33,582 nt of DNA from Muribaculaceae bacterium (GTDB taxonomy: Bacteria; Bacteroidota; Bacteroidia; Bacteroidales; Muribaculaceae), in the NCBI GenBank assembly GCA_029060625.1, contig JAIDTO010000063.1, positions 1-33,582 on the forward strand, in the 5' to 3' direction. The position numbers and the translations under genes were made by a program. A model generated the notes under the pieces. That model was given only the letters and a program-made list of their open reading frames with translations, was not told where the DNA came from and did no database searches. Shown here in pieces: positions 1 to 33,582 of the stretch. Each line of letters starts with the position of its first letter. Position 1 is the first letter of the stretch.

Positions 1-243
1 GTATATATGCTTGATCTGACCGAGCAGTATCCGTCGTTTAAGATAGTTGTTCCTGCCGGTGACCGCTATCTATATTCGATGACGGTGTCTCCAATCACAG
101 AACAGATTTTTGTGGCAGATGCACTTGACTATCAGCAGCAGGGTGCTATCTATAGATATACATCGGAAGGAAATCTCATAGGAGTATTCGATGCAGGTAT
201 AATACCGACGTCGTATGCGTGGATAAATAAAGTGATAAAGTGA
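1..243 (+). CDS. C-terminal end of a DUF5074/YncE-like surface protein (5' partial)
   Basis: The reading frame is open to the left edge, so only about the last 80 residues are visible. They contain TVSPITEQIFVADALDYQQQ and then GAIYRYTSEGNLIGVFDAGIIP, which resembles the last blades of the DUF5074-type beta-propeller lipoproteins common in Bacteroides. In that family the C-terminus typically reads as '...VSP.tgeiYVaDA.DY...G.vyrY...G...d.f.aGiiPg'. These proteins are extracellular or periplasmic and often lie near TonB-dependent uptake genes. The substrate cannot be told from this piece. The internal ATG at position 7 is not the real start. The family call is from motif memory only. Confidence 0.6.
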   Translation, partial: VYMLDLTEQYPSFKIVVPAGDRYLYSMTVSPITEQIFVADALDYQQQGAIYRYTSEGNLIGVFDAGIIPTSYAWINKVIK

Positions 244-304
244 AAATATGAAAGTCCGGAGGCAAGTAGCCTTCAGATATAATATAACTAAGATCTAAAC
301 CATC

Positions 305-2392
305 ATGAGACAATTTACAGCTCTTGCACTGTCGTTAATATTGTATTCGGCAGTCGGAACCTCGCAAGCAGAAACTGCAAAATCATGGAGTGCCGACAAC
401 GGCAACGGAACCTTTACTAATCCACTTTTCTACGATGAGTTTTCGGATCCGGACGTAATTCGTGTAGGTGACGACTATTACCTTGCGGGCACTACTATGC
501 ATAGTGTGCCGGGGCTTGTGATACTTCATTCGAAAGATCTTGTGAACTGGGAAAACGTGTCTTATTGCTTTGACCGCTTTGATTTCGATGACGATGCATT
601 CTCTCTTAAGAACGGCAAGGAGATATATGGTCAGGGCATCTGGGCTCCATGCATCAGGCACCATGACGGGAAGTTCTATCTATACAGCAATGTCAACGGC
701 AAGGGACTGCAGTGCTTCACAAGCGACAACATTGAGGGTCCATGGAAGCATTCCAATATGCAGGGGAATATCTATGATTTAGGTGTATTGTTTGATGATG
801 ACGGCAAGATCTATGCCATACATGGCTATGGGGAAGTGAAGTGCACAGAGCTCAAACCAGATATGTCAGGCCCTGTAGAAGGCACTGAGAGGGTAATTAT
901 CCCTGAAGGCAATGGAGTAGGGGAGGGTCATCATATGTATAAAATCGATGGCAAATATTATCTTATCTCCACTGACTATATACCCAACGGACGCACCCTG
1001 TGCAGTAGGGCTGATAACATTTGGGGACCTTATGAGACCCGTGTGATCACAGCCGACGAGACATTCGGCTATCATGCCGCACCTATGACTCAAATCAAAG
1101 GTAGAATCATGCCAGACGGATATCCTGTGAGCGTGGCAATGCCAGATGCCGACAAAACAGCAGCTTCCAACATCCATCAGGGAGGTATAGTCGACACTCC
1201 CGATGGCCAGTGGTGGGCAGTGTTGATGCAAGATTTCCATTCAATCGGCAGAGTTCCGGGACTTGCTCCTATTACGTGGAAAGATGGTTGGCCAATGATC
1301 GGTCTTGAGGGAAATCTCGGACGTGCACCTCGCACATGGCTAAAGCCTGAGACGGCGGCACGCGACACCGAACCAATACATGCACCATATGAACGCAACG
1401 AAGACTTCAACGGAAAGAGACTCGGACGCGTATGGCAGTGGAACCATAATCCCGACGATAGCAAATGGAAGCTTAGCAAAGGGCGTCTGCGTCTCAACAC
1501 CATGCCTGCCGAGCAGCTAATGTGGGCCCGCAACACACTTACCCAGCGTGCCGTAGGTCCGGAGTCTGATGTGACCGTAGAGTTGTATACAGCCGGAATG
1601 AAGGATGGTGATGTGGCCGGACTTTGCAATATCAACGTGCCTTGTAGCTGGATTGGAGTGGTGAAGGAAGGAAGTAAGCTGACTTTGCGAAGGTTTGAGC
1701 AACTGAAAAACGATACCCTTGATGTGGTGCTCCCTGCCAAGACCGACAAGATTTGGCTACGTCTGCACGGAGATTATGATATGGATCGGGCCAGATATTG
1801 CTATTCCACTGACGGGGAGACGTTCAAGCCTCTCGGTGATGACATGATACTCAGTTATCAGCTTATAACATTCCAAGGCTCGCGTCCGGGACTTTTTGCA
1901 TTTAACAAAAACGGAAATAATGGTGGCTTTGCTGAATTCGACAATTTCACTGTAGATGAACTTAAGGCAGACCGCAGCGAAAATATTCCATATGGAAAGA
2001 CTTTCAGAATCATAAATCTTGCCACCGGGCTTCCGATGCATGCCACACGCCATGGATTGCTTCATGACACAGCCTTTGGGGCCAGAAATCCTCAGACTGA
2101 GTTCAATGTCATTGACAGAGGCAACGGCAAGGTGATCTTGCAGACCGGAGATGGACGATATGTATTCGTAGCAGGAGAAGGACTTCCCGGAGATGTCAGA
2201 TTGACAAATGATGAGTCAAAAGCGGAGGAGTTTATGTGGCAGGATTATCTTGACAAGGAGTTTATGCTGATGTCGACGAAAACTCATAAATATATAGGGA
2301 AGAGTCCTACTACCGGAAGTCCTTATTCGATGGATTATTCCGGTGCTGATCCGGCACGTCGGAATGGGGCTGTGTTCAGATGGGAGGAGTGA
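305..2392 (+). CDS. Secreted glycoside hydrolase family 43 protein (beta-xylosidase/arabinofuranosidase type)
   Basis: The 695-residue protein has a Sec signal peptide (about residues 1-22, ending TSQA/E). A GH43 five-bladed propeller follows, about 36-340. The expected GH43 triad is visible: the general base D48 in FSDPDVIRVGDDYYLAGTT, the pKa-modulating D158 in IYDLGVLFDDDG, and the general acid E207 in GVGEGHHMYKIDGKYYLIS. Residues about 360-560 form a beta-sandwich module of the type found C-terminal to GH43 xylosidases, ending GFAEFDNFTVDE. The last 120 residues look like an extra beta-trefoil or ricin-like carbohydrate-binding module. The probable role is hydrolysis of xylan- or arabinan-derived side chains in the periplasm or at the surface. 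Substrate specificity cannot be read from the sequence. The next gene is a convergent porin. Confidence 0.88.
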   Translation: MRQFTALALSLILYSAVGTSQAETAKSWSADNGNGTFTNPLFYDEFSDPDVIRVGDDYYLAGTTMHSVPGLVILHSKDLVNWENVSYCFDRFDFDDDAFSLKNGKEIYGQGIWAPCIRHHDGKFYLYSNVNGKGLQCFTSDNIEGPWKHSNMQGNIYDLGVLFDDDGKIYAIHGYGEVKCTELKPDMSGPVEGTERVIIPEGNGVGEGHHMYKIDGKYYLISTDYIPNGRTLCSRADNIWGPYETRVITADETFGYHAAPMTQIKGRIMPDGYPVSVAMPDADKTAASNIHQGGIVDTPDGQWWAVLMQDFHSIGRVPGLAPITWKDGWPMIGLEGNLGRAPRTWLKPETAARDTEPIHAPYERNEDFNGKRLGRVWQWNHNPDDSKWKLSKGRLRLNTMPAEQLMWARNTLTQRAVGPESDVTVELYTAGMKDGDVAGLCNINVPCSWIGVVKEGSKLTLRRFEQLKNDTLDVVLPAKTDKIWLRLHGDYDMDRARYCYSTDGETFKPLGDDMILSYQLITFQGSRPGLFAFNKNGNNGGFAEFDNFTVDELKADRSENIPYGKTFRIINLATGLPMHATRHGLLHDTAFGARNPQTEFNVIDRGNGKVILQTGDGRYVFVAGEGLPGDVRLTNDESKAEEFMWQDYLDKEFMLMSTKTHKYIGKSPTTGSPYSMDYSGADPARRNGAVFRWEE

Positions 2393-2396
2393 TATG

Positions 2397-2416
2397 GGGA
2401 GGTTAGGAAACCTCCC
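2397..2416. repeat. Perfect hairpin after the GH43 stop
   Basis: GGGAGGTT at 2397-2404 and AACCTCCC at 2409-2416 form an 8-bp stem with a 4-nt loop just after the stop codon. No T-tract follows, so it may be an mRNA-stabilising hairpin or part of a compound terminator with the next hairpin. Confidence 0.5.
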
Positions 2417-2433
2417 TCCCATAAACAAGATTT

Positions 2434-2469
2434 CGGCCGCACTGGGATAATCCTTCAGTGCGGCCGCTT
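2434..2469. terminator. Candidate bidirectional terminator between the GH43 and porin genes
   Basis: CGGCCGCACTG at 2434-2444 pairs with CAGTGCGGCCG at 2456-2466, giving an 11-bp GC-rich stem with an 11-nt loop followed by CTTT. It lies between two convergent genes, where a shared terminator is expected. The weak U-tract lowers confidence. Confidence 0.55.
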
Positions 2470-2518
2470 TAGGTATAGTAAAAATGTATTAATGTTATGT
2501 TTTCGTGTATGTGGGAGC

Positions 2519-2533
2519 CGAGCCGGAGGCTCG
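2519..2533. repeat. Short REP-like palindrome
   Basis: CGAGCC at 2519-2524 and GGCTCG at 2528-2533 with a GGA loop form a compact hairpin without a U-tract, 38 nt past the porin stop. It looks like a dispersed intergenic palindrome. Genome-wide copies would be needed to prove that. Confidence 0.35.
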
Positions 2534-2571
2534 AACACCTAAACAAACATGGATTTCGGATCAAAGGGAAG

Positions 2572-4026
2572 TTAGAAGGAGAACTGTGCCATTAGGCCGA
2601 GGCGGTCGGCACGGCGGGAATTGCCGCTCCAGTTCTTGCGCACGCCTGTGTCGAATTCCAAGCCGGCCTGAATACGCGGAGTGAGATTCCAGAAAACATT
2701 TGCTGTGAAAATGTTTCCGTAGCGGTATTCAGATGCTTCGCGTGGACTACGCGGTAGATAGCGGCTATCGGAATATGAAACCGAAGCGAAAAGGTTTGGA
2801 CGGAAGTTATATTGGGCTCCAATGCACCAGCCGAGTGAGAACGGCGCATACATATCCATCGGATTATGTGGGGAGGGGACGAGATCGTAGTTGCCTACCT
2901 GGAGGTCGCCTGTGGTGCTTTCGTGTCCTTCCCCACAGTTGAATGTCCCATAAAGAGTCACGGGTGAGATAGGATGCACTACAGTAGAGAGTTGCATTCC
3001 CCATCCAAATTTATGATGGCGTTCGTGGCTTACGATATCCTCATATGGGAGGGAGCGGGCGAGTCCGGCGAGTCTTACATGCTCGCTTTTTCCCCAGGCA
3101 TACTGTATGAATGCTGCAAAGTCAGGCATCGTCTGGCTCGCAGTGCCTATTTTCCCTGCCACTGTTGAGACTGCTGCATTCTTAGGAAGTTCAACAGAGC
3201 CAGCTACAGTCCAGCGTTGCTTATAGGTATTCATCCATCTCACGAGAACGGATGTGGGGGAAATCTTGTTGGCAGGTCCATTTGCATCCACTGTAGGGGG
3301 AAGAGCAGCCGGATCGGAGAATGTGGAAGACGCGTAGCCTAACGTCACATTATTGAGCTGGGCATATGCCTTTTTAAGATGGAAGTCTGTGCCACCATAT
3401 CCGTTGAAGTTAGCCTCTATGTAGAGCTGATAGTTGCCGAAAGTCTTGTTCTTGCCGATTACCCGGAAGAATAGTGTAGAGCCTGCGGGTGTGGCTCCGA
3501 GCTTGCTGTTGTTTGCCGGATCCTTCACCATAGGAATGAGATATGGGGTAAAGCTGTTGGCAGGAATAGCTGCATCAAAATCATACCATCCCCTGATTCT
3601 TACACAACCTCCTATACCCATAGCGAGTTCTGCATCTCGACCCATGAACAGGAAGTATGGAGCAGCGGGATCAGAGAAACTCTGAAATTGATCGTAGAAG
3701 AAGTTTTCCACGAGGTCACGAATGGAGTCCTGATGCTGCTTGGAGTTGGGATTCTCAGGGCGACCGTCGATATATATTATCTTATGGTCGTTGAGAAGTG
3801 CTTCTTTCTGGGCATCGACCATAGAATTAGCACGCAGCGACTGCTGTGGCACGATGTTGTCTGTGATACTGACAGCCTGAGCTTGAACCGAGTCTTTCGA
3901 AGGAGTGGCCTGCGTGGCCTTTCTGACCGGTGCAGAGAAAGACATTGATTTGTGATGGTCTTGAGCGAAGGAGAACTGAGATGCTGTCAAAGCAAATAAA
4001 ATGGCGAGTGTAGATGCGTTTTTCAT
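2572..4026 (-). CDS. DcaP-like outer-membrane porin
   Basis: The 484-residue protein has a signal peptide (MKNASTLAILFALTASQFSFAQ). A periplasmic segment of about 90 residues follows and may be helical or oligomerising (QAQAVSITDNIVPQQSL...). A beta-barrel then begins near FLFMGRDAELAMGIGGCVRIRGWYDFDA and ends in an aromatic terminal strand (RADRLGLMAQFSF), the usual BAM recognition signal. Features such as TLFFRVIGKNKTFGNYQLYIEANFNG, LKKAYAQLNNVTLGYASSTFSDP and PTVDANGPAN match the DcaP family of trimeric porins in Bacteroidetes. Its role would be passive uptake of small, often anionic solutes across the outer membrane. It is transcribed divergently from the BNR gene, and no close Bacteroidetes promoter match was found for it. 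The specific solute is unknown. Confidence 0.75.
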   Translation of the reverse strand: MKNASTLAILFALTASQFSFAQDHHKSMSFSAPVRKATQATPSKDSVQAQAVSITDNIVPQQSLRANSMVDAQKEALLNDHKIIYIDGRPENPNSKQHQDSIRDLVENFFYDQFQSFSDPAAPYFLFMGRDAELAMGIGGCVRIRGWYDFDAAIPANSFTPYLIPMVKDPANNSKLGATPAGSTLFFRVIGKNKTFGNYQLYIEANFNGYGGTDFHLKKAYAQLNNVTLGYASSTFSDPAALPPTVDANGPANKISPTSVLVRWMNTYKQRWTVAGSVELPKNAAVSTVAGKIGTASQTMPDFAAFIQYAWGKSEHVRLAGLARSLPYEDIVSHERHHKFGWGMQLSTVVHPISPVTLYGTFNCGEGHESTTGDLQVGNYDLVPSPHNPMDMYAPFSLGWCIGAQYNFRPNLFASVSYSDSRYLPRSPREASEYRYGNIFTANVFWNLTPRIQAGLEFDTGVRKNWSGNSRRADRLGLMAQFSF

Positions 4027-4108
4027 AGTGGGAATCTTTGATTATGCAATATTAACCTTAAAAGGCGTTAAAAAGTTCAAAAATGTGGTAAGAAAATTTA
4101 TGTTTAAT

Positions 4109-4140
4109 ATTGCCAGCGTAATTAAAATTAGCTATTTTTG
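4109..4140 (+). promoter_or_regulatory. Bacteroidetes-type promoter for the BNR gene
   Basis: The -7 box TATTTTTG (4133-4140) matches TAnnTTTG. A partial -33 element ATTG (4109-4112) lies 20 nt upstream. The start site would be near 4147, only a few bases before the first ATG at 4153, which makes the second ATG (4165) a credible translation start. Confidence 0.6.
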
Positions 4141-4152
4141 TAAAAATAACCA

Positions 4153-5478
4153 ATGATACCCGTCATGAATAAGGCTGCAAGGACATATTTTATACTGAGT
4201 TTTACGCTGATTGCGTCAGTTTTGACGCTTTCCGCAAAAGACCTTAAAGGAAAACTGGTGAAGGTGGGAGACGGATACTCGGCGACCTCAGTCAATACTG
4301 CAGTATTCAGGGGGAGCTCCTTGGCCACTCATGGCGATACCCAATATATCGCTTATTATGATGGTGACGGGTATGTCATGCTTGGCAAAAGGAAAATAGG
4401 GAGTGATGACTGGACTCTTAATAAGACTCAATACAAAGGAAATATCAAGGATGCCCACAATGTGATCAGCATTGGGGTGGACGGAGATGGATATATCCAC
4501 GCATCTTTTGACCATCATGGGCATCCCCTGCGATATGCAAGGTCGGTTGCTCCAGGTAGTCTTGACCTTGGCGAGATGATTCCGATGACCGGAGTCGACG
4601 AGCAAGATGTCACTTACCCGGAATTCTACACTATGCCTGAAGGAGATATGATATTCGCTTACAGATCCGGTGCTTCAGGACGTGGCAACCTCGTATTGAA
4701 CCGTTACGATACAGAAACGAAAACATGGTCACGCCTGCATGACGTGCTGATCGACGGAGAAGGGGATCGCAATGCTTACTGGCAGATGTTTGCTGACCCC
4801 AAGGGCACTTTACATCTCTCATGGGTATGGCGCGAAACTTGGCTTGTGGAGACGAATCATGACCTGTGCTACGCCAGGTCGGATGATGGGGGAAAGACTT
4901 GGAAACGAAGTGACGGAAGCCTATATCAACTGCCTATCACCCAGTCTACCGCAGAGATAGCATGGGAGATACCTCAGAAATCTGAATTGATCAACCAGAC
5001 AAGTATGACAGCAGATGCTGACGGACATCCCTTTATAGCTACCTACTGGAGAGACCAGGACAGCACAATACCGCAATATAGGCTTGTATGGCATGATGGA
5101 GGCCAGTGGCAAATGAGCACTGTAGGAGAACGTAAAACCCCATTCTCCCTTTCCGGCGGAGGAACGAAGATGATACCAATATCACGCCCCAGGATAGTTT
5201 CGGATGGAAAGAAAGCATGTTATGTATTTCGCGATGCAGAGCGAGGAAGCAAAGTGAGTGTGGCGTATACCCCTCATCTTGGGGAAAAAGACTGGACTGT
5301 GACAGACCTGACAGACTTCAGCGTAGATGCATGGGAGCCTTCCCATGACCTTAACCTCTGGAATGACAGGCGTAAGCTTAACGTGTTTGTGCAGACGAGC
5401 CACCAGGGGGATGGTGAAAAGGTGGCGGATGTGCAGGAGAAGACCCAGCCTGTGTATGTGCTGGAAATTGATTTTTAA
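4153..5478 (+). CDS. Secreted BNR-4 repeat protein (PL24/PL25/GH145-like beta-propeller)
   Basis: The 441-residue protein has a hydrophobic signal segment. Translation may start at the second Met, position 4165, giving MNKAARTYFILSFTLIASVL. The body looks like a BNR-4 seven-bladed propeller. Visible features are DAHNVISIGVDGDGYIHASFDHH, the doublet HHGHPLRYARS, DVTYPEFYTMPEGDMIFAYRSG, SWVWRET, and a BNR/Asp-box-like LCYARSDDGGKTWKRSDG. This fold includes ulvan-type lyases (PL24, PL25) and the GH145 rhamnosidase, which use histidines near the N-terminal blades. The HNVISI and DHHGHPL histidines are candidate active-site residues. It probably cleaves a uronic-acid-containing glycan, but lyase and hydrolase activity cannot be separated from sequence alone. 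The GT2 gene follows 33 nt later. Confidence 0.75.
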   Translation: MIPVMNKAARTYFILSFTLIASVLTLSAKDLKGKLVKVGDGYSATSVNTAVFRGSSLATHGDTQYIAYYDGDGYVMLGKRKIGSDDWTLNKTQYKGNIKDAHNVISIGVDGDGYIHASFDHHGHPLRYARSVAPGSLDLGEMIPMTGVDEQDVTYPEFYTMPEGDMIFAYRSGASGRGNLVLNRYDTETKTWSRLHDVLIDGEGDRNAYWQMFADPKGTLHLSWVWRETWLVETNHDLCYARSDDGGKTWKRSDGSLYQLPITQSTAEIAWEIPQKSELINQTSMTADADGHPFIATYWRDQDSTIPQYRLVWHDGGQWQMSTVGERKTPFSLSGGGTKMIPISRPRIVSDGKKACYVFRDAERGSKVSVAYTPHLGEKDWTVTDLTDFSVDAWEPSHDLNLWNDRRKLNVFVQTSHQGDGEKVADVQEKTQPVYVLEIDF

Positions 5479-5505
5479 TTCACAATGCATAATGCATAAT
5501 TTATA
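5478..5505 (+). repeat. Heptanucleotide tandem repeat (ATGCATA-type) between two genes
   Basis: Four 7-nt units, ATTCACA, ATGCATA, ATGCATA and ATTTATA, start on the last base of the upstream stop codon and end just before the next ATG. This is one of several intergenic heptamer arrays in the window. Confidence 0.6.
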
Positions 5506-5511
5506 ATCGAC

Positions 5512-6261
5512 ATGGATGGAAGACCTCTCATATCAGTGGTGACGATCACTTATAATGCTTCGGAAACACTTCCTATCACAATGGAGTCGGTCAAGGAGCA
5601 GACTTTTAAGGACTTCGAGCACGTAGTTATTGATGGGGCATCGACTGATGACACAATAGGGATAGCCCGCAAAATGGGTACTCCGTTGCTTCGTATCGTC
5701 AGCGAGCCGGACCATGGACTCTACGATGCCATGAACAAGGGAATAAAATTTGCGCGTGGGCGTTATCTACTCTTTCTTAATTCCGGCGACAAATTTCATA
5801 CTCCGGATACTCTGCAGGCATATGCAGAAGCAATAGAAAGAAAAAATCCGGATATAATTTATGGAGATACCGACATTGTCGATATTGAAGGAAAGAGACT
5901 TGGACCGCGCCATCTATCTGCTCCTGAACTCCTGACAGTGGATAGCTTCAGCAAGGGTATGCTGATATGTCATCAGGCATTTATGGTGAAAAAGGATATT
6001 GCTCCTCTTTATGATACAGATTATAGGTTTTCTGCCGATTATGATTGGTGTATTCGATGCATAAAGGCATCTCGTGCCGGCAATAGGGTCAATCTTCATC
6101 GCGTTACGATCGACTATCTATCGGACGGACTGACCGATAAAAATAAAAAGGCATCCCTCGTGGAGCGATTCAAGATTATGGCGGCACACTATGGGGCAAT
6201 GAAGGCGATAGCTTCACATATGAGTTTTATTCCGAGGGCTATTAAACGGGGAAAACTTTAA
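5512..6261 (+). CDS. Family 2 glycosyltransferase
   Basis: The 249-residue protein has a GT-A fold typical of small GT2 transferases. ISVVTITYNASETLPITMESV is the nucleotide-binding N-terminus and VVIDGASTDDT (D41) is the family signature. SEPDHGLYDAMNKGI (64-78) is the usual 'yDAmNkGi' motif, and FLNSGD (88-93) holds the metal-binding DxD equivalent. FSADYDWCIRC (about 172) supplies the acidic 'DYDw' motif before the acceptor helix. It is probably cytoplasmic or peripheral, adding a sugar to a lipid-linked or surface glycan. It is unusual for such a gene to follow a secreted glycan-degrading protein rather than lie in a capsule or LPS cluster. Donor and acceptor are unknown. Confidence 0.85.
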   Translation: MDGRPLISVVTITYNASETLPITMESVKEQTFKDFEHVVIDGASTDDTIGIARKMGTPLLRIVSEPDHGLYDAMNKGIKFARGRYLLFLNSGDKFHTPDTLQAYAEAIERKNPDIIYGDTDIVDIEGKRLGPRHLSAPELLTVDSFSKGMLICHQAFMVKKDIAPLYDTDYRFSADYDWCIRCIKASRAGNRVNLHRVTIDYLSDGLTDKNKKASLVERFKIMAAHYGAMKAIASHMSFIPRAIKRGKL

Positions 6262-6275
6262 CAGGATCGGGTGGC

Positions 6276-6296
6276 GGACGCACGAACCGTGCGTCC
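6276..6296. repeat. Perfect REP-like palindrome
   Basis: GGACGCACG (6276-6284), loop AAC, then CGTGCGTCC (6288-6296) give a 9-bp perfect stem followed by CTAC and no U-tract. Its form is that of a dispersed repetitive extragenic palindrome rather than a terminator. Confidence 0.45.
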
Positions 6297-6347
6297 CTAC
6301 CTGTTTGGGGACGTCGAGAACGGAAAAATATACTAAAATTTAAATAG

Positions 6348-8498
6348 ATGAAGAAAATCACAGCAATGGCGGCTTCTTTACTTGTAGCCGCATCGACAAT
6401 GACAGCAATGGCAGAAAGCAATCCATTCCTGGAGGCTTATACTGCAAAGTATGAGATACCTCCATTCGAGCAGATCAAGACATCTGACTTCATACCTGCC
6501 ATCAAGGCAGGTATAGAGCAGCAGGAGGAGAACCTGGCGAACATACTCCGCAATCGTGCTACTCCTGACTTTGACAACACAATCGTCCCGCTGGAGAATC
6601 TTTCTCCTATTCTTGAGCGTGTGGCAAGTGTCTTCTATCACTATGACAGTTGCATGAAGACTCCGGAGTTTGCAGCAATGGCGGAGGAGGCAATTCCTCT
6701 CCTAAACGACGCGCAGAATAAGGTGATGCTCAACCAGCAGCTCTTCGACCGAATCAAATCCATCTACGACATGCGTGATAAGATGGGGCTGACACCGGTG
6801 CAGAAACGACTCGTTGAGAAGTACTATCGCCAATTTTCAGAGCAAGGAGCCGCACTTTCGCCCGAGAAGAAGGAGCAGCTTGTCAAGATCAACGACGAAC
6901 TTTCGAATCTTTTTATCCAGTTTAACAAGAACCTACTTAACGCAACCAACGAATTTTTCGTGACTGTCTATGATAAGGCAGACCTTGCCGGGCTACCCGA
7001 CAATGTGATTGCAGCTGCTGCTGAGGAGGCAACCGCGCGTGGCCTTGACGGACTCTGGGTGTTTACCCTTAGGGCTCCGAGCCGTCTGCCGGTGCTTGAG
7101 TCAGCAGACAACCGCGGTCTTCGCGAAGCTATCTACAAAGGGTATACCACTCTTGCCAGCTATGGTGCCAATAGCAATTATCCCGTCATCGAGAAAATCG
7201 TAAAGCTTCGCGCAGAGAAGGCAAAGCTTATGGGTTTTGATAACTTTGCCCAGATGCAGACAGCGAAGGTGATGGCTAAGACTCCCGAGGCGGCGGAGGA
7301 ACTTCTGATGCAGGTATTTGAGCCGGCGGTGAAGCGTTCGCAGGAGGAAGTGGCCGACATGCAGGCGTATGTTGATGCAAATGGAGGTGGATTCAAGATT
7401 GCTCCGTGGGACTATTACTACTATGCAGGCAAGGTGAAGGAGCAGAAGTTTGGTCTTAGCGATGCCGATATCCAGCCTTACTTCTCACTTGAGAATGTAA
7501 AGAACGGCCTCTTCTATTGCGCTGAGAAACTGTATGGCATCAAACTCGTGGAGATGCCGGATGCTCCTAAATATATGGATGAAGTGACAGTATATGATGT
7601 GCAGGATGCAAAGACCGGTGAACATATTTCTGTGTTCATGACAGACTTCTTCCCACGCAGCACAAAGGTGCAGGGTGCATGGATGGAGCAGATGCAACCG
7701 GCCGGAATGTATGCTGACGGGGTCATGAAGCGTCCGATAGTATACAATGTATGCAACTTCTCTCGTCCGGCAGGTGATGTGCCTGCTCTTCTGACTCTTG
7801 ATGAAGTGGAAACAATGTTCCATGAATTTGGACATGGCCTTCAGGGTATGCTCGGACAATCTAAATATAAGACACTTGCAGGCACAAATGTAGACCGTGA
7901 TTGTGTAGAACTTCCTTCTCAGCTCAACGAACATTGGGCAACTTCACCGGAAGTGCTCCGTTATTATGCAAAGCATTATAAGACAGGAGAGCCTATAAGC
8001 GAGGAGATGATCCAGAAGATACAGGACGCCGCCAAGTTCAACCAAGGCTTCATAACCACAGAGCTCGCCGGAGCTGCACTCCTTGACCTTGCGTGGGGCA
8101 AGACTGACGGTGAAGGCGTTGACGTACCCGGTTTTGAGGCAGCGTTTGCTGAGAAGATCGGAATGCCGGAAGAAATCACTTACAGATATCGTTCGCCATA
8201 TTTCAAGCATATCTTTGGTGATGACGGATATGCTTCCGGATATTACACTTACCTTTGGGCGCAGGTGCTCGAGGCTGATGCTTGGGAGCTATTCCAGCAG
8301 AAGGGTATCTTTGATAAGAAGACTGCAGAGGTGTATAAGAAGAATATCCTTGAAGGTGGTGATGATGAAGATGCCACTGTGCTATTCAAGAATTTCCGTG
8401 GTCATGCCCCTGATGCCAAGGCACTGCTTCGCCTGAGAGGATTTGAGGAAGCGCCGCAGAAATCCAAGGATATCAAGGTGTATAAGGATAAGCACTAA
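6348..8498 (+). CDS. dcp: Secreted M3-family zinc metallopeptidase (peptidyl-dipeptidase Dcp type)
   Basis: The 716-residue protein has a Sec signal peptide (MKKITAMAASLLVAASTMTAMA). The following sequence is typical of M3 oligopeptidases: NPFLEAYTAKYEIPPFEQIKTSDF, then a long helical region. The zinc motif HEFGH lies at about 492-496 (LDEVETMFHEFGHGLQGML). The downstream glutamate ligand is in DCVELPSQLNEHW, and the substrate-shaping stretch is YASGYYTYLWAQVLEADAW. The length agrees with Dcp (about 680 plus the signal). It releases C-terminal dipeptides from short peptides, here probably in the periplasm. It stands alone and is followed by a heptamer repeat and a terminator. The M3 assignment is firm; Dcp rather than another M3 clan member is likely. 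Confidence 0.93.
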   Translation: MKKITAMAASLLVAASTMTAMAESNPFLEAYTAKYEIPPFEQIKTSDFIPAIKAGIEQQEENLANILRNRATPDFDNTIVPLENLSPILERVASVFYHYDSCMKTPEFAAMAEEAIPLLNDAQNKVMLNQQLFDRIKSIYDMRDKMGLTPVQKRLVEKYYRQFSEQGAALSPEKKEQLVKINDELSNLFIQFNKNLLNATNEFFVTVYDKADLAGLPDNVIAAAAEEATARGLDGLWVFTLRAPSRLPVLESADNRGLREAIYKGYTTLASYGANSNYPVIEKIVKLRAEKAKLMGFDNFAQMQTAKVMAKTPEAAEELLMQVFEPAVKRSQEEVADMQAYVDANGGGFKIAPWDYYYYAGKVKEQKFGLSDADIQPYFSLENVKNGLFYCAEKLYGIKLVEMPDAPKYMDEVTVYDVQDAKTGEHISVFMTDFFPRSTKVQGAWMEQMQPAGMYADGVMKRPIVYNVCNFSRPAGDVPALLTLDEVETMFHEFGHGLQGMLGQSKYKTLAGTNVDRDCVELPSQLNEHWATSPEVLRYYAKHYKTGEPISEEMIQKIQDAAKFNQGFITTELAGAALLDLAWGKTDGEGVDVPGFEAAFAEKIGMPEEITYRYRSPYFKHIFGDDGYASGYYTYLWAQVLEADAWELFQQKGIFDKKTAEVYKKNILEGGDDEDATVLFKNFRGHAPDAKALLRLRGFEEAPQKSKDIKVYKDKH

Positions 8499-8501
8499 GT
8501 G

Positions 8502-8564
8502 AAAAGTAAAAAGTATAAAGTAAGAAGTAAAAAGTAAGAAGTAAAAAGTAAGAAGTAAGAAGTA
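8502..8564 (+). repeat. Heptanucleotide tandem repeat (AAAAGTA/AGAAGTA)
   Basis: Nine consecutive 7-nt units (AAAAGTA, AAAAGTA, TAAAGTA, AGAAGTA and so on) begin four bases after the metallopeptidase stop codon and run to the terminator stem. There are no spacers, so it is not a CRISPR array. Confidence 0.8.
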
Positions 8565-8569
8565 AAAAT

Positions 8570-8607
8570 GCTCCCGGGTGGATTTATTCAGCCGGGAGCT
8601 TATTTTA
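8570..8607 (+). terminator. Rho-independent terminator of the M3 peptidase gene
   Basis: GCTCCCGG (8570-8577) pairs with CCGGGAGC (8592-8599) across a 14-nt loop and is followed by TTATTTTA. It lies directly after the heptamer repeat. Confidence 0.75.
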
Positions 8608-8645
8608 TGCGGTATAAATACTGTATTGGTAAATAAAGTGTTTTG

Positions 8646-8662
8646 TTTAGACGTCGTCTAAA
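8646..8662. promoter_or_regulatory. 17-bp perfect palindrome, candidate operator upstream of the ferredoxin gene
   Basis: TTTAGACG (8646-8653), a central T, then CGTCTAAA (8655-8662). The size and symmetry fit a dimeric repressor or activator site. It lies 34 nt upstream of the ferredoxin -33 box. It has no U-tract and a 1-nt centre, so a hairpin terminator is unlikely. The regulator is unknown. Confidence 0.4.
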
Positions 8663-8695
8663 TTAGGGGTGGAGGTGTCGATTTGTGGGCAGAAT

Positions 8696-8728
8696 GTTTG
8701 GTGAATTGCGGTTTTAGGTTTAAATTTG
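8696..8728 (+). promoter_or_regulatory. Promoter of the ferredoxin gene
   Basis: TTTG (8696-8699), a 21-nt spacer and TAAATTTG (8721-8728) match the Bacteroidetes housekeeping promoter. Transcription would start near 8735, giving a leader of about 55 nt. Confidence 0.7.
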
Positions 8729-8789
8729 CATTGAAAAATCAACCTGATAACAAATATCAAAATAATAAACCTTTAAAAGAATTACAATT

Positions 8790-8957
8790 ATGGCTTATGT
8801 AATTGGCGACAACTGCGTCGCATGTGGCACTTGCCAGAGCGTATGCCCCACCGATTCAATCACAGAGGGCGATATCTATCACATCAACCCGGACACTTGC
8901 ATCGATTGCGGCAGCTGCGCACAGGTTTGCCCGAGCGACGCTATCTCAGAAGGCTAA
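8790..8957 (+). CDS. Small 2x[4Fe-4S] ferredoxin
   Basis: This 55-residue protein begins MAYVIGDNCVACGTCQSVCP. Two classical clusters are complete: C9, C12, C15, C19 and C37, C40, C43, C47, each CxxCxxCxxxCP. The halves are internally symmetric (TDSITEG and SDAISEG), as in clostridial-type ferredoxins. It is a cytoplasmic low-potential electron carrier, for example for pyruvate:ferredoxin oxidoreductase, Rnf or radical SAM enzymes. It is monocistronic, with a good promoter upstream and a strong terminator 28 nt after the stop. A 17-bp palindrome further upstream may be a regulatory site. Confidence 0.96.
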   Translation: MAYVIGDNCVACGTCQSVCPTDSITEGDIYHINPDTCIDCGSCAQVCPSDAISEG

Positions 8958-8984
8958 TCTTCAGAGAAGACGCAAAGCAGAAAC

Positions 8985-9026
8985 ACAGGGTGCTGAATTA
9001 CAAATTCAGCACCCTGTAAGTTTTTT
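8985..9026 (+). terminator. Strong Rho-independent terminator of the ferredoxin gene
   Basis: ACAGGGTGCTGAATT (8985-8999) and AATTCAGCACCCTGT (9003-9017) form a perfect 15-bp stem with a 3-nt loop, followed after AAG by six Ts (9021-9026). Confidence 0.92.
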
Positions 9027-9054
9027 GTGTATTGAGAAAAAATGCGTAATTTTG
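9024..9054 (+). promoter_or_regulatory. Perfect promoter without an intact downstream gene
   Basis: TTTG (9024-9027), a 19-nt spacer and TAATTTTG (9047-9054) are an exact consensus match. The -33 box is built from the T-tract of the preceding terminator. The downstream frame has no start codon, so the promoter appears orphaned or drives a non-coding transcript. Confidence 0.65.
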
Positions 9055-9063
9055 CAGATATAA

Positions 9064-9249
9064 TCTAACCCTTGTGCGATAAAGTCATATAGGCAATACA
9101 CGCGCCTTCATGATAGCTATGGGGATGTACTTTCCGACAAGGAAGAGCAGATCATAGTGCTGATGATGGCCGGATTCATCCGTAAGAAGCTCGGGATCAC
9201 TGAGAAGGAGGATATCGTGGAATTCGTACGCCATGGTCAACCAGATTAA
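9064..9249 (+). pseudogene. C-terminal remnant of an unrecognised gene
   Basis: An open frame after a TAA at 9061 reads ...RLHDSYGDVLSDKEEQIIVL, then MMAGFIRKKLGITEKEDIVE and FVRHGQPD before TAA at 9247. It has a plausible amphipathic, protein-like composition but no ATG, GTG or TTG before the internal ATG pair in VLMMAG. It therefore looks like the last 50 or so codons of a gene whose front was deleted. I do not recognise the family. It could also be non-coding; the evidence is composition and frame length only. Confidence 0.4.
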
Positions 9250-9276
9250 GGTCTATTTAGGCCCCATTTTTTATGA

Positions 9277-9720
9277 GACGGGGCCTTAGTTGCATTTCCA
9301 CTTAATGGACTTGCACAAGGTTGGAATTTCGGCGCAGAGGCCGGATATGTTAACAACACACTTGCTGTGGAGGAATACGAATCAACCGCCCGAAATGGCT
9401 TTAAGATCGGTGTGAACGCTGAATATACCCTAAGCAATCATATCTCTTTTGAATCTGGACTTGCATATATCCGCAAGGGTGCAACAACTTCGGGTGATAA
9501 TATGGGATATGTAAGAATCAGCTCCATAAAATTTGCAGAGATGAATTATCTTCAGATCCCTCTGATGGCTGGGTATAAATTCGATTTGGGTAAACAGTTT
9601 AGTATTAAACCGGAAGCGGGGGGATACTTCGCAGCGGGCATAAACGGCGACTCTTTCGTCACAGGACTGGATAATTTCAATCAGCCATATGAAGCGAGAG
9701 TAGCGACATTTTTTTTGTGA
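9277..9720 (+). pseudogene. Remnant of an outer-membrane beta-barrel protein (PorT/OMP_b-brl type)
   Basis: The frame opens directly after a TGA with no start codon. It reads through what looks like the end of a signal peptide (ALVAFPLNGLAQG) into WNFGAEAGYVNNTLAVEEYE. It then shows alternating barrel strands: GFKIGVNAEYTLSNHISFES, GLAYIRKG, MNYLQIPLMAGYKFDLGKQF and SIKPEAGGYFAAGINGD. This is the normal pattern of small 8-strand Bacteroidetes barrels. It stops after ARVATFFL, on a run of eight Ts, well before the final strands and the aromatic C-terminus expected of the family. Both ends are therefore missing. A terminator follows. An internal GTG at 9367 could start a shorter product, but that would lack an export signal. 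Confidence 0.65.
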
Positions 9721-9723
9721 AAG

Positions 9724-9762
9724 TTAAGCCCTCGGCAGTAGTGCCGGGGCTTAATTATTTTT
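9724..9762 (+). terminator. Terminator after the barrel remnant
   Basis: TTAAGCCC plus CGGCA (9724-9737, one bulged T) pairs with TGCCG plus GGGCTTAA (9742-9754). The 4-nt loop is GTAG and TTATTTTT follows. Confidence 0.75.
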
Positions 9763-9799
9763 ACATATATTGGTAAAATTAAAATTGATATTACTTGGT

Positions 9800-9830
9800 T
9801 TTGAATTTTCAAGGATTTTTTATAATTTTG
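9800..9830 (+). promoter_or_regulatory. Promoter of the AlbA_2/GHKL regulator gene
   Basis: TTTG (9800-9803), a 19-nt spacer and TAATTTTG (9823-9830) are an exact match to the Bacteroidetes consensus, 31 nt before the ATG at 9862. Confidence 0.75.
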
Positions 9831-9861
9831 TACAGAATTATACTCTATTTTTCAAATATTT

Positions 9862-11418
9862 ATGACAAAGGAAGAGCTATTCGACAGGCTTAAAGATATA
9901 GAATGGGATGACTTTGAGGTAAAAGAGGCCTCCGGAGGTGTCCCAAAATCTATTTGGGAGACTGTCAGCGCGTTTTCCAATACTGCCGGAGGTTGGATAA
10001 TACTCGGTGTAAAGGAATCAAAGGTAAAGAGTGTATCAACATATGAAATTACAGGCATTGATAAAGCCGAAAAGATGGAACAGGACATAATCAGCACATT
10101 GCGTTCTGTCTCGAAGTTCAATGTGCCAATCCTTGCCACGGCACAGCTACTTGATTTTGACGACAAATCGGTTCTCTCCTTTTATATCCCCGCTTCAGCA
10201 AACAAGCCTGTATATTTCGGCAACAATCTGAACAATACATTTATCCGTGTGGGCAGTGGTGACCAACACGCCACCGACATAGAGATTGACATATTGATGC
10301 GTGAAAAGACATTCGGAATGAAGTCTGAAATGGAGGTTGAGGGAACCGGATTCGCAGATCTGAATACACAGTCGCTTCAGACATACCGCCGTCGCGTCAG
10401 GGACTTCAACCCTGATTTCCGATATAACGATCTCGATGACGAGCAGTTCTGTATAAAAACAGGTATAATTAGCCGAGGTAAGCTGACCTTCGGAGGATTG
10501 CTGATGCTTGGAAAATGTGAGGTAGTTCAGAAATTTGTACCACATTTCTGGATTGATTACATAGAGATTCCCGGCACTACATATTCAGATGCAGATTGCC
10601 GTTATACATACCGTATGCCTGAGCAGGAAAATATCTGGGAATACTTTAAGGTACTACTGCAACGATTGCGCCTTTATGTCGATAATCCCTTCATGGCGGG
10701 TCCCGACGGATTTTCACCGGAAGATAACTCCCAGTTGTATTGTCTCAGGGAAGGTCTTGTGAACCTGCTCGCCCATGCCGACTACTTTAGCCCGATGCAC
10801 TCGACTATTAGGGTATTCAACGACAGAATCGAGTTTCAGAATCCCGGACGCTTCGCCGTGCGTATCTCCGACAAACCCGGCAAGGTGAAATCGATTCCGC
10901 GTAACCCGAATATTATTGCATTCTTCCGTTTCGCTCGACAAGGCGAGAATGCGGGATATGGCATAGACAAGATAAAGCGCTGGACTAAGCTGACAGGACT
11001 TGAAGTTGATTTCGAAAGCGATATAACATCTTCAACCGTTACTTACCCATTGCCATCACAAAAAAGTGGTCAGATAAATAATTTGAAAAGTGGTCAGATA
11101 GAACATGTAGAAGTAATGCAAAAGGTTAATATTCAGAGAAATGATACCTTTGCGATAATGTCGAAAAGTGGTCAGATAGACGAATCCAAAAGTGGTCAGA
11201 TTACAGATTTGCCGAAAGGATATAAATCAGGTGATGAATCAAGGTCTAAAATTGTAGAGTCCATGAGAAATAATCCGGAAATATCCCGTAGGGAATTGTC
11301 AAAACTTCTCGGTATATCTCCTTCCGCTATTCAACGGCATATAGAATTCTTGAAAGAAGCAGAGATTATCGTTAGGCTTGGTAGCGACAGAAAAGGACTG
11401 TGGAAGGTTCTGAAGTAA
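9862..11418 (+). CDS. AlbA_2 (Schlafen-like) / GHKL-ATPase / winged-helix regulator with KSGQI repeats
   Basis: The 518-residue protein has three parts. Residues about 14-145 are an AlbA_2 domain (DFEVKEASGGVPKSIWETVS, AFSNTAGGWIILGVKES, NNTFIRVGSGDQHA). Residues about 270-395 are a GHKL-type ATP-binding domain, with the N-box-like REGLVNLLAHADY (297-309), RIEFQNPGRF and GENAGYGIDKI. Residues about 462-518 are a winged helix (SRRELSKLLGISPSAIQRHI). Between the last two lies a linker with four KSGQI copies at 401-405, 409-413, 435-439 and 443-447. Such proteins are annotated as ATP-binding or RecG-like transcriptional regulators and are frequent in Bacteroidales accessory DNA. Targets are unknown. 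It has its own promoter and stands alone beside decayed genes, which fits a laterally acquired or fast-turnover locus. Confidence 0.85.
   Translation: MTKEELFDRLKDIEWDDFEVKEASGGVPKSIWETVSAFSNTAGGWIILGVKESKVKSVSTYEITGIDKAEKMEQDIISTLRSVSKFNVPILATAQLLDFDDKSVLSFYIPASANKPVYFGNNLNNTFIRVGSGDQHATDIEIDILMREKTFGMKSEMEVEGTGFADLNTQSLQTYRRRVRDFNPDFRYNDLDDEQFCIKTGIISRGKLTFGGLLMLGKCEVVQKFVPHFWIDYIEIPGTTYSDADCRYTYRMPEQENIWEYFKVLLQRLRLYVDNPFMAGPDGFSPEDNSQLYCLREGLVNLLAHADYFSPMHSTIRVFNDRIEFQNPGRFAVRISDKPGKVKSIPRNPNIIAFFRFARQGENAGYGIDKIKRWTKLTGLEVDFESDITSSTVTYPLPSQKSGQINNLKSGQIEHVEVMQKVNIQRNDTFAIMSKSGQIDESKSGQITDLPKGYKSGDESRSKIVESMRNNPEISRRELSKLLGISPSAIQRHIEFLKEAEIIVRLGSDRKGLWKVLK
11062..11201 (+). repeat. Four near-identical AAAAGTGGTCAGAT repeats inside the regulator gene
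   Basis: Copies lie at 11062-11076, 11086-11100, 11164-11178 and 11188-11201. They are in frame and encode KSGQI. They form two pairs, each with 24-nt internal spacing, which suggests duplication of a 24-nt unit and then of the pair. Confidence 0.85.
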
Positions 11419-11561
11419 AATTGATAGAGACAATTTTGGGTATTTAGCGATTCGGCATTGCTTATAATCGACAATTTGATTGATTATGCATACTCTAATC
11501 ATCTCGGAAATGATCAGTTCAAATATACATACGAAAAAATCGGGATATTAGAAGAACTTGA

Positions 11562-11594
11562 TCAAGAGAGGTGGCAAGGCATGAGGCGGCCGTC
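11562..11594 (-). pseudogene. Second copy of the 3' end of the radical SAM gene
   Basis: Read on the minus strand, this encodes DGRLMPCHLS followed by TGA. The intact radical SAM gene ends DGRLMHCHLF and TGA at 12506-12538. The 31-nt cores (11564-11594 and 12508-12538) differ at only 4 positions, but homology ends abruptly upstream. It is a fragment of a related gene, placed on the other side of the channel gene. The overlapping plus-strand frame at 11458-11646 is not credible as a gene. Confidence 0.55.
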
Positions 11595-11643
11595 TTATCC
11601 GAATGAAATAGTGTTTTTCAAGAATATTTATGGACTTTTTTAT

Positions 11644-11651
11644 TAACTTTG
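11644..11651 (+). promoter_or_regulatory. -7 box upstream of the formate/nitrite-type channel
   Basis: TAACTTTG matches TAnnTTTG, 53 nt before the ATG at 11705. No clear TTTG is at the right distance; only a T-rich stretch lies near 11614-11619. Confidence 0.4.
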
Positions 11652-11704
11652 CACTCTGGTTGCGGCAGATGCCGTGAGATTGAAAACAAATAAATATTCG
11701 GAAT

Positions 11705-12499
11705 ATGCAGATAAAGACACCGGCAGAGATGCTTGATGCTTCCGTTAAGGGAGCTTGCGCGAAGGTTGAGAATACGATCAAGAATCCAGGACGACTATTT
11801 GTGGCTGCCATGGCCGCAGGAGCGTTCATTGCGATAGGCGGCATTCTTTCCCTGACCGTTGGATTCGGTTTCCCGGGCATTGCTTCAAGCAACCCTGCAT
11901 TGTGTAAGCTGCTTTCCGGCATCATGTTTCCGATAGGGCTTATCCTTGTTGTGGTATTAGGTGCGGAACTATTCACCGGCAACAACGCGATGCTAATTCC
12001 CGCCTATATGGAGAAGCGCTACAGTTTTGGAGCGGTACTGGCTAACTGGGGACTTGTATATTTAGGAAATTTTGTCGGTGCTGTTGGATTCACATATCTT
12101 CTTGTATATCTCGCAGGCCTGACTTCTGCTGATCCGTGGCATTCCGCCATAATCGGCATAGGGGTAGCCAAGACCTCTATGCCGTGGGGTGTAGTGCTGC
12201 TTAAGGGGATAGGAGCCAATTGGTTTGTGTGCCTTGGTGTATGGCTTGCGCTTTCCGGTCATAATCTATTGGAGAAAGCTCTTGGCTGTTGGCTGCCTGT
12301 GATGGCTTTCGTAGTATTAGGATACGAACACTGCATAGCCAATATGTTCTATCTTCCTCTCGCCATGCTGGAAGGAGCTCCGATTGGGATAGGGGAAAGC
12401 CTATGGTGCAATCTTATACCCGCAACATTAGGCAACATAATCGGCGGAGCTATTTTCGTAGGATGCCTGCACTGGTATCTGCACCGAGCCCGAAGGTGA
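11705..12499 (+). CDS. Formate/nitrite transporter (FNT) family channel
   Basis: The 264-residue integral membrane protein has about six transmembrane segments and the FNT signatures. These are AELFTGNNAM (87-96), the central motif GIGANWFVCLGVWLA (168-182), and GYEHCIANMFYLP (206-218) with the pore histidine H209 preceded by E208. The N-terminus, with PAEMLDASVKGACAKVENTI, matches the cytoplasmic helix of FocA/NirC proteins. It should form a pentameric inner-membrane channel for formate, nitrite or a related small anion. The substrate is not fixed by the sequence. It converges on the radical SAM gene with only 6 nt between the stops and no terminator in the gap, so transcripts may overlap. 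A fragment resembling the radical SAM tail lies just upstream. Confidence 0.93.
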   Translation: MQIKTPAEMLDASVKGACAKVENTIKNPGRLFVAAMAAGAFIAIGGILSLTVGFGFPGIASSNPALCKLLSGIMFPIGLILVVVLGAELFTGNNAMLIPAYMEKRYSFGAVLANWGLVYLGNFVGAVGFTYLLVYLAGLTSADPWHSAIIGIGVAKTSMPWGVVLLKGIGANWFVCLGVWLALSGHNLLEKALGCWLPVMAFVVLGYEHCIANMFYLPLAMLEGAPIGIGESLWCNLIPATLGNIIGGAIFVGCLHWYLHRARR

Positions 12500-12505
12500 G
12501 ATCAC

Positions 12506-13564
12506 TCAAAAGAGGTGGCAGTGCATAAGGCGGCCGTCGGAGTCGCGGAGGTGCATTCCGTTGCCTTCGCAGTAGCGCCAGAATGAGCATTCGGCGCATT
12601 TGCCGGTCTTCATCCATTCCCTGTCGCGGTATGGCTGGAATTTATTTTTCCATACTTCCCAGAAGTCATCCTTGTATATATTGCCCTGGCGGTAGTCGGC
12701 GCGGATACTTGGGCATGAACCGATTCCACCGTCAAGAAGCACCGATGCCACTGACACTCCTGCCTGGCAGGTGAAGAAACTGTCGCGGGCAATCCCTTCA
12801 TAACTTCCGAGAAAGCCCTCGCAACAGAATGATGCCTTGATGCGACCTTCTTTGCGGGTGGCTTTTATAAACTCCATCAGGGTCTTCATGTCATCATGCC
12901 CCATCTTGAACTCCTCATAATTTGCGGCACGCCCTGAAGGGAAGATTGTAAAGAGGCGCCATGCCTTAACTCCGCATGAGATAAGGTGTTCTTTAATTTC
13001 GGTCAGACGGTGGAGTGTACGTTGATTTACGCAAGTCACGACATCGAAATTGATGTCAGGGGTGGCAGCTACCATGCGGATCGCGGCGGTGGCACGCTCG
13101 AAAGATGCAGGATGGCAACGCATCCAGTTGTGGTCGTCCTTCAGTCCGTCGAGACTTATTGTCATAGCGTGGAGTCCTGCTCTGCGCAGACTTTGGAATC
13201 GTTGCGGAGTAAGTGCCAGTCCATTTGAGACGAATCCCCATGGGTAGCCACGGTCGTAGAGTTGACGCCCTACGTACTCAAGATCTTTTCTGAGAAGTGG
13301 TTCGCCACCTGTAATGACGATGTTCACGTGGTTTGGATTCACGTGAGGGGTCAGCGAGTCTATAACCTTCAGGAAGTCTTCCGCAGGCATATCGGGAATG
13401 ATCGAGGAGCTCTTGCAGTCGCTTCCGCAATGGCGGCATGAGAGATTGCACCGCCATGTGCATTCCCAAAAAAGCTGCCGCAAGGGGTGCTCGCGGCATT
13501 TCTCATGTTTTATCTTTCTATATAGCTCAAGTCCGATACGTTGACGTAGTGAAATACTTTTCAT
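12506..13564 (-). CDS. Radical SAM/SPASM enzyme of an rSAM/lipoprotein system
   Basis: The 352-residue protein has the radical SAM motif CX3CX2C at C39, C43 and C46 (WRCNLSCRHCGSDC). GGEPLLRKD (86-94) and the substrate-proximal SNGLALT follow. The C-terminus has a SPASM-like set of cysteines for auxiliary Fe-S clusters: C266, C284 (GIGSC), C323, C326, C332 (GKCAECSFWRYC) and C349. SPASM proteins usually modify peptides or proteins, for example thioether bonds or other side-chain changes. Its start codon overlaps the stop of the upstream lipoprotein gene (ATGA), indicating translational coupling. This gene pair matches the rSAM/lipoprotein tandem I recall from TIGRFAM models of Bacteroidetes (radical SAM partner plus putative lipoprotein). 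The reaction and substrate are not established; the lipoprotein is the obvious candidate. Confidence 0.85.
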   Translation of the reverse strand: MKSISLRQRIGLELYRKIKHEKCREHPLRQLFWECTWRCNLSCRHCGSDCKSSSIIPDMPAEDFLKVIDSLTPHVNPNHVNIVITGGEPLLRKDLEYVGRQLYDRGYPWGFVSNGLALTPQRFQSLRRAGLHAMTISLDGLKDDHNWMRCHPASFERATAAIRMVAATPDINFDVVTCVNQRTLHRLTEIKEHLISCGVKAWRLFTIFPSGRAANYEEFKMGHDDMKTLMEFIKATRKEGRIKASFCCEGFLGSYEGIARDSFFTCQAGVSVASVLLDGGIGSCPSIRADYRQGNIYKDDFWEVWKNKFQPYRDREWMKTGKCAECSFWRYCEGNGMHLRDSDGRLMHCHLF

Positions 13565-14025
13565 TCTTTATTTTTATTTTTCGACTTAAGAATAAAATCC
13601 ACTTTCTTTTCAGCATGCCCTCTGTACCAAGTGTCAGCGTATTTATCCCTGTCCTTGTATTCAAGCTCAACTACAATTGAATCTGGCTCCAAATCACCTT
13701 GCTCCGGAATGCAGACAACCTTAGCCTTATGTAAAATATCGTGTGATGAGATGGTATAGTCCCCATTATTATTAGTTTTGTCTGTCAAATTTGTGAGATA
13801 AGAGGGTTCTGTGTGTGGGCATACTCGAATCTCTGCATTTACTACATCTTCCCCGTTTTCATCGGTGACAGTGCCTTTGATTTCGAAACTACCTGTCGGC
13901 ATTCCATACATGCACGGATAATCCGGGTCATCCGGTGAAGAGGAGCAACTGAACCCGAGGAGTGATAGAAGTACCGAGCATATGCCCGTCAGGAATGAGG
14001 AGATGTGTTTTTTGATAAGTTTCAT
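13561..14025 (-). CDS. Lipoprotein partner of the radical SAM enzyme
   Basis: I choose the ATG at 14025, giving 154 residues. It starts a proper lipoprotein signal (MKLIKKHISSFLTGICSVLL then SLLGFSC, lipobox C27), whereas the longer frame back to 14088 adds an implausible Asn/Tyr-rich head. After the lipobox come CSSSPDDPDYPCMYGMPTGS, then a CarboxypepD_reg-like Ig-type domain (EIKGTVTDENGEDVVNAEIR ... NNNGDYTI), and a charged C-terminus. Remaining cysteines are C38, C69 and C105; C38 lies in the CMYGMPTG motif. The protein is expected in the outer or inner membrane, facing the periplasm. Its gene end overlaps the radical SAM start by 4 nt, and the sigma-barrel gene ends 119 nt upstream on the same strand. 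It may be the enzyme's substrate, but this is inference. Confidence 0.82.
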   Translation of the reverse strand: MKLIKKHISSFLTGICSVLLSLLGFSCSSSPDDPDYPCMYGMPTGSFEIKGTVTDENGEDVVNAEIRVCPHTEPSYLTNLTDKTNNNGDYTISSHDILHKAKVVCIPEQGDLEPDSIVVELEYKDRDKYADTWYRGHAEKKVDFILKSKNKNKE

Positions 14026-14144
14026 GTCGATTGTATTATTATTATTATATTCTATATTATAGATACGGTATTCTTGTCGATACTGCATGGTGCATTAAAA
14101 AATATTTTATGTTTGTATTTTCGTTGCAGTAGACGCATTAAACG

Positions 14145-15803
14145 CTACCAGCTGAAGCGGAACCCGAGTGGTATAGAGATGCTCCAGGGCTCGTCGTCTG
14201 TCCAGATGTTAGGAATCGTACACTCCTGCGGGAAGTGATAGCGTAATGTGGGTTCCACGAAGATATCGACATTCTTTGAGATCCGGAAAGCCGCACCTAC
14301 ACTTCCTCCTACAGCCCATACTGCCTTCGATTTGAATGTTCCGCTATGAGCGTAGGGATTCGGAACTATCTGGGCATAGGAGTAAACCGGAATGGCGACC
14401 TTCCCTCCCAGTGATCCGTATAGTTTTATTCGTGGGGAAGTGTAGGCGTAAAGATTCACTTTGAGTGGAATATCTATGTAGTGCCAATGGCATGTCGACG
14501 GCTCTTTATAACGTTCGAAGTCGGTATGCAGGTATGAATATCCTATGCCTGACTCTAGAGCGAGCCATGACGTGAAATGCTTCTCGGCTGTGAGGGCGAA
14601 AGTGATGGGTAGATAATGTCTCCTTGGAGCCGTCGCGAGGGAGTATTCCAAATCTTCCGTTATAGGCGATATCCTGGCCTGAGAAGGTACTTTGTCATTG
14701 TCAGTGCCATGAGACGGTCCTTCAGGATCATGGAATGGGGGATCAGTGGCAAAGTTTTCATCGGCTGTATTGTTGAAACTGATTATTCCGGGATCGAATG
14801 ATATTCCGGCAGACCATCCTTTATCTTTCGACCTTTTACGTGGCAGGTCGGCAAATAGCCTGTCGAAGTCATTTGTATTTTTATCTTCGAGAGGCTTTAA
14901 AGGTATATATTCATGTTTCTCGGATGAAATGGATTCACCTATAGAATCGGTTTCTATCGAAGATTTGCTTTCAGGAACAGCCGGAGATATTGAAGTCACA
15001 TTCCCTGCAGCAGCGGGGTCTTCCGAGACTGCGGCCGTTATGGCAGGCTGCGTATGTATTGGCAGCATGTTGGCAATGGGTGCTGCTTTCTTTTCAGTTA
15101 GGCCTTCCGAGTCAATTTTTGTGGGGCTTGCTTGCTTTGAAATATGTTTTTTTTGTCTTGCATCAGCCGAGATAGAATCTCGTGTATATAGCTCATCGGC
15201 TTTTCTGGTAAGGTAGAGCAGTCCGGAGCAGGCGATGAGGAGCAGAATGGATATGAGTCCGGCGCGGAGCTGATAGTCTTTGATCAGCTCACGCATACGT
15301 ATTTTTGCATGGAATAGCTGTGATGATGAGGAATTAGGAGCTATTCCGAGTATTTCCGATATCTCCTTATGTGACTTGCCTTCGAGCACTGCAAGGCGGA
15401 ACACTTTTTGATATCCTTCCGGAAGTTTCCTGATTAGGGTTTCAAGAGTATGGAAATCGATGATGTCATCTATCTCAGGTTCTTCTACGATCTCAGGTAT
15501 TTCTTCAAGAATGGATGTTACTGTCTGTGCCTGAAGATATTTTAGAGAGAGATTTTTCATGATCGTAGCGAGCCAGAACTCTATGTGTTCAGGATCGCGG
15601 AGCGTGTCAATGCGGGTGAAAGCGGCTATGAATCCGTCGTGAAGGATATCGTGTGCACTGTCCCGGTCGCTGATATATCGCGATATAACATGGAGCATAC
15701 GTGGAGCGAAGCGGGTATAGAGGATGCTCATGGCATCTCTATCCCCACTCCTACACTCCTCCACGAGTGTCTGATTATCGATATTTAGGTCAAGGCTTTT
15801 CAC
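14145..15803 (-). CDS. ECF sigma factor fused to a transmembrane helix and outer-membrane beta-barrel
   Basis: This is one uninterrupted 552-residue frame. Residues 15-90 are sigma region 2 (EECRSGDRDAMSILYTRFAP, DSAHDILHDGFIAAFTRI, FWLATIMKNLSLKYL). Residues 115-178 are sigma region 4 with its helix-turn-helix (LPEGYQKVFRLAVLEGKSHK, EISEILGIAPNSSSSQLFHA). A single transmembrane helix follows at 180-199 (RAGLISILLLIACSGLLYLT), preceded by positive charges. Residues 200-328 are a polar, Pro/Ser-rich linker. Residues 329-552 are a small beta-barrel ending in alternating strands and an aromatic terminus (ISIPLGFRFSW). The layout implies cytoplasmic DNA/RNAP-binding domains tethered through the periplasm to the outer membrane. 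Sigma activity may need proteolytic release. In Bacteroidetes these two halves are usually separate neighbouring genes. It is upstream of, and co-directional with, the lipoprotein and radical SAM genes. Confidence 0.85.
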   Translation of the reverse strand: MKSLDLNIDNQTLVEECRSGDRDAMSILYTRFAPRMLHVISRYISDRDSAHDILHDGFIAAFTRIDTLRDPEHIEFWLATIMKNLSLKYLQAQTVTSILEEIPEIVEEPEIDDIIDFHTLETLIRKLPEGYQKVFRLAVLEGKSHKEISEILGIAPNSSSSQLFHAKIRMRELIKDYQLRAGLISILLLIACSGLLYLTRKADELYTRDSISADARQKKHISKQASPTKIDSEGLTEKKAAPIANMLPIHTQPAITAAVSEDPAAAGNVTSISPAVPESKSSIETDSIGESISSEKHEYIPLKPLEDKNTNDFDRLFADLPRKRSKDKGWSAGISFDPGIISFNNTADENFATDPPFHDPEGPSHGTDNDKVPSQARISPITEDLEYSLATAPRRHYLPITFALTAEKHFTSWLALESGIGYSYLHTDFERYKEPSTCHWHYIDIPLKVNLYAYTSPRIKLYGSLGGKVAIPVYSYAQIVPNPYAHSGTFKSKAVWAVGGSVGAAFRISKNVDIFVEPTLRYHFPQECTIPNIWTDDEPWSISIPLGFRFSW

Positions 15804-15868
15804 ATTATATATGATACAGTATCACCCTGAATACTGCATCATCATATGAAAAAATTGATTTGGGTATG

Positions 15869-15876
15869 CAAATTTA
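15869..15876 (-). promoter_or_regulatory. -7 box for the sigma-barrel gene
   Basis: On the minus strand this reads TAAATTTG, an exact TAnnTTTG match 65 nt before the ATG at 15803. No TTTG lies at the expected distance, so a non-housekeeping or weak promoter is possible. Confidence 0.35.
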
Positions 15877-15952
15877 GTAAATATTTATATTATTAGGACT
15901 GTTATTTTTAGTGAAAAAGCCATTTTAAGGGCGACGTTTGAAAAAAAAATAG

Positions 15953-15960
15953 TAAATTTG
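15953..15960 (+). promoter_or_regulatory. -7 box for the TPR-DUF4292-EnvC cluster
   Basis: TAAATTTG matches the consensus 29 nt before the ATG at 15990. The nearest TTTG (15937-15940) is only 12 nt away, so the -33 element is not convincing. Confidence 0.45.
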
Positions 15961-15989
15961 CAAGTTGAAGTTGTAGAATTGAACAAACT

Positions 15990-17813
15990 ATGAAGAAAAG
16001 ATATATCAGGATAGTGATGGCGGTTGTCGTGGCGGTGCTCGCCGGGACAGTGGCAGTGATGGGCGGAAAGACCGGAAAGAAAGCCGATACCGACAAGGCC
16101 AAGGCCCGATACTACTATGTAGAGGGAAGCGTGGCCCTTGCCGAAGGACGCCCATCGGAGGCATATGAGCTTATTAAGAAGGCAGCTTTGACTGACCCTG
16201 ACAATGCGGAAGCAAACTACACATATGCTCTTATGCGTATGACACTGCGCAACGATACACTTACAACTCCGACAGAGGTTGAAAAATCGATTGCCAAGAT
16301 GCGCCCATACGTCGATATGTATCCGAATGAGACTGAGGAGGCTATGAATTACTCTTTCCTTGTGGCCCGCACCGGGGATATTGACGAAGCCATACGTGTT
16401 GCTGAGCGCTCTGACACGCTCGCAGGCAGTATGCCAGCCATTCTGCTGCAGCTTGCACAATATTATACTGCCAAGCAGGATATAGACAAGGCAATATCTA
16501 CTCTCGAGCGATATGAGCGCATAGAGGGTAATGACCCTGACATAGCACTCAGGAAATTTTCCTTGATGTATGCGCAAGGAGACACTGCCCGCCTTCTGAA
16601 TGAAAGTGCTCGACTCGTAAGTGAAAATCCTTTGAGTACGGAATACCTGCTTATCCGTGGTAATGCCATGGAGGCGCTTGAAATGCCTGATTCAGCTCTC
16701 GTATGCTATCAGCAGGCTGAGGCTCTTGATCCGGATGATGGTAAGGTTAAACTGACGCTCGCCAACTACTATCTCGAGCGTGGAGATTCCGCTGCTTACG
16801 ATCAAAAGAGCCGGGAGGCTATATTGAGTGAGAATATCATGCTTGAGGAAAAGCTCGATATGATGACGCGATATATGCAGAACATCATATCCGACACGAC
16901 TGCCGACCAGCGTCGCGGTGCCCGTCTATTCGATGGGCTGTTGCTTCAGTATCCCCACGAGCCTAAGGTGCTTGACCTCGGAGCACAGTATTCAGCCACA
17001 ATAGAAGATTACACCCGTGCGCAGGAATTAATGTCTTATGCCACCGATCTTGAGCCTGAAAACCCCGACTATTGGACACGTCTTGCTCACTTTTATTTCA
17101 TAGCAGAGGATTATGCCGACGCTATGGCCACTTGTGAGAAGGCTATGGAAAAACTTCCAGAGACACCACGTGGACTGCTGCTCGTATATGGCACTGCGTC
17201 GTCGCTTGCAGGTGAATATGAGAAGGCAAGGGGTGTCTACCAGAAGCTTCTTGACATGGAACTTCCGGGAGCCCTTCTGACCGACGATCCGCAGACTATG
17301 CTACAAAAGGCCGGTAAACTTCCATACGAGAGCCTTATAAGGGTTTCAGACTATTTCCAGATGGCTGGCGACGGAAGTTTCAAGACCGGCGACATAGAGC
17401 GGTCGACTAAGGAATACGACGTCGTGCTCGTGCTCAATCCTGAGAATTTCACAGCGATCAATAACTATGCTTATTATCTTGCCATTGGTGGTGGCAACCT
17501 TGATAAGGCTGAGGAGCTTAGCCGCAAGACAGTGGAAGAGCAACCTGACAATGCGACTTTTCTTGACACACTGGCTTGGATTCTTTACCTAAAGGGGGAG
17601 TATGAGGAAGCCCTCGGGATTCAGGAGAAAGCCATGGATTTCATCTCTCCGGAGGCAGAATCCTCAAGCGAATACTGGGATCATTTCGGCGACATACAGT
17701 ATCGCTGCGGGCAGAAAGACAAGGCTCTTGAAAGCTGGAAAAAGGCTTTGGACCTTGACAAGGGGAATAAGAAGATTGCTGAGAAAGTGAGGGAGAAGAA
17801 GGTTAAGGATTAA
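15990..17813 (+). CDS. Tetratricopeptide-repeat envelope protein
   Basis: The 607-residue protein has an N-terminal signal or anchor (MKKRYIRIVMAVVVAVLAGTVAVMGG). TPR units fill nearly the whole chain; examples are ARYYYVEGSVALAEGRPSEA, PDSALVCYQQAEALDPDDGK and LDTLAWILYLKGEYEEALGI near the C-terminus. No catalytic motif is seen. TPR arrays bind other proteins, and this one is likely periplasmic or membrane-anchored. It heads a co-directional set with a DUF4292 protein and an EnvC-like protein, a gene order I associate with Bacteroidetes envelope clusters, so a scaffold role in envelope or division assembly is plausible. The final codons and stop lie inside a GTTAAGG heptamer repeat, so the extreme C-terminus (KKVKD) is partly repeat-encoded. 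Confidence 0.8.
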   Translation: MKKRYIRIVMAVVVAVLAGTVAVMGGKTGKKADTDKAKARYYYVEGSVALAEGRPSEAYELIKKAALTDPDNAEANYTYALMRMTLRNDTLTTPTEVEKSIAKMRPYVDMYPNETEEAMNYSFLVARTGDIDEAIRVAERSDTLAGSMPAILLQLAQYYTAKQDIDKAISTLERYERIEGNDPDIALRKFSLMYAQGDTARLLNESARLVSENPLSTEYLLIRGNAMEALEMPDSALVCYQQAEALDPDDGKVKLTLANYYLERGDSAAYDQKSREAILSENIMLEEKLDMMTRYMQNIISDTTADQRRGARLFDGLLLQYPHEPKVLDLGAQYSATIEDYTRAQELMSYATDLEPENPDYWTRLAHFYFIAEDYADAMATCEKAMEKLPETPRGLLLVYGTASSLAGEYEKARGVYQKLLDMELPGALLTDDPQTMLQKAGKLPYESLIRVSDYFQMAGDGSFKTGDIERSTKEYDVVLVLNPENFTAINNYAYYLAIGGGNLDKAEELSRKTVEEQPDNATFLDTLAWILYLKGEYEEALGIQEKAMDFISPEAESSSEYWDHFGDIQYRCGQKDKALESWKKALDLDKGNKKIAEKVREKKVKD

Positions 17814-17885
17814 GGGTTAAGGGTTAAGAGTTAAGGGTCAAGAGTCAAGAGTCAAGTGACAAGGGTTAAGGGTTAAGGATTAAGA
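17802..17885 (+). repeat. Heptanucleotide tandem repeat (GTTAAGG), 12 units
   Basis: Twelve uninterrupted 7-nt units (GTTAAGG, ATTAAGG, GTTAAGA, GTCAAGA and similar) run from inside the TPR gene's last codons, including its TAA stop, to eight bases before the next ATG. Confidence 0.9.
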
Positions 17886-17892
17886 AATTATT

Positions 17893-18795
17893 ATGAAGTA
17901 TTTAAGGATGATTATAGGATATACTGTTGGCAGGATGAGGGCTTTTGCTCTTGTTTTGATGGTTTTTGCTTTCGGGTCGGTTATGCTCGGACAGACTGCT
18001 CCAGACTCTATAGCCATTTGTCCGCCGGGAGAAGCGGCAGAGGTTGACGAGCCTGTGCCTGCACAGGGTAGCGCATCGAGACTTATGACTCTTGAAGAAA
18101 TAGTTATTGCAACTGACACAATCATTGCCAACTATGATTCCGAATGGAAGGACCTTTCCATGCAGGGAAAACTCTCTTTCGATGGGCTTCCAATGTCGGT
18201 CAGCGTGAAGCTTTATATGAAGAGAGGAGAGTCTGTCATTCTTTCTGCACGCGCTCCGATATTTGGAGAGGTAGCAAGAGTGGAGATTTGCCAAGATTCT
18301 ATTGTGCTCATCAACAAACATACCCGCACATACAATGTGCAGTCGCTTACCGGGCTTGACGTCGATTCGAAGGCTTATCTATGCGACCTGCAGGATATCC
18401 TGCTCGGGCAAGTGGCTTTTCCTGGACATGGTAGAATCACGCCACAGAATGCTTCACAGTGTCAATGGATAGACCTTCCTACTGATGATGCGCTGATATA
18501 TCCTTCTGCGGAGTTGCAGGTTGAAGGCACTGAATATGGTTTTGTCATGGATTCACTTTGCTGGCAATTGAAGTCGTTTGTTCTGATGCTTAGCAAGACT
18601 GGCGTTGTGGTGGAGACGAAATATCTTTATGGCGATAAAGGTTGGACGCTCGGAATAGAGATTGCTCTTCCCAAGAAAAAACTTGGCGGGGAGGCTCAGC
18701 TTTCATATCCTGATTATAATCCGACACCACTTGAATTCACAGCACTCGGATCTAAATACCGTAAGGTAGACTTTAAGGACCTGATGAGGTTTTAA
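17893..18795 (+). CDS. DUF4292 family envelope protein
   Basis: The 300-residue protein has an N-terminal hydrophobic export segment (FALVLMVFAFGSVMLGQ). Its body matches the DUF4292 pattern: MTLEEIVIATDTIIANYDSE, then SMQGKLSFDGLPMSVSVKLY, MKRGESVILSARAPIFGEVA and RVEICQDSIVLINKHTRTYN. It ends PDYNPTPLEFTALGSKYRKV with DFKDLMRF. The long antiparallel strands and short helices resemble LolA/LolB-like folds that cradle lipid, but this comparison is inference. No enzymatic residues are evident. It lies between the TPR protein and the EnvC-like protein, 79 nt and 29 nt from them, and all are probably co-transcribed. The function is unproven; an envelope lipid or lipoprotein role is the best guess. 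Confidence 0.78.
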   Translation: MKYLRMIIGYTVGRMRAFALVLMVFAFGSVMLGQTAPDSIAICPPGEAAEVDEPVPAQGSASRLMTLEEIVIATDTIIANYDSEWKDLSMQGKLSFDGLPMSVSVKLYMKRGESVILSARAPIFGEVARVEICQDSIVLINKHTRTYNVQSLTGLDVDSKAYLCDLQDILLGQVAFPGHGRITPQNASQCQWIDLPTDDALIYPSAELQVEGTEYGFVMDSLCWQLKSFVLMLSKTGVVVETKYLYGDKGWTLGIEIALPKKKLGGEAQLSYPDYNPTPLEFTALGSKYRKVDFKDLMRF

Positions 18796-18824
18796 TTAAT
18801 AAATCATAATTAATATTCTCATAG

Positions 18825-20645
18825 ATGAAGCGTTTTTTGACAAGCAACTTTTATGTGAAGTCCCTGGCCGCTGTGGTGGCTATGGTGCTTTGTTGCTGTA
18901 TGCCAGGTTTAAATTTTGTTGGTAATGTAGCGGCGCAGACTAAGACGGCAACAGTCAAGAAGAAAAAGGGTTCTTCTACGGGCACACAGAAAAAGGGATC
19001 TACGGCTCAAAAAAAAGGCGCATCTAATAAAAAAACTGCATCACCTCAGAAGAAGTCTGCATCCGCAACGAAGAAGTCTACAACTGTAGCGAAGAAGTCT
19101 GCATCGGCTCCGAAAAAGGGTGGATCGAATCAAAAGAAGACTGCCAATCCTAACTCTTCTCCTAAATCTTCGGCTGAGGCTAAGCGGCTGCAGGAAGCTG
19201 CCCAGCGTGATATACAGCAGACTAAAGAGCAACTTCGTCTTAATGAAGAGCAGGTCAAGACGGGACTTTCCGACCTGAATCGGCTTTCGTCTGATATATC
19301 GACAGGTCGGGCACAAGTGCAGGGGCTACAGAAGAAGGTGGCTTCTCTTAACAGTGAAATCACACATTTGGGTGAAGAAATCACGAAAAATGAATCAGAA
19401 CTTAAGCTGATGCGTGAGGAGTATTTGAAAGCCGTGAAGAAGATGAGATTGACAAAGAGAAACCAATCGACGCTTGCCTTTATCTTTGCATCTGAAAACT
19501 TCAATCAGGCTATGCGTAGAATACGCTATATGCGTCAGTTTTCGGAATGGAAAGCCCGAAAAAGTGCAGATATTGATAAAAAAATAGAGTTACTCGGAAT
19601 CGAGCGTACACGTCTGGCAGAAGTGAAGGAATCGCAGACTGCAGCTTTGGGGCAGCTTACAAAGTCGCAGGAGGAGCTTGAAGTAAATTATAAGAAGCAG
19701 GAGGAACTTGTGGCTACATTGCGCCGCAATGGCGATGCCCTGCAGGCTCATCTTGTGGCAAAACAGAATGAGGCAAACCGCCTTAAAGAGACCATCTCAG
19801 CTCTTATCGCACAAGAGCAGGCAAAGGCAGAGGCTGAGCGCAAGGCACGTGAAAAGGCCGAAGCTGAGCGGATAGCAAGAGAAAAGGCAGAGGCAGAGCG
19901 CAAAGCTGCAGAGAAGGCAGCTGCAGAGAAGGCATTGGCAGAAAAGGCAGCAGCTGATAAAGCAAAAGCTGATAAGAAAGCGGCGGAAGACAAGGTGGAT
20001 GCCGACAAGAAATTTGCAGAAGCGAAAGCCAAGGCTGAGGATAAGGCGCGCAAGGAGAAGGAGAAAAAAGATAACAAGAAAAATAAGAACAGCGAGAAAT
20101 CTGCCCGCAAGAAACAAGACCGCAGGGATAAGACAATCGACAATGTAAAGGATAAGTCGAATGTAGCCGAGGCAGCCCCAGTCATGACACCAAAGACAGT
20201 AGAAAAGAGTGCTGAGAGTCAAGTATCCAAGGTTGACTTTGCGAGTCTTCGCGGTAAATTGCCTCGCCCTGTCGATGGCGGATGGCGGATCACCAATCCA
20301 TTTGGCCGCCATTCAATGCCGGAATTGCCTGAAGTGGAATATGATAATCCCGGAATTGATGCCGAGGTGGCTACCGGAGCAACTGTGAAGTCGGTGTGCG
20401 GAGGAAAAGTGTCGGGTGTCTACAAGGTAGCCGGTTACGGCACTGTAGTCATAGTCAATCACGGCGATTACTATACAGTCTATGGAAATCTTTCCTCAGC
20501 CAATGTCACCGTAGGCACACAAGTCGGAGGTGGCCATGCGTTGGGAACGGCAGGCACTGATCCTGACGATTCCCGTCGTGGCTCTGTCCACTTCGAGGTC
20601 TGGAAGGGACGTGAGAAGCAGAATCCCTCCTCATGGCTCCGCTAA
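18825..20645 (+). CDS. EnvC-like coiled-coil protein with degenerate M23/LytM domain
   Basis: The 606-residue protein has a signal peptide (about 1-38, ending NVAAQ). A Lys/Ser/Ala low-complexity stretch follows (about 40-115). A long coiled coil comes next (about 120-330; AKRLQEAAQRDIQQTKEQLR, then LRRNGDALQAHLVAKQNEAN). A repetitive AEAERKAREKAEAER segment runs to about 450, and a C-terminal LytM domain spans 485-606. Active LytM enzymes need HxGxD, a Tyr-x-His and an HxH motif. Here these read NPGID (N508, D512), YGNL (N555) and SVHFE (S587, H589), so most zinc and catalytic histidines are gone. This is the state of E. coli EnvC, which activates amidases rather than cutting peptidoglycan, and the same role in daughter-cell separation is likely. 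The highly charged region makes long antisense frames that are not genes. Confidence 0.88.
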   Translation: MKRFLTSNFYVKSLAAVVAMVLCCCMPGLNFVGNVAAQTKTATVKKKKGSSTGTQKKGSTAQKKGASNKKTASPQKKSASATKKSTTVAKKSASAPKKGGSNQKKTANPNSSPKSSAEAKRLQEAAQRDIQQTKEQLRLNEEQVKTGLSDLNRLSSDISTGRAQVQGLQKKVASLNSEITHLGEEITKNESELKLMREEYLKAVKKMRLTKRNQSTLAFIFASENFNQAMRRIRYMRQFSEWKARKSADIDKKIELLGIERTRLAEVKESQTAALGQLTKSQEELEVNYKKQEELVATLRRNGDALQAHLVAKQNEANRLKETISALIAQEQAKAEAERKAREKAEAERIAREKAEAERKAAEKAAAEKALAEKAAADKAKADKKAAEDKVDADKKFAEAKAKAEDKARKEKEKKDNKKNKNSEKSARKKQDRRDKTIDNVKDKSNVAEAAPVMTPKTVEKSAESQVSKVDFASLRGKLPRPVDGGWRITNPFGRHSMPELPEVEYDNPGIDAEVATGATVKSVCGGKVSGVYKVAGYGTVVIVNHGDYYTVYGNLSSANVTVGTQVGGGHALGTAGTDPDDSRRGSVHFEVWKGREKQNPSSWLR

Positions 20646-20728
20646 ATATTTGTATTTGCACTTTGAGTGGATAAATGTGTATTTTTTGTATGTTTCTTTG
20701 AATATTTGGAAATTATTTTGTCGTAAGA

Positions 20729-20760
20729 TTTGGCTGGAATGATAAAAAAATGTAATTTTG
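20729..20760 (+). promoter_or_regulatory. Promoter of the ilv operon
   Basis: TTTG (20729-20732), a 20-nt spacer and TAATTTTG (20753-20760) match the consensus exactly. The start site near 20767 leaves a leader of about 35 nt, too short for a leader-peptide attenuator. Confidence 0.8.
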
Positions 20761-20762
20761 CA

Positions 20763-20802
20763 TTTTTAACAGGAAATTCTTGTTTTTAACAGGTGAATCT
20801 TA
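20763..20802 (+). repeat. Tandem 20-nt repeat forming the ilv leader
   Basis: Two adjacent 20-nt units (20763-20782 and 20783-20802) both start TTTTTAACAGG and agree at 16 of 20 positions. The second ends on the A of the ilvD start codon. Together they make up nearly the whole predicted 5' UTR. Confidence 0.75.
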
Positions 20803-22631
20803 TGGTAAATCAGTTGAGAAGCGCGGCTACGACCGAAGGGCGACGAATGGCAGGAGCCAGGGCACTTTGGAGAGCCAACGGAATGAAAGAGGAGCAATTT
20901 GGCAAACCGATAATAGCGATAGTCAATTCCTTCACGCAGTTTGTGCCCGGACATACACATCTTCACGAAATCGGACAGATAATAAAGAAAGAGATAGAGG
21001 CCCTTGGTTGCTATGCGGCGGAATTCAATACCATAGCCATCGACGACGGTATCGCCATGGGGCATGACGGAATGCTATATTCACTCCCTTCCCGCGACCT
21101 GATTGCTGACTCAGTGGAATATATGGTCAATGCCCATAAGGCTGATGCCATGATCTGCATCAGCAATTGCGACAAGATCACCCCAGGCATGCTTATGGCA
21201 GCCATGCGCCTGAATATCCCGACAATGTTCGTATCCGGAGGTCCGATGGAAGCCGGAAGGGCAGGGGATAGAAAACTGGACCTTATCGACATCATGATTG
21301 ATTCTGCCGATCCTTCGGTGGCTGACAGTGATGTGGAGGTGCTCGAGCGTGAAGGATGCCCTACGTGCGGCTCTTGCTCCGGTATGTTTACCGCCAACTC
21401 AATGAACTCCCTCAACGAAGCCATAGGACTTGCACTCCCCGGCAATGGCAGCGTGCTTGCTACCCACGTCAGCCGCATGAAGCTCTTCAAGGAAGCAGCG
21501 CGGATTATAGTGGAAAATGCATTCAAGTATTATCGCGATGGTGATGAATCCGTATTGCCCCGCAATATCGCCACCCGTGAAGCCTTCCTGAACGCAATGT
21601 CGCTCGACATTGCAATGGGAGGAAGCACCAATACTGTGCTTCATCTGCTTGCGATAGCAAATGAAGGAGGGGTCAACTTCACCCTTGATGATATAGATGC
21701 ACTTTCTCGTAAAGTGCCGGTTCTCTGCAAGGTCGCTCCAAACTCCCATTACCATATGGAAGACGTGAACCGTGCAGGAGGCATCATCTCCATAATGAAA
21801 CAACTTGCTGACAAAGGACTTATCGACACCACTGTAAAGAGAGCAGACGGACTTACACTTGCAGAGGCCATAGATAAATACTCTATTGGTGGAAATTCAT
21901 ACTGTGAGGAGGCGGATATATTGTGGCGTTCCGCTCCCGGACTCGTGCATACCACAGAAGCAGGAAGCCAGACCATGATGTATCGCGATCTCGACACTGA
22001 CCGTGAGAACGGTTGCGTACGCGACTGCGAGCATGCCTATGTGAAAGATGGAGGTCTTGCTGTGCTTAGAGGCAACATTGCCAAGGATGGATGTGTGGTG
22101 AAGACAGCCGGTGTAGATGAAAGCATCTTCCGATTCTCAGGACCGGCAAAGGTGTTCCAAAGTCAGGACCAGGCAGTAGATGGCATACTTGGAGGCAAGG
22201 TAAAGAGCGGAGATGTGGTTGTCATCACATTCGAAGGGCCGAAAGGTGGTCCCGGTATGCAGGAGATGCTTTATCCTACGAGCTATATCAAGAGCATGCA
22301 CCTTGGCAAGGAATGTGCGCTTATTACAGACGGCCGATTCTCCGGTGGCACTTCCGGACTTTCCATAGGTCACGTATCGCCCGAAGCAGCCGCAGGAGGC
22401 AATATAGGGCTTGTTCGCGACGGCGACATCATCGAGATTGATATTCCAGCAAGGACAATCAATGTCAGGCTTTCCGACGAAGAATTGGCAGCTCGCCGCA
22501 AGGAAGAGGAGGCTCATGGCAAAGAGGCGTTTACGCCGCGAGGACGCGACCGCAAAGTAAGCCGGGCACTGAGGGCTTATGCGGCTAACGTCACTTCTGC
22601 TGATAAGGGTGGAGTGCGTTGTGAGTTGTAA
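20802..22631 (+). CDS. ilvD: Dihydroxy-acid dehydratase
   Basis: It converts 2,3-dihydroxy-isovalerate or -methylvalerate to the 2-keto acid in valine, isoleucine and leucine synthesis. I start at ATG 20802 ([20 protein letters not shown]), which aligns with IlvD proteins; the in-frame GTG at 20793 is less likely. The 609 residues match the family length. Fe-S ligand cysteines are visible in [12 protein letters not shown] and [17 protein letters not shown]. The active-site stretch [20 protein letters not shown] is present near the C-terminus. It is first in ilvD-ilvB-ilvN-ilvC, 42 nt before ilvB. It needs an Fe-S cluster and is oxygen-sensitive in this family. Confidence 0.97.
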
Positions 22632-22673
22632 TTATTGCGTTTTGCGATTGACGATTTTTACGAATTATTAAAT

Positions 22674-24395
22674 ATGGAAGAAAAGATAACCGGTTCGGAG
22701 ATATTGATCCGTGCTTTGGCTGATAACGGGGTCGAATGTATGTTTGGCTATCCGGGGGGTCAGATAATGCCGGTGTATGACAAGATATATGAAAACGAGC
22801 AAGGTGTGAGGCATTATCTCGCACGCCATGAGCAGGGTGCTATACATGCTGCGGAGGGCTATGCACGTGCTACAGGACGCACCGGAGTAGTGATCACAAC
22901 ATCCGGCCCGGGCGCAATGAACCTTCTTACAGGGCTGGCAGATGCGCTCATGGACAGCACTCCGATTGTAGCTATCTCCGGCCAGGTAGGTACAGTTATG
23001 CTTGGCAAGGATGCCTTTCAGGAGAGCGACGTGATATCAAGTGTTCTCCCCGTGACAAAATGGGCTTTTCAAGTGCGTAGGCCGGAAGATATAGCACCGG
23101 CTTTAAGCCGCGCATTCTATATAGCAAACTCAGGACGCCCGGGCCCGGTTGTGATAGACCTTGCCCGCGACGCTCAGGTGGGAACGGCTGTCTATGAAAA
23201 ACAGACGGCTCCCTTCATCCGCAGTTATGATTCTGATCCTGTGCCGGCTGAGGGAGTCATAGAGGAGGCGGCCAAGCTCATCAATGAGTCTGAGCGTCCT
23301 CTTGTGCTTGCAGGGCATGGGGTGATGATAGCCGGCGCGGAGAAAGTCCTTTCTGATTTAGCAGAAAAGGGTGAACTGCCGGTGGGCACCACTATGCTTG
23401 GACTTTCTTCCATTCCTTCTGATCATCCGCAGTATGTAGGGATGCTCGGAATGCACGGCAACCTTGGCCCGAACATCAACACCAATCGAGCAGACCTTAT
23501 CATAGCGGTTGGCATGCGTTTCGACGATCGCGTTACTGGGGATATCAAAAAATATGCACCAAATGCAAAGATAATCCATATTGACATCGACGAGAGTGAA
23601 TTTGACAAGATGATCAAATGCGACCTTCACGTGCATTCCGACGCACGCAAGGCACTTGAGTCACTGTTGCCTCTTGTGGAAAGTAAATCCCGTAAGGAAT
23701 GGCGTGCATCGTTCGACAAGCATCGTCATGTAGAGGAGGAGCGGGTGATGGCCCGGGAACTCAAGTGTGCCGCTCCGGATGGACGAATGCTTATGGGTGG
23801 AGTCGTGAGAAAGGTATGTGAAGCTTTTGGCAATGATGCGGTGGTAGTGACAGATGTCGGCCAGAATCAGATGTTTGCCGTGAAATATTCAAGATTCAAG
23901 TCATCTCGCAGCCTCATATCATCCGGAGGTCTTGGCACTATGGGATTTGGTCTTCCTGCAGCTATTGGAGCCAAGATAGGGGTGCCCGAAAGAAATGTTG
24001 TGCTTTTCTGTGGCGACGGTGGCCTTCAGATGACCGTGGAGGAATTGGGAATGATCATGGAATATGGTATAGGTGTCAAGATCGTATTGCTCAACAACAA
24101 CTTCCTTGGCAATGTCCGCCAGTGGCAACATCTCTTCTTTAATGGTCGCTACAGCAGCACTCCAATGGTCAATCCGGATTTTAGGATGCTTGCCGGAGCT
24201 TATGGAATAGAAGCTGCTGAAGTAGCTGACGCTTCCCAACTTGATGATGCTATCGCCAAGATGGCTGCCCATGATGGTGCTTATCTTCTCAATGTCAACA
24301 TTGATGAGACCGACATGATTTTCCCGATGACTCCGGGCGGCAACGGGGTAGATGAGATATTGCTTAATCAATCAGAATATTATAAACCGGTCTGA
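22674..24395 (+). CDS. ilvB: Acetolactate synthase large (catalytic) subunit
   Basis: This thiamine-diphosphate enzyme condenses pyruvate with pyruvate or 2-oxobutyrate, the committed step of branched-chain amino-acid synthesis. The start at ATG 22674 (MEEKITGSEILIRALADNGV) gives 573 residues; upstream in-frame codons are intergenic. E53 in YLARHEQGAIHAAEGYARAT is the catalytic glutamate that activates TPP. The TPP/Mg motif is GDGGLQMTVEELGMIMEYGI followed by LLNNNFLGNVRQWQ. Domain order is TPP-PYR, central FAD-fold domain (about 190-330) and TPP-PP. The small subunit gene follows after 4 nt, so the two are surely co-expressed. Confidence 0.97.
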   Translation: MEEKITGSEILIRALADNGVECMFGYPGGQIMPVYDKIYENEQGVRHYLARHEQGAIHAAEGYARATGRTGVVITTSGPGAMNLLTGLADALMDSTPIVAISGQVGTVMLGKDAFQESDVISSVLPVTKWAFQVRRPEDIAPALSRAFYIANSGRPGPVVIDLARDAQVGTAVYEKQTAPFIRSYDSDPVPAEGVIEEAAKLINESERPLVLAGHGVMIAGAEKVLSDLAEKGELPVGTTMLGLSSIPSDHPQYVGMLGMHGNLGPNINTNRADLIIAVGMRFDDRVTGDIKKYAPNAKIIHIDIDESEFDKMIKCDLHVHSDARKALESLLPLVESKSRKEWRASFDKHRHVEEERVMARELKCAAPDGRMLMGGVVRKVCEAFGNDAVVVTDVGQNQMFAVKYSRFKSSRSLISSGGLGTMGFGLPAAIGAKIGVPERNVVLFCGDGGLQMTVEELGMIMEYGIGVKIVLLNNNFLGNVRQWQHLFFNGRYSSTPMVNPDFRMLAGAYGIEAAEVADASQLDDAIAKMAAHDGAYLLNVNIDETDMIFPMTPGGNGVDEILLNQSEYYKPV

Positions 24396-24399
24396 AGCT

Positions 24400-24954
24400 A
24401 TGGAAGAACAATTGTTTACAATCGCGGTCTATACCGAAAACAGGGTGACCCTTCTCCATCAGATATCAATGATCTTCAGCCGTCGTTGTCTCAATATAGA
24501 CAGCATGACTGTCAGTGCTTGCTCGATAGAGGGAGTGCATAAGTTCACTATCACATGTCGGTCCACTCGTCCGATGATGGAGCATGTAGTGAAGCAGATT
24601 GAGAAACGAATTGACGTAATAAAGGCGTTTCTTCTCACCGACGATGAGATTCTCTTTCAAGAAGTGGCTCTTTATAAGGTGCCGACAGAAAACGTGGTAA
24701 ACACTGACATTGAGGAAATAGTGCGCAAGCATGGTGCAAGGGTGCTCGAGATTCATCCGGAATATACAGTTTTTGAGAAGACCGGACATACCGACGAGAT
24801 TAAGGAACTCTATGAGCACTTGAAGCCGCTCGGTATCCGACAGTTTGTGAGGTCGGGGCGCATTGCTGTCACCCGTTCATCGCGAGAGCTTGTCGATGAA
24901 TTCCTCGAGAAGAGAGCGGAGAGTGAAGAGCGGAGAGTGAAGAGGGGAGAGTGA
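24400..24954 (+). CDS. ilvN: Acetolactate synthase small (regulatory) subunit
   Basis: The 184 residues from ATG 24400 (MEEQLFTIAVYTENRVTLLH) include an N-terminal ACT domain (about 5-80; RRCLNIDSMTVSACSIEGVH). A second regulatory domain spans about 85-165 (EVALYKVPTENVVNTDIEEI ... RQFVRSGRIAVTRS), as in IlvH-length subunits. It binds IlvB and confers feedback inhibition, typically by valine. The last 14 codons, including the TGA stop (residues about 172-184, RAESEERRVKRGE), lie within three copies of a 14-nt tandem repeat, so the charged tail is repeat-derived and probably dispensable. The gap to ilvC is 41 nt and AT-rich. Confidence 0.94.
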   Translation: MEEQLFTIAVYTENRVTLLHQISMIFSRRCLNIDSMTVSACSIEGVHKFTITCRSTRPMMEHVVKQIEKRIDVIKAFLLTDDEILFQEVALYKVPTENVVNTDIEEIVRKHGARVLEIHPEYTVFEKTGHTDEIKELYEHLKPLGIRQFVRSGRIAVTRSSRELVDEFLEKRAESEERRVKRGE

Positions 24955-24955
24955 A
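24914..24955 (+). repeat. Three tandem 14-nt units overlapping the end of ilvN
   Basis: GAGCGGAGAGTGAA occurs at 24914-24927 and 24928-24941, and GAGGGGAGAGTGAA at 24942-24955. Each is two 7-nt halves. The third unit supplies the ilvN stop codon. An AT-rich array of AATTCTA-like heptamers follows to about 24990. Confidence 0.88.
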
Positions 24956-24995
24956 TTCTCAATTCTAAATTATTAAAATTCTAAATTTTATAGAT

Positions 24996-26039
24996 ATGGC
25001 AAAAATGAAATTCGGCTCAGTCGAGGAGACTGTAGTCACCAGAGAGGAGTTCCCTCTTGAGAAAGCACGTGAGATACTGAAAGACGAGACAATCGCAGTG
25101 ATAGGTTATGGTGTGCAAGGTCCCGGACAGAGCCTCAATCTTCGCGACAATGGCTTCAATGTGATCGTTGGCCAGCGTGAGGGCAAGACCTATGACAAGG
25201 CTGTGGCAGACGGTTGGGTACCGGGAGAGACCCTCTTCTCTATCGAAGAAGCTTGCGAGAAGGGCACTATCATCATGTGTCTTCTTTCAGATGCGGCAGT
25301 GCTTTCGGTATGGCCCACCATCAAGAAGAACCTCACTGCAGGCAAGGCTCTCTATTTCTCACATGGTTTTGCCATTGCATGGCCCGAACGCACAGGCGTA
25401 GTGCCCCCGGCAGACGTTGACGTAATCCTCGTGGCTCCTAAGGGAAGCGGCACATCCCTTCGTACAATGTTCCTTGAAGGCCGAGGCCTTAACTCAAGCT
25501 ACGCCATCGAGCAGGATTACACCGGACGTGCTCTTGAACGCACACTTGCCCTTGCCATTGGTATTGGCTCCGGCTATATCTTCGAGACCACTTTCAAGCG
25601 CGAGGCATACAGCGACCTTACCGGCGAACGCGGTAGCCTTATGGGTGCCATCCAGGGTCTCTTCCTTGCCCAGTATGAAGTGCTCCGTGAGAATGGCCAT
25701 ACTCCATCAGAGGCTTTCAATGAGACTGTAGAGGAGCTCACACAGTCGCTTATGCCTCTCGTAGCCAAGAAAGGTATGGACTGGATGTATGCCAATTGCT
25801 CCACTACCGCACAGCGTGGCGCACTTGACTGGATGACTCCTTTCCATGATGCCATCAAGCCTGTGATGCAAAAGCTCTATAAGAGTGTAGCCGATGGCGT
25901 TGAGGCACAGAACTCAATTGACTCTAACTCCAAGCCAGACTATCGCGAGGGTCTCGAGAAAGAACTCAAGGATCTGCGTGAGAGTGAGATGTGGCAGGCA
26001 GGCGCTGTAGTGCGTGGCTTGCGTCCCGAAGGAAACTGA
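24996..26039 (+). CDS. ilvC: Ketol-acid reductoisomerase
   Basis: This Mg- and NAD(P)H-dependent enzyme isomerises and reduces acetolactate or acetohydroxybutyrate, the second step of the pathway. The 347 residues show the Rossmann GYGVQGPGQSLNLRDNG motif and the cofactor-binding loop VGQREGKTYDKA. The catalytic domain contains SDLTGERGSLMGAIQGLF and ETVEELTQSLMPLV with the metal-binding Asp and Glu residues. It is the last gene of the ilv operon and converges on ribD with 9 nt between the coding ends. As I recall, some Bacteroides ilv operons carry an acyl-ACP thioesterase gene before ilvC; none is present here. Confidence 0.96.
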   Translation: MAKMKFGSVEETVVTREEFPLEKAREILKDETIAVIGYGVQGPGQSLNLRDNGFNVIVGQREGKTYDKAVADGWVPGETLFSIEEACEKGTIIMCLLSDAAVLSVWPTIKKNLTAGKALYFSHGFAIAWPERTGVVPPADVDVILVAPKGSGTSLRTMFLEGRGLNSSYAIEQDYTGRALERTLALAIGIGSGYIFETTFKREAYSDLTGERGSLMGAIQGLFLAQYEVLRENGHTPSEAFNETVEELTQSLMPLVAKKGMDWMYANCSTTAQRGALDWMTPFHDAIKPVMQKLYKSVADGVEAQNSIDSNSKPDYREGLEKELKDLRESEMWQAGAVVRGLRPEGN

Positions 26040-26048
26040 TACAATTCA

Positions 26049-26918
26049 TTATGCATTGAATCTGGGAGAGGGGAGACCTTCTCCCTGTTTTTTTTCTGCG
26101 GTTTCTATTTGGATATCGTCATAGAGACCAAGGTCGATGAAACTTTGGAGTAGGGTAGGTCCACCTTCAACCATAAGGGATGTGACACCATCATTATAAA
26201 GCTCATGCATCTGCTGCTCAAGGTCATGACGCGCTTCCACCCGTCGGGGGGCATTCCCGGGCCAGTGACGGCAATCAAGACGAGGGTGATCAATTTCAAG
26301 AGTGTTTTTCCCAACCATGATAGCGTCTACCATTGAACGGCGCCGGTGCATCCATACAGAAGATACCGGTGTGGAGAACTGCACTGGATATGGCATGCCA
26401 TCTTTGTCGATGCCTGCCATGAATCCATCGGCGCTTTGAGCCCATTTTAATTGTATCCAAGGGCGCCCGAGTCGGTGAGCTGTCAGGAAGCGGACATTAA
26501 GGGCATCACACTCCTCACGGAGCACGTTTTCAGTGACCTCTATTCCAGCCTCGCGCAGCATGCGTATGCCACGGCCACTTACCTCAGGGAACGGGTCGGA
26601 GCTTCCCACTGCCACACGTGGGATGCCGGTGTCGATGATCAGCTTTGCACAGGGGGGAGTCTTGCCATAGTGAGAGCAAGGTTCGAGCGTGACGTAAATC
26701 GTTGAGTCCTTTAACAGAAGTCTGTCAGATTCCTTTACGGAATTGACCGCACACACTTCGGCATGCGGGCCTCCATAGCGATGGTGGTAGCCTTCTCCAA
26801 TGATTTTGCCGTCGGCAGCGACAATAACGGCTCCTACCATAGGGTTTGGAGATACAAGTCCTTCTCCAAGGCGTGCAAGCTGAAGAGCACGCTTCATATA
26901 TTTAGTGTCTATCTGCAT
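26049..26918 (-). CDS. ribD: Riboflavin biosynthesis deaminase/reductase with a shortened reductase domain
   Basis: I start at ATG 26918 (MQIDTKYMKRALQLARLGEG), 289 residues; the longer frame would use a TTG at 26939 that overlaps the promoter -7 box. The N-terminal deaminase domain is complete, with zinc ligands in GGPHAEV and LEPCSHYGKTPPC. The reductase domain begins RPWIQLKWAQSADGFMAG and has MVGKNTLEIDHPRLDCRHWP. It then jumps from GNAPRRVEAR almost directly to HDLEQQMHELYNDGVTSLMV and EGGPTLLQSFIDLGLYDD. Family members have about 30-40 residues at that junction. The C-terminus (KKQGEGLPSPRFNA) is encoded by the convergent ilv terminator. Deaminase activity is likely; reductase activity is doubtful. 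Confidence 0.85.
   Translation of the reverse strand: MQIDTKYMKRALQLARLGEGLVSPNPMVGAVIVAADGKIIGEGYHHRYGGPHAEVCAVNSVKESDRLLLKDSTIYVTLEPCSHYGKTPPCAKLIIDTGIPRVAVGSSDPFPEVSGRGIRMLREAGIEVTENVLREECDALNVRFLTAHRLGRPWIQLKWAQSADGFMAGIDKDGMPYPVQFSTPVSSVWMHRRRSMVDAIMVGKNTLEIDHPRLDCRHWPGNAPRRVEARHDLEQQMHELYNDGVTSLMVEGGPTLLQSFIDLGLYDDIQIETAEKKQGEGLPSPRFNA
26064..26095 (+). terminator. Terminator of the ilv operon, inside the 3' end of ribD
   Basis: GGGAGA (26064-26069) pairs with TCTCCC (26080-26085), with a possible extra G-U pair, across a loop of about 8-10 nt. TG and eight Ts (26088-26095) follow. It lies 24 nt past the ilvC stop and overlaps the last codons of the convergent ribD. Confidence 0.75.
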
Positions 26919-26936
26919 AGTGGCATTTGTTTTTTG

Positions 26937-26968
26937 CAAAAATAGTCAAAAATCAGAAAACGTGCAAG
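26937..26968 (-). promoter_or_regulatory. Promoter of ribD
   Basis: On the minus strand TATTTTTG (26944-26937) is an exact -7 match. CTTG (26968-26965) lies 20 nt upstream as a near-consensus -33. The inferred start site near 26930 leaves ATG 26918 as the first usable start. Confidence 0.6.
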
Positions 26969-27081
26969 CATTATCATGTTTGAGGCAGCACGTTTTACTA
27001 AAAGTTGTTAAAAACAGCCAAAACAGTCGGATAAGCCGAAAAAAGTTGCCTTCTAATGTCGGTTTATTTGGCAAATAATGT

Positions 27082-27089
27082 TAATTTTG
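27082..27089 (+). promoter_or_regulatory. -7 box of the DUF6242-bamA operon
   Basis: TAATTTTG matches TAnnTTTG 41 nt before the GTG start at 27131. The nearest TTTG (27067-27070) is too close to be a normal -33 box. Confidence 0.45.
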
Positions 27090-27130
27090 CAAGTTGAAAC
27101 TACGCGCTTCTGCGTTTAAATTATACGCTT

Positions 27131-28654
27131 GTGAACTTAAAGAACTCATTATTAAGTGGTTTGATGCTGTCGGCATGCATTGCATTGCTGATGGGGTCAT
27201 TATCTTCGTGCAATAAGAAGACAGAAACGGAAGAAGAAATATATATGCCGGCTTCATCAGTGGCTGTGACCAATTTTAGTCTAAAATCTAAAAGCGGGTC
27301 AAATGTGAAATTGGATTCGGTGTTTTTCTCCATCGACCTTAACAGAGGCGTGATATTCAATGCTGATTCGCTTCCGGTGGGCACAGACATCACCAAGCTG
27401 GTGCCTGTCATAAGCTATGCTTCATCAGCCTCAGCAGTCACCCTTACTCAGTCTGGTGGTAAGACTACCGGGGAGATTGATTATAAGACAAATCCCACTG
27501 ACTCTGTTGACTTCTCAGGCAAGGTAGTGCTGAAAATTACAGCTGAAGATAAGACCACTACAAGGTCGTATAATATTAAGGTGAATGTGCATAAGGTAGA
27601 GCCTGATTCACTCGTATGGGATCAGCTTGCCGTCACCCCTATGCCCTCTCGCCAGAGAAATCCAAAATCGCAGAAGACTGTGATGTTCAAAGATGCTCCC
27701 TACTCACTAATAAATGAGGCTGACGCAAGCTATACAATGTCGGTGGCTACCGACCTGCTTAGCGGCATCTGGGACAAGCAACAGTTGAATCTGGATTTCG
27801 AACCGGATGTGCGTTCACTCAATGCCACTTCTACTGAGATGTATCTGCTTGACGTTGCAGGAGTGCTCCATACGTCGGCAGATGGTATTTCTTGGAGCAA
27901 TACCGGCAGTGTGTGGACCAACATAATTGGCGCATATGGCGACGTGATGCTTGGAATGCGCAACGAAGGGGGGGCACTTGTGCATACTTTCTGGCCCTCT
28001 GACGCAGGATATTCCGAAGCTCCTGTGAGCAGTGATTTCCCGGTAGCCGATTACTCGGATTTCGTGCAGTTCAGCAATCGTTGGACTACACTTCCCATAG
28101 GCTTTATGACAGGTGGGCGCCTTGCCGACGGATCATTCACCGACAAGACATGGGGCTTTGACGGCGACCATTGGGCTGTACTCTCCGAAGGAATGACCCC
28201 GCCTGTGGCAGGCACTACGCTGGTGCCATATTATGTCTACCGTAAGACATCCTCTTCACTCGTACAGAAAGAATTCTCTGTTTGGATGATGATCGGTGGC
28301 CTGCGTCACGACGGATATTACAACCGCACCATCTACGTCTCTTACGACAATGGTGTCAACTGGTATGCTGCCGAGACACAGATGCAGCTTCCTGATCATT
28401 TCCCGGCACTCAGCAACCTTGACGGAATAGTGGCAGAATGGCCCAAGCAGACTTCACTTCAAAGCAATTGGACAGATACCCCAAGCCGCGGGCTACCGGG
28501 AATGGCACGTGTGAAATATGAAGTGGAAGACTATGAGGTGTATTGGGACTGCCCGTACATCTATATATTCGGCGGTGTAAAATCCAATGGTGCGCTCAAC
28601 GACGAGGTATGGCGTGGAGTGCTCAACAGGCTCACTTTCACTCCTCAGTTCTGA
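27131..28654 (+). CDS. DUF6242-type lipoprotein
   Basis: The 507-residue protein starts at GTG 27131. It has a lipoprotein signal: NLKNSLLSGLMLSACIALLM then GSLSSCNKK, with the lipobox Cys in LSSC. After an acidic spacer (TETEEEIYMPAS) come one or two Ig-like beta domains (about 40-155; SSVAVTNFSLKSKSGSNVKL ... TTTRSYNIKVNVHKVEPDSL). A propeller-like region with Asp-box-like repeats follows (about 160-507), including VLHTSADGISWSNTGSVW, IGGLRHDGYYNRTIYVSYDN, GVNWYAAE and FGGVKSNGALNDEVWRG. It is probably outer-membrane-anchored. It heads an operon with a DUF6089 protein, uppS, bamA and skp-like genes, suggesting a link to envelope assembly. Its function is not known, and the DUF number is from memory. 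Confidence 0.7.
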   Translation: MNLKNSLLSGLMLSACIALLMGSLSSCNKKTETEEEIYMPASSVAVTNFSLKSKSGSNVKLDSVFFSIDLNRGVIFNADSLPVGTDITKLVPVISYASSASAVTLTQSGGKTTGEIDYKTNPTDSVDFSGKVVLKITAEDKTTTRSYNIKVNVHKVEPDSLVWDQLAVTPMPSRQRNPKSQKTVMFKDAPYSLINEADASYTMSVATDLLSGIWDKQQLNLDFEPDVRSLNATSTEMYLLDVAGVLHTSADGISWSNTGSVWTNIIGAYGDVMLGMRNEGGALVHTFWPSDAGYSEAPVSSDFPVADYSDFVQFSNRWTTLPIGFMTGGRLADGSFTDKTWGFDGDHWAVLSEGMTPPVAGTTLVPYYVYRKTSSSLVQKEFSVWMMIGGLRHDGYYNRTIYVSYDNGVNWYAAETQMQLPDHFPALSNLDGIVAEWPKQTSLQSNWTDTPSRGLPGMARVKYEVEDYEVYWDCPYIYIFGGVKSNGALNDEVWRGVLNRLTFTPQF

Positions 28655-28660
28655 CAATCA

Positions 28661-29344
28661 ATGAAGAGGCTCGCCACAATCATATTGCTGACCGCACTCT
28701 GCATCGGGGCTTCACAGAAAGCTACGGCGCAGGAAGACTATCGGTTTGATGCCGGTGGTGGCATAGGTATGACCGGATATCTTGGCGACGCCAACACTTC
28801 GAGTCTCTGGAGCAATCCCGGAATAGACGGGATGTTGCTGTTTCGCTATATGCGCAGCCCGAGGATTGCATTCAAGACCGGATTCTATGTAGGAACTCTT
28901 TCCGGCAATACGGAAGACATGACTGATGTCTTGCCGGATGCTGCGCAGTTTAAGTTTTCTACGACGTTTTTTGAACTCTGCGAGATGTTTGAGTTTAATT
29001 TTTTCAACTACGGGATAGGGGAGAAATATAGGAAACTGAAACGTTGGAGTCCCTATATTACAGGAGGACTTGGAGCAACAGTATGGACGACAGACGGCTA
29101 TACAGGAGTAGCTGTGACGCTACCTTTCGGCATAGGCGCCAAATATAAGATAAATGAGAGGCTAAACCTGGGGCTTGAATTCCTCATGAAGAAGACCTTC
29201 TCCGATAAGTTGGATGGCACGATGCTGTCTGACCCTCACGCAATAAAGTCGGGTTTTGCTAAGAACACCGACTGGTACTCAACTCTGTCAGTGACGCTCA
29301 GCTATGAGTTTTCAAAGCGGTGTGCCACTTGCAACTATAGATAA
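28661..29344 (+). CDS. DUF6089-type small outer-membrane beta-barrel
   Basis: The 227-residue protein has a signal peptide (MKRLATIILLTALCIGASQK, then ATAQ). Barrel strands follow: YRFDAGGGIGMTGYLGDANT, LLFRYMRSPRIAFKTGFYVG, KFSTTFFELCEMFEFNFFNY, RWSPYITGGLGATVW, and a final strand STLSVTLSYEFS. This pattern fits the DUF6089 proteins that lie next to uppS and bamA in Bacteroidetes. The start lies 6 nt after the DUF6242 stop, and uppS follows after 11 nt, so the three are co-transcribed. It is expected in the outer membrane. No function can be assigned; proximity to bamA suggests an envelope role. Confidence 0.78.
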   Translation: MKRLATIILLTALCIGASQKATAQEDYRFDAGGGIGMTGYLGDANTSSLWSNPGIDGMLLFRYMRSPRIAFKTGFYVGTLSGNTEDMTDVLPDAAQFKFSTTFFELCEMFEFNFFNYGIGEKYRKLKRWSPYITGGLGATVWTTDGYTGVAVTLPFGIGAKYKINERLNLGLEFLMKKTFSDKLDGTMLSDPHAIKSGFAKNTDWYSTLSVTLSYEFSKRCATCNYR

Positions 29345-29355
29345 AATTACTCCGA

Positions 29356-30111
29356 ATGGAAACACTTGAAGATATACTTGGCAGACTCGACATGACGCGC
29401 ATACCGCGCCATGTGGCCATGATTATGGACGGGAATGGCCGTTGGGCCAAAAACCGCGATAAGGTGCGCAGTGATGGTCACTATGAAGGGATCACAAGCG
29501 TGCACAATGTCACCGCCCTTTCATCCGATCTCGGGATGGAATACCTGACCCTGTATGCGTTCAGCACGGAAAACTGGAACCGTCCGAAGGAGGAAGTCGA
29601 CACGCTGATGACCATCATCGGATGGGCAATAGCAAGGGAACTTCCTGAGCTGCTTCAGAACAATGTGAAGATTAATCTTCTCGGCGACATAGAAAGAGTG
29701 CCGGAGGGTCCACGCGCAGAGCTCTATGACTCTCGCGACAAGACGGCGCATTGCACAGGTCTGCAACTTAATATCTGCATAAGCTACTCTTCAAGATGGG
29801 AGATTGCCGATGCTGCGCGCAAGCTTGCCCGCGAGGCAGCTGAAGGAAAATTGAACCCGGATGATATCGACGAGACGGTTTTCGCCAATCATCTTGCCAC
29901 AGCAGGAATGCCTGACCCGGACCTCCTGATACGCACAGGAGGAGAAGAGCGCATCAGCAATTATCTGCTTTGGCAGATTGCCTACAGTGAGCTTTACTTC
30001 ACTCCCATTCTATGGCCCGACTTCGGGAAGAAGGAATATGCCCTCGCTCTCATCGACTATCAGCAGAGGGAGAGAAGATTCGGAAAAACCTCTGAGCAGG
30101 TGTCTCAGTGA
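29356..30111 (+). CDS. uppS: Undecaprenyl diphosphate synthase (cis-isoprenyl transferase)
   Basis: It builds the C55 lipid carrier used for peptidoglycan, O-antigen and other surface glycans from FPP and IPP. The 251 residues carry the defining N-terminal motif HVAMIMDGNGRWAKNR with catalytic D25, then RSDGHYEG. LTLYAFSTENWNRPKEEVD (about 55-75) follows. The C-terminal motif is DPDLLIRTGGEERISNYLLW and IAYSELYFTPILWPDF. All motifs are intact and the length is usual. It is cytosolic, at the membrane. It lies between the DUF6089 gene and bamA, the common Bacteroidetes order. Confidence 0.96.
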   Translation: METLEDILGRLDMTRIPRHVAMIMDGNGRWAKNRDKVRSDGHYEGITSVHNVTALSSDLGMEYLTLYAFSTENWNRPKEEVDTLMTIIGWAIARELPELLQNNVKINLLGDIERVPEGPRAELYDSRDKTAHCTGLQLNICISYSSRWEIADAARKLAREAAEGKLNPDDIDETVFANHLATAGMPDPDLLIRTGGEERISNYLLWQIAYSELYFTPILWPDFGKKEYALALIDYQQRERRFGKTSEQVSQ

Positions 30112-30127
30112 CGACTTCCATCTCTAA

Positions 30128-30167
30128 AACTCCACAACTCCACAACCGCACAACTCAACAACTTAAA
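30128..30167 (+). repeat. Octanucleotide tandem repeat between uppS and bamA
   Basis: Units AACTCCAC, AACTCCAC, AACCGCAC, AACTCAAC and AACTTAAA (period 8) fill the gap up to the bamA ATG at 30169. Confidence 0.7.
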
Positions 30168-30168
30168 T

Positions 30169-32799
30169 ATGACATTGACAAGAACGCTAAGACGGATCAT
30201 GCTTGCAGTCGCCGCAGTCGCCGCGACTCTGACCGCCACGGCACAGACACCTACAAACGATACGATTTACGCTCCTGATATCATCTACAGCCCAATTCCA
30301 AAGGTGTACGAAATAGCCGGCATCAAGGTGACGGGAGTCCCTGATGTGGAAGACTACGTAATAATTGGATATTCCGGTCTGTCGATAGGCGAGCGCATTG
30401 AAATTCCCGGCGAAGCTATCTCCACTGCCGTGAAGCGTTTCTATCGTCAGGGTCTCTACTCAAAGGTGGAAATCAACCTTGAAAAGGTGGTGGGAGACAA
30501 GGCTTGGCTCGAGATATCACTGAAGCAACAGCCTCGTATGGCTGAACTCCGCTTCACGGGTGTGAAAGGTGGCGAGAAGAAAGATCTTCTGGAGCGTCTC
30601 GGCGTGGAGAAGGGCCAGCAGCTTACCCCAAATATCGTGGCTCGTATTGTGCAAGTCGTCAAGCAGTTCTATTCTGACAAGGGCTTCAAGAATGTAATCG
30701 TGACTTCATCCCAGCAGCCCGACCTTTCTCAGGAAAACTATGATTTCCTGACCATCAATGTCGATCGCCAGAACAAGGTGAAGGTGCATAAGATCTATGT
30801 CAATGGCAACAATGTGCTCTCCGACCGCAAGTTTAAGAACGCTATGAAGAAGACAAACGAGAACCATGACATTCTCAACATCTTCAAGCAGAAGAAGTTT
30901 GTGGATACGGATTATGCCGACGATAAGATACGCATCATAGAGAAATATAACGAGCTTGGCTACCGTGATGCTGAGATTGTAAGCGACTCCATCGTGAAAT
31001 ATGATGATAAGGAAATCGACATCTATCTTACGGTGGATGAAGGTGACCGCTACTATATCAAGGATATCAATTGGGTGGGTAATACATTGTATTCTACCGA
31101 CTTCCTTAATCAGGTGCTTGGTATGTATCCCGGTGATGTCTACAACCAGAAGCGTCTCTCCAAGCGTACGTCTGAAGACGATGACGCCGTGGCAAACTAT
31201 TATCTCGACAATGGCTATCTATTCTTCCAGCTTGTGCCTATAGAGCAGCAGGTGACTGGCGATAGTATCTCCCTCATGATGCGTATCTATGAAGGACAGC
31301 CGGCTAAAATCAATAAGGTTGTGATCAACGGTAATGACCAGCTTTATGAAAAGGTGATACGTCGCGAATTGCGAGTAAAGCCCGGCGATTTGTTCTCAAA
31401 AAGTGCGCTCATGAACTCAGCACGTGAGATTGCAGCTTCCGGCCACTTCGATCCGGAGACAATGGGTGTGAATCCCATCACAAATGATGCTGATGGAACA
31501 GTAGATATCGTCTTCGATCTTGAGCAGAAGGCCAACGACAAGGTGCAGCTATCACTCGGTTGGGGCCAGACAGGTGTGACCGGCCAGGTGGCACTTTCGT
31601 TCTCAAACTTCTCAATAAAGAATCTTTTCAATCCGCAGAGCTACCGAGGCATAATACCGCGTGGTGACGGACAGACCTTCTCGATCTCGGCACAGACCAA
31701 TGCCAAGTATTACCAGAGCTACAACATCAGTTTCTTTGATCCCTGGCTCGGAGGAAAGCGTCCGAATTCATTCTCTTTCTCGGTTGACTATAGCCGTTCT
31801 ACGGGTGTCAACAGCCGATTCTACTCGAATCAGTATTTTAATTCGGGTCTGTATAGTAACTATTATCTTGGCAATAGTGGATATCAACAATACTATTACC
31901 AGAATGCGTATGACCCGAATAAAGTGCTTCAGCTTGCCGGCGTGACGGCTGCATATGGTACGCGTCTTACTTGGCCCGACGATTGGTTCCAGTTCCAGGT
32001 GTCACTTGCCTACCGTTGGTATTACCTTAAGAACTGGGATTATCTGCGATTCATGAATACCGGTTCTGCCAATTCTATAGTGCTTGGATTGACATTAAGC
32101 CGCAATACGACCGACCAGCCTATATATCCAAGTAGGGGTTCAAGCTTTATGCTCTCTCTTCAGATGACGCCCCCATGGACTTCGCTTCGCAAAGGCCATG
32201 ACTGGCAGAAGCTGGCAGAGGAGGCAAATGCGCGCGATGTAAAAGCACAGGCTGAGCTTTACAAATGGATCGAATACTGGAAACTGAAGTTCCAAGCCAA
32301 GACATTCACCCCTCTCACCAATCCGGATGGCAACTGGCGACTTGTTATGATGACGAAGGCTGATTTCGCTCTCCTTGGCTCATACAACAAGTATGTCAAG
32401 TCTCCGTTTGAGACATTCTACTTCGGTGGCGACGGTATGACAGGTAGCTATACCTATGCGACTGAGACCGTTTCAATGCGAGGATACGAGAATGGTCAGT
32501 TCACTCCTTACTATTATGAAGCGTATGCATATTCGAAGTTTACGTTCGAGCTTCGTTTCCCATTCATGCTTCAGCCTAACACTACCATCTTTGCGCTTGC
32601 ATTCGCTGAGGCAGGTAATGCCTGGACAGACATCAAGGCCTTTGCACCGTTCAACCTGAAGCGTTCGGCAGGTGTCGGAGTCCGACTATACCTCTCGATG
32701 CTTGGTTTCCTAGGTATCGACTGGGGCTACGGTTTCGACAAGGTATGGGGTAAACGCGGAGGCGGCAACCTGCACTTCGTGCTTGGACAGGAGTTCTAA
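30169..32799 (+). CDS. bamA: Outer-membrane protein assembly factor BamA
   Basis: BamA inserts beta-barrel proteins into the outer membrane. The 876-residue protein has a signal peptide (about 1-26, ending TATAQ). About five POTRA domains follow (about 45-465), each with the alpha-beta pattern, for example VYEIAGIKVTGVPDVEDYVI, QNKVKVHKIYVNGNNVLSDR, GDRYYIKDINWVGNTLYSTD and QPAKINKVVINGNDQLYEKV. The 16-strand barrel runs from about 470 to 876, with the conserved FFDPWLGGKRPNSFS, the L6 motif SMRGYENGQ (the Bacteroidetes form of VRGF), and a C-terminal strand ending LHFVLGQEF. The barrel is long for BamA because of extended Tyr/Asn-rich loops (NQYFNSGLYSNYYLGNSGYQ), typical of this phylum. The Skp-like genes follow. 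Confidence 0.95.
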   Translation: MTLTRTLRRIMLAVAAVAATLTATAQTPTNDTIYAPDIIYSPIPKVYEIAGIKVTGVPDVEDYVIIGYSGLSIGERIEIPGEAISTAVKRFYRQGLYSKVEINLEKVVGDKAWLEISLKQQPRMAELRFTGVKGGEKKDLLERLGVEKGQQLTPNIVARIVQVVKQFYSDKGFKNVIVTSSQQPDLSQENYDFLTINVDRQNKVKVHKIYVNGNNVLSDRKFKNAMKKTNENHDILNIFKQKKFVDTDYADDKIRIIEKYNELGYRDAEIVSDSIVKYDDKEIDIYLTVDEGDRYYIKDINWVGNTLYSTDFLNQVLGMYPGDVYNQKRLSKRTSEDDDAVANYYLDNGYLFFQLVPIEQQVTGDSISLMMRIYEGQPAKINKVVINGNDQLYEKVIRRELRVKPGDLFSKSALMNSAREIAASGHFDPETMGVNPITNDADGTVDIVFDLEQKANDKVQLSLGWGQTGVTGQVALSFSNFSIKNLFNPQSYRGIIPRGDGQTFSISAQTNAKYYQSYNISFFDPWLGGKRPNSFSFSVDYSRSTGVNSRFYSNQYFNSGLYSNYYLGNSGYQQYYYQNAYDPNKVLQLAGVTAAYGTRLTWPDDWFQFQVSLAYRWYYLKNWDYLRFMNTGSANSIVLGLTLSRNTTDQPIYPSRGSSFMLSLQMTPPWTSLRKGHDWQKLAEEANARDVKAQAELYKWIEYWKLKFQAKTFTPLTNPDGNWRLVMMTKADFALLGSYNKYVKSPFETFYFGGDGMTGSYTYATETVSMRGYENGQFTPYYYEAYAYSKFTFELRFPFMLQPNTTIFALAFAEAGNAWTDIKAFAPFNLKRSAGVGVRLYLSMLGFLGIDWGYGFDKVWGKRGGGNLHFVLGQEF

Positions 32800-32802
32800 C
32801 GC

Positions 32803-32873
32803 GTTGTACGTTTTACGTTGTACGTTTTACGTTGTACGTTTTACGTTGTACGTTTTACGTTGTGCGTTGTACG
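32803..32873 (+). repeat. Tandem GTTGTACGTTTTAC repeat between bamA and the OmpH gene
   Basis: Four perfect 14-nt units (32803-32858) are followed by a decayed partial copy to 32873. Each unit is two heptamers, GTTGTAC and GTTTTAC. It begins four bases after the bamA stop. Confidence 0.92.
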
Positions 32874-32938
32874 AGATTTAAACTTTAAATGGGCTATTTT
32901 GTCTTTAAAGTAGTATGAACTTAAAAAATAGAAATAAC

Positions 32939-33454
32939 ATGAAGAAACTTATCATATCTTTGGCATTGGTGGTGACTGCCGTCTTGGGAGCCTATGCGCA
33001 GAAGTTTGCGCTTGTGGATATGGACTATATCCTCCGCAACGTACCCAGCTATGAGATGGCAAATGAGCAGCTGAATCAAGTGTCGCAGCGTTGGGAGCGC
33101 GAGGTGACCGAACTTTCAAAGGAAGCTGAGACCATGTATAAGAACTATCAGTCTGAGATGATCTTCCTGACTGACGACCAGAAGAAAAGCCGTGAAGAGG
33201 AACTCGTGGCTAAGGAAAAGGAAGTGACCGACCTCCGGTATAAATACTTTGGACCGGAAGGTGAGCTTTTCAAGAAGCGCCAGAGCCTTATGAAGCCGAT
33301 TCAGGAAGATGTCTACAACGCAGTGAAGGCTGTGTGCGAGGAGAAGGGATATCAGGTCATTTTCGACCGTGCATCGTCGCAGAGCATTGTCTTTGCCTCC
33401 CCGAAGATTGATGTCAGCAACGAGGTGCTCGCAAAACTCGGATATTCGAAGTAA
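32939..33454 (+). CDS. OmpH/Skp-like periplasmic chaperone
   Basis: The 171 residues from ATG 32939 (MKKLIISLALVVTAVLGAYA) carry a clear signal peptide; the longer frame from ATG 32915 adds eight polar residues that would spoil it. The mature protein starts QKFALVDMDYILRNVPSYEM, the OmpH 'vD...il...P.y' motif. Long coiled-coil arms follow (about 40-125; NQVSQRWEREVTELSKEAET ... SREEELVAKEKEVTDLRYKY). The C-terminal body is AVCEEKGYQVIFDRASSQSI plus the final helix. Trimeric Skp holds unfolded barrel proteins on the way to BamA, which fits its place directly downstream of bamA. Tandem OmpH genes after bamA are normal in Bacteroidetes. Confidence 0.92.
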   Translation: MKKLIISLALVVTAVLGAYAQKFALVDMDYILRNVPSYEMANEQLNQVSQRWEREVTELSKEAETMYKNYQSEMIFLTDDQKKSREEELVAKEKEVTDLRYKYFGPEGELFKKRQSLMKPIQEDVYNAVKAVCEEKGYQVIFDRASSQSIVFASPKIDVSNEVLAKLGYSK

Positions 33455-33499
33455 TCATTGAAATATTAAACAATAACAAATAAACTAAACAAGAAAGAA

Positions 33500-33582
33500 A
33501 TGATCAAGAAAGTACTTTTGGCAATCGCGCTTATCTGCCCGATGCTTCTGTCTGCCCAGACCCTCAAGATCGGACTCGTAGA
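33500..33582 (+). CDS. Second OmpH/Skp-like chaperone (3' partial)
   Basis: Only 27 codons are visible before the window ends: a signal peptide MIKKVLLAIALICPMLLSAQ followed by TLKIGLV, the usual first strand of OmpH proteins ('..ki.yvd.q.i'). The gene starts 45 nt after the first chaperone gene and is co-directional. The assignment rests on the signal peptide, the opening strand and gene order. Confidence 0.75.
   Translation, partial: MIKKVLLAIALICPMLLSAQTLKIGLV

Follow-up and report, generated by a model that had tools for sequence, protein, structure and literature searches.

A candidate self-regulating envelope switch of the Dma3 type in a Muribaculaceae genome: an ECF sigma factor and an outer-membrane barrel in one chain, with paired promoter-like sites and an adjacent cargo operon

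Introduction

Can an ECF sigma factor and its outer-membrane sensor be carried by a single polypeptide, and which genes would such a protein control? These questions are raised by a gene on contig JAIDTO010000063.1 of a Muribaculaceae bacterium (assembly GCA_029060625.1), for which an earlier note had proposed that a sigma factor, an inner-membrane helix and a beta-barrel share one chain with no room for an anti-sigma factor. Here we analysed the window, that is, the whole stretch of 33,582 nucleotides in which the gene lies (positions 1-33,582, forward strand), together with relatives of the gene from other genomes. The features described are collected in Table 1.

Table 1. Position of the fused gene, its parts, the candidate promoters and the downstream genes in the window.
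Feature	Position	Strand	Remarks
Fused gene, ECF sigma-transmembrane helix-linker-outer-membrane barrel	14145..15803	-	One intact ORF, 552 aa, stop included
Sigma region 2, residues 28-93	15525..15722	-	
Sigma region 4, residues 120-170	15294..15446	-	
Inner-membrane helix, about residues 182-200	15204..15260	-	Predicted
Periplasmic linker, about residues 201-329	14817..15203	-	Predicted disordered; pLDDT <50 over most; dN/dS higher than in sigma
Outer-membrane beta-barrel, residues 330-552	14148..14816	-	Homology to split Dma-like barrels and structure model
P1, candidate ECF promoter TGCAGTAT-N13-GTATC (TGCAGT-N16-TATC)	15813..15838	-	Ends 9 nt before the GTG start
P2, second copy of the P1 element	14062..14087	-	Between fused gene and lipoprotein gene
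Lipoprotein, TIGR04134 lipo_with_rSAM (2.1e-21)	13561..14025	-	Likely start at 14025 (M22)
Radical SAM/SPASM enzyme, TIGR04133 rSAM_w_lipo (1.2e-174)	12506..13564	-	4-bp overlap with the lipoprotein gene

Results

Architecture of the fused protein

In the fused protein a predicted transmembrane helix follows directly after sigma region 4. This helix was predicted in all of the 41 fused proteins that we aligned (41 of 43 fused ORFs, L090, with its C-terminus out of frame, being omitted and L002 being the same gene as L009), with a positive-inside orientation in 40 of them, and its peak began 11-20 residues past Q162 of region 4. An anti-sigma segment was sought between the sigma part and the helix of these 41 proteins and was not found; since only 11-20 residues separate Q162 from the helix, there is no room for the N-terminal anti-sigma segment of the split type, in which sigma factor and Dma-like protein are encoded separately, and on this point the earlier note was right. 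When the C-terminal part was compared with 17 split Dma-like proteins, hhalign gave a probability of 100 and an E-value of 1.4e-52, the match being confined to the barrel end. According to the structure model this part is an OmpA/OprF-like barrel, read here as 8-stranded, and its chain ends in F-S-W. A soluble C-terminal domain, which the earlier note had named as one outcome that would speak against it, was rejected on the homology to Dma-like barrels together with the model. In the same model the last helix of sigma region 4 and the transmembrane helix form one continuous helix (residues 156-215); the pTM is 0.38 and the relative placement of the domains is unreliable. Two more matches to outer-membrane barrel families are present in the window, at 28685-29311 (+) and 9286-9621 (+).

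The fusion in related genomes

A scan of the named genomes gave 453 relatives, of which the best 80 were kept, a set skewed to Muribaculaceae and Prevotella. Fused and split genes were told apart by our own translation; the frame lengths of the genome search crossed stops in some split pairs. A single closed ORF with no stop was present in 75 of these best 80, two were cut by a contig end (L143 and L144) and three contained one in-frame stop (L155, L175 and L190).

These counts bear on the simplest objection to the fusion, namely that a sequencing or assembly error, or chance read-through, has joined two neighbouring genes. Such an error is conceivable, given that split sigma/Dma-like pairs are common, that some of them (L081, L082, L083, L096 and L097) lie in frame with one stop codon between the genes, and that, besides the three loci with an in-frame stop, two further copies are frame-split. 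Against it stand the uninterrupted ORFs, which come from many separate assemblies, the grouping of the fused rows in one clade (see below) and the constraint on both the sigma and the barrel halves, so that an artefact, be it a missed stop or a frameshift, can be dismissed as extremely improbable, and homologues are not always split around residues 180-200, a pattern that the earlier note had named as speaking against its proposal. In comparisons with four close relatives dN/dS was 0.035-0.054 for sigma, 0.08-0.17 for the barrel, 0.34-0.65 for the linker and scattered, from 0.07 to 0.84, for the 24-codon transmembrane stretch; with a high dS for L121-L123 (up to 2.9) and an uneven one for L120 (0.436 in sigma vs 0.067 in the barrel), these ratios are only approximate.

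Two loci, L087 (G249:C13) and L088 (G453:C32), encode the sigma-transmembrane part and the barrel in overlapping, different frames and are thus broken or frameshifted copies of the fusion. Records titled Staphylococcus sp. (L152) and Lachnoclostridium sp. (L169) contain fused genes of the Bacteroidales type, and their titles look mislabelled.

Origin of the fusion

For the sigma part we built a quick tree, leaving aside L087, L049, L003, L088, L050, L090 and non-related sigmas; thinning at 80% identity reduced 170 rows to 105, to which 2 outgroup rows were added. In this tree all 65 of the 65 fused rows formed one clade (SH-aLRT 100), nested among separately encoded sigmas, many of which adjoin Dma-like genes. 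This is consistent with a single origin of the fusion, and the simplest reading of the tree would be one fusion event in which a sigma replaced the anti-sigma segment of a Dma-like gene; several independent fusions within the group were also considered and, on this tree, rejected. In another Bacteroidales family, the gene L089:2107-3327 (-) encodes a sigma, an anti-sigma-like segment and a transmembrane helix with no barrel match, and is probably a separate fusion event.

Downstream genes

The fused gene of the window is followed on its own strand by genes for a lipoprotein and a radical SAM/SPASM enzyme. The true start of the lipoprotein gene is likely that given in Table 1, preferred because the mechanical start at 14088 (MQYRQEY...) adjoins P2 and would put P2 inside the gene. 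In some relatives the downstream frames begin at such a site with MQSF or MQSL. A TIGR04134-like lipoprotein and a TIGR04133-like radical SAM enzyme were found on the strand of the fused gene at 13 of the 23 loci L120-L142, three of the other ten having less than 1.3 kb of downstream DNA. Order and distance are variable: the lipoprotein lies upstream in L138, the radical SAM gene comes first in L130, and both are about 4 kb away from the fused gene in L133.

We also counted radical-SAM-like ORFs more widely, as stop-to-stop frames of at least 200 aa with CxxxCxxC in the first 130 residues, a rule that profiles confirmed in three cases. Such an ORF followed the fused gene on the same strand in 36 of the 61 fused loci with at least 2 kb of downstream DNA and on the opposite strand in none, and preceded it, on either strand, in one of 60. 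After split Dma-like genes it was found on the same strand in 0 of 20 loci and on the opposite strand in one (L202). Elsewhere the genes next to the fusion, of which one or two per cluster were profiled, include another radical SAM/SPASM family with or without a preceding lipoprotein, a methyltransferase, a CotH-kinase protein and a serpin. Examples of the last two kinds are L147:3405-4829 (CotH-kinase) and L135:7023-8294 (serpin). TIGR04133 was rejected as an obligate partner of the fusion, since it occurred at 9 loci in 8 of 79 Muribaculaceae genomes and only 2 of the 9 lay beside a fused gene (1.5-kb flank).

Paired promoter-like sites at the window locus

When the upstream DNA of the window gene was aligned with that of eight relatives, an element upstream of the GTG start (P1) was found to be conserved, and a second copy (P2) precedes the lipoprotein gene. 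In the 3.09-Mb, 79%-complete host assembly the pattern GCAGTAT-N13-GTATC has 2 exact sites, which are P1 and P2, and the reversed pattern has none; with one mismatch allowed there are 4 extra sites vs 1 in the reversed control, which we treated as background. With gaps of 10-16 allowed, GCAGTAT-gap-GTATC matches the window at a third place, 4274-4301 (-), where the gap is longer.

The host genome contains a second fused gene, on contig C44 (L237, G000:C44), cut only at the N-terminus by the contig end. Behind it come a gene whose signal sequence is lipoprotein-like and a TGCAGT-N15-GGAC site, which the fixed pattern missed because its spacing is one shorter. On contig C317 (L238, G000:C317), a sigma-transmembrane frame runs into the contig end. 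That contig also has a barrel-like fragment (5364-5534), closely followed by a radical-SAM-like gene at 5609.

The sites across relatives

Among the best 80 of 453 relatives, TGCAGT[AC]T occurs upstream of 64 of 73 fused genes and is absent from nine; the opposite strand gave 0 of 73 and random windows 0.5% of 2644. It is also found within 200 nt past the stop in 44 of 72 fused loci (28 lack it; one match on the opposite strand) and flanks the gene on both sides in 43 of 72. In another set of fused genes TGCAGT was upstream of just 24 of 41, which, like the loci above that lack the site, counts against the reading of these sites as promoters of the fusion. All these locus counts are not independent, because the loci are related and were grouped by hand.

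The shorter word TGCAGT is present on both sides in 55 of 72 loci, and in 40 of these 55 the putative -10 could be classed on both sides, the other 15 having at least one -10 outside the three classes, which were picked after viewing the sites. The class (GGAC vs [TC]ATC) of the upstream and the downstream site agreed in all 40 loci and the words were identical in 32, but TATC and CATC were mixed in 8 of the 40 pairs, a further point against that reading. As to the words themselves, for which the clade lists were made by hand, the clade of the window has, 16 nt past TGCAGT, TATC in 16 of 21 upstream and 7 of 13 downstream sites (CATC in 2 and 2), and a second Muribaculaceae group has CATC in 8 of 13 upstream and 11 of 13 downstream sites (TATC in 2 and 2). 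A Prevotella group carries GGAC (upstream 16 of 24, downstream 21 of 23), and in a four-locus Bacteroides group the -10 word is less clear. Between clades, sigma region 4 is 57-66% identical (66-77% over the stretch 145-165) and residues 58-90 of sigma region 2 are 34-52% identical, the region labels being our own; this is in keeping with a -35 that stays the same and a -10 that changes.

TGCAGT was also found upstream of 9 of 48 distinct non-fused sigma rows, at least six of them with an ATTTA-type -10, which indicates that the -35 word is not specific to the fusion; it is probably older. In split loci TGCAGT followed the Dma-like gene in one of 20, without a matching -10.

Discussion

Taken as a whole, the gene of the window would encode an envelope switch of the Dma3 type that consists of one chain, regulates itself and has its cargo operon next to it, a reading to which we give a probability of about 0.7. 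Comparison of sequences supports the architecture, a single origin, with which the tree is consistent, the missing anti-sigma segment and the paired promoter-like sites. A sigma gene and a neighbouring Dma-like gene would have fused with loss of the anti-sigma segment, placing the sigma in the cytoplasm on the end of the inner-membrane helix, from which a disordered tether would span the periplasm to the outer-membrane barrel. The tethered sigma may be kept off because its -35-recognition helix runs, in the model, into the membrane helix. By analogy with IutY we infer that disturbance of the barrel would cause the chain to be cut in the membrane or close to it, and that the sigma so freed would read TGCAGT-N16-TATC both at its own gene (autoregulation) and at the lipoprotein/radical-SAM operon (cargo).

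The release step has a competitor, in which the sigma is active while tethered, RNA polymerase coming to the membrane and the barrel setting position or conformation without cleavage. No anti-sigma segment was found, which suits such a mode, and activators that work from a membrane tether are known (ToxR and CadC, for instance); however, a last sigma4 helix that is continuous with the transmembrane helix, as modelled, should hinder -35 binding, and the characterised fusion IutY requires proteolysis, which makes activity in the tethered state unlikely in our view. The paired sites could instead belong to another regulator, or form an RNA element common to both genes, as TGCAGT-N16-TATC was found by comparing sequences. 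That explanation is quite improbable in the face of the ECF-like layout of two blocks with a spacer of mostly 16 nt, a downstream block that varies by clade as sigma2 does, the strand specificity upstream of the fused genes and the presence of the word before some separately encoded sister sigmas. For a vestigial sigma half, in a protein that works only as an outer-membrane protein, we found no point in favour, and it is made very improbable by the sigma being the most constrained part of the chain and by both promoter-like sites changing together between clades.

Returning to the self-regulating switch, a more general and rather doubtful proposal is that the fusions act as insulated switches, which would sense their own outer-membrane state and, through a private promoter code, activate only themselves and the neighbouring cargo. 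Different lineages would have exchanged this cargo for another (radical-SAM enzymes with lipoproteins, methyltransferase, CotH-kinase and serpin proteins) and kept the switch as it was. The signal is possibly the folding or assembly of the barrel itself, which would show as an exposed, unfolded chain with its aromatic C-terminus. The continuity of recognition helix and membrane helix suggests a possible way to hold a sigma off without an anti-sigma domain, and the clade-wise variation points to promoter and sigma changing together. The downstream genes point to envelope sensing linked with radical-SAM or lipoprotein cargo in gut Bacteroidales. In a literature search with most subscription journals outside its scope we found no paper on the names TIGR04133/TIGR04134 and none linking TGCAGT, ECF sigma and Bacteroid; given that scope, the promoter pair is not claimed as unpublished.

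Comparison with known systems

While the one-chain arrangement proposed in the earlier note is borne out by the intact ORF and by the domain and structure predictions, the novelty that it implied is not, as barrel-ended trans-envelope anti-sigmas, Dma3 and IutY are already in print; nor is TonB-type cell-surface signalling the right yardstick, the Dma family being the proper comparison. Like the window protein, ECF48, ECF52 and ECF53 of Actinobacteria (SCO4117) combine an ECF sigma with a C-terminal transmembrane extension; unlike it, they have a zinc-finger anti-sigma-like domain, and their available descriptions mention no barrel. In the IutY system a second protein serves as the outer-membrane receptor. 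IutY of Pseudomonas putida (ECF243) is described as a sigma/anti-sigma fusion from which proteolysis by Prc and RseP releases the sigma (PMC8999054); it thus resembles the window protein in joining a sigma to a membrane-bound regulator in one chain and, as that account has it, differs in carrying an anti-sigma factor.

Dma1 and Dma2, which go with Das1 and Das2, are reported to consist of an anti-sigma domain, a transmembrane helix, a disordered tether and a barrel, with ECF21 sigmas adjacent (PMC13088901), and Phocaeicola vulgatus has a similar barrel-ended anti-sigma factor (PMC9308784), which we infer to be Reo of the ecfO-reo pair. The window protein shares with these the transmembrane helix, the disordered tether and the C-terminal barrel, and the split barrels are homologous to its own; unlike it, Dma1 and Dma2, as described, have a separate sigma protein and an anti-sigma domain as the N-terminus before the transmembrane helix. 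The cargo differs as well, no split locus having the same-strand radical-SAM-like ORF of the window locus downstream (0 of 20). The name ECF21 is taken from the papers; in our tree the relation is seen in the nesting of the fused clade among sigmas encoded beside Dma-like genes.

Bacteroides faecis is a close relative of B. thetaiotaomicron, and its fused protein (L166) falls inside the fused clade, an indirect test of common descent with BT_2778. The B. faecis locus has TGCAGT-N16-CATC before the fused gene and TGCAGT-N16-AATC after it. In the four-row group of L166, BLAST finds the next genes alike, and profiling of one of them gave a methyltransferase, in contrast to the lipoprotein and radical SAM enzyme of the window, and B. 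caecigallinarum (L146) has a next gene different from that of the L166 group. Dma3 of B. thetaiotaomicron (bt_2778-2779) is, in the published account, a Dma protein with a sigma at its own N-terminus (PMC13088901). The window protein is like it in having the sigma N-terminal in a Dma-like chain with no separate sigma adjacent, and in its predicted transmembrane helix, disordered tether and C-terminal barrel, so that by sequence the fused layout is one already described and the protein is filed as Dma3-type. What is added here beyond that layout is the wiring suggested by the paired promoter-like sites, which offers a concrete prediction of what such fusion proteins control, Bacteroides included.
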